Source: Roseimaritima multifibrata (lineage in GTDB: Bacteria; Planctomycetota; Planctomycetia; Pirellulales; Pirellulaceae). Taken from it: a stretch of DNA of 64,000 nt. The stretch is taken from contig NZ_CP036262.1 of NCBI RefSeq assembly GCF_007741495.1, positions 6,200,001 through 6,264,000 on the forward strand, written 5' to 3'. The notes below the pieces were generated by a model that saw nothing but the letters and a program-made list of their open reading frames with translations, did not search any database and was not told the origin of the DNA. This document shows, piece after piece, positions 1-64,000 of the stretch. The translations under genes were made by a program, and so were the position numbers. Position 1 is the stretch's first letter. Each line of letters starts with the position of its first letter.

Positions 1-209
1 ACTGCTACCAGAATCTACGCAAAGTCCGCTGCCATGAACTGGGGCTGAATCAAGATGCGACCCCAGAACAAATCGGTTTATCGATGCCCGAACCGGTCAT
101 TGATCCCAACACACCAACAAGTGACAGCGGGCTAGTAACGGTGAAAGTAACCGCTTACTCAGAACAAAAGAACGCCCCGAAGCCAGCAGAAGGCATCGCC
201 AGCGAATGA
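1..209 (+). CDS. C-terminal fragment of an unrecognised protein (5' end outside window)
   Basis: A reading frame beginning at base 3 stays open from the window edge to a TGA at 207-209, giving about 68 residues; the two other forward frames stop within the first 50 bases. The visible tail is hydrophilic, contains the string LRKVRCHELGLNQ followed by a Pro/Thr-rich stretch, and has no membrane segment. I do not recognise the family. It is convergent with the YebC gene, with a short palindromic element between them. Open frame and position support a real gene end, but 68 codons is short evidence. Confidence 0.45.
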   Translation, partial: CYQNLRKVRCHELGLNQDATPEQIGLSMPEPVIDPNTPTSDSGLVTVKVTAYSEQKNAPKPAEGIASE

Positions 210-253
210 GGCGATCTCTTGAAGCGAGGGATGCAGTGAAGAAAGATTGTGGC

Positions 254-327
254 TTGTCGTCTATCGCTCCGCGAAAGCATGCATTCTGAGGAGCGTTCTT
301 TCGCGGGGGACGTGCGAAAGGCGACAT
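254..327. repeat. Short copy of palindromic interspersed element family A
   Basis: The ends are inverted copies of each other (TTGTCGTC..TCGCTCCGCGAAAG at the left, GCGAAAGGCGACA at the right). This is the terminal sequence of the longer elements at 4671-4869 and 27452-27649, here with the central part missing. It lies between the convergent gene ends at 209 and 414. The rest of 210-413 shows nothing recognisable. Confidence 0.6.
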
Positions 328-413
328 TCCGCCCGACAGTCGCGGCGGGCTTGTAACTGGAAGCTACAAGCTCGCGTGATCTCGCTAGGGTCTTATCTAG
401 CTCCTGCCGCAGC

Positions 414-1157
414 CTATTCGTCGGCCATCATTTCGTCGGTGATGTTTAGATTGGTGCTTACGTTTTGCACATCATCATGATCATCCAATGCTTCCAACAA
501 ACGCAGCGCCTGCTTTGCGTCGCCCGGTTCAACATCGACCTGTGTCTGAGCGATCATCGTGACCTCGCTCACTTCCATTTCAAGCTCGGCTGCCTTGAAC
601 GCATCAAGCAAAGCTTGAAAACTGTCTGGTTCACAGGTGACCTGCAGTTTGTCGTCCATTGGCTGAACGTCTTCACCGCCATTTTCCAGCGCGATCATCG
701 TCAATTCTTCTTCGTCACATTTTTCAGCGTCGAAGAGGAACAGGCCTTTACGATCAAATAGATAGGCAACGCAGCCGGTGCTTCCCAAGTTTCCGTTGTA
801 TTTCGAAAACAAGGATCGCATTTCCGGAGCCGTGCGATTGCGGTTGTCGGTCATGATTTCACAAAGCACGGCAACACCGCCGGGACCATAACCTTCGTAC
901 AACAACTCTTCGACAGGTCCCCCACCCAGTTCCCCGGTTCCACGTTTAATGGCCCGGGCAATGTTGTCTTTAGGCATACTGACCGCTTTGGCGTCGTCGA
1001 TCGCCTTACGAAGCCGAATATTGCCATCGGGATCGCCTCCGCCCATCTGCGCGGAAACAATGATCGCCTTGCTCAATTTGCTCCAGACCTTCGCACGTTG
1101 GGTGTCGACCCGACTCTTGCGATGCTGGATATTCGCCCACTTTGAATGGCCTGCCAT
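414..1157 (-). CDS. yebC: YebC/PmpR family protein (TACO1 family)
   Basis: This is a 247-residue cytoplasmic protein of the usual length for the YebC/TACO1 family. The N-terminus MAGHSKWANIQHRKS and the following K..D..R.K...K and NGGNxG-like block (KYNGNLGSTGCVAYLF) are the family hallmarks. Family members have been described as DNA-binding regulators (PmpR) and, more recently, as translation factors that relieve ribosome stalling at proline tracts; sequence alone does not separate these roles. The start is fixed by the conserved MAGHSKW. It stands alone, convergent with the truncated gene at the window start and preceded by a 377-bp gap. Confidence 0.95.
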   Translation of the reverse strand: MAGHSKWANIQHRKSRVDTQRAKVWSKLSKAIIVSAQMGGGDPDGNIRLRKAIDDAKAVSMPKDNIARAIKRGTGELGGGPVEELLYEGYGPGGVAVLCEIMTDNRNRTAPEMRSLFSKYNGNLGSTGCVAYLFDRKGLFLFDAEKCDEEELTMIALENGGEDVQPMDDKLQVTCEPDSFQALLDAFKAAELEMEVSEVTMIAQTQVDVEPGDAKQALRLLEALDDHDDVQNVSTNLNITDEMMADE

Positions 1158-1534
1158 AAATTCGTATCAACTGAAAATAAGAAAAGGAAAAAGGTGCGGT
1201 GAGGCGCCCGATTGTGTATTAAACCCAGGGTTTCGGACCAGTCTTTCAGGGGGAGAACGGCAAAAGCCAATCCCCAAACCGTGTCGGCACGACGCTAGAA
1301 CAACCAATTCTAACAGCCGTTTACCGATTGTTCCTGGTCTGATCCTCCTATTTTCGCCTCTAGCCTTGGCCAATGTCAACGTATCGACCGATTGCCGGGA
1401 TATTGGCAGTCCGAACGATAACAATCCGTGTTCGACCACCCGCAGATAGGCGACCCCGCAGGACTTCGCCAAGCCAAATGGCAACTCCTCTTCTGTATGA
1501 AAAGGCCTATGCGGGCAAGCTTGTCCCGGCACCG
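1158..1534. other. Intergenic gap upstream of yebC
   Basis: This 377-bp stretch lies between the end of the ABC permease gene and the start of yebC, both on the minus strand, so it should hold the yebC promoter. A minus-strand frame runs through it but continues as a shadow inside the permease gene and resembles nothing known. I see no strong hairpin, repeat or RNA gene here. Confidence 0.5.
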
Positions 1535-3226
1535 TCACCGATAGCGGTTCAAGAAAACCGCGTACGGCAACATTAGAATCCGCCCCAACGGCACCAGACA
1601 CAGAGTAACAAGCAAAACCGATCCCAAAAGGATCCGCTGGTCTGGTACCAGCATGAACAGCACTGCCGCCAACGCGACGGTTCCCATCGACCAAACCGAG
1701 AGGAACGCAAGCACCGTTCTCACTCGAAGCAAACGCTCCCGAACCACCAAAATCGCCGCGATTGTCGCAAAGACGCCTTTGCATACGACCACCAAAAGTA
1801 TCAGAGCGGGTACCCAGGTGGCCCAATATTCGAAACTTGCCGTGGCGGTTTCCCAGTCGGCCTGACGCACGAACCAGCCAGCGACCACCGCGGCGGCGGC
1901 CAGCAAAATAAAGACCGGCAACACAAAGAATACTAACGCCAGTCGTGATCGCCCGGTTGCCGTCGGCCACGTGCAAGCCAAGCTTCGAGAAACGACCAAC
2001 ACGACGCAAGCGATGAAGCCAACGGCCCCCCAGCGGTAGGCTGCGAATTCGTTTCCTACGCCGGAATTCAGCCCATCCATCCACGACCTCAAAATGACTT
2101 GATTTGCTGGCCAGGCAAAAGCCAGCAAAAACGCAAGCGATACCAAGGCGGTGGCAAGAACGGCGCCCGCTACACTCGCAATCCCGCGAGCAAAACCGAT
2201 CTCGGCACACGTCATAGGGCTGGCTGCCAAATAACTTGGCAACGAAGATCCCGACACTTTGGTCGGTTCCAACATGGCACTACTAGTCATTGTCGGAATT
2301 TGCGTCACCAGAAAAATCAAAAACAGGGCTGCACCGACGTGCAACGGCATCAGGGCAATCAAAACGAAAATCGCAACCAACACCCCGGTCAACGCCCAGT
2401 TTCCATCACCTGCCATTCCCCGCAGAAGATCATGGCGCACCAACCATCTCAACGGGCCATCGTCACTTCCTCGCTTGCCCGCCAACAGGCTCCGCCCCCC
2501 TCCCCAATCCCTCCAGGCAAGAAGACGACTCCCCTTCTTCTCAGGAATAATCCCGTCAGTGTTGGTGCGAGACAGAACGACGGACTGAAAGGCCAACCAG
2601 ACTCCCCATACCAACAAAAAAAGCGCGAGTGCGAAGGTCCCGGTTTTGAAAGCGAACGGGTACTCCTTCAGCCACGGGATATCGGTCGATTTGTCAAAGT
2701 GTGCCGACATCACCAGCATCATCAGCAAATACCAACCGACAAAGGCAACGACCGCCAACGTGACGCGTCGCCACGGCCCTTCAAAGGGTCGCCAAATGAC
2801 CACGGACACCCAAGCCCCGCCGGCAGCCAGACACAGCAGACCGGTACTAATCGGGAGCCAGATTCCGACCCCAATTCCAAAAAACAGGACCGCCAACAGA
2901 TAAAGCAATCCGTTCCACACAAACCGAAGCGTCAGAGGAACCAATGCCAGCTTCCAACTGGCGATTGGCATGCGCAAAATCCAGTGACTATACCCACTCT
3001 TCCCCGCCATCAGGTCTTCGGTCTGGCTGAAATCAAAGACCCCCAATGAAAACGCAAAAACAGGAAAAGCTAACAAGCACAGCGTCCCGGTTGCATGCCG
3101 AGCTCCAAACACCCCTCCGACGACCATCGCAACAAGGGTGCTAAACAACAGCCATACGGCCATTCCGATCAATTGTTTTCGACTAGCGATAAACGCCAAA
3201 CGCGTTAGTGCAATGGTTTCAGGCAT
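1535..3226 (-). CDS. ABC-2 type transporter, integral membrane subunit
   Basis: About 563 residues with roughly a dozen or more hydrophobic segments spread over the whole length and no soluble domain, as expected for a large ABC-2 permease. It is the last gene of a three-gene operon after a GntR regulator and an ABC ATPase. I start it at the ATG at 3224-3226, which overlaps the ATPase stop by 8 bases and has a GAGGAA Shine-Dalgarno at 3234-3239. An upstream in-frame ATG at 3247 would add seven residues but lacks that signal. The order matches YtrA-type GntR/ABC operons that export or sense cell-envelope stress compounds; the substrate cannot be read from the sequence. Confidence 0.8.
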   Translation of the reverse strand: MPETIALTRLAFIASRKQLIGMAVWLLFSTLVAMVVGGVFGARHATGTLCLLAFPVFAFSLGVFDFSQTEDLMAGKSGYSHWILRMPIASWKLALVPLTLRFVWNGLLYLLAVLFFGIGVGIWLPISTGLLCLAAGGAWVSVVIWRPFEGPWRRVTLAVVAFVGWYLLMMLVMSAHFDKSTDIPWLKEYPFAFKTGTFALALFLLVWGVWLAFQSVVLSRTNTDGIIPEKKGSRLLAWRDWGGGRSLLAGKRGSDDGPLRWLVRHDLLRGMAGDGNWALTGVLVAIFVLIALMPLHVGAALFLIFLVTQIPTMTSSAMLEPTKVSGSSLPSYLAASPMTCAEIGFARGIASVAGAVLATALVSLAFLLAFAWPANQVILRSWMDGLNSGVGNEFAAYRWGAVGFIACVVLVVSRSLACTWPTATGRSRLALVFFVLPVFILLAAAAVVAGWFVRQADWETATASFEYWATWVPALILLVVVCKGVFATIAAILVVRERLLRVRTVLAFLSVWSMGTVALAAVLFMLVPDQRILLGSVLLVTLCLVPLGRILMLPYAVFLNRYR

Positions 3227-4166
3227 GTTCGGGTTCCTCAACATCATTTAAGACATCCAATGAAGGACTGCGAAGCCCTTCGCTGGCTCGAGCGGTAAAC
3301 CAACGCATCAGAGAGATCGGCCGCCGTTCGGTAATCGGCAGCCCTTCGATCATCCCCAAATCACCCGCGACCTGTTGGTCGACAACCGCCGACCATTCGT
3401 CTCCTGAAGATTTCCAGCCGATAACGCCTGCGATTTTTGGTGGGGAATCCCAATGCGACACCGGGCGGCAGCAGATTTCAACATACCGGTTTTCAAGTTT
3501 TTCCACGGTAGTCGATTCCACAATATGCCCCTCCGACATCATGGCAACGCTATCGCAGACACGATCGACCTCGTCCAGCAAATGGCTTGAAAAGAGAACC
3601 GTCCTTCCATCTTCGCTGACCGTCCGAATGATCGCTTCCAAAATGTCACTGCGAGCGATCGGATCCAGACCGCTGCTCGGTTCGTCCAAGATCAGCAACT
3701 CCGGTCGATGGGCAATCGCAACCAACAACCCGACCCGAGCCCGCTGCCCCTTGGACAGGTCCCGCAGCTTACTGCTGCGAGCCAATCCGAAAAGATCACA
3801 TAGATGCGTGCCATACGCCTGATCCCATGACGGATACAACGCGCGAAAGAAATCAAGCGTATCCCCCACAGACAACCACTTCGGCAAGGTATCCTCTTCG
3901 GTCATATAGCCGATTCGTTTCATCAACGTCTCGGGTGAAAGGACCGGGTCTTGGCCAAGCACACGGACGCTTCCATGTTTGGCCTTCAACAATCCCATCA
4001 AGTGGCGGATCAAAGTGGTCTTACCAGCTCCATTCAGGCCAACCAATCCAAACACAGCACCTTTGGGTATTTCTAGATCAACCTCAAAAAGAGCCTGTTT
4101 ACCACGAAAAGCACGCGAAAGCTTGCGAACCTGAACCGCTAGAATCTCCGCAGTCTGATCGTTCAT
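3219..4166 (-). CDS. ABC transporter ATP-binding protein
   Basis: A 315-residue ATPase. The Walker A motif GLNGAGKT is at residues 43-50, the signature is LSKGQRARVGL (an LSKGQ variant of LSGGQ), and the Walker B region is LLILDEPSSGLD, followed by the switch histidine in SSHLLDEV. The C-terminal ~90 residues form the extra domain typical of ABC-2 exporter ATPases such as CcmA/NatA-like proteins. Its ATG overlaps the GntR stop by four bases and its own stop overlaps the permease start, so the three genes should be translationally coupled. It powers the neighbouring permease. Confidence 0.93.
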   Translation of the reverse strand: MNDQTAEILAVQVRKLSRAFRGKQALFEVDLEIPKGAVFGLVGLNGAGKTTLIRHLMGLLKAKHGSVRVLGQDPVLSPETLMKRIGYMTEEDTLPKWLSVGDTLDFFRALYPSWDQAYGTHLCDLFGLARSSKLRDLSKGQRARVGLLVAIAHRPELLILDEPSSGLDPIARSDILEAIIRTVSEDGRTVLFSSHLLDEVDRVCDSVAMMSEGHIVESTTVEKLENRYVEICCRPVSHWDSPPKIAGVIGWKSSGDEWSAVVDQQVAGDLGMIEGLPITERRPISLMRWFTARASEGLRSPSLDVLNDVEEPEHA

Positions 4167-4555
4167 GATTGCTCCTTAGGGTTAGCGAGTTCGCCATAAC
4201 GCTTCTGCAACAGGTTTATTAGATCATCCCAATCGATATCCAATTGGCGAGCCGTAATGAGAAGACGGTCGATATCGGGCGAAAGCAATTTGCGTCGCTG
4301 AGCAAGACTGAATTGTCGCGGCAACTCAGCGACAAACGTCCCTGTGGTCCGTCGCTTCTCGATCAGCGACTCGTGCTCCAATTCGCGATAGGCTCTCGCC
4401 ACCGTGTTCGGATTGACTCGCAAACTTTCCGCCAATCCACGTATCGTCGGCATTTCATCGCCAACTTTCAGCTGCCCTGAAACAATCCGAAAGCGGATCT
4501 GTTCCACGATCTGCTGATAGATCGGAAGACCTTCCGAAGAAATATGTAAAAGCAT
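4163..4555 (-). CDS. GntR family transcriptional regulator, YtrA subfamily
   Basis: About 130 residues from the ATG at 4553-4555: an N-terminal GntR winged helix (PIYQQIVEQIRFRIVSGQL, then the recognition helix region SLRVNPNTVARAYREL) and only a short C-terminal helical tail, which is the YtrA layout. The upstream in-frame start at 4609 would add 18 residues not typical of the family and would run across the candidate operator. It is the first gene of the ABC operon, so it probably represses its own operon until a cell-envelope signal arrives. Family call is firm; the ligand is unknown. Confidence 0.9.
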   Translation of the reverse strand: MLLHISSEGLPIYQQIVEQIRFRIVSGQLKVGDEMPTIRGLAESLRVNPNTVARAYRELEHESLIEKRRTTGTFVAELPRQFSLAQRRKLLSPDIDRLLITARQLDIDWDDLINLLQKRYGELANPKEQS

Positions 4556-4564
4556 TTGACTGAA

Positions 4565-4592
4565 CCCTTGTGTTAATCCAGTGATACAAGGG
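4565..4592. promoter_or_regulatory. Candidate GntR operator (inverted repeat)
   Basis: CCCTTGT and ACAAGGG form perfect 7-bp arms separated by 14 bases, starting 9 bases upstream of the GntR start codon on the minus strand. YtrA-type repressors usually bind such palindromes at their own promoter. Position and symmetry support autoregulation of the ABC operon; this is inferred, not shown. Confidence 0.6.
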
Positions 4593-4670
4593 AACGAGAG
4601 TAGTGTCAAGAAGATTTTTTGTTTTCGCCGGGCAAAGCAGGCAGCCGGTTGCCACCGATCCGCAGAAAGG

Positions 4671-4869
4671 GTGTCGCCTTTCGCTCCGCGAAAGAACGCT
4701 CACAAAAAACAAACTTTCGCAGGGGACGCGAAAAGAATAAGTGACGATTTCCGGGTAGGTTGGAACTGTTTGTCTCCGCCGACCTCGCCTCGGTCGGTAG
4801 GCTCGGAGGGGCGAGGGAAGCCAGACTTTCGTCACTTATGAACTTCACGTCCCGGGCGAAAGGCGACAC
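4671..4869. repeat. Palindromic interspersed element, family A (199 bp, full length)
   Basis: The element starts GTGTCGCCTTTCGC and ends with its exact complement GCGAAAGGCGACAC, a 14-bp terminal inverted repeat. Inner arms include GGGGACGCGAAAA..AAGTGACGA on the left and TCGTCACTT..TTCACGTCCC on the right, so it can fold as a long imperfect hairpin. It has no ORF and stops 4 bases from the end of the DUF202 gene. Nearly the same structure and length occur at 27452-27649, with shorter forms elsewhere. It looks like a MITE- or REP-like element. Confidence 0.8.
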
Positions 4870-4873
4870 TCCC

Positions 4874-5251
4874 CTATCGGTTCAGAATCAACACGACCGC
4901 CAACAGTACTGCCGCCGCAGAGAGGATACTCAAGCAGGCGACGACCCACCGCGACAACGGATACCGCGTCGACTTCTGCCAGTGCTTGGCACCGCGGATG
5001 TATCCGCCCAAACCGACCAAGAAGGACATCGCTCCCATGACGACCAGAATGATCCCCAACCCTACCAGGGCCCATCTTGGCTGAGCTTCCGGCATCAATT
5101 TCGCGATCGCCAACCCAGTCGCCAGCGATGCTAACCCGGTGCGCAGCCAAGCGGAAAAAGTGCGTTCCTCCGCCATCAAGGTTCGATCAATTGCCGAATC
5201 GGCAGGCGTCTGTTCGGCGGATTCATCCAATCCCGGAGAACTATTTCCCAC
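4874..5251 (-). CDS. DUF202 (YidH-like) inner membrane protein
   Basis: 125 residues. After a soluble acidic N-terminus comes the DUF202 hallmark LMAEERTFSAWLRTGLASLATGL-like segment (residues ~25-47), followed by two further membrane segments, giving three in total. The family's function is unknown. It overlaps the small upstream gene by 11 bases and closes the MarR/exporter operon. No soluble catalytic residues are seen. Confidence 0.85.
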   Translation of the reverse strand: MGNSSPGLDESAEQTPADSAIDRTLMAEERTFSAWLRTGLASLATGLAIAKLMPEAQPRWALVGLGIILVVMGAMSFLVGLGGYIRGAKHWQKSTRYPLSRWVVACLSILSAAAVLLAVVLILNR

Positions 5252-5489
5252 GGCGAAACTCCCTTGCTAATTGCTCGCTACGCTGGCGGGCTAGAATCTC
5301 TTCCATGACTTCAAGCTCGGTGTAATACATCGCACTGGGGTCGATTCCCTGATCGTCCAACCACTGCAAATGCTCGCGCATCGCGGGGCGCCGCGCGTAC
5401 GCGGGCAGCACCACTAACCAGACGCACGCTACCGCGGCCGTCGCAGCCAATAGTGCCACCCACTTCTTTCCATTTCCTGAAAGGATCAC
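5241..5489 (-). CDS. Small single-pass membrane protein of unknown function
   Basis: 82 residues with one N-terminal membrane segment (about residues 9-28) and a charged cytoplasmic or periplasmic tail rich in Glu and Arg. The start is a GTG whose last two bases overlap the exporter stop (GTGA, 4-base overlap). The end overlaps the DUF202 gene by 11 bases. The tight overlaps on both sides are the main support for it being real. I do not recognise the family. Confidence 0.7.
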
Positions 5490-6937
5490 GGAGCGATCGC
5501 CTCAGCAAAGACAACCTTAAACATCAACCAAGCCATGAAGAGTGTCAGACACAGATTTAACGACTGACCACAAATGTAAAGGATTAGCGGCTTGCCACCT
5601 TTCAACTGAGGCAACAATTGCTTGAAGTTCGTCTCCAATCCAATACTGACAAACGCCAAACAGAAGAACCATCCTCGCATTGTTTTCGTCGACCCTTTGA
5701 TCATCGCATTGATCAATTCAGGCCCTCCGGCCAGGGTTGAATACAAAACGGAAAACAGGATGGACATCGCAACAAAACCGAGAACAAACTTGGGGAACCG
5801 GTACCATATTTCCGAAACGCCAACGCCGGGGGCATTCGCATCCCGTTCGACATACGTCACCCAGTAAATGGCGACACAAAACGCGGTCACTCCGATCAGA
5901 ATATTCTGAATCATCTTGACCGTCGCGGCGACTTGCAGGGCTTCATCCCCAAGCGTTGCCCCAGCCGCCGCTACCGCTCCAGTGGAATCGATCGTTCCGC
6001 CCAACCATGCACCGCCCAAAATGGGGTCCATTCCAGTCGCACGAATGATCGCAGGCATTACGACCATCATGATGACCGTAAAGGAGAGCGACATACCAAT
6101 GGCCAACGAGAGCTCTTCTTTTTTAGCCTTACAGGCACCAGCGGTGGCAATCGCTGCCGAAACTCCACAGACAGACATGTCCGCGGAAACCACCATGTTC
6201 AACGACTTGGAGGGGATCTTCAATACTTTTTGACCAAACAGATAGGTCGACACCAAAACAACCGGAGTGACCACCCAGGCGACAAAGATGCCGGGCAATC
6301 CCAATGCCAGCAGGCGGCTCATCAAAACTTCGGCCCCCAGCAGCACGAGCCCTGTTTTAATGAAGAATTCGGTCAAAATGGCGGGGCGTAAAAACGCCGG
6401 TGTTCCAACCGTATTGCTAATGATCAACCCGACCAATAACGCCCACAATGCGTACTCAAGGTTGTAAGCTTTGACGACCGACTGCCCCGCCAACAGATAG
6501 GCAAGGCCTGCTAAAGCAAACACGATCGGAAACGCTTTCAAAAAACCGATCGCCGACTTTCCGCGAATCTGCATGGCTCCGGCAAACAGGATCGCGATCG
6601 TGAGGAAAACACCCAAGATCCCGACTCCATTGCCACTCAGTGAATCCAACGGATTTTCCGTCCAGGATCCCGGCTTTGCCAAAAACGACTTAAGCGGACT
6701 GACGACCTCGACGGTTTCTCCGGCTTCCAAATTTCCGGCCAGCTCTGCCGGTTGTCCAACCCAGACGGCCGCAAACGCAACGATCAACAAAATCCCTGCG
6801 CACCAGATCGCCCACCAGTCTTCGCCGGTGCGCATGTCGACCCACAAACTGGTTCGCTCCGCTGGAACACTTACCGTCGCCTGATCGGGATCAACGGGAG
6901 AGGCATAAGGATCGGGATCTTGAGAATCAGAACTCAT
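5486..6937 (-). CDS. YeiH/UPF0324-type putative sulfate exporter family protein
   Basis: 483 residues, longer than typical YeiH because of a soluble N-terminal extension of about 40 residues and a periplasmic insert. About eleven hydrophobic helices follow. Conserved YeiH features are LLVGLIISN, the [12 protein letters not shown] segment, [10 protein letters not shown] and the [12 protein letters not shown] stretch. UPF0324 members are annotated as putative sulfate exporters; in a sulfatase-rich genome, disposal of released sulfate would be a sensible role, but the substrate is inferred. It is in a minus-strand operon after a MarR regulator, followed with overlap by a small membrane protein. 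Confidence 0.85.
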
Positions 6938-7004
6938 CGGAGGCAGGCTCTTCGAAAGGTAGGAAAGTGGGAAGGATACAACAGAAGATAGCAGTTTGAC
7001 TTAT

Positions 7005-7517
7005 TTACAGTCCAGAACTTCGCAAGGATTCCTCCTCCTTCTGCTTAGCGAGACAATGCATACTGTGCCGCACCAGTTGAAGCAATCGAATCAATTCTTT
7101 TTGGTCTTTTTGCGTTAAACCTTGCATGACATCCTCTTCTAGGTCACGCAATTGATCACTGGCTGGGACCACCAATTTTCGCCCTTGTTTCGTGATCGCA
7201 ACATGGACGGTTCTGCGGTCGGCCTCGGAGCGTTCACGCGTCACCAACCCTCGTTTCAATAGACGATCGACCAAAGACGTCACCGCGGGAACCATCTGCA
7301 CCAACCGATCACCGATCTCACCACAGGTGAGCGGCCGGTCTTCCATATCTAAGATCCGCAGCAAATTGTACTGCGAAAAAGTCAGGTCACGCTGACGGAA
7401 GAATCGTGACAACGTGTTATCTAACTGGTCCCCGGTGCGCACCAGACTGACAATCGCCTCTTGGGCCACACTCGCGAACGGCTGGCACCGATGCAATTCG
7501 TGACGAAGATTTTCCAT
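7005..7517 (-). CDS. MarR family transcriptional regulator
   Basis: 170 residues. The central winged helix is typical of MarR: FSQYNLLRILDMED, then LTCGEIGDRLVQMVPAVTSLVDRL (recognition helix), then the wing with GLVTRERSEADRRTVHVAIT, where the D-R-R motif is a family signature. Helices on both sides would form the dimer interface. It is divergent from the FAD oxidoreductase, with a perfect palindrome between them, and is the first gene of the exporter operon. It probably controls one or both transcripts; the ligand is unknown. Confidence 0.93.
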   Translation of the reverse strand: MENLRHELHRCQPFASVAQEAIVSLVRTGDQLDNTLSRFFRQRDLTFSQYNLLRILDMEDRPLTCGEIGDRLVQMVPAVTSLVDRLLKRGLVTRERSEADRRTVHVAITKQGRKLVVPASDQLRDLEEDVMQGLTQKDQKELIRLLQLVRHSMHCLAKQKEEESLRSSGL

Positions 7518-7570
7518 TAAGAGAACTCAACGAATACAGATCAAAAAAACAGACCGAAGCAATTGCTCGA

Positions 7571-7585
7571 TCGATATATTATCGA
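7571..7585. promoter_or_regulatory. Candidate MarR operator (perfect palindrome)
   Basis: TCGATA-TAT-TATCGA is a perfect 15-bp inverted repeat in the 113-bp divergent gap between the MarR gene and the FAD oxidoreductase. Size and symmetry fit MarR-family operators. It lies in an AT-rich stretch likely to contain both promoters. Confidence 0.6.
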
Positions 7586-7630
7586 TAAAGTATTTTCAGT
7601 TCAAGATATTTCCCGAGGAGAAATCACGAA

Positions 7631-9055
7631 GTGAAAACGACAGCCATCATCGGCGGCGGGTTTAGCGGCACGCTTGCGGCGATCAACCTTGTCCGGTTCG
7701 CACAGACTCCACAGCAGGTTGTCATCATCAACAGCGGTCGCCCCTTCGGCAGAGGGACTGCGTACGGCACCACGCGCCGCGAACATCTACTTAACGTCGC
7801 GTCCCGGAACATGTCGGCTTTCCCGGACCAACCCGAACATTTCTTTCATTGGCTGCGATCACGATGTGAATTCGATTCGATCCCCGATGACCAGCTTCGC
7901 GAAACGTTCATCCCCCGTCAGGTCTATGGCGACTACGTCCGCGGCATGGCGACGCACTACCTCGGCACACACGATCCCCGTTCCATTGTCACCTGCAAGG
8001 TTATTGAAGACACCGCGATCGATGTCCAGTCTCGCGGCGAAAACGGCGGGACGGTGATCCTGGAACAAGGATCCCCGATCGAAGCTGAATCGATCGTGCT
8101 GGCTACTGGCAATCAACCGCCTGCGGGCCTACCGGGTGCGCGCAAATTGTTAAACGACCGTCGCTACTGCGGGAACCCTTGGAAAGACTGGCACACCAAC
8201 CTTCCCGCCGATGATCAACACATTGTTATTTTGGGAACGGGTTTAACCGCGGTCGATGTTATCGTCACTTTGCGTAACAAAGGCTGGGGCGGACGGATCA
8301 CTGCGATTTCTCGCAATGGCATGTTGCCACAACGTCACTTTCGAGGAATCGAATGGCCCAGCATTGTGCCCGACGACGGACAGCACCGCTCGCTGGAGGA
8401 ACTGTCGAAACTGGTGCGTCAGGATTGCGAACGACTACGCGGAATCAGTCAAAACCCAGCGATCACCGTCGATAAACTCCGCGGGCGAACTCAGCAACTT
8501 TGGAAGGGTCTCACGCTGCAGGAAAAGCAACGGTTTCTCAAAGACCACTCCGCTCACTGGAACGTGATTCGCCACCGGATCGCCGGCCCAATCCACGATG
8601 CAGTGACCGACGCGTTGGATTGCGGACAGCTGACGATTCTACCGGCGACCATTCAGTCGCTGACCGCTGAAGAAAATTCGATTGAGGTCCAAGTCATCAC
8701 CTCCGAAGGAGAGTCCCAAACCGTGCACGGGGACATGATCATCAACTGCACAGGCCCCAAAGCTCGCTTCTCGGATTCAGGAATCCCGCTTTACCGCAAT
8801 CTTTTTGACCACGGCCTTGCTCACCCGGATGCGATGGACATGGGGATTGCCGTCGACGATCATTTCGCGGTCCTTGATCAATCGGACATCCCTTCGAAAT
8901 TCCTCTACGCGATCGGGCCCATCCTAAAAGGGACATTGTGGGAAACGATCGCGGTTCCAGAACTGCGGCAGCAAGCGATGCAAGTCGCACAAACGGTGCT
9001 GGAGCAAAAACCGATTACCATCGCCGAACCGGAGACGATCGAATACTGCATCTAA
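7631..9055 (+). CDS. FAD/NAD(P)-binding oxidoreductase
   Basis: 474 residues starting at a GTG preceded by a GAGGAG Shine-Dalgarno at about 7616-7621. The N-terminal Rossmann motif GGGFSG is at residues 8-13, then RPFGRGTAYGT and the HLLNVASRNMSAFP block, which are characteristic of the FAD-NAD(P)-binding group (NAD_binding_9 type) found in hydroxyacylglutathione-hydrolase-like and SidA-like contexts. A second nucleotide-binding region (ILGTGLTAVDVIV) lies near residue 200. The exact substrate is unknown. The divergent MarR gene suggests inducible expression, perhaps linked to detoxification. Confidence 0.85.
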   Translation: MKTTAIIGGGFSGTLAAINLVRFAQTPQQVVIINSGRPFGRGTAYGTTRREHLLNVASRNMSAFPDQPEHFFHWLRSRCEFDSIPDDQLRETFIPRQVYGDYVRGMATHYLGTHDPRSIVTCKVIEDTAIDVQSRGENGGTVILEQGSPIEAESIVLATGNQPPAGLPGARKLLNDRRYCGNPWKDWHTNLPADDQHIVILGTGLTAVDVIVTLRNKGWGGRITAISRNGMLPQRHFRGIEWPSIVPDDGQHRSLEELSKLVRQDCERLRGISQNPAITVDKLRGRTQQLWKGLTLQEKQRFLKDHSAHWNVIRHRIAGPIHDAVTDALDCGQLTILPATIQSLTAEENSIEVQVITSEGESQTVHGDMIINCTGPKARFSDSGIPLYRNLFDHGLAHPDAMDMGIAVDDHFAVLDQSDIPSKFLYAIGPILKGTLWETIAVPELRQQAMQVAQTVLEQKPITIAEPETIEYCI

Positions 9056-9079
9056 CGCGCAAACCGATGGCGCGAGCCC

Positions 9080-9197
9080 AATGCTATCTATTTTCTTAGC
9101 GGAACGGCGCGAACCGTCCGGCAATCGCATAGAAAACACAAGGAATTTGCGGGTCGGCTTGTGCCGACCGGCAAGGAAATCCGCCCGCAGATGCCAA
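9080..9197. repeat. Palindromic interspersed element, family B
   Basis: A ~118-bp element beginning AATGCTATCT and ending around CAGATGCCAAT, about 95% alike by eye to the copy at 49427-49545. Its core TTCTTAGCGGAACGGCGCG recurs at 40424-40710. It starts 25 bases after the stop of the FAD oxidoreductase. The remaining 9198-9466 upstream of the peroxidase gene holds no recognised feature apart from short G- and C-runs. Confidence 0.75.
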
Positions 9198-9466
9198 TGT
9201 AGGTGACATTGGACGAGTGTCCGGACAATCAGGCGATCGTTTTTGCCCTGCTTCTAAAACGTCTAAACCTGACGAACCAATTCTCATGCCCAGCGATTTG
9301 CTGGGATGTGACGACGCTCCCCCCCCTTGCAGCATCTTTTTCTTGCGCAAGATCGTGACATTTCTTTGGCATTTGCCCCCCTTAGTAATGGCTCCCGAAC
9401 GCGATGGCGCCTTGCCGTCGGCTTTGCGGCCCCCTCCTCTCCTTCTTCTCTACTTCGGGTGAAAAC

Positions 9467-11941
9467 ATGGCACGCTACTGGAATCATTGGATCGGACGCC
9501 CTAAATCGACCAAACGGGAAACTCGCAAACGGAGCGAAACTCGCCGGCGTCTTAAACCGGAAACACTCGAATCCAGGCAAATGTTGGCCGCAAATATTTT
9601 CCATAACGAACTGATTCCCGAAGACGTCAACGAAGACGGTATCGTCACCGCAGTCGATGCGTTGACGATCATCAACCAGATGAACCGCCAATCGCGTGGC
9701 ACATCTGCTGCAGAAGGAGATGCACAATCCCAGCGGGACCGAGGCCAAATGACCGACGTCAATAACGATGGTCGTGATACGGCCATCGATGCCCTGATGG
9801 TCATTAATCGACTTAACCGAGACCGCAGGACCTCGAATGTGCCAACCGACCAGCCTAGTGATCCTGCGGAACAGCCGACCGAAAATCCCAGCACCGATTC
9901 CCCGGCAGAAGTGCGTTCGGTCGATGGGACTGGCAATAACTTAGAAAACCCAGAATATGGCTCGACCGGAGTCGAATTTTTGCGAATCGCCGACAATGAC
10001 TACGCCGATGGAATTTCGGAACCAGCAGGCGAAGATCGTCCGAGTGCTCGCGAGATCAGCAACGCGCTTTCAACGGCGGATAGCGAAGGGACCACAAGTG
10101 ACCGTGACATGACTTCATTTGTGTATGCCTGGGGTCAGTTCCTCGACCATGACATTACCCTGACGCTGACATCAAGTGACGAAGCCGATTTGTTCGAAAT
10201 CGAAGTTCCCGAAGGCGACCCCTACTTCGATCCCTTTGGAACCGGTGAAGAAACGATCAGCTTAACGCGATCGTTGATCGCTGACGGCACGGGAACGTCC
10301 GTAGAAAATCCTGCTCAGCAAGAGAATGCGATCACCGCCTGGGTCGATGGGTCTCAGGTCTACGGCAGCGACCAAGAAACCTCGGACGCCCTTCGCGAAT
10401 TCGTTGGCGGGCGGATGTTAATTACCGAAGAAGGTTTATTACCCACGGATGAAAATGGCAGTATTCTTGCCGGAGACATTCGCGCTGCCGAGAACCTCAT
10501 TCTAACATCCATGCAAACCCTGTTCGTCCGCGAACACAACCGTCTGGCCGATGAAATTTCCGCAGCCAACCCAGACCTTTCAGACGAGGAAATCTACCAG
10601 CAGGCTCGTGAGATCGTGATCGCAGAACTGCAATCGATCACCTACAACGAGTACCTGCCTGCACTGCTGGGCGAAGATGCCTTATCCGAATACTCCGGTT
10701 ACGATTCGAGCGTAAACCCAGGAATCGCCAATGAATTTTCTACCGCCGCATACCGTTTCGGACATTCGACGCTTAATGATGAATTCCGCCAGGTCGGCGA
10801 TGATGGCCTAGACATTGACGAACCGATTTCACTTGCCGACGCATTCTTCGTACCTGACTTACTGGAAGAAACGGGCATCGAAGTTTTCCTAAAATCCGAA
10901 GCATCCACGCTGTCACAAGAGATTGATTTAGAGGTTGTCGACAGCCTTCGCAATTTCTTGTTCGGCCCTCCAGGAGCCGGCGGATTTGATTTGGCATCGC
11001 TAAATATTCAACGCGGACGCGATCACGGCTTAGCCGATTACAATTCGACGCGAGCAGCCTACGGACTGGATCCCGTCGAATCGTTCGCGGAGATCACCAG
11101 CGATGCTGAGGTTGCCGCGAAACTTGAAGCCCTTTACGGAGACGTCAACGATATCGATCTGTGGGTTGGTTTACTGGCCGAAGATCACACCGAAGACGGA
11201 TCGCTGGGCGAAACGGCCACGGCGATCATCGCCGACCAATTCGAACGACTGCGTGATGGTGACCGGTTCTACTACGAAAACACGATGACAAACAGTGAGA
11301 TTCGCGAGATCGAAAACAGTACGCTCGCCGAAATAATCACTCGCAACACGAACCTCACTTCCCTGCAGTCGAACGTATTCTTCTTCACGCCCGAGATCAC
11401 TGGAACGGTGGTTGCCGAATCCGCAACATCGTCCACAGAGGAAACAACCGACCTCGCACCTACCGAAGAGGGGGAACTGGTTGCCTCCGAAGCGGAATCG
11501 ACTGCGTTCGCCCAACAACAGGATTCACAACGCCTGCGTTCACAACAACAGGACTCACAACAGTCAGAGAACGAAAGTCTCGGAAATCAACGACTTGGGG
11601 ATCAAGGTCCAGGGAACCAGCATCTTGGTAACCAGCGTCCTGGAGATCAGCATCCTGGGGATCGAAATGACAAACCGACTCCAGAAAAACGTGACGATCG
11701 AATCGTCGCAGCGGAGGGCATCGCGGTCGAATTGCTCGATAGCGATGGAAACGTGATCGACTCGACAGTCACCGACAGCGAAGGAAACTACGCCTTTGAT
11801 TCGGTTACTCAATCGGGGGCCTACCAAGTTCGTATCGCAGATTCCGACGAATGGGACATTGCTGGAATCGGCACTTGGGATCTGATGATTTCCAACGGAG
11901 AAGAAAACCTGGGCGGAATCAACTTCCGTGTCGTGGTCTAA
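9467..11941 (+). CDS. Secreted animal-type haem peroxidase with dockerin and Cna-B-like domains
   Basis: 824 residues from the ATG at 9467. Layout: basic N-terminus and the sorting-like motif LKPETLESRQMLAA (residues 29-42); dockerin type I repeats (DVNEDGIVTAVDALTIIN at ~53 and DVNNDGRDTAIDALMVIN at ~97); an animal haem peroxidase domain (~170-650); a low-complexity Gln/Asn/Gly repeat; and a C-terminal SdrD/Cna-B-like beta domain. Peroxidase hallmarks are WGQFLDHD with distal His at ~228, FVREHNRLADE, AYRFGHSTL with proximal His at ~433, and LNIQRGRDHG. It is probably exported and surface-attached, oxidising halides or phenolics. An in-frame ATG 63 bases upstream lacks the motif context. Confidence 0.92.
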   Translation: MARYWNHWIGRPKSTKRETRKRSETRRRLKPETLESRQMLAANIFHNELIPEDVNEDGIVTAVDALTIINQMNRQSRGTSAAEGDAQSQRDRGQMTDVNNDGRDTAIDALMVINRLNRDRRTSNVPTDQPSDPAEQPTENPSTDSPAEVRSVDGTGNNLENPEYGSTGVEFLRIADNDYADGISEPAGEDRPSAREISNALSTADSEGTTSDRDMTSFVYAWGQFLDHDITLTLTSSDEADLFEIEVPEGDPYFDPFGTGEETISLTRSLIADGTGTSVENPAQQENAITAWVDGSQVYGSDQETSDALREFVGGRMLITEEGLLPTDENGSILAGDIRAAENLILTSMQTLFVREHNRLADEISAANPDLSDEEIYQQAREIVIAELQSITYNEYLPALLGEDALSEYSGYDSSVNPGIANEFSTAAYRFGHSTLNDEFRQVGDDGLDIDEPISLADAFFVPDLLEETGIEVFLKSEASTLSQEIDLEVVDSLRNFLFGPPGAGGFDLASLNIQRGRDHGLADYNSTRAAYGLDPVESFAEITSDAEVAAKLEALYGDVNDIDLWVGLLAEDHTEDGSLGETATAIIADQFERLRDGDRFYYENTMTNSEIREIENSTLAEIITRNTNLTSLQSNVFFFTPEITGTVVAESATSSTEETTDLAPTEEGELVASEAESTAFAQQQDSQRLRSQQQDSQQSENESLGNQRLGDQGPGNQHLGNQRPGDQHPGDRNDKPTPEKRDDRIVAAEGIAVELLDSDGNVIDSTVTDSEGNYAFDSVTQSGAYQVRIADSDEWDIAGIGTWDLMISNGEENLGGINFRVVV
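11582..11671 (+). repeat. 15-bp coding minisatellite inside the peroxidase gene
   Basis: Six imperfect 15-bp units encode pentapeptides of the form G-[ND]-Q-x-[LP] (GNQRL, GDQGP, GNQHL, GNQRP, GDQHP, GDRND). They are preceded by two copies of a Gln-rich QQQDSQ segment. The units keep the reading frame, so copy-number change would lengthen or shorten the linker between the peroxidase and beta domains. Confidence 0.8.
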
Positions 11942-12000
11942 CCGAATCGTCATCCCCGACGAACATTCAATCAAACTTCTTTTCGCTTAGATATAAGATC

Positions 12001-12219
12001 ATGCAAAAAACAACCGCGGCGTTAACCGATACTATCCTTGGAGACTCGTTCACACTCGATTCCATTCTTGCTCCATTTGATTTTGGGGAAGCGATTTTCA
12101 TGGAAAGTGTGACCGAGACCAACAACCAATCGATAGCAAAACATTCACGGCTACAGGTGCCCAAAACCCCCGACATTCAGCGGTCCCGTCCACATCGACT
12201 CCCTTGGCTCGGACTGTAA
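12001..12219 (+). CDS. Possible small hypothetical protein (72 aa)
   Basis: An ORF in the 454-bp gap after the peroxidase gene encodes 72 residues beginning MQKTTAALTDTILGDSF, with no signal peptide, membrane segment or recognised motif. No convincing Shine-Dalgarno is visible. It is followed by a terminator-like hairpin at 12254. It is listed only because the frame is open and the position fits; it may be chance. Confidence 0.22.
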   Translation: MQKTTAALTDTILGDSFTLDSILAPFDFGEAIFMESVTETNNQSIAKHSRLQVPKTPDIQRSRPHRLPWLGL

Positions 12220-12253
12220 AGACATCTTCGTCGAAACAATCCCTTTTACTTGC

Positions 12254-12281
12254 GCACGCATCGAGGATGCGTGCAGCATTT
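12254..12281 (+). terminator. Candidate terminator hairpin
   Basis: A perfect 9-bp stem GCACGCATC / GATGCGTGC with a GAG loop is followed by AGCATTTTC. The U-run is weak. It sits downstream of the peroxidase gene and of the 72-codon ORF and upstream of the next gene's ATG at 12396. Confidence 0.4.
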
Positions 12282-12395
12282 TCTACACCGCAAGCATCTT
12301 CATCAACGAAAACCGTGGCCCCGCTTCGTGCCAGTCCACGCACTATTAAGAAAAGGCGTTATTCGCCTCCGCCTCATTTACGAAAAGGAATTCCA

Positions 12396-13001
12396 ATGAA
12401 CCCAATCACTTCAACGCAGGGCGGATCAAGTCCGTACGTGAACCAAGCCGCTAGCGGTAGTCAACGAGCCGGCGGGGGAGATCCCGCCGAACGGCTAGAA
12501 AAATCTCTCACCAGTTTCCTGACCGAACAAAAGGTATCCACCGAAGACCAAACCAAAATTCAAACGGAACTGAAAGATGCCGTCGCAGCCCTTGCGAACA
12601 GCACAAGCCTGACGCCACAAAAAGTAAAGGACGCACTCAGCGAAGTCCTCACCGAACACGGCATCGATGGTGACAGTTTCGTCAGCCAGCTCGGCACCCC
12701 GGCATCACAGGGTTCGCAAACCCAAAGCGGCCAGAGCTCCGCGAGCGGCGAAGGACCACGAGGCGGGGGTGGACCACGGCGTGCTGGCGGTCCACCACCG
12801 GGGGGCGGTCCACCGCCAACATCCGACGACACCGAAACGAGTGAAACGACCGAAACATCCGCAGCAAGCGAAATTGACGCATTGCTCGAATGGCTGGAAG
12901 AACAGAGCGGTACGAGCAGCACAAGTTCTAGCTCGCGCGTTGACACCTTTCCGGATTCGTTCATCAAACGTGGTGGCGGTAACCTGGATGCCACCACCTA
13001 A
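12396..13001 (+). CDS. Gly/Pro-rich protein of unknown function
   Basis: 201 residues from the ATG at 12396, preceded by AAAAGGA at a spacing of 6. An upstream extension of the frame to 12204 has atypical composition and is not used. The first half carries two helical stretches (ERLEKSLTSFLTEQKVSTEDQ and the ALANSTSLTPQKVKDALSEVL region) resembling EF-hand-like helices without the loops. Then come a Gly/Pro/Arg-rich linker (RGGGGPRRAGGPPPGGG), a Thr/Glu stretch and a short helix EIDALLEWLEEQ. No signal peptide is obvious. I do not recognise a family. It is convergent with the kinase gene. Confidence 0.7.
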   Translation: MNPITSTQGGSSPYVNQAASGSQRAGGGDPAERLEKSLTSFLTEQKVSTEDQTKIQTELKDAVAALANSTSLTPQKVKDALSEVLTEHGIDGDSFVSQLGTPASQGSQTQSGQSSASGEGPRGGGGPRRAGGPPPGGGPPPTSDDTETSETTETSAASEIDALLEWLEEQSGTSSTSSSSRVDTFPDSFIKRGGGNLDATT

Positions 13002-13019
13002 TCCTTCGGAAACTCATAT

Positions 13020-13048
13020 CGACTCGGCGAGAGCCCACCGCCGAGTCG
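13020..13048. terminator. Hairpin between convergent genes
   Basis: A perfect 10-bp stem CGACTCGGCG / CGCCGAGTCG with a 9-base loop lies in the 96-bp gap between convergent genes ending at 13001 and 13098. No U-run flanks it, so it may stop transcription poorly or protect 3' ends. Confidence 0.4.
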
Positions 13049-13097
13049 CCCCCCGCTACGACGACCATGCCAATGGTTTCCGATCACCCTGCGCCGA

Positions 13098-15650
13098 TTA
13101 GATATCGGGAAGTACCAATTCTTCGATCCGCTGACGCGTTTGCAGCACAAATGGCTGATCTTGGTCAGACGGAGCGATTGCATCGAGGTCGGCAGAGGCG
13201 TTTTCGATAGCCGCAAGCTTCCCTTCTGTATCCCCTTGAAGATCACCGATTTCGGCAACCGATCGGTACAATAAGGCTCGCCAACATCGGTGAGTCATAT
13301 TTTCAGGCGACTCCTCCACCAACTGCGTTTGAATGCGCATCGCATTGTCTAGGTGCTCGGAGGCAAGCGATAGGTCTCCAGCGGAGCGAGCGATATTGGA
13401 CAACTTGTGCCACACATGTACTTCGGCAACGGCGAAGAGCGTCGTGTCCGGGAATTGACGACGCAAAGGGGCAAGTTCGTCCAGCGATTCTCGCAGTCGC
13501 ATCCGGGCTTCGTTCCGTTGACGAGGCGTCCGCACTTCACGCCGCAAATTCACCCCTGCCAAGGCTTCCACCAAACGAAAGCGGACGGCGGTATCGTCGG
13601 GCGTCGCATCTAGCTGGCGGCGAAAAATTTTGATCGCTTCCGCAAAATGATCTTGTTTGAGGCCCGGACGTTTGGCAAGCCGCGATTCTGCCAGGCGAAC
13701 CTGAGCTCGCAGAACTTCAAGCAGACTACCCTGCCCCCTCGATTCCTGCACCGTTCCACCCTCTTCAGGCGTTTGGTGCAGTTGTTCCAATATTTCATGG
13801 GCAGCATTTAGATGTTCTCTCTGCTGTTGATGAGCCAATTGAACCGACGACGAATCAACACGGCGGCGCTGCGAAGCTGGAGCCCCCAGGGCCACATGAG
13901 CACGGGCTAGTTGCAACTGTGCTTCGCGGTCCGATGCGGGAACCTTCATCGCGGCGGTGATCGCTTCGAGGGAAGCGGCTTCGGATTCATCGAATCGCAT
14001 CGCACTCGCGTTCGCTGCAGCCAATTCGTTGTACAAACTTGCCAACAGCCGTTGCTTTTCATTTTCAGGCAGTGCGGTCATCTCACTTCGCGTCAACAGA
14101 ACCTGCAGACCGCGATCTAGCGAATCGATCGCAGCGGACGTCTGCCCCAATTGTTGCTGGATCAACGCCAACCGAATACTCGCCCGAATCATCTGCACGA
14201 TCACATCGGGCCGGCTAGGCGATTGCTGCGAAAGCCGTTCATAAAGCGGCTGAATACTCTCAAGTACCTTCGCCGTATGCGGGGATGGATTCAAGCGGAG
14301 AATGGGCGAGCCCGAATTATCAAAGCCCGAATCGTCAAACCCCGTATCGCGGATTCCCGCCGAAGGGGCTGCCACAATATCGACGACGCCATCCAGCGAC
14401 AGTAAAGCAACGTCTACCGTCTGCTCCGACTGGCGCAGCGCCTCGGCCGTCCGTTGATTCGCTTGCGAAACAATCACCCACCCCGCGGTCGACGCCAACG
14501 TTGCCAGGCTTAGCGATGCCAAAGCAATCCCCGCGGACGCTGCAATCCGCGGATTTCGACGGCACCACCGCAGACAACGCGACAGCGGCGAAATACGTCG
14601 AGCCTGAATCGGCTGATCCAGCAAGAAACGATTCAGATCGTCCCGCAGACTTGCAGCCGTTTGATATCGGAGCGAAGCCTCCGGATTCATCGCTTTGGAA
14701 ACAATCGTTTCCAAATCTAACGGAACATCGGGGCGTAAAAGACGAACCGATTTAACACGGTGCTGGCGGACCGATTCCATTAACTGATGAGGATCCGAAT
14801 CCACAAAGGCAGGCTCACCAGTCAACATCTCATAAAGCGTCAAACCCAGACTATAGATGTCGCTCCGCTCGTCGGACAAACCTTGAAAGCGTTCCGGAGC
14901 CATGTAGCGTGGACTGCCACTGAGCGCCTGCGTCATCGTCAGATCATCCTGCCGATTTCGGGCAAGACCAAAATCGGTGATTTGAGCCGTATCGTTTTCA
15001 TCCAGCAGAATATTGGCCGGTTTTACGTCTCGATGTAACACGCCGCTATGGTGCGCATAATCAAGAGCATCGGCGATCTGCTTGGCAATCAGCGAAGCCC
15101 TCCGAAAATCAAACGAGGCACCCGCCTCCGTAATTTTCTTATCCAGCGTCTCTCCCTGGACCAGTTGCATGACAAGGTACGAGGTGCCGTCGGCTTCACC
15201 TGTCCCGAAAACGGGAACAATATTCGTATGGTGCATGGCAGCGGCCGTCTTCGCTTCGCGTTGAAAGCGCCGGAGGGCTGCATCATCCAACAAGCTTTGC
15301 TTGGGAAGCAATTTAACGGCCACCATCCGTCCAAGCGATTCTTGCATCGCTTCAAAGACGACCCCCATTCCCCCCCGTCCGATTTCTCGAATCAGGCGAA
15401 AATCACCCAACTGTTTGGGGGACCGCCCTGCGAGCGTCGCAGTACCATCGCCAGAAACCTGCTGGTCAATTTTGACTTTTTCAACCGACAACACCAGCGG
15501 AAACATTTTTTGAATCGCTGCGGCCAATTCGGGATGCCGGCGTACGTATTCGTCGATCGTAGGCCGGTCGCCATCGCGATACCTTGCCAAGAAATCACTA
15601 GCAAGGACATCCACGCTGGCGAAAGTATCATCGGGATCCGCATCAAGCAT
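13098..15650 (-). CDS. Transmembrane Ser/Thr protein kinase with C-terminal TPR-like region
   Basis: About 850 residues from the ATG at 15648-15650; an upstream frame to 15821 looks non-coding. A ~80-residue N-terminal segment (LARYRDGDRPTIDEYVRRHPEL) is typical of planctomycete kinases. The kinase domain is at ~83-350, with GRGGMGVV (91-98), catalytic HRDVKPAN (~207-214) and DFGL (~227-230). One membrane helix follows at ~370-395. The remaining ~450 residues are helical and repetitive, like TPRs, facing outward or into the periplasm. Other genes nearby (EF-hand protein, sigma factor) are on the same strand upstream; a sigma/kinase pair suggests shared signalling. Confidence 0.93.
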   Translation of the reverse strand: MLDADPDDTFASVDVLASDFLARYRDGDRPTIDEYVRRHPELAAAIQKMFPLVLSVEKVKIDQQVSGDGTATLAGRSPKQLGDFRLIREIGRGGMGVVFEAMQESLGRMVAVKLLPKQSLLDDAALRRFQREAKTAAAMHHTNIVPVFGTGEADGTSYLVMQLVQGETLDKKITEAGASFDFRRASLIAKQIADALDYAHHSGVLHRDVKPANILLDENDTAQITDFGLARNRQDDLTMTQALSGSPRYMAPERFQGLSDERSDIYSLGLTLYEMLTGEPAFVDSDPHQLMESVRQHRVKSVRLLRPDVPLDLETIVSKAMNPEASLRYQTAASLRDDLNRFLLDQPIQARRISPLSRCLRWCRRNPRIAASAGIALASLSLATLASTAGWVIVSQANQRTAEALRQSEQTVDVALLSLDGVVDIVAAPSAGIRDTGFDDSGFDNSGSPILRLNPSPHTAKVLESIQPLYERLSQQSPSRPDVIVQMIRASIRLALIQQQLGQTSAAIDSLDRGLQVLLTRSEMTALPENEKQRLLASLYNELAAANASAMRFDESEAASLEAITAAMKVPASDREAQLQLARAHVALGAPASQRRRVDSSSVQLAHQQQREHLNAAHEILEQLHQTPEEGGTVQESRGQGSLLEVLRAQVRLAESRLAKRPGLKQDHFAEAIKIFRRQLDATPDDTAVRFRLVEALAGVNLRREVRTPRQRNEARMRLRESLDELAPLRRQFPDTTLFAVAEVHVWHKLSNIARSAGDLSLASEHLDNAMRIQTQLVEESPENMTHRCWRALLYRSVAEIGDLQGDTEGKLAAIENASADLDAIAPSDQDQPFVLQTRQRIEELVLPDI

Positions 15651-15847
15651 AAATAAAAACCGCCATACGATTTGCCCCATGAAAGTGGCATGGGTTTTCC
15701 AGCCCGCCAAAACCATCCGAAATCGGGCCACACTTCCCGTGGAAATCCTTACGCATGATTGTACTCCAACATGCCCCCACCGCCTGTAGGCCAATCGCCC
15801 AGTGGTCCGGTCCCGAAGCACTACCTGACGTTTCGCCGAGCAACGCT

Positions 15848-16561
15848 TTAGTTTCTCCCGGCGGGTCGCCGTCCCTGCGTTGGCGCATTTTTTCTTTCCA
15901 CGGCTTCACCCTCTGGATTTAAACGGTTGCGACGAAACTGAGCTGCCAAGACCAGTCGTTCCGCTTGGTCTAGTGACCGATCCTTGTTGGCGTCCGCGAT
16001 TTCAAAGGCCTCGTGCATATGAATGGGCAATTCATCCAGTCCAATCAGGTTGTCTTTGTTCTCGTCAAACTCAAGAAGGTCTTTGGCAAACGCCGCATCG
16101 GTTTGTGCCGAATCACCACGCCCTGGCCGTTGCCCTTGTCCTGGCCCCGAATCTTGCCCCGGCCGTTGCCCTGGACCTGGACGTTGTGCTTGACCTTGTC
16201 CCGGCCCTCGACTGCGACCATTCTGCATACCAGGACCGCCTCCGGGGTGAAGTTCCTCCGCCGTCAATTGACCATCTTGATTGCGATCCAGTTTGAGCAA
16301 TGAACTGGATGCCTGGGCGATTTCGGACGCCGACAATTCGCCGTCGCCGTTGGTATCAAAGATTCGCAGCCAAGGAGGCGATTGCTGACTGCCAGCTTGG
16401 CCACCACGCGGCCCCCCCATTCCCGGCCGCTCGCCTCCCGGCCGTCCGAAACCCTGCCCCTGCCCCTGACCGGCTCGTCCTGGCGGCTGGGCATTGGCGG
16501 AAGGAGACAAAAAGCCAGCAGCAAATGCGAACAGAGCAATCGAAGCGAATACGATTTTCAT
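15848..16561 (-). CDS. Secreted EF-hand protein with Gly/Pro/Gln-rich linkers
   Basis: 237 residues. A signal peptide ends at SANAQ (about residue 25). Four EF-hand calcium loops can be read: DTNGDGELSASE, DRNQDGQLTAEE, DENKDNLIGLDE and DANKDRSLDQAE. The linkers are rich in repeated GQGQ/RPGQ. It probably binds calcium outside the cytoplasm; partner unknown. It lies between the kinase and an ECF-like sigma factor on the same strand, and resembles the EF-hand protein at 48798. Confidence 0.88.
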   Translation of the reverse strand: MKIVFASIALFAFAAGFLSPSANAQPPGRAGQGQGQGFGRPGGERPGMGGPRGGQAGSQQSPPWLRIFDTNGDGELSASEIAQASSSLLKLDRNQDGQLTAEELHPGGGPGMQNGRSRGPGQGQAQRPGPGQRPGQDSGPGQGQRPGRGDSAQTDAAFAKDLLEFDENKDNLIGLDELPIHMHEAFEIADANKDRSLDQAERLVLAAQFRRNRLNPEGEAVERKNAPTQGRRPAGRN

Positions 16562-16680
16562 GATGGGGGCTCGATGGTTTTAAGTAGGGGATGAGGCATC
16601 ATTAGAAACCCCGATCCAACCGAACATCTACCGAAAAAATAAAAAAGGTTTTGCGATCGACCGGATTCTTTCCGGCAAGG

Positions 16681-17373
16681 CTATGAAATCTGCGACAGGA
16701 CCCCACGTAACCGCTCCAGCGCCCGCATGTACCGAATGCTTGCCGCTTTCGGCTGGATGCCAAGTTCGACGGCAACCTCCTGATTCGTCAGCTCTTCGAA
16801 GTGCCGCAGCGCCAACACCTCTCGATCGATCTCATTCATCCCTTGCAGCGCTTCGTGGACCTGCCCAATCAGCTCTTGCTTCACCGCCGCTTGGCTGGGT
16901 GAAGTCAGGTGTGCGATAAAACGCTGCGAAAGACACATGGAAGTATTCTCCCATGATTTGGCGGCCGACGGATTCGATTCACGAAGCGTCGATCGTGATT
17001 GAGTCCCTAGATGCCTGCGATGAACGTCGCTAAGCGTTTGCCCGGCGACCAAACGTAGCCAAAGAAAAAACGAGGGAAAATCACCATCGATGAAATGTTG
17101 AAGCCGCTTTTCAGCGTCGATGTATACCTCTTGCAGCACATCATCCGCGTCGACACGGCCGCGAACCTGATCGCTTAAACGAAAGTGAATGATCTGCCAA
17201 AGCCGTGGGCGATGATGTACAAAAACTTCAGCGAATCGCGATGCATCGCCCGCTTTCAGTTGCTGCTGGAGGTCTTCGATCAAAGAATTCACAAAACGTT
17301 CTAGAAATTCGGTAGATGTTAGAGCTGCGCCGGGTTTACTTACATACACCCCCAACAACTCTTCGACCCCCAT
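16681..17373 (-). CDS. ECF-like RNA polymerase sigma-70 factor
   Basis: 230 residues. Region 2 is visible as VFVHHRPRLWQIIHFRLSDQVRGRVDADDVLQEVY...FFLWLRLVAGQTLSDVHRRHL, and region 4 as MNEIDREVLALRHFEELTNQEVAVELGIQPKAASIRYMRALERL. The long spacer and the DADDVLQEVY motif fit the planctomycete ECF sigma group found with kinases. Its start overlaps the leader of the divergent sulfatase gene. A later start near residue 19 is possible. It may act with the kinase encoded downstream on the same strand. Confidence 0.9.
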   Translation of the reverse strand: MGVEELLGVYVSKPGAALTSTEFLERFVNSLIEDLQQQLKAGDASRFAEVFVHHRPRLWQIIHFRLSDQVRGRVDADDVLQEVYIDAEKRLQHFIDGDFPSFFLWLRLVAGQTLSDVHRRHLGTQSRSTLRESNPSAAKSWENTSMCLSQRFIAHLTSPSQAAVKQELIGQVHEALQGMNEIDREVLALRHFEELTNQEVAVELGIQPKAASIRYMRALERLRGVLSQIS

Positions 17374-17393
17374 TGTATCGCAGGCTTATCCTC

Positions 17394-20216
17394 ATGAAAC
17401 CATTCTCTCTAATCGGTTCCTCGGCCCTGCTTGTGGCATTCGTTGCGATGGCCGGGCAAGCCAATGCCAACCAGAAAAAAGCGATCGAAGGTCGTTCTTC
17501 GATCCAACCGAATATTGTCGTTCTTCTGGCAGACGACCTGGGTTGGGGCGATGTCGGGTTCCATGGTGGATCCGCTGAAACACCCAACATCGATCGCCTG
17601 GCGGCAGAAGGTGTCACGCTAAATCGCTTCTATGCCTACCCTGCCTGCAGCCCTGCCCGTGCGGCCATGCTGACCGGCCGATTTCCACACCGGTACGGAA
17701 TCAGCGGACCGGTCCGAGGGCGAGACGAAGGGTTGCCAACGACCGAACGATTGCTCCCCAAAGACTTTCAGCAAGCTGGCTACCAGACCAGCCTGATCGG
17801 CAAATGGCATCTCGGCAACGCATCCCAAGCGGGCACCCATCCAACCCAAAGAGGCTTCGACCACTTTTACGGTTTCACCGATGCGTTTGTCGACTACTTC
17901 CAACATACCGCGGCACGAGGTCAAGTCGATTGGCAGCGGAATGGCAAAACGGTCCACGAACCGGGATACTCAACCGATTTGTTAACCGCGGAAGCGGTCC
18001 AACAAATCAACGCTCGCGACAAACGCAAACCGTTTCTGATGTTCGTTTCGTTCAATGCACCCCACTCTCCGTTTCAGGCCCCCGAATCGCTCATCGCAAA
18101 ATATTCCCATCGCCTAAACCAGCGAGAAGCAACCTACGCGGCAATGGTCGATTCGATGGACCAAGGGATCGGTCGCATCCTAAGTGCTCTGGACAAACAA
18201 CAACTTCGCAACAACACGATCGTTGTCTTCACGTCGGATAACGGAGCCGCTCGAAACGGAACCAATGCTCCGTTTCGCGGGCAAAAACGTCAGGTCCTCG
18301 AAGGAGGGATTCACGTTCCCTTTGTTGTTCGCGCCCCCGGCAAACTGAATGCAGGATCGAAAAGCAATCAACTGGCAGCCATTCATGATCTATTGCCGAC
18401 GCTCGCCGAGGCAGCAGGCGTACGAATCGTCGACCAGAAACCTCTCGATGGCATTAGCCTGTGGGGCAACCTGAAAGCGGAAACCGATCAGTCACGAACA
18501 CTGGTCATCGCGGAGGAGGATTTTGCAATCATCCGCGATGACTGGAAATTGATCCAATCCGCATCGGGAGAGACGGAACTATATAACCTCCGCAACGATG
18601 CGACGGAATCCAACAACCAATCCAGTCAGCAACCGGCAATCGCCGCAAAACTGAAAAGCCAACTGTCTCAGTTTCAAAACCAAGTCGCCCGTGACCTTCC
18701 CGCAAACACTGGCTTTGTGCAAACCGCGGCAGTTGCCAACGCTCAAGCGACCGCGCTAACGTCCACGTCTGCAGGCGATCAGCAAGAGGGTGAATCACTG
18801 GCGACGGCGACACTTCGCGGCGATGTAACCTATGGCGTCCTTGGTGATCGTCGCGTCGAATCCAATGGATTTGGCATTCGCCTGCTCTCGGCCAAAGACA
18901 CCGACGGAAATGGACAGTTCGCTGGCGAAGCGACTCTGCCCCAGGCGGTTGCCAACCCCGAACAGCGATGGTACCGCTACACGATTTCAGGCATGGCGCA
19001 AGATGACTTTCAAGTCGACGCTGACGAACTGTATCTAAAAGTCGAATTCTTCCAAAAGTCCGGAACCGATTCGTTAGACCTCATCAAGACACGGATCTAT
19101 CCGCAAGTGCTCCGCGAACGAACCGACCTAAAGGACGAAGCGACAAACCGCAGCCTTGGGAACGGAACATGGCGAACGTATTCGATGGATTTCCGCACGC
19201 CGTTTGCTCAGGTCGATCAGCTAAAACTAAGCGTCGGATTTGCGAATGGCAAAGGGTCTGGCAGCCGTTCAGAATTCTGGGTCCGCAGCATGTCGATCGC
19301 TCCGATTCCCGTCCCCGCAAACTACCAGCCGCCGTCGTCCCCGTCGGGATTCCCTCAGCCCAACCCCAAGTCGCTTGTCTCGCTGGGTGGCCGCTGGTAC
19401 TACAATCCGCAAGGCGGTGACCGCACCCCGCCGAAAATGTTTGACCACACCAACGCGGAACAATTGCTGTACAAATCAGGCCGATTTGAAGCTCCCTTTG
19501 CGGGCAACATGTCGTCATGGCTACGTGCCGGTTACTTGGACCTTGCTGGCAAACCTGTCGAAGAAGACCAAGAGAGACCGCAATCGCTGATCGTCACGTT
19601 CACTGACAAACACCTTGTGATGCGTAGTCGAAACTTGCCCAACCATCCGACGGCGACCTTTCCCGATCGCTGGCGATTGCTCGACGGCAACCCGTCCTAC
19701 ATCCAAGAGCAAGCCAACACATGGTACATCCCGCTAGAGCCGCGTCCTGCGACCGGAGCGATTGCGATGAACGCAAACAATTCGAACGAGGCACTACCCA
19801 TGGGAGCCATCGGCGTCGCGACCAACGGCGTGATCTTTTTCAACCCGTTCGACCACATCAACGAAACCGACGCCGTCTGGCGACTAGACCGTTGCTGTGG
19901 CCATCCAAGCCCCCGAAACCAATACCACTACCACAAGTATCCGGTATGCGTCAAAACGCCATGGAGCGACGAAGGTGAAGATCACTCCAGCCTGATCGGC
20001 TTTGCTTTCGACGGATTCCCCGTCTATGGCCCCTACGAAGCGAAGGGTTTACTGGCCAAGGACGATACCCAAAACCGGTTGAATGATTTCAACCTGCATA
20101 CCGACGATCAACGAGGACCTCACTACCACGTCACTCCCGGTCAGTTCCCGCACATCATCGGTGGGTACTGGGGAGAGGTGGAACCGCTTAACGGTCGACG
20201 CCGCAGCCGACCCTAA
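17394..20216 (+). CDS. Sulfatase fused to a C-terminal YHYH domain
   Basis: 940 residues from the ATG at 17394; an upstream frame to 17316 overlaps the divergent sigma gene. A signal peptide ends near residue 27 (QANAN). The sulfatase domain occupies ~38-440, with metal ligands in LLADDLGWGD and the formylglycine motif C85-SPAR. A middle beta-rich part (~480-640) contains two aspartate/glycine segments. The C-terminal ~270 residues include YHYH at 844-847, followed by SLIGFAFDGFPVYGPY, the hallmark of the YHYH domain. Sulfatases of this class hydrolyse sulfate esters of polysaccharides. The fusion is unusual; the substrate is unknown. Confidence 0.92.
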   Translation: MKPFSLIGSSALLVAFVAMAGQANANQKKAIEGRSSIQPNIVVLLADDLGWGDVGFHGGSAETPNIDRLAAEGVTLNRFYAYPACSPARAAMLTGRFPHRYGISGPVRGRDEGLPTTERLLPKDFQQAGYQTSLIGKWHLGNASQAGTHPTQRGFDHFYGFTDAFVDYFQHTAARGQVDWQRNGKTVHEPGYSTDLLTAEAVQQINARDKRKPFLMFVSFNAPHSPFQAPESLIAKYSHRLNQREATYAAMVDSMDQGIGRILSALDKQQLRNNTIVVFTSDNGAARNGTNAPFRGQKRQVLEGGIHVPFVVRAPGKLNAGSKSNQLAAIHDLLPTLAEAAGVRIVDQKPLDGISLWGNLKAETDQSRTLVIAEEDFAIIRDDWKLIQSASGETELYNLRNDATESNNQSSQQPAIAAKLKSQLSQFQNQVARDLPANTGFVQTAAVANAQATALTSTSAGDQQEGESLATATLRGDVTYGVLGDRRVESNGFGIRLLSAKDTDGNGQFAGEATLPQAVANPEQRWYRYTISGMAQDDFQVDADELYLKVEFFQKSGTDSLDLIKTRIYPQVLRERTDLKDEATNRSLGNGTWRTYSMDFRTPFAQVDQLKLSVGFANGKGSGSRSEFWVRSMSIAPIPVPANYQPPSSPSGFPQPNPKSLVSLGGRWYYNPQGGDRTPPKMFDHTNAEQLLYKSGRFEAPFAGNMSSWLRAGYLDLAGKPVEEDQERPQSLIVTFTDKHLVMRSRNLPNHPTATFPDRWRLLDGNPSYIQEQANTWYIPLEPRPATGAIAMNANNSNEALPMGAIGVATNGVIFFNPFDHINETDAVWRLDRCCGHPSPRNQYHYHKYPVCVKTPWSDEGEDHSSLIGFAFDGFPVYGPYEAKGLLAKDDTQNRLNDFNLHTDDQRGPHYHVTPGQFPHIIGGYWGEVEPLNGRRRSRP

Positions 20217-20251
20217 CGAGTGTCGCAAGCAGCAAGAGACAAAGTAAATCC

Positions 20252-21316
20252 TTACTCTTTGCTCAGTTCTAAATCCGCAAGGTAAACCGCCGTGTACGGT
20301 TTACCTTTTTCGTCTTTCTCATGCGTGGAATACCAACTAACCAGCCCGCGACCATCTTTCAGTTCCACAAATCCGGGGTAGGAATTGTCTCCACCGCTGG
20401 GTAGCTGAGCGAAAGGAATCAGCGAATTTTCTTTTAGCCAATAGAGAGTTGTCTTAGGCCCCTTGTCCGTCGTTCGACGTCCGCCCACAAGAGTGTGAGG
20501 TCCCCATTTCGCCAGCAGCGGCCCACCGATGTGTTCCGGCAAATCGACTCTTGAAAACTCAAGATAAGGAGGGCGGGATCGTCCCAGCACAGCAATATTT
20601 GTGCGGCTTCGGCTGACCGACAACATGTTCCCATCCGGTTCGAAGAGGAACGCGGTTTCGTTACCACGATCTTCCTGAAACAGCGTGTGAAATCGCCAAT
20701 TCAAGCCATCCTCACTTTGCAACATCGCCGATTCGACGATTGCAGTACCGCCGGCTCCCGTTTCGTCTTCGCTGTAATTTCGTTTCCGCCTTCCGCAAAG
20801 GTATGCCTTTCCGTCATGACTTGCCGCTCGCCAAATGTAATGACCATAGGTCCCTTCTAGTTGGTGCGGCTCGCTCCATTCCTGACCATCTTCGGTGAAG
20901 ACGGCATAGCCAAGATGTTTGTTCAGGTCGTATTGATCGCGTGGCAGTTCGCCTTCGCCCGAATACCAGGTCCCGGTATAGATGAAAAGTTTGCCTTGAA
21001 ACGCAAGGAAGTGAGGATCGCGAACGTCTCGTTTCTCAACCGAAAAACGGTGCTCCAGTTCCCAGGTTTTACCTTCGTCCGCACTGGACATCACGACCAC
21101 CTTGGAGGTCGGAAAAACCATGTGACCATCGGGACAAGAGCGAAAGGTAAGCCAGATCTTATCTTTCCAGCGAATCAAATCGGTGAAAGCGTTGTGTTCC
21201 CCATTGTGGGAAACCTTGCGTACGTTTTGGACTTCGACGTCAGGCAACCGGTCTTCCGCAGTCGCCGACAGCGAAATCAACAGGCAAGCCGACAGAAAGC
21301 TGAACAAAATCTTCAT
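20252..21316 (-). CDS. Secreted sialidase-like (BNR/beta-propeller) protein
   Basis: 354 residues from the ATG at 21314-21316, chosen because it starts a clear signal peptide (MKILFSFLSACLLISLSATA). The rest has repeated Asp-box-like SSADEGKTW and SEDGLNWRF motifs and a GLVSWYSTHE end, as in exo-alpha-sialidase-like six-bladed propellers. The catalytic Arg triad cannot be assigned with confidence, so glycosidase activity is uncertain. It lies between the YHYH sulfatase (convergent) and the DUF1501 gene (same strand), consistent with glycan processing. Confidence 0.75.
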   Translation of the reverse strand: MKILFSFLSACLLISLSATAEDRLPDVEVQNVRKVSHNGEHNAFTDLIRWKDKIWLTFRSCPDGHMVFPTSKVVVMSSADEGKTWELEHRFSVEKRDVRDPHFLAFQGKLFIYTGTWYSGEGELPRDQYDLNKHLGYAVFTEDGQEWSEPHQLEGTYGHYIWRAASHDGKAYLCGRRKRNYSEDETGAGGTAIVESAMLQSEDGLNWRFHTLFQEDRGNETAFLFEPDGNMLSVSRSRTNIAVLGRSRPPYLEFSRVDLPEHIGGPLLAKWGPHTLVGGRRTTDKGPKTTLYWLKENSLIPFAQLPSGGDNSYPGFVELKDGRGLVSWYSTHEKDEKGKPYTAVYLADLELSKE

Positions 21317-21446
21317 GGGTAATCGCCCTCGTTGGTATGGCACGATGAAACGAGGACAAGTTTAACAAGCTCAGCGACGCTGTGCGTGGTTCGATTCTTG
21401 CTCGATGCCTTCCCCAATTACAGACGTGCGGCCTGGCGAGTGCTCC

Positions 21447-22829
21447 CTAAGCGATCAATTCGTGGACGACCTTCGCGGGTTCGACGCCTGTCAGCCGCAT
21501 GCCCAGTCCCTGAAACGGAAAACTGAATCGGCTGGAATCGATTCCCAGCAGATGCAGCATCGTGGCGTGCAAGTCGCGGACATGAACCACATCCTGGACG
21601 GCGTTGTATCCCAGTTCATCGGTCTCTCCGTGACTGATTCCTCCCTTAACTCCGCCTCCGGCCATCCACATCGAAAATCCTTTGATGTGGTGATCACGGC
21701 CGGGACCTCCTTTGCCTTGGAACATTGGCGTCCGCCCGAATTCACCGCCCCAAATCACCAACGTATCCTCAAGCATCCCTCGCTCTTTCAGGTCGTTAAT
21801 CAATGCGGCTGTCGGTTTGTCGGTCAGCCCGCAACAGATGTCCATGTACTTCTGCAAATCGCCATGGTGATCCCAGCCACGGTGGTAAAGCTGGATAAAC
21901 CGCACGCCCCGCTCGGCCAGTCGGCGTGCCAGCAGGCAATTGGACGCGTAGGTACCGTCCCCTGGCTGGGCGCCATACGCATCCAGGACGTGTTGAGGTT
22001 CGCTGGAGATATCCATCAACCCCGGCACCGACGTCTGCATTCGGAACGCCATCTCGTAGGCCGAAAGCCGAGTATCGATATCGGGGTTGGCGACCTGGGC
22101 ATTGCGTTGTTGGTCCAGTTTGCGAATCGCATCGACCAGCGCCGACTGCTGATTCGCAGAAACGCCCTTCGGATTGCTCACATAATCGACCGGATCGCCC
22201 GAAGAATTGAATTCCACTCCCTGGAAACGCCCCGGCAAGAACCCGGCGGACCATTGCCGCGACGCGATCGGTTGTGGGTTACGACCACCTTGACTGGTTA
22301 GCACCACAAAACCGGGTAGGTCCTCCGTTTCGGCCCCCAGTCCATATGTGACCCAGGACCCCATCGACGGCCGGCCGCTGATCGCGGTCCCTGTATTCAT
22401 GAAAGTATGAGCCGGATCATGATTGATTTGCTCGGTCACCATCGAGCGAACGATCGCGATATCATCGGCGATCTTTGCCGTATGTGGCAGATAATCGCTG
22501 ATCTGCTGACCACTGTTCCCGTAACGCTTGAAGTCAGCCAAGTGCCCCAGAACCTTCAGTGCCTGCCCCTGCAACTGAGCAATCGGCTGGCCTTTGGTGA
22601 AGGATTCCGGCATCGGTTTCCCATTCAACTCGTCCAGGGTCGGCTTGTAATCAAACGTCTCTAGATGCGACGGGCCTCCCGCCATGCAAAGAAAGATCAC
22701 TCGTTTCGCTTTCGCAGCAAAATGAGGAATATCGTTCGAAATCGCACCAGAGGCGAGGGTTGATGCGGCAGCGGAACCGAGACTAATTCCCGTTTGGCCG
22801 AGGAAGGTTCGGCGGTTGAATGGATTCAT
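21447..22829 (-). CDS. DUF1501 family Tat-exported protein
   Basis: 460 residues with a Tat signal (RRTFLG at residues 6-11, then a hydrophobic run). The DUF1501 hallmarks are CMAGGPSHLETFDYKP, VVLTSQGG and WGGEFGRTP near the C-terminal part, related to alkaline-phosphatase/sulfatase folds. In planctomycetes such genes nearly always pair with a PSCyt1/DUF1549/DUF1553 gene, as here, where the partner's stop is 3 bases upstream. Function is unknown, probably periplasmic and linked to polysaccharide breakdown. Confidence 0.93.
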   Translation of the reverse strand: MNPFNRRTFLGQTGISLGSAAASTLASGAISNDIPHFAAKAKRVIFLCMAGGPSHLETFDYKPTLDELNGKPMPESFTKGQPIAQLQGQALKVLGHLADFKRYGNSGQQISDYLPHTAKIADDIAIVRSMVTEQINHDPAHTFMNTGTAISGRPSMGSWVTYGLGAETEDLPGFVVLTSQGGRNPQPIASRQWSAGFLPGRFQGVEFNSSGDPVDYVSNPKGVSANQQSALVDAIRKLDQQRNAQVANPDIDTRLSAYEMAFRMQTSVPGLMDISSEPQHVLDAYGAQPGDGTYASNCLLARRLAERGVRFIQLYHRGWDHHGDLQKYMDICCGLTDKPTAALINDLKERGMLEDTLVIWGGEFGRTPMFQGKGGPGRDHHIKGFSMWMAGGGVKGGISHGETDELGYNAVQDVVHVRDLHATMLHLLGIDSSRFSFPFQGLGMRLTGVEPAKVVHELIA

Positions 22830-22832
22830 GAT

Positions 22833-25328
22833 CTAGTTCCGAGTAACCGTTTCGTTCAAGTTTAATAGCGCGCGACTAACGGCGGTCCAACTGGCAAGTT
22901 CGATTTTGTCCAAGCCATCCGGAATCGGCGCGATGCCGGTCTGCAACAGCAGGTCAGCAGTCGCTGGCTTGCTGACGTACTCTGCCTGCGTCGCTTCCAG
23001 AAGAGCCTTCAATACCACTCGCTCCTCTTCATCAGGGGATCGCGACAACACGACTCGGTAGGCAAAATCGATACGTGAGTCAGCCGATTCGCCTCCCTCG
23101 ATCAGGATCCGTGCTCCTAAGACGCGTGCGGATTCAAGAAACGTTGGATCGTTCAGCAGCACTAGCGCCGCGTTGGGTGTGTTGGATCGCGGGCGTTGTG
23201 CAGTGCATTCCTCACGACTGGGAGCGTCCATCGCCTTTAACATCGGATGCAGGAACATGCGTTGCCAGTGCACGTACAACCCTCGACGCCACTGGTTCTG
23301 GTTCTCATGAGCCGCGTATTTGCGAGTCGGAAAGTTCAGGTGACGATAGTATCCTGCAGGCTGATACGGTTTGGCGCTTTCGCCTCCTTCTTCACTAATC
23401 AATAACCCTGAAACGGCCAAAGCGTTATCACGAATCAGCTCGGCAGGCAAACGATACCGTGATTGGCGAGCGACCAATTGGTTGTGTGGATCGCGTTCAA
23501 GCAATTCCGGAGACGCCACGGATGACTGCCGCCAAGCGTGACTTGTGACAATCAAGCGAACCAGTTTCTTCACATCCCAGCCACTCTCGTAAAAACTAAC
23601 GGCAATCTGATCCAGTAGTTCCGGATTCGCGGGAGGTTCGCCCTGGCCGCCAAAATCAGCCAAGGACCGGGAAATACCGGTCCCAAAAAACAGGTACCAG
23701 AATCGATTCGCAAAGACTCTGGCCGTCAGCCCCCCTGCCCCATTTTCTGGATCGACCAGCCAGTTGGCCAAATCCAGTCGGTTGGCACGTTCGCCTGCGG
23801 TCGGAGTGACACGCCCCAGAAAACCTGGAACAGCAGGCAGCACCACATCGCCGGTTTCATCTTGCCAGTTACCGCGTGGCAACACCCGCATCACCCGTGG
23901 TTCTTCCGCCACGGTGATCATGGTTTGGCGTCCCTGCTTCTCTAAACTTCGGTGTTGCTTCCGCAGTTTTTGAAAAGCGTCCCGCTTCTCTTGCGACGCC
24001 AGTTGTGAAATCCGCTGTTCAAGATCCTTCTGTTCTGTGGCCAGCGTATCCTTGGCTTCTTTCGTTTTCGCAGCCTTGATGCGCGCCAGAAGTTTTTGCT
24101 GTGCAGACTCCAATGATTCAAGTTGCGTTTGCGTTTCTTCGTCGATCACCAACGCCATCTCTGCCTTCAGTCGAGCAAGTTCCTGCTGCTGTTCTAAGGA
24201 GTAGACAGAAATTTCGGGTGGCCGATTAGCAGGCAAAGTGTTCCCGCTAAAACCTCGGTCCGCGATATCTGCAAAGAAGGCTCCCAACGCGTAATGATCC
24301 TGGATGGTGTACGGGTCGTACTTGTGATCATGGCATTGAGCACACCCAACGGTCGCCCCCATCCAGACGGCTGAAACATTTCTGACACGGTCCGCATTAT
24401 AGATCGCGTCGTACTCTTTCAGCTGCAAGCCACCTTCATGAGTCGTCTGAAGCAACCGGTTGTACCCCGAAGCGACTTTTTGGGCGGTCGATGGATTCGG
24501 TAGCAGGTCCCCAGCCAATTGCTCACGGGTGAACTGATCAAAAGGCATATTCGCGTTTAGGGCAGCAATCACCCAATCGCGGTAAGGCGAGATATTATGA
24601 GTCTGATCGCCATGGTACCCCACCGTATCGGCATATCGAACCAGGTCCAGCCAGTACATCGCCAAGCGTTCGCCAAAGTGAGGCGATTCCAGCAGTTCAT
24701 CGACGATCGCCGTTAGCTCACGTTCTCCGTTGACAAACGCATCCACCTGCGCGGGCGTCGGAGGCAGCCCCGTCAGATCAAAATACAATCGGCGAATCAG
24801 CGTCACCGGATCGGCATCCGGCGCGGGCTGCAATCCCTCAGCCTCCAAGCGAGCCAAGACAAAATGATCGATCCAGTTTTCGGGCCAATCGGTATCGGAT
24901 ACTTCGGGAACCGGATGTCGTTCGGGAGGAACGTAGGCCCAAGGTTCCGAGTATTCCCCACCTTCGGCAATCCAACGTTTCAGCAGTTCGATTTCCGATG
25001 GCTTAAGCGATTTGTGTGAATCCAGCGGCGGCATCGGATCGTCCTGGTCAAGGATCCGCAGCACAAACTCACTCTCCTCCAAGTTCCCAGGAACAATCGC
25101 TGCGTAGCCGCCCAAATCGGCCAAGGCTCCCTCAGCGGTATCCAGTCGCAGATCCGCCTTGCGTTCATGGGCATCGGGACCATGGCAGAAAAAGCACTTA
25201 TCCGAGAGGATCGGCCGAATGTCACGATTGAAATCGATGGCATTTTCGGCACCGCGAACGGAAGGAACACAAATTCCCCAGCCGATTGCAAAGAGTCCTA
25301 AAAGGGTAACGTCGATGAAGTTGCGCAT
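22833..25328 (-). CDS. PSCyt1/DUF1549/DUF1553 protein with cytochrome-c-like haem site
   Basis: 831 residues. After a signal peptide (cleavage near residue 27) comes the planctomycete cytochrome domain with haem motif CFFCH at 45-49 and GPDAHERKADLRLDT. DUF1549 follows (FDLTGLPPTPAQVDAF, WLDLVRYADT, QLAGDLLP, QCHDHKYDP). A coiled-coil stretch (~385-465) precedes DUF1553 (ANRLDLANWLVDPENP-like, RVFANRFWYLFFGTGI, VTSHAWRQSS). It forms an operon with the DUF1501 gene. It is likely a periplasmic redox-linked protein; the reaction is unknown. Confidence 0.93.
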   Translation of the reverse strand: MRNFIDVTLLGLFAIGWGICVPSVRGAENAIDFNRDIRPILSDKCFFCHGPDAHERKADLRLDTAEGALADLGGYAAIVPGNLEESEFVLRILDQDDPMPPLDSHKSLKPSEIELLKRWIAEGGEYSEPWAYVPPERHPVPEVSDTDWPENWIDHFVLARLEAEGLQPAPDADPVTLIRRLYFDLTGLPPTPAQVDAFVNGERELTAIVDELLESPHFGERLAMYWLDLVRYADTVGYHGDQTHNISPYRDWVIAALNANMPFDQFTREQLAGDLLPNPSTAQKVASGYNRLLQTTHEGGLQLKEYDAIYNADRVRNVSAVWMGATVGCAQCHDHKYDPYTIQDHYALGAFFADIADRGFSGNTLPANRPPEISVYSLEQQQELARLKAEMALVIDEETQTQLESLESAQQKLLARIKAAKTKEAKDTLATEQKDLEQRISQLASQEKRDAFQKLRKQHRSLEKQGRQTMITVAEEPRVMRVLPRGNWQDETGDVVLPAVPGFLGRVTPTAGERANRLDLANWLVDPENGAGGLTARVFANRFWYLFFGTGISRSLADFGGQGEPPANPELLDQIAVSFYESGWDVKKLVRLIVTSHAWRQSSVASPELLERDPHNQLVARQSRYRLPAELIRDNALAVSGLLISEEGGESAKPYQPAGYYRHLNFPTRKYAAHENQNQWRRGLYVHWQRMFLHPMLKAMDAPSREECTAQRPRSNTPNAALVLLNDPTFLESARVLGARILIEGGESADSRIDFAYRVVLSRSPDEEERVVLKALLEATQAEYVSKPATADLLLQTGIAPIPDGLDKIELASWTAVSRALLNLNETVTRN

Positions 25329-25426
25329 TTTTACTCGGCTATCTGCGGTTCAAACGATCGGCATGAGTTTGAGTTTAAGTCTAATCGAATAGATTCGATA
25401 CAGAGAAACGATCATTTTAGCTGCAT

Positions 25427-25660
25427 CCACCGCGACAGTAGCGAGAACGGACGCTACTTTCGCGGTGGACGTGAAGTTTATCAGTGGGCGAAAGTTTGGC
25501 TCCCCTCGCCCTAAGCAAGCTCGTTGTAGCGGAAGAAACAATGGCGATTTCAATGCGTCATCCCTGCCTTTTTGTTTGATTTGGCGGAGCTTGTTTTGAG
25601 GGCGAGGGGAGCTAGGTTTTCTTTACTTATTACTTTCACGTCCCAAGCGAAAGGCGACAC
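25427..25660. repeat. Palindromic interspersed element, family A (variant)
   Basis: The right end GCGAAAGGCGACAC is identical to that of the full element at 4671-4869, and the CACGTCCC inner arm is shared. The left end is diverged but keeps CGCTACTTTCGCGG-GGACGTGAA. Its centre forms a further hairpin (CTCCCCTCGCCCT / AGGGCGAGGGGAG). It lies in the 415-bp divergent gap upstream of the sulfatase at 25744; nothing else was recognised there. Confidence 0.7.
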
Positions 25661-25743
25661 TTTCCCAGTAAAACAACCATAATAAAAAAACCACCCTCTC
25701 GATTCCGCTTTCTTCTCCATTCAAATCCCTGCAAAGAATCATC

Positions 25744-27192
25744 ATGCCCCCTGCTCAGCCGACATCCCCGACGGCCGTTGTCCTATTAACGCTATCAGCC
25801 GTTTTGATGTCGGTGTCGGCGTTGGCGTCGGATCAGCCCAACATTGTCGTTCTGTTTGCGGATGATTTGGGCTATGGCGAACTTGGTTGCCAGGGCAATC
25901 CGGAAATCCCAACGCCTCACATTGATTCGATCGCCCACAATGGCGTTCGTTTCACCGACGGGTATGTCGCCGGGCCCAACTGCAGTCCCTCCCGAGCCGG
26001 CTTGCTAACCGGGCGAATCCCGACTCGTTTCGGTTACGAATTCAATCCGACGGGTGCCCTTAATGAGCGTCCGGGTTTTGGACTACCAACGGCAGAAATC
26101 ACGATTGCAGAAGCGCTTCAGAATGCGGGGTATACCACCGGCCTGATCGGCAAGTGGCATCAAGGTGGCACCGCGGATTATCATCCCTTCCGGCATGGCT
26201 TTGACGAATTTTTTGGATTCCTCCAAGAGGGTCACTACTTCGTCCCACCTCCGTATGCCGGAGTGACAACGATGTTGCGCCGCAAAACGCTTCCCTATGG
26301 ACAAACAGGTCGTTGGGTCGGAAACAAAGGCCTGATCTATACCGACCACATGGGCTACAACGAGCCCGATTACGATGCTGACAATCCGATCATCCGTGGC
26401 GGTCAGCCAGTTGTTGAAACGGAGTATTTGACCGACGCGCTGACCCGCGAGGCGGTCGACTTCATCGATCGTCATGATGACAAACCGTTCTTTCTTTACC
26501 TCTCCTACAACGCGGTCCATAGTCCTCTTCAAGGGTCCGACCGGTTCATGGAACAATTCGCTTCGATCGAAGACGATCACCGCCGCATTTTTGCCGCAAT
26601 GTTAGCCAACCTAGATGAGAGTGTCGGTGCCGTCCTGAAGCGATTACAGGATTCGGGACTGGAAGAAAACACGATCGTTTTTTTCCTCAGCGACAATGGA
26701 GGCCCCACTCGCGAACTAACGTCTAGCAATCTGCCGCTGCGAGGATCAAAAGGCGACATGTATGAAGGGGCGCTCCGAGTCCCCTTTATGATGCAGTGGA
26801 AAGGAAAAATTCCCTCGGGGCAGGTTTACAGAAAACCGGTCAGCTCGTTTGACATCTATGCCACCGCCACAGCAAACATCGCCGCAGCCACCAAACCTAA
26901 TCAGGTGGAGGGCGTCGACTTGATCCCCTACCTGACAGGTGAAGACGAGGGGACTCCACACAAGACCCTTTTCTGGCGTCAGGGAGGCAGATGCGGTCTC
27001 CGTCATGGCGACTGGAAATTGGTTCGCATGGGAGGAAGAAAATCGCCAAACGAAGCGAAGTGGGAACTCTATGATCTGGCGACGGATCTTACCGAGCAGA
27101 AAGATCTAGCCAGTTCCCACCCCGACCAGCTTAGCGAGTTAGTGAAAATCTGGGAGCAGATGAACCATGAAATGAGCGAACCGTTGTTCTGA
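25744..27192 (+). CDS. Secreted sulfatase
   Basis: 482 residues with a signal peptide ending near SALAS (residue ~29). The sulfatase domain begins QPNIVVLFADDLGYGELG with metal-binding Asp pair at ~40-41. The formylglycine motif is C80-SPSR followed by AGLLTGR. Later conserved parts are GLIGKWH, SDNGGPTRE and the C-terminal WELYDLATDLTE segment. It should hydrolyse sulfate esters of algal or other polysaccharides after maturation by a formylglycine-generating enzyme, which is not in this window. It is divergent from the PSCyt1 gene. Confidence 0.95.
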   Translation: MPPAQPTSPTAVVLLTLSAVLMSVSALASDQPNIVVLFADDLGYGELGCQGNPEIPTPHIDSIAHNGVRFTDGYVAGPNCSPSRAGLLTGRIPTRFGYEFNPTGALNERPGFGLPTAEITIAEALQNAGYTTGLIGKWHQGGTADYHPFRHGFDEFFGFLQEGHYFVPPPYAGVTTMLRRKTLPYGQTGRWVGNKGLIYTDHMGYNEPDYDADNPIIRGGQPVVETEYLTDALTREAVDFIDRHDDKPFFLYLSYNAVHSPLQGSDRFMEQFASIEDDHRRIFAAMLANLDESVGAVLKRLQDSGLEENTIVFFLSDNGGPTRELTSSNLPLRGSKGDMYEGALRVPFMMQWKGKIPSGQVYRKPVSSFDIYATATANIAAATKPNQVEGVDLIPYLTGEDEGTPHKTLFWRQGGRCGLRHGDWKLVRMGGRKSPNEAKWELYDLATDLTEQKDLASSHPDQLSELVKIWEQMNHEMSEPLF

Positions 27193-27317
27193 TTCAGTAT
27201 CGCCTTCCGCTCCGCGACTTTATAAGTGGACGGTTTGACAGGGAGAAAAGGCCCCATGCCAGCTTGCCTGGCATGAAGCCAAGATTTGAAATTAGTTCGT
27301 ACGGCTCCAAAAAAACA

Positions 27318-27362
27318 CATCCGGTTCGGATTGCCGCTTTCAGCGGCAATCCGAACCGGATG
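27318..27362. terminator. Perfect 21-bp-stem hairpin between convergent genes
   Basis: Two perfectly complementary 21-bp arms flank a 3-base TTC loop. Outer AAATTTCAAA-like arms extend the symmetry beyond 27284 and 27396. A smaller hairpin (CATGCCA / TGGCATG) is at 27255-27275. There is no U-run, so it may be a bidirectional terminator or part of a palindromic element. It sits between the sulfatase stop (27192) and the kinase stop (27669). Confidence 0.5.
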
Positions 27363-27451
27363 CGACAACGTGGGGGGAACCACCTCAAATTTCAAACCTT
27401 GCGTTCCTGTCGGGCAAGCAGGCTGTCGATTTAATCGAGTCCGCAGAATCA

Positions 27452-27649
27452 GTGTCGCCTTTCGCTCCGCGAAAGTAGCGTTTACGGGCGCATACTTTCG
27501 CGGGGGACGTGAAAAGAATAAGTGACGATTTCCGAGCAGGTTGCTCCTGTTTGTTTCCGTCGGGCTTGTCCAGGGCAGTACGCGGGCCCGAAGGGTCGAC
27601 GCTATAAACCATCACTAATAAAATGCACGTCCCCCCCAAAAGGCGACAA
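27452..27649. repeat. Palindromic interspersed element, family A (198 bp, full length)
   Basis: It begins GTGTCGCCTTTCGCTCCGCG like the element at 4671, keeps the GGGGACGTGAAAAGAATAAG-type inner arm and TGACGATTTCCG, and ends near AAAAGGCGACA. The length is within one base of the 4671-4869 copy although the centre differs. It stops 20 bases from the end of the large kinase gene. Confidence 0.8.
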
Positions 27650-27668
27650 GCACTAAATCGAAATCTCG

Positions 27669-30600
27669 CTAATTGCCAATCACTTCGCCGCCGTCCCGCG
27701 TGATCAACTTTTGCAATTTGTCGTTATCGATCGGCTGCATGTCGTGCACGCTGCCGTCGGCCATCAGATAACGCAGGATGTCTCCCTCTAGCGATTCAAC
27801 ATTGGTTTCGGTCAGATCTTCAGGCTTGGTCCAAGGAACACCTTTTTTTGATTCGACCAGAAGGATCGTGCTTGCGAGACCATCGGTGAAATTTCTAAAC
27901 GACTCGCCATGGGCGTTGCCGAGCGCTCCATGCTCCGTGGCGAATCCCAAAAAATGAGTCTGCCCGACCGGATCATCGTCTGGTGCAAAGGGGCTCTGAT
28001 ACACTTCCGGCATTTTTTCTACAAGCTTAATGTTATTCTCGCTGTCCCATGGTTCATTGAACCGATACTGCTCAAACAAATCTTGCTGCTCGACAAAAGG
28101 CAGAATGGCCACCCGCCAACTATACGGGAAAGTTGTATCTCCACTGATTGCTCTCGCTCCTTCACGCACGTTGGCACTACCGGGAAACTTCTGGTACACG
28201 TCATGGAAATTGTGAAAACCGATACCAATTTGCTTTAGTGAATACTGGCTAACCAATCGTCGATTGGCAAGCTCCTGATTCTCCAGTGCTTTGATCGCGT
28301 TGTCTTCCTCCATTTCGTCTAGTTTTTGACAAAAGTCCAGGCCAACAGAATGCGCGACCGAAAACACTCCAGACCGTACCAGTTCAAGCCTTTCATTATC
28401 TCCGGCAGGAAAATCCGACTGCCGGGTTAAGGTGACATGCGACGTACTACCCGGCTTGTGCAAGAGAAATGCGGGGCGAACTTTCAAAGGGAGTAACGAC
28501 GGTTCAAAATAAAGTATCGCTTGGCCATCCTTGCTTTCCAAAAAACCAGCATGAGGCGCACTAAAAGAAAATTCAGATAGTGCAAACACTTCATTGACCT
28601 TGACCACTTGGCCATTAACCACTCCTTCCGTTGAGTTGAACGCATAGCCCCCCATCTGAATCACAGCAGAATTTTCCAAAACGTAATAGCGTCGATTACT
28701 AAAAACGATTAAGACGTCCTGCACTTCCTTACCGTTACTTAACAGCACATTCCAGGTTCCTCGAACAGAATACTGTGGCTTGGACGCTGCGTTGGTTCGA
28801 TCTTCTGCAGTGATGCTGCGGTAAAACTTCAGAATTTCTACCGGCGTGAAGTCTCCAGATATTACACATGCACTGGTTATCGGGGAATTGATCACTGGAG
28901 CCATAACCACTGATCCATCGACAACCACAGCAAGTGACTTCCCAAGGTTATCACTGGTGAAGCGACGCATTCGAGGCGTCAAAGCGTCATCAAACGCCAG
29001 TTTGATTTCGGGCCTTGTCGCCACGGCGTCAGACTTCTGGTTTCCCAGACCCTGAGATGAAACCGAAGCCTTGACATGCCCACCGGTGCGTTCAAGACGT
29101 TGGTCCGCTTTAGGCGATGCCAAAGCGTATCGAATACCATTATGTTCACGAACAATCGGAGCTGTCGCTTGATCGGCAATCGGGATCCAATCACCGTGGT
29201 TAACCGAAACAATCATATGGATTGCTGACGGTGGCAGCCCCAACTGCGAGGTGGCAATCTCAAGTTCCTCTTCGGTCAAATCGTCCTTACGAAGCAAGAT
29301 TCTGAATGCTAATCCAGCCGTGACTGGAGCGGAATCGCTGTTCAGCAATTGCGGGACGGCGTTTCTTTGACCGGCTTTTCCGATAGCCTCTACCACCGAA
29401 CTGGTAGCGTCCGCCGACTTGGGATTCGTTTCAGCACCGGCCAACTCATCGGATTCCACGGCAATTTCGCTTCCCGGCGGAACGTCTATTTTGGCTTGAG
29501 TTCCATCTGGGTATTTGATCGTGATGATGACGCCAAACGCGATCCCGATTAGAAAGCCTAGAAAACCGGTGGCGACCGCGAAGGCAATCGGCACTCTGCG
29601 TCGTGTCGATTCCAACGCGGCATTTGCGATTGGGTATGAATCAATCAACGGCTCGCTCGCCGCTGAAAAACCGCTAGCGTGGGCACCGGCAATTAATTTC
29701 TGCAGATCACTTCCCTCCGTAAACTTCTCCAATTCCTCGGCGACCTGAACCGCCGATTGCGGACGTTTGGCTAAATCTTTCTGCAACATCGAATCGACCA
29801 GGGACACCAAGCCCTTGGGAACGTTTCCGGCTTGATCACTCAACCGCGGCGGCGGAGCGGAAACGTGGGCCGTCATTTTTGCGAATGGCGTTTGGTATTG
29901 GTCATCTGCAAACGGAGCTTGTCCGGTCAATAATTTCATCAACGTGCAGCCAAGCGAATAGATGTCGGCACGAACATCGACGCTACGACTGTCAGTCACC
30001 TGCTCGGGAGCCATGTAATCGGCCGTTCCCATCGCCTGCCCCGTGCCGGTGATTTCGACTCGATCAGGATCGCCATACTGAAAGCGTGCCAACCCCAAAT
30101 CCAACAGTTTCACTTCACCGCTGCGGCTGAGCATCACATTGGAGGGCTTGATATCGCGGTGCACAAACCCTTGGTCATGCGTGTAGGCAAGCGCAACACA
30201 AACGACTCGCACGATTTCGCACGCGTCGGCTGTCGAGAGCGGACCGACAGCCTGAACCAGTCGGCCAAGATCCAGCCCGTCGATATATTCGGTCACCAGG
30301 ACCGCCGTTCCCTCAATCTCGCGAGCATCATGTGCAGTAACAATGTTAGGGTGACTCAAACGGCCGATCGCGCGCATCTCCGCTTCAAAACGCTGGTGTA
30401 CGCGTGCATCGCCCAGTCGATGCGTCGCCAACACTTTGAGGGCAACTTCGCGTCCCAGCTTTCGATGCCGCGCAAGGTAAACGCTTCCCATCCCTCCCGA
30501 TCCGAGTGGCCGCACGATTTCGTACTCGCCAATTTCTTGCGGCAAGTTGGCGGCGATACCTGAACTGTCGCTAGACAAAGCGAGCGATCCGAGGGCCTTC

Positions 30601-30836
30601 ACAACGGCGACCTGGCAATCAGGCTCTTCACCAAACGATGCTAACGGATCCGGTTTTCGCAAATCCACGATCAACGAATCCTCACCATCGTCGATCGTTT
30701 CCAGCTCAGACGTGCACGATTCGCACTGCGAAAGATGTTGATAAACCGCTTCGCTCGCCTCATCGGACAAACGTCCCAGCACAAACGCGTTAAGCTGGTC
30801 GGGAGGCGGACATTTCGTGGGGGCGGCGGTCATCAT
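27669..30836 (-). CDS. Chimeric receptor Ser/Thr kinase: zinc finger, kinase, TM, SecD-like, DUF1559
   Basis: About 1055 residues from the ATG at 30834-30836; an upstream frame to 30983 overlaps the sigma promoter. Layout: anti-sigma-type zinc-binding helix (H34-x3-C38-x2-C41); kinase domain ~104-370 with GSGGMGSV (112-119), HRDIKPSN (227-234) and LDLGLA in place of DFG (~245-250); membrane helix ~415-440; a SecD P1-like region (~505-675: GLAFRILLRKDD and LAVVVDGSVVMAPVI, ISGDFT); a beta-rich TIGR03067-like segment (~690-810); a DUF1559 domain (~865-1035). It is divergent from an ECF sigma gene 145 bp away, so the zinc finger may hold that sigma factor. Confidence 0.9.
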   Translation of the reverse strand: MMTAAPTKCPPPDQLNAFVLGRLSDEASEAVYQHLSQCESCTSELETIDDGEDSLIVDLRKPDPLASFGEEPDCQVAVVKALGSLALSSDSSGIAANLPQEIGEYEIVRPLGSGGMGSVYLARHRKLGREVALKVLATHRLGDARVHQRFEAEMRAIGRLSHPNIVTAHDAREIEGTAVLVTEYIDGLDLGRLVQAVGPLSTADACEIVRVVCVALAYTHDQGFVHRDIKPSNVMLSRSGEVKLLDLGLARFQYGDPDRVEITGTGQAMGTADYMAPEQVTDSRSVDVRADIYSLGCTLMKLLTGQAPFADDQYQTPFAKMTAHVSAPPPRLSDQAGNVPKGLVSLVDSMLQKDLAKRPQSAVQVAEELEKFTEGSDLQKLIAGAHASGFSAASEPLIDSYPIANAALESTRRRVPIAFAVATGFLGFLIGIAFGVIITIKYPDGTQAKIDVPPGSEIAVESDELAGAETNPKSADATSSVVEAIGKAGQRNAVPQLLNSDSAPVTAGLAFRILLRKDDLTEEELEIATSQLGLPPSAIHMIVSVNHGDWIPIADQATAPIVREHNGIRYALASPKADQRLERTGGHVKASVSSQGLGNQKSDAVATRPEIKLAFDDALTPRMRRFTSDNLGKSLAVVVDGSVVMAPVINSPITSACVISGDFTPVEILKFYRSITAEDRTNAASKPQYSVRGTWNVLLSNGKEVQDVLIVFSNRRYYVLENSAVIQMGGYAFNSTEGVVNGQVVKVNEVFALSEFSFSAPHAGFLESKDGQAILYFEPSLLPLKVRPAFLLHKPGSTSHVTLTRQSDFPAGDNERLELVRSGVFSVAHSVGLDFCQKLDEMEEDNAIKALENQELANRRLVSQYSLKQIGIGFHNFHDVYQKFPGSANVREGARAISGDTTFPYSWRVAILPFVEQQDLFEQYRFNEPWDSENNIKLVEKMPEVYQSPFAPDDDPVGQTHFLGFATEHGALGNAHGESFRNFTDGLASTILLVESKKGVPWTKPEDLTETNVESLEGDILRYLMADGSVHDMQPIDNDKLQKLITRDGGEVIGN

Positions 30837-30981
30837 TGCATTTTCCCTTGGTGTAGGCGAAAGTGAAAGCACCCTCAACGAGAATGGATCCACCTGACAA
30901 TAAGATGAACGCAAACGTCTGACACGAATTGCAAAATTTTCGAAAATGGAGCCCCGGCGGCTCGGGCGATCATTAAAAAAC

Positions 30982-31584
30982 ATGTCAAATCCCTCCGCGA
31001 ATCGCCCCGATCATCCAACGCTATCCACGATGTGGATCGCGGATGCCAAACAGATGGAACCGCAAGCGTGGAGCCGATTAGTGACGGTCTTCGGACCGAT
31101 CGTCTATCGATGGTGCCGAGTGGCCGGAGTCCCGGCGGGGGACGCACCAGACGTCGTACAAGAAGTGTTTACGTCGGTTGCTAGGGGCATCCAGAATTTT
31201 GAAAGGCAAAAATCTTCGGGCAGTTTCCGAAGTTGGCTGGCGACGATCACCCGCAGCCGGGCGACCGACTATTTTCGCCGAGCCGCAAAACAACAGCAGG
31301 CCGCTGGCGGAACCGAAGCGATGTATGCGTTGCAACAGCTTGCGGAGAACGTTGAATCGACGATCACGCCAACCAACGTCCAAAGCGATATCTCCAAGCA
31401 GTTGCTGCTACAGGTTCAAGCCGAGTTTGAATCGACCACCTGGGACGCCTTTTGGCAAACAACTATCGAAGGCAAATCGGCTTCAGAAGTCGCCGAAGCA
31501 ACCGGCCTGTCACGAGCAAGCGTCTACCAAGCGAAATCGCGGATTCTTAAATCGCTGCGGAAGCGATTGGCGGAATCGTCTTAG
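30982..31584 (+). CDS. ECF RNA polymerase sigma factor
   Basis: 200 residues from the ATG at 30982; the frame is open from 30946, but the shorter start removes 12 atypical residues. Region 2 is visible in GPIVYRWCRVAGVPAGDAPDVVQEVFTSVARGIQNF...SFRSWLATITRSRATDYFRR. The C-terminal region-4 helix-turn-helix reads GKSASEVAEATGLSRASVYQAKSRILKSL. It is divergent from the zinc-finger kinase, the usual arrangement for a sigma factor and its membrane regulator. It is followed by a 1.4-kb repeat-rich gap. Confidence 0.93.
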   Translation: MSNPSANRPDHPTLSTMWIADAKQMEPQAWSRLVTVFGPIVYRWCRVAGVPAGDAPDVVQEVFTSVARGIQNFERQKSSGSFRSWLATITRSRATDYFRRAAKQQQAAGGTEAMYALQQLAENVESTITPTNVQSDISKQLLLQVQAEFESTTWDAFWQTTIEGKSASEVAEATGLSRASVYQAKSRILKSLRKRLAESS

Positions 31585-31715
31585 CGTTTTCCGCATGAGA
31601 CACGGCGTTCGCTTTTTTACCCGCAGCAGAATCTGCAAATCCAGGGTGAAGCAAAACACGCCGCAAATCGGCTGATAAATAATCGGAGCTAGGGGAAGTG
31701 CCACTTATCGGGGAC

Positions 31716-32790
31716 GAATATCCGGCGGCTCACGCCGCCGGCAAGTATCTGTCGCCCTCCGGGCTAGCCAAGCTTTGGACTTGTGGAGATCGGTTTGGTC
31801 TTAGTCGGTGGAAACCCGTTGTCTGGGGCGACAAAGCTGATCGGACGCCGATAGAAACTGTCGGCTGGAACTCGGTTCGATCGTTTAGCCCGGAGGGCGG
31901 CAGATACTTGCCGGTGGTGTAAACCACCGGTTCGATGACGAAGCGAACCGTTAGCCCGGAGGGCGACAGAATCTGTAGAGCGCTGCGCCGGTGGCAGGTG
32001 TTCTGTCGCCCTCCGGGCTGAGAATACTCAAGCAGAATATCCGGCGGCTCACGCCGCCGGCAAGTATCTGTCGCCCTCCGGGCTAGCCAAGCTTTGGACT
32101 TGTGGAAATCGGTTTGGTCTTGGTCAGTGGAAACCCGTTGTATTGGGCGACAAAGCTGATCGGACGCCGTTAGAAACTGTCGGCTGGAACTCGGTTCGAT
32201 CGTTTAGCCCGGAGGGCGGCAGATACTTGCCGGTGGTTTAAACCACCGGTTCGATGCCGAAGCGCACCGTTAGCCAGGAGGGCGGCAGAATCTGTAGAGC
32301 GCTGCGCCGGTGGCAGGTGTTCTGTCGCCCTCCGGGCTGAGAATACTCAAGCAGAATATCCGGCGGCTCACGCCGCCGGCAAGTATCTGTCGCCCTCCGG
32401 GCTAGCCAAGCTTTGGACTTGTGGAGATCGGTTTGGTCTTAGTCGGTGGAAACCCGTTGTCTGGGGCGACAAAGCTGATCGGACGCCGTTAGAAACTGTC
32501 GGCTGGAACTCGGTTCGATCGTTTAGCCCGGAGGGCGGCAGATACTTGCCGGTGGTTTAAACCACCGGTTCGATGCCGAAGCGCACCGTTAGCCCGGAGG
32601 GCGGCAGAATCTGTAGAGCGCTGCGCCGGTGGCAGATGTTCTGTCGCCCTCCGGGCTGAGAATACTCAAGCAGAATATCCGGCGGCTCACGCCGCCGGCA
32701 AGTATCTGCCGCCCTCCGGGCTAGCCAAGCTTTGGACTTGTGGAAATCGGTTTGGTCTTGGTCAGTGGAAACCCGTTGTATTGGGCGACA
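31716..32790. repeat. Tandem array of 319-bp units (about 3.4 copies)
   Basis: Unit starts (GAATATCCGGCGG) are at 31716, 32035, 32354 and 32673, exactly 319 bases apart; the fourth copy stops at ~32790. Within each unit a 17-bp word, CTGTCGCCCTCCGGGCT, occurs twice forward and twice inverted (for the first unit at 31749, 31887, 31953 and 32004). Paired copies of CCGGCGGCTCACGCCGCCGG-type and GGTGGTTTAAACCACC palindromes also occur. Units differ by a few substitutions, alternating TCTGGGG/TATTGGG. There is no ORF of note. It lies between convergent genes. Confidence 0.95.
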
Positions 32791-32813
32791 ATCACTAAAT
32801 CAACAAGCCAATC

Positions 32814-32852
32814 AGCGAGGGACAGCAATAACCGGTGCCGCTATCCCTCGCT
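32814..32852. terminator. Hairpin after the 319-bp array, next to a family A fragment
   Basis: AGCGAGGGACAGC pairs with GCTATCCCTCGCT (12 of 13 positions) across a 13-base loop. It lies between the convergent sigma and phosphoglucomutase genes and lacks a U-run. Downstream, 32905-32990 carries pieces resembling family A inner arms (CGCACGTCCCGAGAAACG, TTTCGCGGGGACTTAAAATC). Confidence 0.35.
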
Positions 32853-33029
32853 TACGCAGCGGGTTGGGATTTTGGTCGCTTACCACACCACCACAAACCG
32901 CCACCTTATAAATCGCACGTCCCGAGAAACGAGGCTACACGTAACGCTTGTGGTCGCGGCTTTCGCGGGGACTTAAAATCATTTACTGGCAACGAACGGG
33001 GATACCGACCACACCGGCAGCGTTTTGTG

Positions 33030-34673
33030 TCAGCTACTCAGCGCATCATCGACGATCTGTTTGGCTTCGGTTTGAATCCTTGCCAAGTGCTCCGCCCCTA
33101 CAAAACTTTCGGCGTAGATTTTGTAGATATCTTCGGTGCCGGAAGGGCGTGCAGCAAACCAACCGTTTTGCGTGACCACCTTCAGTCCTCCGATGGCTGC
33201 GTGGTTGCCCGGAGCCTCCGTCAGCCGTGCTTCGATTGCGTCGCCAGCCAATTCCTTGGAACGCACCGATTCAGGGCTTAACTCTTTTAGGGCATTCTTT
33301 TGAGCGGGCGTTGCCGGGGCATCGATTCGATCGTAGACGGGACTGCCAAATTTTTCGACCAACGCTTGATAATGCTCTCCTGGATCCTTGCCTGTTTTCG
33401 CCAGGATCTCAGCTGCCAACAAGTCCAGAATGATCCCATCCTTGTCGGTAGTCCAAGTCGTACCATCCTTCCGCAAGAAGGAAGCCCCAGCACTTTCTTC
33501 GCCTCCGAAACCAAGCGACCCATCCAACAACCCGTCAACGAACCACTTAAAGCCGACAGGGACCTCGCACAACGTACGCCCCAGATCTGCGGCCACGCGA
33601 TCGATCATCGAACTGGAAACCAGCGTTTTGCCAACAGCAACATCAGCGCCCCATCCTGGGCGATTCTGAAACAGATACTGAATGGCGACGGCTAGGTAAT
33701 GATTAGGATTCATCAGCCCCACTGACGGTGTCACAATCCCGTGCCGGTCGTAATCGGGATCATTCCCAAAGGCGATGTCAAACCGATCCTTCAGATCGAT
33801 CAAACCTGCCATCGCAGAGGGCGAAGAACAATCCATCCGGACCTTTCCATCCTTATCGACCCGCATGAACGAAAAAGTTGGATCAATACGTCGATTAACA
33901 ATTTCGATATTCAAACCGTATCGCTTTGCAATCGGTTCCCAGTAGGCGATCCCGGCTCCGCCCATCGGATCGACTCCGATTCGCAGGTTCGCATTCTTAA
34001 TCGCATCCATATCGACGACGTTCTGCAGGTCTTCGACATACGGCGTGACGTAATCGTGCTTCTGCACAAACTCCGACGCCAAAGCTTCCGCGAAACCGAT
34101 ACGTTTCACATCGGCCAAACCATTGGCAAGAATCTCGTTCGCTCGGTTCTGGATAACCGTTGTGGTTGCGGAGTCGGCGGGCCCGCCATTGGTGGCGTTG
34201 TACTTGAATCCACCATCAGACGGCGGATTATGCGAAGGCGTGATCACAACTCCATCGGCCAATTCAATGCTGCGGCTTCGGTTGTGACCCAAGATCGCAT
34301 GCGAAATGACAGGGGTCGGAGTATAACCACGATCGGCGTCGATCTTTGCGATGACGCCATTGGCGGCAAAAACTTCAAGAGCCGAAACAAATGCCGGCTC
34401 GGACAAGGCATGCGTATCCATCCCAAGGTACAAGGGACCGGTGATCCCCTGAGACTTGCGATACTCGCAGATCGCCTGAGAAATTGCGAGGATATGGTCT
34501 TCATTAAAACGACCAGTCTTCGACGTGCCACGGTGCCCCGAGGTACCAAATTCGACAGCTTGGGTTGAATTCTTCGGATCGGGTTTCAGAACGTAGTACG
34601 ACGAAATCAACCGTGGAATGTTCTCGAGAAGCTCTAAAGGAACCGGTTGTCCAGCGAGTTCGTTCAGCGTCAT
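33030..34673 (-). CDS. pgm: Phosphoglucomutase (alpha-D-glucose phosphate-specific)
   Basis: 547 residues, the usual length of the E. coli-type enzyme that interconverts glucose 1-phosphate and glucose 6-phosphate for glycogen and nucleotide-sugar synthesis. The active phosphoserine loop [11 protein letters not shown] is at 145-155 (Ser147), with metal loop [10 protein letters not shown], sugar loop [13 protein letters not shown] and phosphate loop [12 protein letters not shown] at the C-terminus. EFGTSGHRG lies at ~41-49. It is encoded alone, with a repeat array downstream and a partial palindromic element upstream. Confidence 0.96.
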
Positions 34674-34766
34674 ATCTTGGTCTCGTTCTCTATATGCAAA
34701 AGGGTTGGGTCATTGCTCGGGGCATGTTACCACAATCCAGTGAATGGAGAGAATGACAGGGGGGGA

Positions 34767-34862
34767 GTGTCGCTTTTCGCTCAGCGACATGAACGTCCTC
34801 GCAACGCTACTTTCACGGGGGACGTCGATTGTTCTAGTGACGAATTGGAAGGTCGGTGGGCA
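34767..34862. repeat. Left-half copy of palindromic element family A
   Basis: Starts GTGTCGCTTTTCGCTCAGCG and continues through CGCTACTTTCACGGGGGACGT and TAGTGACGA, the left arm of the element at 4671 and 27452, without a matching right end. It lies in the 337-bp gap upstream of pgm and downstream of the PQQ-repeat gene. No other feature was seen in 34863-35010. Confidence 0.55.
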
Positions 34863-35010
34863 TAGGGAACCCCAACCCGCCGTGCAAACGACCAATCGAT
34901 TCAGTGATTGTCGTCTTCCACTACCAACGGCATCGCTAAATGCCTCGTCCACTAAGATTTTTAACGGTGAGCGATTAGGTTGCGTTCAAACGGCGGATGA
35001 CATTTTCAGG

Positions 35011-36342
35011 CTAAGATTCATTGGCGATGCAAAACAATTTCTCTTGACGCCCGGCCCCCTGCCCTACGCCCACTCGAAAAAGGATGGCGTCGCCCGCCAC
35101 TGCCGGACTTGCGTAACAATCGTCACCGAGCCGATTCTTGGCTACCAGCTGATACTTTTCTGCACCGGCCTGGAACACATAATCGTTGCCCGACAAATCG
35201 GACACGTACACGTTTCCTCCGGCGATCACCGGCGAACTACTAAAATTCCCCCCAAGCCGTTTCTTCCAGTGCTGTTTGCCGTCGACGGCATCCCAGCAGT
35301 ACGCAACTCCGTCGTCACTGACAGCGAAAAGGTTCTTTCCATCGGTGACCAGCGATGGTTCATAAAGACCGGTCCGATTGGACCAAATTTGCTTTCCTTT
35401 CCCGTCAACACAGATAGTTTCTTTTTCAGGATAGCCGCCCGAGGCATAGATACGATCCGCCGTCGCGATTGCAGTCCCACAAGTAGCTTCGGCGATACAA
35501 GGCGTCTCCCATAGCATTTCGCCCGTCGCAGGTGCGTAACTAGCCAACCGGTCACCACCGGAGATCACCACTTGATCGACGCCGTCCACCGTAACCAATG
35601 CGGGACTGGAATAACTACTGACATTCCCTCGAGACCGTCGCCAAGCGATTTCACCGGTGCGAACGTCCAAACCAACGAGGTACCCACCTCCGCTATTATC
35701 CGCCGCAATAATCACAAGAGACTTGTACAAAACGGGCGACGGCGCGTATCCGAACTTAGAAACGAACGCTCCAATATCGGTTTGCCAAAGGAGTTCACCC
35801 TCCATATCCAACGCCGTGGCCCACACATGATCGCTATTGAGGTGTGCGGTAACCAATCGAACTCCATCGGAAGCGATTGTTCCATTCGCATGGGTCGCCT
35901 TCCGATGAACGGCTCGAGCGGAAGGCAACCCGCCAGAATGCACGACCCTTTTCCAAAGTTCTCTGCCATCATTGCGATCGTATGCCAACACGAATTGCTC
36001 AGCAGGGGTTTCGGTTGCCGAGCCAATCACAACCAAATCGCCCACAACAATCGGACTACTGTGCCCGCGTCCCGGCACATCGGCTTGCCAGCGAACATTT
36101 GATTCAGCGTTCCACTCTGTTGGCAACGCCGACGTCGTCGCGGCATCTTCATTCGCCCGCCCACCCACACCGCCACGCCACTGCGGCCACGCAAGATCCA
36201 ACTCTCCATCAACCGCAATCTCTTCAACGGTCACGCCACTATCATTGACCGAAACTTCGACCACCGGTGTTCGTTTGCCACAGCCAACGGTCGCCAGCCC
36301 AATAACAGTGATACCGCAGACAACGGAGAAGGATCGTTTCAT
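35011..36342 (-). CDS. PQQ-like beta-propeller lipoprotein
   Basis: 443 residues with a lipoprotein signal: hydrophobic run, then lipobox TVGC (Cys at ~21). The remainder shows repeated PQQ-type blades: LAWPQWRGG near residue 50, then YDRNDGRELWKR, LDMEGELLWQTD, LDVRTGEIAWRR, YAPATGEMLWET and WDAVDGKQHWKK. Quinoprotein catalytic residues are not evident, so it is better seen as an outer-membrane or periplasmic propeller (BamB-like fold) of unknown role. It stands alone upstream of pgm on the same strand. Confidence 0.88.
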   Translation of the reverse strand: MKRSFSVVCGITVIGLATVGCGKRTPVVEVSVNDSGVTVEEIAVDGELDLAWPQWRGGVGGRANEDAATTSALPTEWNAESNVRWQADVPGRGHSSPIVVGDLVVIGSATETPAEQFVLAYDRNDGRELWKRVVHSGGLPSARAVHRKATHANGTIASDGVRLVTAHLNSDHVWATALDMEGELLWQTDIGAFVSKFGYAPSPVLYKSLVIIAADNSGGGYLVGLDVRTGEIAWRRSRGNVSSYSSPALVTVDGVDQVVISGGDRLASYAPATGEMLWETPCIAEATCGTAIATADRIYASGGYPEKETICVDGKGKQIWSNRTGLYEPSLVTDGKNLFAVSDDGVAYCWDAVDGKQHWKKRLGGNFSSSPVIAGGNVYVSDLSGNDYVFQAGAEKYQLVAKNRLGDDCYASPAVAGDAILFRVGVGQGAGRQEKLFCIANES

Positions 36343-36387
36343 AGACTTTCACTTAAATCCAACATCCCACCGCGAACCATGATGAGA

Positions 36388-36429
36388 TCAAAAAGGAAAA
36401 TGCTCGGCCGCGGAAACAGCCGGCCGAGC
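36388..36429 (-). terminator. Rho-independent terminator after the DUF1579 gene
   Basis: Read on the minus strand, a 9-bp GC-rich stem (GCTCGGCCG / CGGCCGAGC, 10-base loop) is followed by ATTTTCCTTTTTG. It lies 66 bases downstream of the DUF1579 stop and 45 bases before the PQQ-protein start, separating the two transcripts. Confidence 0.65.
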
Positions 36430-36495
36430 CGATACGATTCATTCTAACGGCGAATTCCCAAAATCCGCAGAGCACTACTTTTAGGGGTGGCAACA

Positions 36496-37041
36496 CTACT
36501 TGGTTCGAGTGTATTTCATTTCAAAAATCTTGATCATTTCATCTCCGACGGCCATCTGCATGGTCATCCGATGTGTGCCGTCATCATTGTATTTTGTCGT
36601 GATGAGATGTTTTGCGGGCTGTCCGTCAACTCCTGGCCCTATCCCCTCAAGGGTCAACGTGTTGCTGGCTTTGTCATGTGTGCCGACCAGATCCATCTTT
36701 TTCGGTCCCAAAGAATCGAACCAGGTCCCGACATACTTTTTCGATTCTTGGTCGTACCCGTAAACACCATGCCCACTGAACTCCAACCCCATCATGTTCC
36801 CTTGAAAATTAGACAACAGCCAAAACTCGCCGAGCATGCGGTTGGTCTCTTTACCTTTGGAAACGGTCGGTTCGCCGGGACCTTGCCATGCTTTAATTTC
36901 GACGTCCCATGTTCCCGCATCGGCTTGAAGAAGCTCAAATTCAGGGCCGGGTTTCGGCAATTCGGTATCCTGCCCCAGCAATACGGGGGAAACGCAAAGA
37001 ACCGTGGCCAGAAAAACCATTGCGGAACCTAGAAATTTCAT
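36496..37041 (-). CDS. Secreted DUF1579 protein
   Basis: 181 residues from the ATG at 37039-37041; close in-frame ATGs at 37047 and 37053 are equally possible, while the longer frame to 37143 is not. A signal peptide (MKFLGSAMVFLATVLCVSPVLLGQ) precedes a DUF1579 domain: LQADAGTWDVEIKAW, then NRMLGEFWLLSNFQG, GVYGYDQESKKYVGTWFDS and a C-terminal YTRTK. The family is a small lipocalin-like beta barrel of unknown function. It is monocistronic, ending in a clear terminator. Confidence 0.85.
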   Translation of the reverse strand: MKFLGSAMVFLATVLCVSPVLLGQDTELPKPGPEFELLQADAGTWDVEIKAWQGPGEPTVSKGKETNRMLGEFWLLSNFQGNMMGLEFSGHGVYGYDQESKKYVGTWFDSLGPKKMDLVGTHDKASNTLTLEGIGPGVDGQPAKHLITTKYNDDGTHRMTMQMAVGDEMIKIFEMKYTRTK

Positions 37042-37245
37042 ACTCATCACCATGGATTGCAGAGAGTTGCGATACAGAAAAGAACCCGGTGAAACCACCG
37101 CGATCGAATTCAAATCGTAGTGCATCCTCCGCTGCATTGCCAAACGATTTCATCGTTCTGCAGTCCAAAAAAGCCGCATGTCGGCGTGCCCCCAAGAGAA
37201 GGGTGATGGCAAATCAAACCGCACGAGAAAAGGTTCAGCGAAAAA

Positions 37246-38454
37246 TTACTTCTCGCCGACGGTGCTTTTCAGTTTAGCAATGAGAAATTCTTCCAGCGAT
37301 TCATATTCGGTTTCCGCGGGCATATCCGGAGCGGTAACAACGCACTCCAGACCACGCGCCTTCATTGCCTCTTGCAACTTCAACCCCAGCAATACGTGAT
37401 GCACCCAAATCGAAGACGCCGAATCTTTGGTGACTTTCACATTCGGGCGGCTATAGGTCATATAGACGCTGGCGGAGTCATCTTCTGAAAGATGATGGAT
37501 CGGCGATGCGTCTTTCATCAAACGAAGGACGTCAGGCTCGTCCAGCTCGTCATTGGTTTTGACGCCCAAGAAAGCAGGGAGTGCACGATCCATCTCTAAG
37601 TCAGGAACGCCAAACCAATCTCGAAAAGTGTGCATGTCGTAAGTCGACTGGCCATTCATCGCGCCAGCCGCAACGATCCGAGTCGATTGCCGTGCGATGG
37701 GATCGTCGCTACTCGGATCGGCCAAGTCGTCATGGAAAGCCAGCCAAAGACTAATTCCCGCCCCGGCCGACCCTCCAAAGCAACCGATTTGGTCGGGCTG
37801 GATGTTCCATTCCGCTGCTCGATGACGGATCGTTTGCAGACCTCGCGCGGCGTCCTGCATCATGATTGGATACGGCCCAGAATCGGACAACCGATAATTC
37901 ATCGAAGCAACCGCAATCCCCGCTTTATGAAAAGTCTGGATCGTTGAATTCTGTACCAGAGACTTATCGCCGCCACGAAAACCGCCGCCATGGATAAAGA
38001 TCACAAGGGGGGTGGGCGCTTCCGCATCCGGAACAGGCCATAGGTCAAAACGTTGCAATTCGTGTTCGCCATACGCAACGTCAGGGACGGGAGCCTCCAC
38101 CTTTAAGGCTCGATTTCTCTGCGAACGCGGAGCCTGATTTTCTCGACTAGCTGCCTGATGAGTTCGCAATTCCTGCCAACTCAACTCGCCATCTTTGTTG
38201 GTATCGGCATCAGGAAAGCGGTTTAGCAGCTGTTTCAGACGAGCTTTCCCTTCGGGGCTACTTCGTCGTTTTTCCATATGCCGGGCGATTTCACGGGCCG
38301 ACAAAAGACCGTCCTCATTTGTGTCGGCTTCCGGAAATCGCTGCAACAATTCAGCTCGCCGACTCTCCGCGCCATCAAGCGAGCGGCCCGAGTCCTGACA
38401 GAATCCGGTTGCACAGAAGCAAAAACAAAGCAGACTCATGATGTAGTTTTTCAT
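37246..38454 (-). CDS. Secreted alpha/beta-hydrolase (esterase) with N-terminal EF-hands
   Basis: 402 residues from the ATG at 38452-38454, which begins a signal peptide; the frame is open further upstream. Two EF-hand loops come first (DTNEDGLLSARE ~44-55, DTNKDGELSWQE ~84-95). The alpha/beta-hydrolase domain follows, with oxyanion motif HGGG (155-158) and nucleophile Ser229 in GGSAGAG, as in carboxylesterase/BD-FAE-like enzymes that deacetylate or de-esterify polysaccharides. The C-terminal WVHHVLLGLKLQEAM supplies the catalytic His region. Substrate unknown. Confidence 0.88.
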   Translation of the reverse strand: MKNYIMSLLCFCFCATGFCQDSGRSLDGAESRRAELLQRFPEADTNEDGLLSAREIARHMEKRRSSPEGKARLKQLLNRFPDADTNKDGELSWQELRTHQAASRENQAPRSQRNRALKVEAPVPDVAYGEHELQRFDLWPVPDAEAPTPLVIFIHGGGFRGGDKSLVQNSTIQTFHKAGIAVASMNYRLSDSGPYPIMMQDAARGLQTIRHRAAEWNIQPDQIGCFGGSAGAGISLWLAFHDDLADPSSDDPIARQSTRIVAAGAMNGQSTYDMHTFRDWFGVPDLEMDRALPAFLGVKTNDELDEPDVLRLMKDASPIHHLSEDDSASVYMTYSRPNVKVTKDSASSIWVHHVLLGLKLQEAMKARGLECVVTAPDMPAETEYESLEEFLIAKLKSTVGEK

Positions 38455-38673
38455 GTCTTTATTAACTCCGTCGAGCAAAATTTGTTTCGAAAGAGGCATA
38501 AAAAATATCGAAACCCGGTAGGCTACAGCGTAAACGAACTGCAAAGTTATGCAAAAGATCACTAGGTGAAAAAAGTTCCGATTCGTCACATCACCAGTCG
38601 GCCGAATTAAAGACGCACGTCACCCCCGCGTCCAACTGCGATACAAAAACCGAAGATCCCTGGATCCGTCATC

Positions 38674-40422
38674 ATGCGAACCATCCTCCCATTAACCACG
38701 ATCCTGCTGTTGACCAGCTTCTTTTCAGTGGGCTCAGCCGATCAAGAAAACCGGTTACCCAGAAAGGGCGTTGGTCAGTTGGGTGAACCCATTTTGTGGA
38801 TCCCCGTGCCGAAGTCCCCCGATCAATTCTACATGGGGCAGCGTTCAGGCGACGGGCGGCTAATCCTAACGCCAAACGAAGCGTTCTTCCCAAACCTTGG
38901 ACTGACCGCAAGCGGTCGTGGTTCCGTGGAAGACGTCGAGAACTTAAACGGCGGCAAATCACTCGCGACCATCAACAAATGGGATGCCGGGGACACCGCA
39001 GAATGGGGACTGTTTTTTGAAAATCCCGGCAAGTTGACCATCCGAGTCTGGATGTCCGCGACCAGCGAGCAAAGCAAATTCACTTTGCGGATTGGTGAAA
39101 AAGCAATGCCGATTGAAACCAAAATCTCCGGCGACAGTGCGACGTTCGTTGGCATGGCGACGTATACGATTCAGCAGCCAGGACAACAGACCCTGAAACT
39201 AACCTGCGACGATGCTTCACCCGGCTGCAATCTAGACTGGATTGAAATTTCCGGAACCGCAGCGACCAACGCTGCCGTCCTCCGGAAACGTTGGCGTCCC
39301 GCTGCCGCCCATACCAAATTCTCCAGCTCAACAGCGAAGGAGAACATCCGATTATGGGTGATGGAAATGGATGCGGTTCCAGGCGACCTGGGGTTCTACT
39401 CTCCGATCACAACACCGTTTGGGTATTACGGCCCGACGTGGAAAACGGATGGAACGGTGAACGCAGGTTTTAATTTTTCGCTTTGGTCCTTTGCACGTGG
39501 CAAACCGGAACCTCCGGTTCAACAGTTATCTCATTTACTAGGGATCGGAAATCGGCAAGCCACTTTTGGCGGGTTTGACCATGAAGGAACAGGAGTCAAG
39601 GTTCGTGACTGGGAACCGCTGGAAGGGCGTCAGGGACAACGGCAGGTGCTGGCGCTTCGTGTCGAACCCGGCGAGCAACATGACACGTACTACAGCTATT
39701 TTTACGAAGCAGATACGAAGCGTTGGCGTTTATTTGCCATCGGCAACAAATACAACAAATCGCAACCACTGAAGTCTCTCTGGGTTGGTAGTTTCGTCGA
39801 GGTTCCCGGGCCGCCCCATGTGCAGCGAACCGGGCCCTATGAACGAACGATGCGGTACCGCGGCTGGGTGATGGACACGACTGACCAATGGCATCCCCTG
39901 GATCAAATGCAAAACGGCAACGTTAATCGTCAGACCGGCCTAACTCACACCGATCGCGGGCTCACCAAAGAGGGTTGGTTTTACCTGCAGACCGGAGGAT
40001 GGACGTTTCGCAGAGGATCGCCGGCCGCTCAAGTCAAACTGCCCGAGGCCCAGCAAGTTAAACGGCCAGACTATCTAACGGATCAAGACATTGCGTTTCT
40101 GAAGTCCGTCCCATCGGCGATTACGACAACGATCGTGAAACGGACTGCGAATCGGATCCAGGGTACTTTTCAGATTCGCAATCTAGGAACCGATGCGGAA
40201 GCAACCATTTTCTGGGGAACCGCCGAGGGGCTGACATTTGCTGACCGCTGGCAGAATCACAAACCTCTGGATGATCTTCATGAGGGAGAGAACCCATTCT
40301 CTATCGATTCGAATCAAAATGATCGGCCGGTGTTCGTGCGTCTGCTGTTGAGAAACAACGAAGGGCAGTTCTGGTCGCCTCAGACTCTAACGGCCAGCAC
40401 TTCGCAAGAGCAGGAAAAATAG
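38674..40422 (+). CDS. Secreted DUF3472 domain protein
   Basis: 582 residues with a signal peptide (cleavage near GSADQ, ~residue 24). A beta-sandwich N-terminal region of the DUF5077 kind (~90-195: WDAGDTAEWGLFF...LDWIEISG) precedes DUF3472 (~225-450), recognised by MEMDAVPGDLGFYSPITTPFGYYGP, HEGTG and SLWVGSFVEVPG...MRYRGWVMDTTDQWHPL. The C-terminal part resembles a fibronectin-like domain. DUF3472 proteins are usually encoded near sulfatases and glycan enzymes in planctomycetes. Role unknown. Confidence 0.82.
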   Translation: MRTILPLTTILLLTSFFSVGSADQENRLPRKGVGQLGEPILWIPVPKSPDQFYMGQRSGDGRLILTPNEAFFPNLGLTASGRGSVEDVENLNGGKSLATINKWDAGDTAEWGLFFENPGKLTIRVWMSATSEQSKFTLRIGEKAMPIETKISGDSATFVGMATYTIQQPGQQTLKLTCDDASPGCNLDWIEISGTAATNAAVLRKRWRPAAAHTKFSSSTAKENIRLWVMEMDAVPGDLGFYSPITTPFGYYGPTWKTDGTVNAGFNFSLWSFARGKPEPPVQQLSHLLGIGNRQATFGGFDHEGTGVKVRDWEPLEGRQGQRQVLALRVEPGEQHDTYYSYFYEADTKRWRLFAIGNKYNKSQPLKSLWVGSFVEVPGPPHVQRTGPYERTMRYRGWVMDTTDQWHPLDQMQNGNVNRQTGLTHTDRGLTKEGWFYLQTGGWTFRRGSPAAQVKLPEAQQVKRPDYLTDQDIAFLKSVPSAITTTIVKRTANRIQGTFQIRNLGTDAEATIFWGTAEGLTFADRWQNHKPLDDLHEGENPFSIDSNQNDRPVFVRLLLRNNEGQFWSPQTLTASTSQEQEK

Positions 40423-40423
40423 A

Positions 40424-40710
40424 ATGAATTTGCCGGTCGGCTTTCTTAGCGGAACGGCGCGAGCCGTCCGGCCACCGCATAGAAAACAGAATGAATTTGC
40501 CGGACGGCTTGCGCCCAATGCCGTCGTCTTTCTTAGCGGAACGGCGCGAGCCGTCCGGCCACCGCATAGAAAACAGAATGAATTTGCCGGACGGCTTGCG
40601 CCGTTCCGCTAAGAATTGGGGCTGAGCGGAAGGGCATTCTACGGTGGGGGCTCCGTTATCGTTTTGCGGCGATGCAGGCCGGACGGCTTGCGCCGTTCCG
40701 CTAAGAAATG
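40424..40710. repeat. Cluster of family B palindromic elements
   Basis: Three direct copies of the core TTCTTAGCGGAACGGCGCGA..CCGTCCGGC..CGCATAGAAAACA alternate with inverted copies of the complement (CGGACGGCTTGCGCCGTTCC), giving nested hairpins. The cluster begins one base after the DUF3472 stop and ends 20 bases before the convergent membrane-protein gene. The core is shared with the elements at 9080 and 49427. Confidence 0.8.
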
Positions 40711-40729
40711 GAGGCGTTGATAGTCACGC

Positions 40730-41554
40730 TCAGCTAGATTCGGGTGATTCTTGTAGGGTCATCAGTGCACCTATGAAGAAACAGACCGCTCCTAATAAGG
40801 TGAATAAAGTCGCAAGCATCACGACGGTTTGATTTGGCAGCCCGGGCGGAACGAACGCAAAACAGGCCGAGATCATAAAGCTGATGCAACCTAGTAAGTT
40901 GATAAAATTCAGCCACCATGCCCAACTCCTTGGCCGAAATGCCCAATGGGCATGGCAGACTTCGACAAATGCTAGATAGCCGGACGCTAGAAACAAAATC
41001 GATCCAAAAAAATCAGGAGCCCAAACCACGACATCCTGCTGCAACCAGTCAAGCGACGTCAACATCGCATCGAACGTATTGAAATTAAAGAGGATCGTCC
41101 CCCCGAACTGCAATGCGCAGCTTAGCCAACCGATCTCATGAGGTCGCCAGCCAAACAGGACTCGCCGCCGGTTTGATGGTTCCGTCGCCGCATCCGCATT
41201 CGCGGCTTGAAAAAGCTGAAGCCCTGCAGCGAAGGTAAAAGGAATCGAACCTAAAAAATAGATTCCACCGATGTTTAATTCCTTCGCAAAGGATCCCGCC
41301 AATGATGGAAACAGCAACAGTAAACTTGCGAATGCGAAACAAACCGAACCAATCGCAAAAGCTCCACCGATCCATTGATTCAATCGTTGAGGCACCGCAA
41401 TCGGTTGTGAGCCGTCACCGCACAACCTCGTTATAAATTTGCGATGCATCCGCGACGTCCAAACACGGACCCTTCCATCGGCATGATAAACACGCCGTGT
41501 TATGAACGGCCACGCGCCTGTCGCCTCAACGCAATCCTCTGAATCGTTTTGCAC
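40730..41554 (-). CDS. Multi-pass membrane protein, possibly YrhK-like
   Basis: 274 residues with about six membrane segments. Two related-looking segments (IYFLGSIPFTFAAGLQLFQAA and FFGSILFLASGYLAFVE) resemble the small YrhK domain, suggesting an internal repeat, but this is a weak call. The N-terminal ~40 residues contain RRVYHADGRVRVWTSRMHRKF and are included because they look coding. It lies 55 bases downstream of the glutamate decarboxylase gene on the same strand and may belong to its transcript. Function unknown. Confidence 0.65.
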   Translation of the reverse strand: MQNDSEDCVEATGAWPFITRRVYHADGRVRVWTSRMHRKFITRLCGDGSQPIAVPQRLNQWIGGAFAIGSVCFAFASLLLLFPSLAGSFAKELNIGGIYFLGSIPFTFAAGLQLFQAANADAATEPSNRRRVLFGWRPHEIGWLSCALQFGGTILFNFNTFDAMLTSLDWLQQDVVVWAPDFFGSILFLASGYLAFVEVCHAHWAFRPRSWAWWLNFINLLGCISFMISACFAFVPPGLPNQTVVMLATLFTLLGAVCFFIGALMTLQESPESS

Positions 41555-41609
41555 CGGTTTCCAGACTCCGAGTTACTTGAATGTCTATCGACACTCTTCA
41601 ACAAAGTGA

Positions 41610-43022
41610 TTAGTGATGGAACCCGGAAGCTTCATCAGCACTCATCGGCGTATGTACTGGATGCGATTTGTAATAATCGATCGCTCGTTTCATATCCTCA
41701 ACAAGCAGAGAACCAAGATCACGGCTAACACCATGCCGGACCAAGATCCGTTGAATGGCAAGGTCTTCGCGTTTGGGCGGAAGCGAGTAGGCAGGAACCT
41801 GCCAGCCTCTGGCTCGCAGCCGATCAGCGAAATCGTAAAGGCTAAAACCTGGATCGACACCCTCTTTTAGTTTCCAGCAAAGTGCCGGAATCCCCGACGC
41901 CATGTCTCCGTCGTAGATCACGTCAAACGGGCCAAGTTTTGCCACTTCACCCGCAATGTATTTTGCCGTTTCATAACAAGCGGTGTGAATTTTTCGGTAG
42001 CCTTCATGCCCCAGACGCAAAAAATTGTAGTACTGGCAAACGATCTGGCCTCCGGGCCGCGAGAAATTCAATGCGATATCTCGCATATTTCCTCCCAGAT
42101 AGTTGACCCAAAAAATCTCTTCCTCGGGCAGGTCCGCTTCCTCTCGCCAAATTGCCCAGCCAACGCCCAGGGGTGCCAACCCAAACTTATGCCCCGATGC
42201 GTTAATCGATTTGACACGCGGGATACGGAAATCCCAGACCAGATCCGGAGCACAAAACGGAGCAAGGAAACCGCCGCTGGCACCATCGACGTGCATCCGA
42301 ATATCAAGCCCGGTACTTTCTTGCAACTGATCGAGTGCGTCGGCAATCTCTTTCACAGGTTCGTACTGGCAGGTAAACGTGACCCCCAGCGTGGGGACGA
42401 CACCAATTGTGTTTTCATCGCATCGCCGAACCACCTCTTCAGCATTCAAGATCAAGCGATCGCCCTCCATCGGGACTTCGCGTAGTTCGATATCCCAGTA
42501 GCGTGCAAATTTGTGCCAGCAAACCTGTACCGGGCCGGTCACCAGATTGGGTTTATCGATCGACTTCCCGGCCGCTTTGCGTTTTGCCTCCCAAGCTCGT
42601 TTCATCGCCATACCGCCCAACATCGCTGCCTCACTAGAACCGGTTGTCGAACAACCGATAGTGTTGGCAGCGTCGGGCGAATTCCACAGGTCGGCAAGCA
42701 TGTGAACGCAGCGACCTTCGATTTCGGCGGTCTGCGGATACTCATCCTTATCGACCATATTTTTGTCCATGCACTCGTCCATCAACTTGTGCACTTCGGG
42801 CTCTGCCCACGTCTGACAAAATGTCGCCAAATTTTGCCGTGAATTGCCATCCAGCATCAATTCATCGTGCACCGCTGAGTAGACGTCCCGCGGAGAGTGT
42901 TCCTGCAGCGGAAACTTGTACTTTGGCATCGAAACGGACATATCCGACGAAGCATAGATTTCATCGTCAACCAAATCGCGAATCGAATTTTTGTCGTGTA
43001 GAGGCATTGGTATATTCAACAA
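41610..43022 (-). CDS. gad: Glutamate decarboxylase
   Basis: 470 residues, matching bacterial GadA/GadB. It converts glutamate to GABA and CO2 with pyridoxal phosphate, consuming a proton. The PLP lysine is K279 in [10 protein letters not shown]; the cofactor-binding Asp is in HVDGASGG (246-253, where E. coli has HVDAASGG). Other conserved parts are [22 protein letters not shown] and [14 protein letters not shown]. The C-terminus ends in HisHis, comparable with the pH-sensing tail of E. coli GadB. No glutamate/GABA antiporter gene is adjacent; the only companion is an uncharacterised membrane protein 55 bases downstream. Confidence 0.95.
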
Positions 43023-43244
43023 ATACGGTGGTTAAGTTTGCCCTTGTTGCCGTCGGCAAAAAAAACGGGCGACAGCACAACCCTTTCATCGGCTCGCTGC
43101 CCTGTTTCCGTCATTCGTTTTCGCGTTCCACGTGCGGTGGTTTATTGCCAAATCGACCGCACCGCGTCCACAGAGACCGGATCCATAAAAGTTCGAACGA
43201 TCACATGACACACGCTCCATCGCGTCTATCTAGCCAGCGAGCCA

Positions 43245-44741
43245 CTATGTGTCGCTCTCAATAATCTCGCTCATCAGCGCTGAAACGTCTACATCGTTGG
43301 ATAACTGAGCGACCAAGTCTGCATAGGTATTCGCAAACCTTTCGTTCATCGCCAAATCTCCAAACACGGATTTTAATTTCAAGAAGGACAGCGGGTCATC
43401 ATGCGTTCGCTTGGCAGCGTCATGCAACGCCTGCTTAAGCTCGTCCACAATTTCCAATTCCCGACCATGTTGATCGACGCCTTTGTCACTATAAAAACAC
43501 CACGCCGCAATCACCAGGGCGGCGTACTTAACACTTCCACCACGATCAAGATTTGCTTGAATGGTCGGAAGGAGAAAAACCGGAAGCTTGCTTGAACTTT
43601 CCAAACAGATTCGCGCAAGGCTGTCCTTGATGTTGGGGTTACCGAATCGCTCGATCAAGGTGTTTTTATACGCGTCCAGGTCAATCCCCTCCACAGCGTC
43701 CAGTGTCGGAGTCGCTTCCAAGTCCATAAATCGGCGCAAAAACTTCGCAAACAATTTATCCGAAACCGCTTCATCGATCGTTCCGAAACCGTAAATCGCC
43801 CCCAGGATCCCCAGGACGGAATGGCCTGCATTGAGAAGCCTAAGTTTCATCGTTTCATAGGGAGTGACATCGGGCACAAACTGAGCTCCGACCAATTCCC
43901 ATTCAGGCCTCCCATCGGAGAATCGATCTTCGATCACCCATTGGCAGAATGGTTCGCACGTCACCGGCCATTCATCTAGCAGCCCCATCTTTTCATCAAG
44001 GTAGCGGATGTCTTCTGCGGTCGTCACAGGAGTAATTCTGTCGACCATCGCGTTCGGAAAACAAACTTCATTTTCAATCCAATCGGCCAACTCCGGATCC
44101 TGACGACGAGCAAAACCGAGCACCATCTTTCGCGTTAGATTTCCATTGTGCTGAATGTTATCACACGACTGAACGGTGAAAGCAGGGATGCCGTTGGCAC
44201 GCCGCAGCCGAAGAGCGGCAGTCAGATAGCCAAACACAAGTCTGGGCGTCGTGGGATTCTGAAGGTCATGCTGTGCATCGGGATTCGAGAAATCAAAATC
44301 CCCGGTTTCAGTATCGACGTTGTAGCCCCCTTCGGTAATCGTCAGCGAAACAATCCGTATGTCGGGATTGGCCATTCGCTCGATAACCGCCGCAGGATCA
44401 TCACACCCCATCATAAAACCGGTTAGCGATCCGATCACTCGATTTTCGATGTCCCCGGCGGGGTGCTTGGTGATCAACGTATAAAGAGAATCTTGTTTTT
44501 CCAGAACCGCCGCCATCTGCCGGTCCGCCTCTCTCAACCCCACTCCACAAATCCCCCATTCGGGAGTTTCCTGGATCTGCATCAACGCATCGGTGTAATA
44601 GGCCTCGTGAGAGCGATGAAACCCACCAACTCCGACATGCATGATCCCTGCCCTTCCCTCGGTTCGCTGGTACTCAGGGCGAGCTATTTCGGGGCTGAGC
44701 CGAACAAGGTTGTTTTGATTCAGCGAAACAGATTGACTCAT
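43245..44741 (-). CDS. Mannitol dehydrogenase/fructuronate reductase family oxidoreductase
   Basis: 498 residues from the ATG at 44739-44741; the frame is open to 44846 but the shorter start fits the family. NAD(P)-binding motif is in IMHVGVGGFHRSHEAYYTDAL (~33-53). Other landmarks are SLTITEGGYN, FTVQSCDNIQHNG, FPNAMVDRITP and KLRLLNAGHS, all typical of polyol/hexuronate oxidoreductases. It would interconvert a polyol (mannitol, arabitol) or hexuronate with its keto form; the sequence does not decide which. It lies 186 bases downstream of an NCS1-type permease on the same strand. Confidence 0.93.
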   Translation of the reverse strand: MSQSVSLNQNNLVRLSPEIARPEYQRTEGRAGIMHVGVGGFHRSHEAYYTDALMQIQETPEWGICGVGLREADRQMAAVLEKQDSLYTLITKHPAGDIENRVIGSLTGFMMGCDDPAAVIERMANPDIRIVSLTITEGGYNVDTETGDFDFSNPDAQHDLQNPTTPRLVFGYLTAALRLRRANGIPAFTVQSCDNIQHNGNLTRKMVLGFARRQDPELADWIENEVCFPNAMVDRITPVTTAEDIRYLDEKMGLLDEWPVTCEPFCQWVIEDRFSDGRPEWELVGAQFVPDVTPYETMKLRLLNAGHSVLGILGAIYGFGTIDEAVSDKLFAKFLRRFMDLEATPTLDAVEGIDLDAYKNTLIERFGNPNIKDSLARICLESSSKLPVFLLPTIQANLDRGGSVKYAALVIAAWCFYSDKGVDQHGRELEIVDELKQALHDAAKRTHDDPLSFLKLKSVFGDLAMNERFANTYADLVAQLSNDVDVSALMSEIIESDT

Positions 44742-44927
44742 CGAATGGTCCTGAAAACAATACGAATGCAAAGTGGTTAGGAGTTCACGCCGCAGTGACC
44801 GACGACCGCCCGACTGGAGGTCGTCGTTTGATGACGGGTTCTTCAAACGTCACGGTTTCACAATGGGCTAAAACGAAAGTGGATTGCGTAAATCCAGCGT
44901 CCTTCACTCTTCCGGCGAGAGCAAAGG

Positions 44928-46646
44928 TTAATGACTATTCAAAGCTTTCCGGCGGCGGAGCACCCAATAGGCTGACACGAAATAGCTAATCGTGAAGACG
45001 AATCCCCAAGTATAAAAAATTGCCGCATTGGCTTCGTAGACGCTCATATTGGGGCTGCCAAACATCACCTTCAAAGCCAGCACCAAAGTCAGGGTCAAAC
45101 TGGTCCACGCCACCCCCTTCAGGACCTTTGAGGCCATCAAGTGATCCTTCACCGGTTCACCTTCGTCATGCGCCTGCTGCTTCTGAAACACTTGGATCGC
45201 TTCGGTTAGCTCTCGGTCAGCTTGTTCTTCATCCGGGTACTTTTCGGCTGCTCCGTATCGTTTAGCTAACAGGGTATAGACCACAATCGTGAATAGCCAG
45301 GTTGGCAGAAAGAGGTAGTAAAACGACATCACGTTCATTGCGTTTAGCCCAAATCCAAAAACCAATCCCGCTGCCCAAGACACGACCGCTGGCGTGCTGT
45401 GATCCAGTTTTCGATACTTGGCCCAATACCGCGTGAATCCGATGCGAGGAAACACAACGTGCTCGGCAAAAACAATGCCTCCGACGGGCACCACCAACAG
45501 TCCCGCGTAGGTCAACAGCGGAAGCATCTGCCCAAACACGAAGGGGAAACAAGCGATGACGACCGTGATACACCCAACGGTCAAAGTCACCGCGCCTCGT
45601 GAATGGTTGTGGAAGATCGCCTGAGCGGCCAGACCAGCACGATACAAATTCGCGTTCGCCGTCGTCCAACCTGCGACGATCACAATGACATATCCCGACA
45701 GCCCCAGTGCCCGATAAGCGACATCGCCCGGATCAAGTTCGACAATCGTCGACTTTAGCAGGACGGCAGTCCCGGCGCCCATAATCCCTGCTGCGATCCA
45801 GGCGACATAGTGCCCGAACAGCATTCCCGCACTGGTACACAGCCCGTAGATAGATTTTTTCGCATACCGCAAAAGCGCCATGTCGATCAACCCGAAGTGG
45901 GTAATCGTATTGGCCGCCCAGGCGAACCCGATCACTTCCAACAGCCCGATCCCCGGCTCGCCGCTGCTGTTCACTCCCGTCCAAATCGATTGGTCGCCGA
46001 TCTTAATAAAATCAGCGAACGCCAAAAGCTGCGTCCGCCCCAGCACCGATTCCGCCAACGCTGGAAAGAGCACCAAGGCTCCGCTGGTAAACATAACCAC
46101 CAGCCAGGGGCCACAGATGCTGGAGAACTCAGCCACCGCATTGAACCCATACATTGCGACAAAGACCACGATGATCCCAACCGAAAGCACCACGGCCACA
46201 AACGGTGCACTTGTGGGATACCACTGCAACTGCGCCGGAATGTCAAACAACAACCGGACCGCGGTACTCGATACCGTAATCATCGCAGCCGAAATGACCA
46301 TAAAGATCAAAACGTTTGCCCAGTTGTAAAGTTTGGTCATCGAATCTCCCGCGATCTTATCCAGATACGTGTAGAGACTCAGGCGGGTCTGGACAGCAAT
46401 CGGTGCGGTGATCAACGTCCAGCTAAGAATCGCAAGGACGTTGCCAATCAGCAGACCAATCAAAATGTCTTTGGTCGTCGCCCCTAACGCGACAAACGTC
46501 GCCCCAATCACGAACTCAGTCGCCGCCACATGCTCGCCAGCGTAAAGCCCCAGGAAGTGCGTCCAGCCATGCAGCCTGTGCTCGGGTATGGGCACCTGCT
46601 CCTGTTTCATACTGGCAATAGCCTGCCGGCTCGTATCGGAGCTCAT
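44928..46646 (-). CDS. NCS1-type (cytosine/purine permease-like) transporter
   Basis: 572 residues with about twelve membrane segments. The NCS1 landmark GWTTANANLYRAGLAAQAI and EFVIGATFVALGATTKDILIG fit the nucleobase:cation symporter-1 family. C-terminal extension of ~70 residues after the last typical helix is long for NCS1, and contains two extra hydrophobic stretches. Its partner oxidoreductase suggests a non-nucleobase substrate, but that is inference. A weak hairpin (CGACGACC / GGTCGTCG, 44800-44826) lies between the two genes. Confidence 0.85.
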   Translation of the reverse strand: MSSDTSRQAIASMKQEQVPIPEHRLHGWTHFLGLYAGEHVAATEFVIGATFVALGATTKDILIGLLIGNVLAILSWTLITAPIAVQTRLSLYTYLDKIAGDSMTKLYNWANVLIFMVISAAMITVSSTAVRLLFDIPAQLQWYPTSAPFVAVVLSVGIIVVFVAMYGFNAVAEFSSICGPWLVVMFTSGALVLFPALAESVLGRTQLLAFADFIKIGDQSIWTGVNSSGEPGIGLLEVIGFAWAANTITHFGLIDMALLRYAKKSIYGLCTSAGMLFGHYVAWIAAGIMGAGTAVLLKSTIVELDPGDVAYRALGLSGYVIVIVAGWTTANANLYRAGLAAQAIFHNHSRGAVTLTVGCITVVIACFPFVFGQMLPLLTYAGLLVVPVGGIVFAEHVVFPRIGFTRYWAKYRKLDHSTPAVVSWAAGLVFGFGLNAMNVMSFYYLFLPTWLFTIVVYTLLAKRYGAAEKYPDEEQADRELTEAIQVFQKQQAHDEGEPVKDHLMASKVLKGVAWTSLTLTLVLALKVMFGSPNMSVYEANAAIFYTWGFVFTISYFVSAYWVLRRRKALNSH

Positions 46647-46740
46647 GATTTGATTATCGGTAGTTTGGATTGAGCGGTGTTGCGAATAGCGTTTGATGAG
46701 TGTGAGCTATTGTAACTTGTTGTGGGCTGGGGGTTGGGTC

Positions 46741-46803
46741 GGGAGTTGGGAGTTGGGAGTTGGGAGTTGGGAGTCGGGAGTTGGGAGTTGGGAGTCGGGA
46801 GAC
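46741..46803. repeat. Heptanucleotide tandem repeat (GGGAGTT/GGGAGTC)
   Basis: Nine 7-bp units in a row from 46741 with GGG at every seventh base and T/C variation at the last position; the ninth is GGGAGAC. Regular G-runs could fold into a G-quadruplex on the plus strand. It lies in the divergent gap between the NCS1 permease and the FG-GAP gene. Seven bases is not a coding period. Confidence 0.9.
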
Positions 46804-46894
46804 AAGGAGGTGGGAGACAGAACCTTCATTCGTTGCGATGGAAAGTCACTTATTCTGACAGTTACTGCCCAGCTTCGCAAAAACACCAACTGAG

Positions 46895-47022
46895 CACTCC
46901 TTCACTCCTTCACTCCTTCACTCCTTCACTCCTTCACTCCTTCACTCCTTGTCTCCTTGTCTCCTTGTCTCCTTGTCTCCTTGTCTCCTTGTCTCCTTGT
47001 CTCCTTGTCTCCTTGTCTCCTC
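46895..47022. repeat. Octanucleotide tandem array, 7 x CACTCCTT + 9 x GTCTCCTT
   Basis: Sixteen consecutive 8-bp units in two blocks: seven CACTCCTT (46895-46950) then nine GTCTCCTT (46951-47022, last unit ending C). The array ends 99 bases before the ATG of the FG-GAP gene at 47122. With the heptamer array, it fills most of the 475-bp gap; I see no gene in 46647-47121. Confidence 0.95.
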
Positions 47023-47121
47023 AAGTAAAGGATGATCGTTTCGTCGGACTTCCCTGCAGCGACAGTGCTAGGATGTCTTTCTATTGGTATCGATCCGACA
47101 CCTACAATCGATAGGGTTTTG

Positions 47122-48342
47122 ATGTTCCGACTTTTGGTGGTGAGCCTGTTTTGTGCTTTTATGGTGATTCCTCAAATGGGACGCTGCGAGGATGCAAACG
47201 ACTGGAAGCAATTCGCCGGCGTTCAGGGACCGAGTGGTTGGCGCGTCAACGTGATCCAGCCGGACCCCAAAAACCATGGTCCCGATGGCTTTAATCACCA
47301 TGACTGGGATGGTGACGGAGACCTGGATGTTTTTGTTAACTTCGAAGAGGGCGGGTACAGCCGCCTGTACTCCAATCCAGGCAAAGTGAAAATCCGGCAA
47401 CCGTGGGTCGACTACGTTGAATTCCCCCCTCATGGCAAATGCGAAGACTCGGGCATCGGTGACTTGGACGATGATGGCGACATCGATTACGTCGCTAACG
47501 GCGGCCACGTCTACTTCAATCCAGGCAAACAGAAGCTAAAGGACTCCCAAAACTGGGTGCAGATGACTCTGTTTGAAAATGAGGCTCGAAATCCCGTCGT
47601 GGGCGATATTGATGGAGACGGTCTGGATGACCTGATTGTTGGTGCAAACGCCTGGTACAAACAGCCTGCAAATAACAAACAGGATGCAGCAGCCTGGAAA
47701 CGTTACGAACTTGGCGAGGCCAAGTGGTCGATGAGCTGCATTCTTCATGACATCGACGGGGATGGAGACAAAGACATCCTTGTTCAGGAACGCAAAAAAC
47801 AGGGAACTTTTTACTACGAAAATCCAGGAGTAGAAAAAATTACCGACCGTTGGCCGGTGAAAATAATCGATCCCGAAATTGGAGGGATGTTCATGGTGCT
47901 GGGCGATGTGAACGACGACGGAAGGCTCGATTTGGTCAAAGCTGCCGACAAAATTTGTATCTTTCTACGGACCAACAACCTGGGTCCTCCGATCTACAAG
48001 AAGATCGAAGTCGACTGCCCCGATCAGCCTGCTGGCGTCCGCGTCAAAGCGAAGCCCAAAGGGGTTGCCATTTTAGAACTCAACAACGATCGCCCCCATC
48101 GCGAGATCGTCATCATCCCCGAATACGAGGCACAACTGTGGTACCTCAGCTTCACCGGCGATGGCATGTCCCCTGAAAACTGGACCAGTACGTTGATGGA
48201 CATGCCGTATCCGGAATCACGAAAAAAGATGGATAACGCCTTCCTTGTCGACCTTGACGGAGACGGCGACCTGGATATTGCAACGACCGAGGAGAACGGC
48301 GGATGGGGAATCATTTGGTTTGAAAACCCTGCAAACCACTAG
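47122..48342 (+). CDS. Secreted FG-GAP/VCBS repeat protein
   Basis: 406 residues from the ATG at 47122, chosen because it starts a signal peptide (MFRLLVVSLFCAFMVIP); the frame is open to 47032. Five or more calcium-binding repeats follow: DWDGDGDLDVFV, DLDDDGDIDYVA, DIDGDGLDDLIV, DIDGDGDKDILV, DVNDDGRLDLVK, DLDGDGDLDIAT. These make a beta-propeller of the FG-GAP type, common in planctomycete secreted proteins. The function is probably adhesion or carbohydrate binding. Its promoter lies downstream of two microsatellite arrays. Confidence 0.9.
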   Translation: MFRLLVVSLFCAFMVIPQMGRCEDANDWKQFAGVQGPSGWRVNVIQPDPKNHGPDGFNHHDWDGDGDLDVFVNFEEGGYSRLYSNPGKVKIRQPWVDYVEFPPHGKCEDSGIGDLDDDGDIDYVANGGHVYFNPGKQKLKDSQNWVQMTLFENEARNPVVGDIDGDGLDDLIVGANAWYKQPANNKQDAAAWKRYELGEAKWSMSCILHDIDGDGDKDILVQERKKQGTFYYENPGVEKITDRWPVKIIDPEIGGMFMVLGDVNDDGRLDLVKAADKICIFLRTNNLGPPIYKKIEVDCPDQPAGVRVKAKPKGVAILELNNDRPHREIVIIPEYEAQLWYLSFTGDGMSPENWTSTLMDMPYPESRKKMDNAFLVDLDGDGDLDIATTEENGGWGIIWFENPANH

Positions 48343-48797
48343 ATTCGCCGACATTTACCTAAACGCGGGCGGCTTCTGGAGCCCTCCCTTGTTGCAGAAA
48401 AAAGAAAGTCGCAAATTCGGTGGCGGTTCGTCTGCGAAACCGCAACCATTCTTTTAGCGGACGATCATCGGGACCGGACGCCTTGTTTTGTCGTCAGGAA
48501 ATCCATGCCATGCGTTCGCCGTTTCTCTCTCGCCGCTCACTGCTGACCGTTGACGTGTCCCGCAGCGCCGAGGACTTGATCGATCGTGAACGGGTAGTAG
48601 GAAACTTTAACAAGGACGCCAATTCAAAAATCGGAGAATTCAACTGTAGCTTTAACATCGTGCTTCAACAAACGCCAACCGACTGCCCAAAGCGAAGTCG
48701 CTAATCGGCGTTTCCCGGTTCCCCCTCTTTTTTCTCTTTTGCTCCCATCAGCGCCATTCTAGCGACTGAAAATATCCACCACTTCTTCTCAGGATCC
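48343..48797. other. Gap without a recognised gene
   Basis: This 455-bp stretch separates the FG-GAP gene from the EF-hand gene on the same strand. A plus-strand frame at 48510-48704 (about 64 codons, MRSPFLSRRSLLTV...) is open but matches no family I know and has poor coding appearance; it is not called. No repeat or hairpin stands out. Confidence 0.4.
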
Positions 48798-49388
48798 ATG
48801 ACCATGAACGCTCTGTCCAAACTACTCTGCTCAGCCGCCATGTTGACGTTCACCACAACCGCTTTCGCTCAGCCCCCCGGTGGTGGCCGTGGCGGACGCG
48901 GCCAAGGAGGCCCCTCACCGGTCGAACGCTTGATGACTTTGGACGTAAACGGCGACGGACAACTAACGGTCAACGAGGTAACCGACGCGCGCATGAAACC
49001 CATGCTAAACCGCGCGGATACCAATCAAGACGGAGCGGTCACCAAAGCAGAACTGACCGCCATGTTTGGCGGCCAATCGGCTGATGGACGTCCCGGCGGC
49101 CCCGGTGGTGCAGGTGGTGGTATGCGTGGCGGCCCCGGCGGAGGTGGACCACCCGAAATCGGTCAGATCATCCCATCGTTCTTGCAAGAACAGCTAGGAC
49201 TGAGCGAAGAACAACAGTCGGCACTCGCCAAACTACAAGCAGAAGTCGACGCGCAATTGGCACTCATCCTGACCGCAGAACAGCAGCAGCAACTCAAGCA
49301 AGGTCCCGGAGGCCCAGGCGGACCTGGCGGACAACAGGGTGGTGGTCGAGAACGAGCAGGCCGTGGTCGTCCGCCCGCAGACAATTGA
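48798..49388 (+). CDS. Secreted EF-hand protein with Gly-rich linkers
   Basis: 196 residues; the ATG at 48798 and one at 48804 both precede a signal peptide ending at AFAQP. Two EF-hand loops are present: DVNGDGQLTVNE and DTNQDGAVTKAE, followed by a Gly/Pro linker and a helical segment (FLQEQLGLSEEQQSALAKL and LILTAEQQQQLKQ) reminiscent of Spy/CpxP-like helices. The C-terminus is Gly/Arg-rich. It resembles the EF-hand protein at 15848 in architecture. Probably periplasmic, calcium-binding. Confidence 0.87.
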   Translation: MTMNALSKLLCSAAMLTFTTTAFAQPPGGGRGGRGQGGPSPVERLMTLDVNGDGQLTVNEVTDARMKPMLNRADTNQDGAVTKAELTAMFGGQSADGRPGGPGGAGGGMRGGPGGGGPPEIGQIIPSFLQEQLGLSEEQQSALAKLQAEVDAQLALILTAEQQQQLKQGPGGPGGPGGQQGGGRERAGRGRPPADN

Positions 49389-49426
49389 TAATGAAGCTGC
49401 AAGTTGCATACACGTAGCTACCACTC

Positions 49427-49545
49427 AATGCCATCTACTTTCTTAGCGGAACGGCGCGAACCGTCCGGCAATCGCATAGAAAACACGAGGAATTTGCCGG
49501 TCGTCTTGCGCCGACCCGCTAGGAAATCCGCCCGCAGATGGCATT
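49427..49545. repeat. Palindromic interspersed element, family B (119 bp)
   Basis: Ends are a perfect 10-bp inverted repeat (AATGCCATCT / AGATGGCATT). The core TTCTTAGCGGAACGGCGCGA is shared with 9080-9197 and 40424-40710. It lies 38 bases after the EF-hand stop. Defined termini suggest a mobile (MITE-like) origin rather than simple hairpin. Confidence 0.82.
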
Positions 49546-49658
49546 GAGCTACCGCCGTTAGACGGTGGACACAGAAAAGCAGTAAAACGACGCACTGGCA
49601 AGCTTCGTTACGGAGTTGGATCCGTCTTAAAACGTTTTGACTTTTGGGCAGGTTCGCT

Positions 49659-49843
49659 TCCGTTTGGGGCTTGTCCCGGCGAATCGGAAACGGGGAGCGA
49701 CCTTGGACGACGGAAGCACTCCCGTGGCCTTTCCTCTGCAAATCACCTGATAAGATTTGCAGGGGAAAGGCCACGATCAAGGAGTAAATCCTGGTATAGG
49801 TAGCCGACCGCTGCGATCCTGTCGGGGCAAGCCCTAAGCGGAA
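49659..49843. repeat. Long nested imperfect palindrome (about 185 bp)
   Basis: The tip is a 22-bp stem with one mismatch (arms 49723-49744 and 49754-49775, 9-base loop). Outer arms at ~49659-49688 and 49814-49843 also pair (TTCCGTTTGGGGCTTGTCCC against GGGGCAAGCCCTAAGCGGAA). No ORF. It lies between the EF-hand gene and the small secreted-protein gene, next to family B and family A elements. Confidence 0.75.
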
Positions 49844-49898
49844 ATTGAGTCCGCAGAGGGTTTATCGCGTTCCCGCCCAACGCAGAAAACAGGTGGAT

Positions 49899-50040
49899 GA
49901 CGCATCGGGACGTGAAATTTGTAAGTGACGGTTTCCGAGCGGGAACCACCGTCTGGCGACGGCAACTACCGCAGCTACGCTCGCCGGAGCGTGGACGGAC
50001 CGATAATACGTCACCAATTGATTTCACGTCCCCTTGCGTC
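49899..50040. repeat. Palindromic element, family A inner-arm variant (142 bp)
   Basis: GACGCATCGGGACGTGAAAT at the left and ATTTCACGTCCCCTTGCGTC at the right form inverted ends, with AAGTGACGG and CGTCACC inside them, as in family A inner arms. The outer GTGTCGCCTTTCGC ends are absent. It ends 145 bases before the ATG at 50186. Confidence 0.65.
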
Positions 50041-50185
50041 CCATCGATTCTCTGTCGCACACCAATACTTGCGGATTATTCGTGACACTCTGTTGCGAAA
50101 CTTCCCTACTTATAGAAGTGAGGCGATTCGGTCTTCCTGGCCACGTCGCCCGTCTTCTCTTCTCTGCTGCATTCGGAGGCGCAAT

Positions 50186-50623
50186 ATGCTCCACCCACGA
50201 AACCGTTTCTTTCTCTCTGCGGGCTTGCTGACCGCTGCCCTAATCTGCTGTGGCGAGGCGTCCGCACAGTGTAGCGGCGGAAAAGGAGGGGGAATGCGAA
50301 CGGGTAGTCCGTCGTCGCTGGCCCCCAGTTCGCCCTACTCCCAATCCCCGCTTGCTTCGCGTGGTTATTCGCAGAACAACCTGATGGCGATGCAATACCA
50401 GCAACAAGCTTTGATGGTCCAGCGGCAACTCGCTTACCAGATGTACGCCAATGCCCAGCAGCAGCGGCTCGCGATGATGCAACGTGAGGCGAAGGCGCTT
50501 CCTTATCGGTTGGCCCGCGCGGAAGCCAAACGTGCGGCTCGAGCTGAAAGAATTGCTGCCCGGCTTCGGGAACAGGATCAAACGTCCGACGACTACACGC
50601 TGACATCCGTCAGCACGGACTGA
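50186..50623 (+). CDS. Small secreted Gln/Met-rich protein
   Basis: 145 residues from the ATG at 50186, preceded by GGAGGC at spacing 5; the longer frame to 49925 runs through a palindromic element and is not used. Signal peptide ends at EASAQCSGG. The mature part has a Gly/Ser/Pro stretch, then a Gln/Met-rich helical segment (MQYQQQALMVQRQLAYQMYANAQQQ region) and an Arg/Ala-rich C-terminal helix ending in TSDDYTLTSVSTD. No known domain. It lies 113 bases upstream of the next gene, possibly in one transcript. Confidence 0.7.
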   Translation: MLHPRNRFFLSAGLLTAALICCGEASAQCSGGKGGGMRTGSPSSLAPSSPYSQSPLASRGYSQNNLMAMQYQQQALMVQRQLAYQMYANAQQQRLAMMQREAKALPYRLARAEAKRAARAERIAARLREQDQTSDDYTLTSVSTD

Positions 50624-50736
50624 AATTACGATTCTCAATCTTCTCTTCACCAGCCGCAGTCGCAATTACAATCGGTGCTCATCCAACGAGAACCGTCAGT
50701 TAATTCCCTGCGGCTGATTCTTATCGAGCCGCTCAA

Positions 50737-52374
50737 ATGCACGTCTCTTCGCGATCCGTCGTAGTGCCTCCGCCCGCACCGCCCGTTGGCCGACCTCCCA
50801 AGGTTCGCTCGGACAAAAGCGGACAATCGATCGCGCGACGTTCTCAAAGCAACGTGCCCGAGCAGCCACGCTGGCGAATCGCACCTCCCTCCCCTACCCC
50901 TCAACCGGCAAGCGAAATCCCGAGCGAAGAGTGCAAAACGAGGTTCTATCATCCCGAAGCCATCAAAGCGCATCTGAAGGAATCCCCTCCGTGGTTGGTC
51001 AGCATGATGATCCACTTGGTGCTGTTACTGGCATTGGCTTTGATTTCGACGTCGTCCGGAGTTGTCGGACGGATTGAGCTTACGTTACGGCAAAGCAGTG
51101 CCCCGGTTACCACCGAGCTGATGGATTTTTCCATTGCCGCGATGGATTTGGACAACGCGCCGAGTGAGGAATCTTCCATCGAATTTCAAGAGGAGATCAC
51201 CCCTGTTGAAATCGAAATCCCCGTCAATCTTACTTCGCTAAAATTCGACCTGGATTCGATTGCTCCACGCAAGCTGTCCCCCACCCCGCCGCCGACGGGA
51301 AAAGCATCCGCAACCAACATGTTTTCCGGCCGTACTGGACGGATGAAACAACAATTACTGCTAGAAGCCGGGGGGAACGCAGATACGGAAAATGCAGTCG
51401 CGATGGGGCTGGAATGGCTGAAACGCAACCAACTGAAAGATGGCAGCTGGTCCCTTCGCGGTCCTTACCAAGGAGGGGCTCGATCCGAAAACAACGTCGC
51501 GGCGACGGCGATGGCGATGCTTGCTTTCATGGGAGCGGGCAGCACGCACCGCGGGGGCGAATACGAGAAAGAGCTATGGAAGGCTGTTCGTTGGCTGGTT
51601 AAGAAACAAGACCGCCAAGGGTTCATGGCCTCCGCTGCCGCGGACCACGAGAAAATGTACTCTCAAGCTCAAGCAACCATCGCCTTGTGCGAACTGTATG
51701 CGATGACCGGCGACTCTTGGATTCGCCCCTACGCTCAACTCTCGTGCGACTTCGCCTGCCGCTCGCAGTCGACCGGTGGAGGCTGGAGATACCGGCCACG
51801 TTTTGATTCGGACACCTCCGTCACCGGCTGGTTCGTGATGGGTTTAAAGAGTGGTGAAGCGGGCGGACTAAAAATCGATCCCAAAGTCTTAAAACGCGTC
51901 GATGGGTACCTCGACTCGGTCAGCGCAGGCAGCAAGGACGACTACTACAACGTCGGCTATTCCTACATGATCGGCGATGCCCCCTCACCGTCGATGACCG
52001 CCGAAGGATTGCTCTGCCGTCAGTACATCGGCTGGGACCGAAATATGCGTGGAATGCGAAACGGCCTGGACACGCTGGTGAAAAACCATCCGATAAGCAT
52101 GCGATCACAAGACGTCTACTACTGGTATTACGCAACCCAGGCGTTGCATCATTTTGGTGGTCCCCTATGGACCGAGTGGAACGACAAACTAAAAGTCGCG
52201 TTACCGGCGGCTCAACAAACCCGCGGGCCAGAAAAGGGAAGTTGGGCTCCCAACCAAGACGCGTGGGGCACGCATGCAGGCCGCCTATATACCACCTGCT
52301 TGTCGCTGTACTGCCTGGAAGTCTACTACCGGCACATGCCCATCTACGCCCCCGAAGAAATCAACGACGCATGA
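50737..52374 (+). CDS. Membrane-anchored protein with terpene-cyclase/prenyltransferase-like fold
   Basis: 545 residues. A Pro-rich cytoplasmic N-terminus (~1-85) leads to one membrane helix (~90-105, SMMIHLVLLLALALI). After an acidic linker (~120-200) a helical domain (~215-540) carries squalene-cyclase/prenyltransferase-type repeats: MGLEWLKRNQLKDGSWS, AVRWLVKKQDRQGFM, ACRSQSTGGGWRY and AGRLYTTCLSLYCLEVYYR. The QW-like spacing is partial and catalytic DXDD is not seen, so cyclase activity is doubtful; planctomycetes often have this architecture with unknown role. Follows the small secreted-protein gene. Confidence 0.8.
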   Translation: MHVSSRSVVVPPPAPPVGRPPKVRSDKSGQSIARRSQSNVPEQPRWRIAPPSPTPQPASEIPSEECKTRFYHPEAIKAHLKESPPWLVSMMIHLVLLLALALISTSSGVVGRIELTLRQSSAPVTTELMDFSIAAMDLDNAPSEESSIEFQEEITPVEIEIPVNLTSLKFDLDSIAPRKLSPTPPPTGKASATNMFSGRTGRMKQQLLLEAGGNADTENAVAMGLEWLKRNQLKDGSWSLRGPYQGGARSENNVAATAMAMLAFMGAGSTHRGGEYEKELWKAVRWLVKKQDRQGFMASAAADHEKMYSQAQATIALCELYAMTGDSWIRPYAQLSCDFACRSQSTGGGWRYRPRFDSDTSVTGWFVMGLKSGEAGGLKIDPKVLKRVDGYLDSVSAGSKDDYYNVGYSYMIGDAPSPSMTAEGLLCRQYIGWDRNMRGMRNGLDTLVKNHPISMRSQDVYYWYYATQALHHFGGPLWTEWNDKLKVALPAAQQTRGPEKGSWAPNQDAWGTHAGRLYTTCLSLYCLEVYYRHMPIYAPEEINDA

Positions 52375-52458
52375 ATCCCAACACCCCAATTCGTAACGCA
52401 CGCCTTCAAAAGAAATAAGCAAAAGTAGACCTCAGAGAACAAAAACCGCACCCTCTTT

Positions 52459-52526
52459 CTCCATGTCTCCATGTCTCCATGTCTCCATGTCTCCATGTCT
52501 CCATGTCTCCATGTCTCCATGTCTCC
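52459..52526. repeat. Octanucleotide tandem array, 8.5 x CTCCATGT
   Basis: Eight full CTCCATGT units plus a partial CTCC, without a mismatch, in the 274-bp gap between the terpene-cyclase-like gene and the matrixin gene. It shares the 8-bp period of the array at 46895 but not the sequence. It ends about 122 bases before the matrixin ATG. Confidence 0.95.
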
Positions 52527-52648
52527 GAAAAAAACGTTTCGTGACAATGTGACCTGCGAAGTTCCCTTGCCTACAGGGGAACGGTACTTCCACCACCAGG
52601 GCGTTTCAGACTGTCGTCTACTCCCATAACCTTCGCAGGAAATTAAGC

Positions 52649-54388
52649 ATGCTCTTTTTCAGGTCCAGCAAATCTTGCCATCACCAGCCTAAAAAACGTC
52701 GTCGCTTGGCTGCCGAACCGTTGGAAGCTCGTCGCGTACTGGCCGCCAGCCTCGGATGGGATGGGCCGGGATTGGGTAGCACCGAATTGACCTACTACAT
52801 TGGCAACAGCCCCGACTCGCTTTCACAAGCTGAAGCGACCGCTGCCATTGAAACGGCTTTAGCCGCCTGGTCTAGCGTCGCCGACATCACGTTCACTCCG
52901 ACCAGCCAAGCCGGACTGCAAGATTCGATCGACATTTCGTTCACGAACATCGATGGCGTGGGTGGCACGCTTGCTCAGGCCTATTTCCCGGACGACATAA
53001 ATCCAGCAAGGATCGCGGGCGACATTCAGTTCGATATCGCGGATGGCTGGGAAGTGGGCAACTCGCTGGGGAATCAGGCATTCGATCTTGTCTATGTTGC
53101 CGTGCACGAGATTGGACACTCGCTGGGCCTTGACCACACGGACACGCTTAGCAGCGTGCTGGCTCCGTACGTTTCACCAAGCCAGTCGTTCAGTAGTCTG
53201 TCGGCGGAGGACACGGAATCGATCCTAAATCTGTATGCCGCCGCGGATGGAGTGACCATTCCCGAAACTCCAACAGAAGAAACTCCAACAGAAGAAATTC
53301 CTGACGACCAAACCGCAACCAACGATTCGGATACCGATTCGTCAAGTGATTCCGATGAGGATCCGTTCCCACGTCGCCGCTGGAACCGCAGCGGCAATTG
53401 GCATCGCTGGGGAGGACGTTTGGATGCGGAGGCTCCCGAGTACAACTACGTCAATCCAACGGATGTCAACAGCGACGGCATCACCACCGCGCTGGATGCA
53501 CTATCGATTATCAATCAACTCAATCGATCGTCCGCCGGGGTCAGCGAAGAAGGAGTCGATATTGAAAGACTATGCGACACCAACGGTGACGGAACGATTA
53601 CGGCACTCGATGCGTTAACGGTCATCAACGCGTTAAACCGCAACTCTCTCGCGTCAGCGAACGCTAGCGAAGTTTATGACACTTCGGACCTCGACGACGA
53701 TATCGACGCAACGGTTGAAGCAACGGTCGAAGCAACCGAGGTCGCTGATGACAACCTTGCCACCGATGACGAGCCCGAAGAGACCACCGAGGTTTCGGAG
53801 GATACCGATGGCCTAACAAACGAAACAGACGAAACAGACGACAATGAAGATCCAATCGATGATGGCGGCTTAGTCGACGAAACCGACAGTTCAGACACTG
53901 ACCAGGAAGACTGCCATGAAGGAGAACATCTTCCATTGCATATCGCGCATGGCGGACTTTTGATCCAAAACGCAGAGATGCTGATCACCCGTTTTGATAC
54001 CGACGACGACGCGGCTTTATCGGAGGCTGAGGTCTCCGAGCGTCTGTGGACCCGACTTAACGAACTAGACATCGACGCGGACGGTGATGGATTGGTGACC
54101 GCGTCCGAACTGGAAACAGCTGCCACGGCCGCTCGGCAAGAAGCGTTTGATGGGCAGGACGCCGACGGCGATGGGCAACTAACCGAATCCGAACTCAGCG
54201 AACGTTTCTGGGAGAAGATCTCCGATGCCGATAGCGACCTAGACGGGGGGGTCTCTTTCGACGAACTGGATGCATTTTTCGTTACTCAACAGGACCAATT
54301 TGCCGAAACGGGCGGTCGTTCACACCACCTTCGACACCAGCACCTGTCGGATGCGGTTTTCGCATTGATCGGCCGCCGAGGTCGATAA
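52649..54388 (+). CDS. Secreted matrixin-like metalloprotease with dockerin and EF-hand repeats
   Basis: 579 residues. The N-terminus carries the sorting-like motif AAEPLEARRVLAA (~21-33). The matrixin domain (~36-200) has zinc motif HEIGHSLGLDH (His153, 157, 163; Glu154), followed by SSVLAPYVS, where Leu replaces the usual Met-turn residue. After an acidic linker come two dockerin type I repeats (DVNSDGITTALDALSIIN and DTNGDGTITALDALTVIN), a long Asp/Glu/Thr stretch, and EF-hands (DADGDGQLTESE and similar). Likely secreted, calcium-dependent protease; its partner cohesin is not in the window. Confidence 0.9.
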   Translation: MLFFRSSKSCHHQPKKRRRLAAEPLEARRVLAASLGWDGPGLGSTELTYYIGNSPDSLSQAEATAAIETALAAWSSVADITFTPTSQAGLQDSIDISFTNIDGVGGTLAQAYFPDDINPARIAGDIQFDIADGWEVGNSLGNQAFDLVYVAVHEIGHSLGLDHTDTLSSVLAPYVSPSQSFSSLSAEDTESILNLYAAADGVTIPETPTEETPTEEIPDDQTATNDSDTDSSSDSDEDPFPRRRWNRSGNWHRWGGRLDAEAPEYNYVNPTDVNSDGITTALDALSIINQLNRSSAGVSEEGVDIERLCDTNGDGTITALDALTVINALNRNSLASANASEVYDTSDLDDDIDATVEATVEATEVADDNLATDDEPEETTEVSEDTDGLTNETDETDDNEDPIDDGGLVDETDSSDTDQEDCHEGEHLPLHIAHGGLLIQNAEMLITRFDTDDDAALSEAEVSERLWTRLNELDIDADGDGLVTASELETAATAARQEAFDGQDADGDGQLTESELSERFWEKISDADSDLDGGVSFDELDAFFVTQQDQFAETGGRSHHLRHQHLSDAVFALIGRRGR

Positions 54389-54519
54389 GTGGGCGATTTG
54401 ACTGGATATCGCTTGGGCGATTCCACAGCGATGAAGCGTCCAACGATGTTTTCTCCAGATTAACCGGCGGATTTTGAAATCGGCCGCAACTATTTCATTA
54501 ACGGCCTGTCGTTTTAGTG

Positions 54520-54584
54520 ATTGTCGTCTTTCGCTCCGCGGAAGAACGTTGACCTAAAGCGACATTTGCGGAGCGGAAGACAAC
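54520..54584. repeat. Short palindrome related to family A
   Basis: TTGTCGTCTTTCGCTCCGCG and its inverse GCGGAGCGGAAGACAA flank a ~25-base centre. The left end resembles family A copies at 254 and 4671. It lies 68 bases upstream of the sigma-factor ATG. The remainder of 54389-54651 holds nothing recognised. Confidence 0.55.
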
Positions 54585-54651
54585 CATTTTTCTCCGCTTC
54601 CGATGAAAACGACAGCCCGATAAGCGAGTGCCCCACAGCAGGAAAATCGCC

Positions 54652-55305
54652 ATGATCGCGACCGACTCATCTCATTCCAGCAATACCAACGATGCCGACG
54701 CCGATTTCCCGGCGCTTCTCGCCAGCGCCCGCTCGGGCAATCGTGAATCGCTTGGTCAATTACTGCAGTGGTACGCGAATTACCTAACGATCCTAGCCAC
54801 CACCCAGTTGGATAGGCGTTTGCGTCGTCGCCTGAACCCTTCGGATATTGTCCAAGAAGCGATGCTGGCGGCTCATCAAGACTTCGCTGATTTTCGAGGC
54901 GAAAGCCAGGGCGAACTATTGTGCTGGCTGCGGACCATTTTGATTCACACGCTCCATCGCAGTTTCAAAAAACATGTAAAAGTCCAAAAGCGTGATATTC
55001 GCCGCGAAGTCTCCTTGGAAGCCGTAAGCAACCGACTGGAAGAATCGGCTGTGAACCTTGCCGCGATCCTGCCTGCACATGGACCGTCGCCAAGCACCCC
55101 GATGCGAACACGTGAACGCGGCGTGGAACTTGCCAACGCACTCAGCAAACTGAAACCCGCCTACCGTGAAGTCATCACGCTACGGGTTTTGCAAGGGCTG
55201 CCGTTCGAAGAGATCGCCCAGCGGATGGACCGAGGAAGCGGTGCGGTCCGAATGCTGTGGTTACGTGCGTTGGAATCATTCAAGACGACCGGAGACATTC
55301 ACTAA
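54652..55305 (+). CDS. ECF-like RNA polymerase sigma factor
   Basis: 217 residues from the ATG at 54652, which has AGGAAA at spacing 6; a GTG at 54628 would add eight residues. Region 2: LDRRLRRRLNPSDIVQEAMLAAHQDFADFRGESQGELLCWLRTILIHTLHRSFKKH. Region 4: LKPAYREVITLRVLQGLPFEEIAQRMDRGSGAVRMLWLRALESF. It belongs to the kinase-linked planctomycete ECF group. Its stop overlaps the kinase start by one base (TAATG), so both are made together. Confidence 0.93.
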   Translation: MIATDSSHSSNTNDADADFPALLASARSGNRESLGQLLQWYANYLTILATTQLDRRLRRRLNPSDIVQEAMLAAHQDFADFRGESQGELLCWLRTILIHTLHRSFKKHVKVQKRDIRREVSLEAVSNRLEESAVNLAAILPAHGPSPSTPMRTRERGVELANALSKLKPAYREVITLRVLQGLPFEEIAQRMDRGSGAVRMLWLRALESFKTTGDIH

Positions 55306-57911
55306 TGGTCGTAACGAATCCCTCGATCGTAGATGCCAGTATCGATGCCGAGCCCTCGTTGATTGCCGGATTGAGCCAAGATCAACAGGCCAGGCTGACG
55401 CAACAATTGGACGATTATCTGGTCAGCCTGGAAAGCGGACAACCGCTTGATCCGAAAGAACTAGCTCGCAAAAATCCAGATATCGCCAGCGTCTTTGAAT
55501 CGTACTTGGAGAAACTGGATGCGTTGTACGGGGTCGCCGTTGGCTTCAATGATCCCAGCGCCCACGAAACACTAGACAAGATCACCTCCGGAAAAATGAA
55601 GCTGGGTGATTTCACCCTTTTAAGTGAAATTGGTCGTGGCGGGATGGGCGTGGTCTATGAAGCCACCCAAGAATCGCTGTCACGCCGGGTCGCGATCAAA
55701 CTGCTACCGATCGCATCGCTGCTTGATTCCCAACAGATCGCACGTTTCAAGAACGAAGCACATGCAGCCGGATTGCTAAATCACCCGAACATTGTGCCGG
55801 TTCACAGTGTCGGCACCGAACGGGGATTGCATTTTTATGCGATGCAGCTGATCGATGGAACATCGATGGACGAGTGGGTCCAACGACATGCAGCAACCGT
55901 TCAATACCCTCGGGATTCGGGATCGTCAGCAGACCGTGCGCCACACGATGATTGGCGCACCACACTCGGCTGGATCATCGACGTCGCGCGCGCGTTGCAT
56001 GCGGCCCATGAAACCGGCGTTATTCATCGGGACGTCAAACCGTCCAACCTGATGCTGGACAATCAAGGCAAAATTTGGATCACCGATTTTGGGTTGGCCC
56101 GATGCCAAACCGATTTAGCACTAACAAAGTCGGGCGACCTTGTCGGAACCATGCGTTACATGAGCCCCGAGCAAGCGAGGGGACAGCATGCAATGGTCGA
56201 CGGACGCGCCGATGTCTATTCGCTTGCCGCCACTGCTTACGAATTGTTAACCCTGCGCACCGCTCACGACGGTGAAGACGCGCCTGCGATCATGAAAATG
56301 ATCGCTGAACAGGAAGTGACTCCAGTGCGTCAACTGCGCAGCGATCTACCGCGAGACCTAGAAACGGTGATTACCAAAGCACTTGCGAAAAGCCGCGATG
56401 AACGTTACGAAACGGCAGACGCGTTTGCGGACGATCTTTCCCGCGTGCTCGCAGGCGAACCGACGATCGCTCGTCCGGCCACGCTGGTCGATCGTGCAAG
56501 CCGCTTCTCCGCAAAACATCGCTTAAGCGTTTTGTCCGCGATCTTGGTGGGGCTGCTTAGCCTAGTGGGTTTTGCGGCAAGTACCGCAATGATCGCTGCG
56601 GAAAAACAAGTTTCCGATGACAACGCCGCCCGTGCAACTCGCAATGAACAACTGGCTCGCGGCGCCGTCGATCGACTGGGGTCGCAGATGGCCGAACTGC
56701 TGGCCGACATTCCCTCCGCCGATCCTGTTCGGCGAACGCTTCTTAAAGAAACACTAAATTACTACAAAACCTTTGCAGCGGGTGCTGACAACGACCCTGC
56801 ATTAAAAGAAGACCTTGCGATCACGTATGGGAAGATCGGTGCGTTGCAAAGCGAACTAGATGCAACCGATCAATCCCTTGACGCACTGCGCCGCAGCGAG
56901 TCCTTGTATGCTGAACTGGGCATAGAATCTGGCAGCACAGCGATCGCTTCTACGGGAAATGCCAATTCATTCGGCAGCAACAATAAACGGCGACTCGCTT
57001 GGTCAACCAGTCAAAACAACCTTGCCCAGGCCCTCAACGATACAGGGAACCTTGAGGAAGCTGCCAAGTACTTCGCGCGAGCCATCAAAACACAGCGAGT
57101 ATTATTGGAATCCGACTCCACTGGGCAGGTGCGTCTAGCACTTGCTACCACATTGAATAATCTGGGGCTGTTACTTGCCGATTCGTTAGCGAACGACGAA
57201 GCGGAAAAACGTTATCTGGAAGCGATCTCTCTGCTGCAACCGACCGGCGAATCGCCTACAGACCTCGCGGCCAAACAACAACTTGCTGCAGTCTACGCGA
57301 ACCTGAGCGGCCTACTGGCAAATATTTCGCCGGGGCGTGCAACGGAATACGCGCGTCAAGCACTGGCAGAACAAACGGGCGTTCTAAAAACGGATCCAAG
57401 CAATGCCAAACTTGCGACGCAAGTCATCGTGACCCTTAACACGCTTGGGGCTTCGCAGTCGTCCGCCGGTCATCCTACCGAAGCGATCGAAACGCTTTCC
57501 CGAGCGGTCGAAATCGGCAATCAATTAATGACACGCTGGCCCGACCAACCGACCTATCGGCGCGACCTGGTCATCAGCCTAAACCACCTTGGCTTGGCCC
57601 AATCCAAAACCGGGAACTTGCGGCAAGCAAGTACAACCTTTCACGCGGCACTAGTTCACGGCCGTCCGCTTGCTAAATCCTTCGCAACCGATGCCGAAAC
57701 GCAGTCGATGTTAGGCGGCGTCCTAAACAACCTGGGCTTCATGCAACAACAACTTGGGGAACATGACGCCGCCGCAGCAACCTACGATGAAGCGATCGCC
57801 GCCCAAACGCTCGCCGTCCAGTTGGCACCTCAGGTCAAACGCTATCGCCAGTACCTCCGCAAACACAAAGAGAATCACCAAATGGTCTCCCATTCAGGAG
57901 CGGCATCATGA
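55305..57911 (+). CDS. Transmembrane Ser/Thr protein kinase with TPR-type sensor region
   Basis: 868 residues from the ATG at 55305. A ~95-residue N-terminal helical part precedes the kinase domain (~100-385: GRGGMGVV at 110-117, HRDVKPSN, ITDFGLAR, TMRYMSPEQARG). One membrane helix (LSVLSAILVGLLSLVGFAAS, ~400-425) follows. The outer ~430 residues have TPR-like helices with SQNNLAQALNDTGNLEEAAKY-type repeats. Middle gene of a sigma/kinase/surface-protein operon; its stop overlaps the next start by four bases (ATGA). It probably couples a surface signal to the sigma factor by phosphorylation, which is inferred. Confidence 0.94.
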   Translation: MVVTNPSIVDASIDAEPSLIAGLSQDQQARLTQQLDDYLVSLESGQPLDPKELARKNPDIASVFESYLEKLDALYGVAVGFNDPSAHETLDKITSGKMKLGDFTLLSEIGRGGMGVVYEATQESLSRRVAIKLLPIASLLDSQQIARFKNEAHAAGLLNHPNIVPVHSVGTERGLHFYAMQLIDGTSMDEWVQRHAATVQYPRDSGSSADRAPHDDWRTTLGWIIDVARALHAAHETGVIHRDVKPSNLMLDNQGKIWITDFGLARCQTDLALTKSGDLVGTMRYMSPEQARGQHAMVDGRADVYSLAATAYELLTLRTAHDGEDAPAIMKMIAEQEVTPVRQLRSDLPRDLETVITKALAKSRDERYETADAFADDLSRVLAGEPTIARPATLVDRASRFSAKHRLSVLSAILVGLLSLVGFAASTAMIAAEKQVSDDNAARATRNEQLARGAVDRLGSQMAELLADIPSADPVRRTLLKETLNYYKTFAAGADNDPALKEDLAITYGKIGALQSELDATDQSLDALRRSESLYAELGIESGSTAIASTGNANSFGSNNKRRLAWSTSQNNLAQALNDTGNLEEAAKYFARAIKTQRVLLESDSTGQVRLALATTLNNLGLLLADSLANDEAEKRYLEAISLLQPTGESPTDLAAKQQLAAVYANLSGLLANISPGRATEYARQALAEQTGVLKTDPSNAKLATQVIVTLNTLGASQSSAGHPTEAIETLSRAVEIGNQLMTRWPDQPTYRRDLVISLNHLGLAQSKTGNLRQASTTFHAALVHGRPLAKSFATDAETQSMLGGVLNNLGFMQQQLGEHDAAAATYDEAIAAQTLAVQLAPQVKRYRQYLRKHKENHQMVSHSGAAS

Positions 57912-59140
57912 ATGACATCCAATCTTCACGTGCGCTGCTGCTTGAACAACTTGAATCTCGCTGCATGTTAGCGGCCGGGGTATTTGAGCAGACCTTGGAC
58001 CATCACGGCAGGCAACCCGCAAACACGCAAAACCGACCTGCGATCGTGGATGTCCAGGCGCGCGGAACGAACGATTCCTCAAACGGGCGACCAGACAACG
58101 ACCTGCAACATGGCTTCCAACCCAATCGGGATGGCTCTCACAGCGAGGGACGCCCTGCGCACTTTTCTTCGGCGTCCGGCAGCGACACGAACAATCCGCA
58201 ACAAATCCAAACTCCAATCCAGGTAACGATCACCCCGTCTGTTGTGAGCCCTGATTCGAATGCTTCCGCCACGCAGTCGGACTCTTTCAAGCAGCCGCAG
58301 GGTGGTGACACAACCTTTCTTGGTCCGAGCACTCCATCAACGGAGACGTCCTCTCCAGTCACATCCCTCGCGATAGCGCCAGGGGTGGAAACAAGCGGAG
58401 CTGAATCAACCGCCAACGATTCAAATCAAATCGTCGATGCGACCGGCCAAGCGACCGGTACCACAGCAGATACAAACGCTCCTGCATCCAACGTCCCGGT
58501 GACAGAGGAACTGCCGCAAGCCCTATCCGTCGTGCCATCTGAATCAAGGACAACCGAGCGATCGGAATTAGACACCTCCGCAGGCGGAATCATTGAATCG
58601 GTACCACTGCTCCGCCGCGAACTGCACTTAAACCCCGAATCGGACGAAGGTGAACCGTGGCGGGTCGATCCACAATCGCTTCAACGCTTGCAAGAGGTAA
58701 CTCGCAAACTTGATGACTCGCTGGAAACGGAGAATCCTCCAGCCAACGACGCAGTCATTGCGGCCTGGTTCAACAACTCAACCGGCCTGATGGAGGTTGA
58801 AAGATACGGTGCGTTGGGCACACCAACGGATCTTTCCGATTCCATCGTCGATGTCGTCCTAAACGCAACCGTCGGGCTGCACCGCAGTGTCGACCTGATC
58901 GCCGTTACTCCGGATGCTTCAGAGATCCCCGACGATGTCCGGAGTGCGATTCTCGCAGCGATCGCCGCGGAGCAACAACCGATTCTTTCGGCGCCACTGA
59001 ACACCCCCGGCTCTCTTCGTCTGTCGGCAATCGCCTATCCGGGTGCTGCCTTACTGGTCGCCGGAGCCGCATTGGCTGCTAGACGCAAACGTTCCAGCGG
59101 GAAAACAGAATCGACCACGGACACCCCTCCGCCGCTATAA
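57908..59140 (+). CDS. Putative surface protein with N- and C-terminal sorting-like signals
   Basis: 410 residues. The N-terminus has LLLEQLESRCMLAAG (10-24), the same motif type as in the peroxidase (LESRQMLAA) and matrixin (LEARRVLAA). A long low-complexity Ser/Thr/Asn/Gln region follows (~40-200), then an alpha/beta-looking part (~215-370: LHLNPESDEGEPWRVDPQSL, WFNNSTGLMEVERYG, SDSIVDVVLNA). The C-terminus is one hydrophobic helix (YPGAALLVAGAALAARRKR) with a basic stop, like a membrane anchor. It starts within the kinase stop and ends overlapping the convergent sulfatase by six bases. No known domain. Confidence 0.8.
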   Translation: MNDIQSSRALLLEQLESRCMLAAGVFEQTLDHHGRQPANTQNRPAIVDVQARGTNDSSNGRPDNDLQHGFQPNRDGSHSEGRPAHFSSASGSDTNNPQQIQTPIQVTITPSVVSPDSNASATQSDSFKQPQGGDTTFLGPSTPSTETSSPVTSLAIAPGVETSGAESTANDSNQIVDATGQATGTTADTNAPASNVPVTEELPQALSVVPSESRTTERSELDTSAGGIIESVPLLRRELHLNPESDEGEPWRVDPQSLQRLQEVTRKLDDSLETENPPANDAVIAAWFNNSTGLMEVERYGALGTPTDLSDSIVDVVLNATVGLHRSVDLIAVTPDASEIPDDVRSAILAAIAAEQQPILSAPLNTPGSLRLSAIAYPGAALLVAGAALAARRKRSSGKTESTTDTPPPL

Positions 59141-60523
59141 ATCATTCCTCAACTTGGAAAGGGCAGCTGCAGGCGGATCCGTGGGCAGCGTCTTTTTCCA
59201 AGCATGAATCTGCTGCGTCAGCTGTTGAACGACTTGTGAATGGGCATCCGCGACATTGGTCGTTTCGGTCCAGTCGTTTTCGATATCGTAAAGCTCCACG
59301 CGTCCCAATTTTTCGTTGATTAACAACTTCCATTTGCCGTCTCGCATGCCTTGATGAGGCCACGTTTCGGGATGTGCACGCGCCGGCGCCCATTCCCAGA
59401 AGATTGGACGCTCGCGTTGAAACGCTTCGCCCTTCAATGCAGGCACAATGTTTTCACCATCCTGCTGATAGTCGCTTGGCAACGGCTGTCCGGCGACCGC
59501 CAACAGCGATGGCAGTAAATCGACTGCCGTTAAAACCGAGGTGCGGTCGACGCCTCCGGCGGGAATCACCCCGGGCCAGCGAGCGATAAACGGAACGCGA
59601 ACTCCCCCGGCGTAGAGCGATCGTTTCCGCCCTTTCAATTCCCCTTTTTCACCAACCGAATAGAACGAACCGAGTCCCGGTCCCGTCGAAGCATCGTCCT
59701 GTTCTTTCTTTTTCCCCGTTCTTTCCGGACCATTGTCGGACGAAAAGATCACCAACGTCTTTTCATCGATACCAGTTTCTTTCAGAGCGTCTAAAACGCT
59801 TCCCACGCCAGCATCGGCTTCCGCAACAACGGCCGCATACACTTGCTGCTGTTCATCAAGATGCTGAAATTGCTGCAAATATTTCGCTTGTGGATAGTGC
59901 GGGGTATGCGTTTCATGCAGCCACAAGTTGACAAAAAAAGGACGATCCTTGTGTCGTTTAACAAAGTCAATCGCACGTGAACAGGTTTCGGCCGTAGGCA
60001 TTTGCTCCGCGGCTCGACTGGGCAAATTAAAAGCTCCGAATTCGTCGTACCCGTACTCGGGCGGCATCGGGCCATCGGGAATCTGGTCATTACAAAGATG
60101 CCATTTTCCGAAGTGGGCCGTTGCATAGCCTGCTTCCTTCAACATGCGAGGCAACATCGGAGCTTGTGGATCCAGCCAATCAGGCATGCCGGCACGCAGG
60201 TGATGAGCCATGGTTGAGAAGTGCTGATGGACGGAGTGCCTAGCAGGAAATTGACCTGTCATCACCGCGGTACGACTGGGTGAACAGACCGGATGATTGA
60301 CCGTAAAGTTCTGGAAATCGATCCCCTCGGCTGCCATCTGATCAAGCCGTGGAGTTTTACAAAACGAACTGCCATGAATACCTAGATCGCCGTATCCCCA
60401 ATCATCCGCAAAAACAAAAATGATATTAGGTCTGTCGACCGCACTAGCGTGCTCCATGCCGCAACACAAATGTGCCCCCCATACCAGCGATAGCGTCAGC
60501 ATCCAGCATTTTGATCGATTCAT
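59135..60523 (-). CDS. Secreted sulfatase
   Basis: 462 residues with a signal peptide (cleavage near HASAVD, ~29). Sulfatase hallmarks: RPNIIFVFADDWGYGDLG with Asp pair 40-41, formylglycine motif C80-SPSR then TAVMTG, FGKWHL, SSDNGPERTG and C-terminal WKLLINEKLGRVELYDIENDWTET. It should cleave sulfate esters after formylglycine formation. It ends six bases inside the end of the convergent surface-protein gene, and the next sulfatase follows upstream on the same strand, 79 bases away. Confidence 0.95.
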   Translation of the reverse strand: MNRSKCWMLTLSLVWGAHLCCGMEHASAVDRPNIIFVFADDWGYGDLGIHGSSFCKTPRLDQMAAEGIDFQNFTVNHPVCSPSRTAVMTGQFPARHSVHQHFSTMAHHLRAGMPDWLDPQAPMLPRMLKEAGYATAHFGKWHLCNDQIPDGPMPPEYGYDEFGAFNLPSRAAEQMPTAETCSRAIDFVKRHKDRPFFVNLWLHETHTPHYPQAKYLQQFQHLDEQQQVYAAVVAEADAGVGSVLDALKETGIDEKTLVIFSSDNGPERTGKKKEQDDASTGPGLGSFYSVGEKGELKGRKRSLYAGGVRVPFIARWPGVIPAGGVDRTSVLTAVDLLPSLLAVAGQPLPSDYQQDGENIVPALKGEAFQRERPIFWEWAPARAHPETWPHQGMRDGKWKLLINEKLGRVELYDIENDWTETTNVADAHSQVVQQLTQQIHAWKKTLPTDPPAAALSKLRNDL

Positions 60524-60572
60524 AGCCTGAACTCATTTTCAAAAACATGGAAGAAGAAAAGAGGAATCAAAA

Positions 60573-60591
60573 GTGTCGCCTTTCGCTCCGG
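60573..60591. repeat. Fragment of family A terminal sequence
   Basis: GTGTCGCCTTTCGCTCCGG matches 18 of 19 positions with the ends of the elements at 4671 and 27452. No right half is present. It lies between the two sulfatase genes, 12 bases from the stop of the upstream one. Confidence 0.5.
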
Positions 60592-60602
60592 CTTCCATCG
60601 CT

Positions 60603-62075
60603 TTACGGCTTTGTCTTCTGGGGAAGATTCCGTTGGAAAAGCATGCCATAGCGTTGGTAGTCATTGTAATCGACTGCGTGCGTTTCCCACTTACGGAGCT
60701 CTTGATCGTATCGCTCTCGCATTTTCTCAAGAAGCGCCAACCGGGTCGGATCGCTGGCAAGATTGGTTAGTTCCAGCGGATCTTTTTGAAGATCAAACAA
60801 CTCCTCGGTTGGCTGCATCCGTTCGTCACGGTACCACCAGTAAGTGTATTTATAACGCTGCGTCAGACAGCTCAAGCTTGTCGTTGGCTCTGGAGGAAAG
60901 ACGTTGATAAATGCCAACTGATCATGCCCTCCCTGCTCTGGATTCGACAGCAACCCCAGCAAACTTTCCCCGTCCATATTGGCTGGAATAGGCAAGCCGG
61001 CCAATTCCAAGATGGTCGGAGCAAAATCGATATTGCCAGTCAGTCGATCACACCGAATCTGTTTTCCACAATTCGGGCTACGAGGATCGTAAATCATCAA
61101 AGGAACACGGGACGATTCCTCCATCGGTAGGACTTTAGAACCGTAACCATGCGAGCCACAGATATACCCATTGTCGCTGCTGTAGATCACCACGGTGTTG
61201 TCAGCAATCCCCTGCTTTGTCAATTCATCGCGGATCATCCCGACGGCCACATCGATGCCATAAACCTGTTGATGGTACTTTGCCATCTCGCCGTCGTAGT
61301 CGGAGTCGTAATTCCATTCGGTGAACCGAGGATACTGCCGGCCCTCTTTGCTTTGCGGAGACAAATGCGTTGCATATTCTCGGCCGAAATTGGCAGGCTT
61401 TGTGAACTTCTTACCGGCGTAGACAGCATCAAACCGCGGATCGGGGGTCGCCGGTTTGTGCGGAGCCTTGAAACTTATCGACAAGCAAAAGGGTTTGTTC
61501 TGCTTGACCGATTTACGAATAACCTCCTGCCCGAAAGCCCCGTAGGATAACGACGAATGCGGATACTCCGCGGCATACTTCTGCATCGATTTATTTTTGG
61601 CGGTTGCGTAATGCGTCTGGCCTGGTCCGCCGCCCCAAAAATCAAAATCAGATTCGCATATCCCCTTCCCTTTGACCACGATACCGAACTTACCTGCAAA
61701 TCCAGACAGATACCCCGCTTCACGCAGTAATACGGGATACGTTTTCTCCCAAACATCGGCGTGCATATCGCCGTGCGTGAAGTTACACCCCGTCTTGTAC
61801 TCATACATCCCCGTAAAGACATTTCCCCGACTAGCCATGCAAATCGCCGTGGTGTTGTAATGCTTGTCGAAGACCATCCCATCGCGAGCAATCTTATCCA
61901 TGTTCGGCGTGATCGCATCCTTGTTGCCATAACATCCAACCGAATAAGTCGATTGATCATCCGCAAAAAGGAAAATAATATTCGGCCGGTCAGCAGCTGC
62001 GACAGATCGAACCGATCTCTCTGCAAGAGAGCCGATGGCGACTACCAACAGAAGAATTTTGGCATAGTGCATCAT
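60603..62075 (-). CDS. Secreted sulfatase with CMASR active-site motif
   Basis: 490 residues with a signal peptide (cleavage near VAAADR, ~29). Asp pair at 39-40 in [16 protein letters not shown]. The formylglycine motif is C79-MASR: Ala instead of the usual Pro at the third position, a variant accepted in some sulfatases. Other conserved features: [35 protein letters not shown]. The [11 protein letters not shown] start and HGDMHADVW region fit the group annotated as heparan-sulfate-type or N-sulfoglucosamine-like sulfatases in planctomycetes. It lies just upstream of another sulfatase on the same strand. Confidence 0.94.
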
Positions 62076-62324
62076 AAAAAACTTATTGGTGTCGAGGGTT
62101 CCGCTGAATCGGTCAAACGGTAAAAGCAGAGCGAATACAGACGCGAGAACAGGTTCGCAAGGACTGCATGCTACCCGAATTCCAGCAAAAAATACAATTT
62201 AACTCGGCTCTTCCCGATAAGCGTGCCAACAAAGGCTATTTCAACGTGCGGCAAAGACGTTCAACAATTTCAACAACGAATCAATTATTCCCTAGGCAAT
62301 ACGGAAGCCGCGAAGGACGCGAAA

Positions 62325-62430
62325 TTTACTAGTGACGCATTGCCGGTCTGTCCACGCTCTGACGAGCGTAGCTGCCGTCGCCAGTCGGTGGGTCCCTCTC
62401 GGAAACCGTCACTTATAGATTTCGCGTTTC
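62325..62430. repeat. Palindromic element, family A inner-arm variant
   Basis: CGCGAAATTTACTAGTGACG at the left pairs with CGTCACTTATAGATTTCGCG at the right (17 of 20). The outer GTGTCGCC ends are missing, as in the 49899 copy. It lies in the 664-bp divergent gap between the sulfatase (62075) and the phosphatase (62740); nothing else was recognised in the gap. Confidence 0.65.
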
Positions 62431-62739
62431 GAGCGACGGCATCCCCCACCGCGCATATGCGGGCAAGTGGTGTGCGGCTGAAGACCATACTCAACACAAT
62501 CGAAGCCTTCCCGAAAAAGGTCGGCAACGAATCGTTCGTTCCGACCACAACAACGGCCCATACCTTGCCATTTGCACTTTGGCACCTGAGTTGCTTTACC
62601 TGAGTTGCTTTAGATGTTGCTTAAGAATCAAGAAACGCGTCGACAACGCTTATGAAATCCGAAAGTCGCGTGACATTTTCGGAATCCCAATCGACGAAAC
62701 GCTCTTCGTCGCTTGCCCCGACAACAGCAGGAGTCAACG

Positions 62740-63330
62740 ATGGCACTGAAAATTTTTATAATGCGACACGGGGAAACCGAGTGGTCGGTTTCTGGCAAAC
62801 ACACCGGACGGGTCGATATTCCGTTGACGGAAAATGGTGAACGCGAGGCACGCCAACTCGGCAAACGTCTTGCCTCCACCACGTTTGACCATGTCTTGGT
62901 CAGTCCACTGCAACGTGCTCGCCAAACTTGTGATCTAGCCGACTGCGGGGCGCGAGCCGAAACAGAACCAGATCTGATCGAATGGAACAACGGCGACTAC
63001 GAAGGTCAAACGCACACCGACATCTTCAAGAAACGCCCCGACTGGAATCTATTTCGCGACGGTTGTCCCCATGGCGAATCCCCCGCAGACATCTCCGCAC
63101 GAGCCGATCGGCTGATCAAGCGACTTGTCACGCTTGATGGCAATGTGGCGTTATTTTCACACAGCCATTTCGGCCGCGTGCTGGGTGTCCGCTGGATCGG
63201 CTTGCCCGTTCAAGCCGGCCAACACTTTATCCTGAACACCGCATCGCTAAGTGTGCTGTGTTACCAACACGAAAACGTTGCCGCCCCCGCGATCGAGAGC
63301 TGGAACAACCATGGGTCGTACGGAGAATAA
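62740..63330 (+). CDS. Histidine phosphatase superfamily (phosphoglycerate-mutase-like) protein
   Basis: 196 residues from the ATG at 62740, preceded by CAGGAG at spacing 6; the frame is open to 62713. Catalytic RHGE motif at residues 9-12 (His10), then LTENGEREARQLGKRL, SPLQRARQTCDLA, LIEWNNGDYEGQTH and the second catalytic His in LFSHSHFGRVLGVRW. Typical small SixA/cobalamin-phosphatase-type member that removes phosphate from small substrates or phosphosugars; substrate unknown. It stands alone between palindromic element DNA and a possible small gene. Confidence 0.92.
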   Translation: MALKIFIMRHGETEWSVSGKHTGRVDIPLTENGEREARQLGKRLASTTFDHVLVSPLQRARQTCDLADCGARAETEPDLIEWNNGDYEGQTHTDIFKKRPDWNLFRDGCPHGESPADISARADRLIKRLVTLDGNVALFSHSHFGRVLGVRWIGLPVQAGQHFILNTASLSVLCYQHENVAAPAIESWNNHGSYGE

Positions 63331-63339
63331 CGGTCCAAT

Positions 63340-63468
63340 CTAAAACGCTACCAAAGTCGCAAGGCTGCATATTCCCAAAAACAACGCTGTCCAGCCTCCC
63401 AAATAGTGGCGATTTCTGCGACAGCGATCAATCGTTTTAGCAACGGCTTGGACATTCAAATCGACCAT
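63340..63468 (-). CDS. Possible small single-pass membrane protein (42 aa)
   Basis: From the ATG at 63466-63468 a 42-residue product has a charged N-terminal half (TIDRCRRNRHYLGG) and one hydrophobic helix (LFLGICSLATLVAF) at the very end. It lies in the 303-bp gap between two plus-strand genes. No Shine-Dalgarno was checked as convincing; it may be chance. Listed at low confidence. Confidence 0.25.
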   Translation of the reverse strand: MVDLNVQAVAKTIDRCRRNRHYLGGWTALFLGICSLATLVAF

Positions 63469-63633
63469 AAAACGATCGATCCAACACGTACTAAAGACCA
63501 GTGGCGTCCTGCACGGTTCTGCTCCACCCACGATTCTCCTCTTTCAACCTATCATCCCAAGCCCAACGGCCTAGGATAAGATATCTCAACGTGTACTTCA
63601 TCGAAGAAAGCAATTCCCGCTCGGTACCCAATC

Positions 63634-64000
63634 ATGCTGCGTGAAACCAGAACCGTCATCCTTCGCCTACTTATTATGACCACTTCGGCCTGGTCAATCG
63701 GCGTGACACGTGCGGATGAACCACAGACGAATCGCCCCAAACCGGCCGTCAACGATCGTACGTCAGGCGTCGATTCAGCGGATGCTAGTGGAACCATCAT
63801 TTTCAAAAATGACTTCTCCAACGAAACGGTCGGAGACTACACAGATAACGATTTCAAATCCGACCGCGACTGGGGAAAAGTACGCTGGGCGAATCTCCAT
63901 GACCGATCGGAAATCATCGACGATGATGGCAACAAAAAACTCAGGATGACCTTTCCGAAAGGAAAATTTGGGCATCGCGAAACGGGCGGCAACGCTGCCG
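63634..64000 (+). CDS. Probable secreted polysaccharide lyase, N-terminal part (3' end outside window)
   Basis: 122 codons from the ATG at 63634 run off the window end. A signal peptide (LRLLIMTTSAWSIGVTRAD) is followed by a Pro/Asp-rich linker and then FKNDFSNETVGDYTDNDF, WGKVRW and KKLRMTFPKGKFGHRETGG. The last pieces resemble the start of PL14/alginate-lyase-like domains, where a W and an LRVxYPKGxxG motif recur. The assignment rests on this partial domain only. It would fit with the sulfatases nearby. Confidence 0.5.
   Translation, partial: MLRETRTVILRLLIMTTSAWSIGVTRADEPQTNRPKPAVNDRTSGVDSADASGTIIFKNDFSNETVGDYTDNDFKSDRDWGKVRWANLHDRSEIIDDDGNKKLRMTFPKGKFGHRETGGNAA

Follow-up and report, generated by a model that had tools for sequence, protein, structure and literature searches.

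How is an ECF sigma factor controlled when the gene beside it encodes a membrane-anchored kinase with an anti-sigma-like zinc motif at its N-terminus? The question is raised by a divergent gene pair of Roseimaritima multifibrata within the window, the 64,000-nucleotide stretch of contig NZ_CP036262.1 analyzed here. The pair and its parts are located as follows (window positions).

27669..30836, minus strand: protein of 1055 aa with a zinc anti-sigma (ZAS) domain, Hanks kinase, transmembrane helix and ectodomain; ORF from the ATG at 30836
30642..30836, minus strand: N-terminal ZAS (anti-sigma) domain, residues 1-65; likely ligands C9, H34, C38 and C41
29727..30539, minus strand: Hanks-type Ser/Thr kinase domain, residues 100-370 (Pfam, motifs)
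29511..29588, minus strand: single transmembrane helix, approximately residues 417-442, with RRR just before it (hydropathy)
28812..29165, minus strand: SecD P1-head-like extracytoplasmic module, residues 558-675 (Pfam, profile)
28437..28787, minus strand: TIGR03067-like module by orthology, approximately residues 684-800 (below-cut-off orthologue matches)
27672..28268, minus strand: DUF1559 (SBP_bac_10) module, residues 857-1055 (Pfam)
30982..31584, plus strand: ECF sigma factor gene, divergent from the kinase; ATG at 30982
31141..31152, plus strand: DAPD of sigma region 2.2, at the position of the DxxD/DAED contact with core RNA polymerase

Read from its sequence, the 1055-aa product is a ZAS domain joined to a complete kinase, one transmembrane helix and a modular ectodomain, with a sigma gene adjacent. 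An alternative upstream ATG at 30983 would extend it to 1104 aa but would overlap the sigma gene.

The earlier note had read H34-x3-C38-x2-C41 as the zinc pattern of anti-sigma factors, and both ligand conservation and profile matches to solved ZAS anti-sigmas agreed with it. In a Pfam scan of the full protein, zf-HC2 was found at residues 13-41 with 22.6 bits against a cut-off of 22.2, rising to 27.4 bits with the N-terminus scanned alone, and 19 of 21 family members gave a zf-HC2 match at E up to 1. Across a 36-row alignment, C41 was kept in 36/36 rows, H34 and C38 in 35/36 each, and position 9 was C in 32/36 and H in 3/36; C9, absent from the earlier finding, is a fourth conserved Cys/His position. 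The N-terminal profile matched the solved proteins DdvA (5.5e-7), ChrR (3.1e-6), RslA (0.011) and RsiW (0.027), and also a CHAT-domain protein (4.7e-6). The predicted ZAS model showed the expected helices with a mean pLDDT of 62.9 (about 80 for residues 11-40 and about 51 for residues 51-60, so that helix 4 is poorly modelled), and nine of ten Foldseek matches to this model in the PDB were ZAS anti-sigmas complexed with a sigma factor or sigma domain, all of them weak (E 1.2 to 5.3). The proposal that residues 1-60 fold like a ZAS domain was not contradicted, by a model of only moderate confidence. Together, these comparisons support placing the zinc motif in a ZAS domain. Like the class I anti-sigmas ChrR, RslA, RsiW and DdvA, this domain has HxxxCxxC preceded by a further Cys/His, a predicted helical layout and pairing with an ECF sigma gene, and it resembles them at the profile level; unlike them, it is continued in the same polypeptide by a Hanks kinase that has an ectodomain of its own.

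Such conserved ligand positions would also suit a redox switch, as in RshA, in which the zinc site alone frees the sigma factor and the kinase has a fine-tuning role or acts on different substrates; oxidant sensing by zinc-containing anti-sigmas is given as possible in the available portions of PMC8999054 and PMC7406223. We consider this improbable, as it leaves the large ectodomain unexplained and as the zinc motif, present in ~48% of membrane-bound class I anti-sigmas, has been suggested to be structural (PMC7406223, same portion).

The kinase itself is complete at the sequence level. A Pkinase match covered residues 105-360 (183 bits, Pfam), and all Hanks hallmarks (G-loop, VAxK, HRD, DxG and APE) were present in intact motifs: GSGGMGSV at 112, VALK at 131, HRDIKPSN at 226, DLGLA at 246 and APE at 276. 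The replacement of DFG by DLG, singled out previously as an oddity, turned out to be the family rule (38/39 members), and it was rejected as a mark of an inactive kinase.

Beyond the membrane helix, the resemblance to SecD was borne out for one module. SecDF_P1_head was detected at residues 602-666 with 44.7 bits (cut-off 27, Pfam), and the P1-head profile matched five solved SecD/SecDF sequences at 1.6e-14 to 2e-5. By these matches the similarity is real homology to the SecD/SecDF P1 head (PF22599; E 1.6e-14 to solved SecDF 3aqo), with the difference that only the P1 head aligns here, serving as one ectodomain module. The protein is not a full-length SecD: it has one transmembrane helix, and the complete SecD model TIGR01129 matched only over positions 140-211 of its 397, scoring 33.3 bits where the cut-off is 244.4. 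At least 14 of the 149 family genomes encode such a kinase with a P1 head, and, judged by eye, P1 heads also occur in short, seemingly exported ORFs without the translocase part. As the module occurs in such non-Sec proteins, it does not imply an export signal; it was rejected as evidence of Sec sensing, and the earlier idea of an export-related signal is left unsupported. Between the P1 head and DUF1559, five of nine scanned orthologues gave a TIGR03067 match, all below the cut-off (L004, L005, L007 and L008, with L012 weaker), and none was obtained by profile scan in the window protein itself; this module is another addition to the earlier finding. DUF1559 matched at residues 857-1004 (87.1 bits, cut-off 23.3, Pfam); proteins with this domain are described as PVC-specific in the part of PMC4807772 consulted, and the present one differs from other members in that DUF1559 forms the C-terminal end of a kinase's ectodomain. 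The predicted ectodomain model (mean pLDDT 39.5) was left out of the evidence.

On the plus strand, the gene at 30982..31584 is, by its domain matches, an ECF sigma factor: Sigma70_r2 (44.5 bits) and TIGR02937 (70.3 bits) both passed, with Sigma70_r4_2 at 21.7 bits, under its cut-off of 25.7. The reported 145-bp gap to the kinase gene was confirmed, as was the association itself, a sigma gene adjoining the kinase in 34 of 41 loci picked by the kinase alone, in both gene orders. The kinase probably controls the neighbouring sigma gene. A degenerate ZAS in some homologues (L036, L047) could suggest that the N-terminal domain is a relic in a general receptor kinase, to which the sigma gene is linked only historically; near-invariant ligands and the adjacency in 34/41 loci, in both orders, make this very improbable.

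Region 2.2 of the sigma factor bears on what the kinase would act on. The window sigma reads DAPD, and 31 of 33 family sigmas keep both D residues of DxxD; a Ser lay somewhere between these two positions in three, and the third position was S/T in 1/33. This is not the ECF43 pattern, in which uncharged residues, among them a Thr open to phosphorylation, take the place of DxxD, and activation through phosphorylation inside DxxD is disfavoured; with DxxD kept, the reason for needing phosphorylation given for the ECF43 pair EcfP/PknT (available sections of PMC8999054) is gone. The kinase might still phosphorylate and activate the sigma factor directly, as PknT does EcfP, with the ZAS domain merely docking the substrate. 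Direct phosphorylation is known in adjacent ECF43 kinase-sigma pairs, and since phosphorylation by PknS also reaches the linker between sigma2 and sigma4 in EcfK, an intact DxxD is compatible with it (PMC8999054 and PMC13147305, each in the part consulted). Against the conservation of both D residues and the single S/T at the third position, we hold this reading to be unlikely, if less so than a redox switch.

We give even chances to a reading in which this membrane receptor kinase incorporates a zinc anti-sigma domain, has the divergent ECF sigma factor as its partner, and both tethers that factor and controls its release through the kinase. The ZAS domain would keep the sigma factor at the membrane, away from core RNA polymerase, and the ectodomain (P1 head, TIGR03067-like module and DUF1559) would sense an envelope or solute cue. 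Once activated, the kinase may phosphorylate its own ZAS domain or linker, leading to sigma release. In class I anti-sigma domains, sigma2 is bound by helix 4 (PMC7406223, available text); S54, near this helix, is a candidate phosphosite, with S/T in 32 of 36 rows, and may possibly be just a helix cap. An EDS/TL motif is missing from other ZAS-kinase subfamilies. The freed sigma factor would bind core RNA polymerase without needing phosphorylation. A precedent is PknB, whose phosphorylation of anti-sigmas releases their sigmas (PMC8999054, sections consulted); in M. tuberculosis, PknB also acts on a sigma factor directly, phosphorylating SigH (PMC13147305, part consulted), for which reason phosphorylation of the sigma factor may occur here too.

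The freed sigma factor may also act back on the locus that encodes it, by way of a conserved intergenic element that the earlier finding did not mention.

30904..30925, no strand assigned: conserved 22-bp intergenic element GATGAACGCAAACGTCTGACAC, printed on the plus strand

Its 11 exact copies among the 149 genomes all lay at the sigma-kinase locus. With up to one mismatch there were 52 sites in these genomes, at least 14 at the sigma-kinase locus and 38 others, against 38 for a control pattern. A role as a regulon-wide promoter was rejected, the element being no commoner than the control in its own genome (3 sites versus 9, up to two mismatches), and a canonical AAC/CGT ECF promoter is less likely, as the internal spacing is too short. 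A small ORF inside it (ATG AAC ... TGA) was also rejected because the ATG reads ATA in some orthologues.

Transmembrane Hanks kinases beside ECF genes are a shared feature of the STPK-linked groups, which include ECF43 (EcfP/PknT, EcfK/PknS) and the planctomycete groups ECF59, ECF61, ECF62 and ECF217 named in a table of PMC8999054; as far as the consulted parts of these sources go, the present pair stands apart in having an anti-sigma domain within the kinase and DxxD retained in the sigma factor. No description of a ZAS-kinase fusion was found in a literature search covering titles and abstract openings. ECF-kinase pairs of four genomes, 16 with a ZAS kinase and 17 with a ZAS-less one, were compared. 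In statistics that are not independent of phylogeny, the third DxxD position was other than S/T in 15/16 sigmas beside ZAS kinases versus 8/17 beside ZAS-less kinases (S/T in the other 9/17; Fisher p 0.0066), and S/T occurred in 1/16 versus 9/15 (p 0.0021) after removal of L044 (convergent) and L119 (distant); L152 and L291, divergent like several ZAS pairs, were kept in this reduced set. The exception was L162, a DSSD sigma with a ZAS kinase, and in the fourth genome alone the contrast was not significant (p 0.43).

This tentatively suggests two classes of planctomycete ECF-kinase pairs, a reading to which we lean less than to the tethering itself: phospho-activated xxSD sigmas with ZAS-less kinases, and competent DxxD sigmas held by a fused ZAS domain and released by autophosphorylation in cis. 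The xxSD class is not new in itself, since ECF59 and the former ECF60 have already been suggested to carry a phosphorylatable Ser in region 2.2 (PMC8103513, part consulted). The inhibitor that has been missing would be provided by the ZAS domain of the kinase itself, which makes the two-class hypothesis concrete and testable with pairs from one genome. With a ZAS-bearing membrane kinase next to a sigma gene, one protein may sense the envelope, hold the switch and decide on release; if the two-class reading is true, an anti-sigma factor and a receptor kinase would have been merged into a one-protein switch.

The kinase gene, its divergent neighbour and a conserved element in the gap between them were located in the window as follows.

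27669-30836, minus strand: gene for the 1055-residue kinase protein (ORF, Pfam)
30904-30925, no strand assigned: conserved 22-bp element GATGAACGCAAACGTCTGACAC in the divergent sigma-kinase gap, also found in loci L003-L022
30982-31584, plus strand: ECF sigma factor gene, divergent from the kinase gene across a gap of 145 bp

These ORFs agree with the divergent arrangement and 145-bp spacing claimed in the earlier note. The protein exceeds the Pfam cut-offs for zf-HC2, Pkinase, SecDF_P1_head and DUF1559, and NCBIfam concurs on the kinase and SecD similarity, both under full-length cut-offs. A single transmembrane helix (~417-442) follows an RRR, which places the kinase presumably in the cytoplasm and the P1 head and DUF1559 presumably outside it. 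Sulfatase and phosphoglucomutase/phosphomannomutase genes flank the pair, and a scan confined to these two showed no anti-sigma gene. Between the convergent sulfatase and kinase genes lies an inverted repeat (27318-27362) with perfectly matching 21-bp arms and a loop of 3 nt, possibly a bidirectional terminator. At ~14718-17223 and 54814-56426 the window holds two more places with a sigma70 region 2 match and a same-strand kinase; these kinases lack the zinc anti-sigma domain (ZAS), and inspection by eye shows a likeness between them in a different N-terminal segment.

Co-occurrence was assessed in 41 loci fetched by kinase similarity alone, the window's own among them (the best 30 from 149 family genomes, of which 109 matched, and 11 from named genomes). 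A sigma homologue adjoined the kinase in 34 of the 41, one being truncated by a contig end, so that the expected co-occurrence held in loci picked by kinase only. Among the seven sigma-less loci, L025, L036, L041 and L043 had <600 nt of upstream sequence, L038 gave no sigma match in ~700 nt upstream, and L039 and L040 gave none in >5 kb and had no ZAS. Gene order was divergent in close relatives, with the sigma before the kinase in most distant ones. The divergent ECF sigma is thus the probable partner of the window kinase. The orthologue in L011 (genome G045) is broken up, with ZAS-kinase, P1 head and DUF1559 each in an ORF of its own, through frameshifts, decay or assembly error.

The pattern RATRAACGCNNNCGTCTGACAC, itself drawn from the divergent loci, matched 18 of 20 of them with 0-4 mismatches (15 with 0-2); the best match had 5 mismatches in L008 and none was better than 7 in L023. 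None of 364 control windows of other loci had <5 mismatches and 8 reached 5, so the L008 match is near chance. The independent result is the exact-core search, in which all 11 matches to TRAACGCNNNCGTCTGACA in the 149 family genomes fell at the sigma-kinase locus; off-locus one-mismatch matches numbered 38 vs 38 for a control pattern. In L022, where the sigma gene lies upstream and codirectional, the element stays between sigma and kinase and may therefore be part of the kinase gene's own control region. The assignment is not settled by how far the element lies from the kinase ATG (35-268, median 67, 17 loci) or from the approximate sigma ATG (4-369, median 68, 19 loci), and autoregulation via this element is a guess.

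The zinc pattern H34/C38/C41, previously claimed to be of anti-sigma type, is near-invariant. Of 39 aligned family rows, 36 were counted, as L039-L041 are without this region; these ligands were kept in 35, 35 and 36 of them, respectively, and position 9 was C in 32, H in 3 and R in 1; we take C9 of the window kinase to be the place of the fourth zinc ligand, as in ZAS proteins such as RsrA. Against solved structures, a 21-row N-terminal profile retrieved DdvA (5.5e-7), ChrR (3.1e-6), RslA (0.011) and RsiW (0.027), along with a CHAT-domain protein (4.7e-6), all remaining matches being >=0.37. Modelled by AlphaFold2 from 8 rows, residues 1-104 (mean pLDDT 62.9) had helices at 12-19, 25-37, 39-48 and 55-60, the last within a stretch of pLDDT ~51; the model's ten Foldseek PDB matches comprised nine ZAS anti-sigmas complexed with a sigma or sigma domain, every one weak (E 1.2 to 5.3), and one spliceosome chain. 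The profile and ligands argue that this is an anti-sigma (ZAS) domain. Two other readings of the domain have to be weighed: redox-driven release of the sigma, which we consider very unlikely, and a ZAS that is a relic, the most improbable of all.

The kinase looks active, with G-loop, VALK, HRD, DLG and APE motifs present. The reported change of DFG to DLG is real and not peculiar to this protein, as 38 of 39 family members share DLG (one has DMG); of 30 kinase ORFs from three surveyed genomes, 19 had DFG, 2 DLG, 2 DYG, 1 DVG and 1 DWG, and 5 gave no pattern match. D53 (34/36 rows) and S/T54 (32/36) lie directly ahead of the modelled fourth helix, and in class I anti-sigma domains helix 4 binds sigma2 (PMC7406223); S54 is therefore a candidate autophosphorylation site.

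As to the ectodomain, the P1-head profile retrieved five solved SecD/SecDF sequences (1.6e-14 to 2e-5), bearing out the proposed SecD resemblance. Across the phylum it matched in 232 of 294 genomes, mostly within long ORFs, taken for SecD. PF22599 occurs twice in the organism's own genome, in one long SecD-type ORF and in the window kinase, and lies within window-type kinases in at least 14 of 149 family genomes (G099 counted by equal ORF length), plus the G045 case spread over three ORFs. Twelve further matches, picked for ORFs unlike SecD, all came from ORFs without a kinase; ten of these ORFs are short (165-346 aa), most having a leader-like N-terminus by eye. Short, apparently exported P1-head-like ORFs (L085-L090, L093-L096) come from several planctomycete families, and one ORF of L236 (G041) joins a P1 head to DUF1559 without a kinase domain. 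With the P1 head also present in such apparently exported non-kinase ORFs, the export-related signal suggested earlier is not implied. Several relatives (such as L013, L015, L017 and L020) gave no P1-head match; distant ones carry different regions, for example HlyD (L034), LRR (L035) or DUF11 with a P1 head (L036). TIGR03067 matched between P1 head and DUF1559 in 5 of 9 scanned relatives, always below cut-off, and was absent from the window protein in the scan. The ectodomain is modular.

In EcfP (ECF43), STTA replaces the DAED of region 2.2 and phosphorylation restores the charge (PMC8999054). Unlike in EcfP, both outer positions of this DxxD motif are D in 31 of 33 family sigmas (exceptions QAAD and DAEN), with S/T at the third position in 1/33 and Ser anywhere between in 3/33, and the window-type sigma accordingly does not belong to the phospho-activated ECF43 kind. 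Direct phosphorylation of the sigma by the kinase is rather unlikely. The parts, their conservation, the pairing and the DxxD motif are observed, and binding, signal, site and release are inferred, in a reading that is the most likely one and to which we give about an even chance: the ZAS would tether an otherwise competent sigma, the ectodomain would pass a signal to the kinase, and autophosphorylation of the ZAS or linker would free the sigma.

Region 2 (PF04542) was surveyed in the own genome, G011 and G105, with G217, of another family, added after the prediction was fixed. Of 178 sites (40, 46, 38, 54), 151 were examined (34, 38, 32, 47), the other 27 lying in open frames above ~400 aa; a pair was a kinase <=600 bp from a sigma ORF (26 in the first three genomes, 7 in G217), and a ZAS was called from H or D-xxx-C-xx-C ahead of the kinase. 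ZAS-kinase fusions were common (16/33 pairs). Third-position S/T occurred in 1/16 sigmas beside a ZAS kinase vs 9/17 beside a ZAS-less one (Fisher p 0.0066, the pairs being phylogenetically non-independent), in 9/15 of the latter without convergent L044 and distant L119 (p 0.0021), and in 0/4 vs 1/3 for G217 alone (p 0.43). The xxSD ECFs adjoining ZAS-less kinases (L048-L051, L053, L146, L155, L178, L294) are candidate phospho-activated pairs. In Rhodopirellula baltica, ECF sigma RB138 and Ser/Thr kinase RB140 are up-regulated together under stress (PMC2754498). ZAS domains, STPK-linked ECFs, SecD P1 heads and DUF1559 are each already known; an incomplete literature search returned no account of the ZAS-kinase fusion or its region-2.2 motif link. 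A region 2.2 Ser has been proposed as phosphosite for ECF59 and former ECF60 (PMC8103513), and the addition here is to tie the region-2.2 motif to the ZAS.
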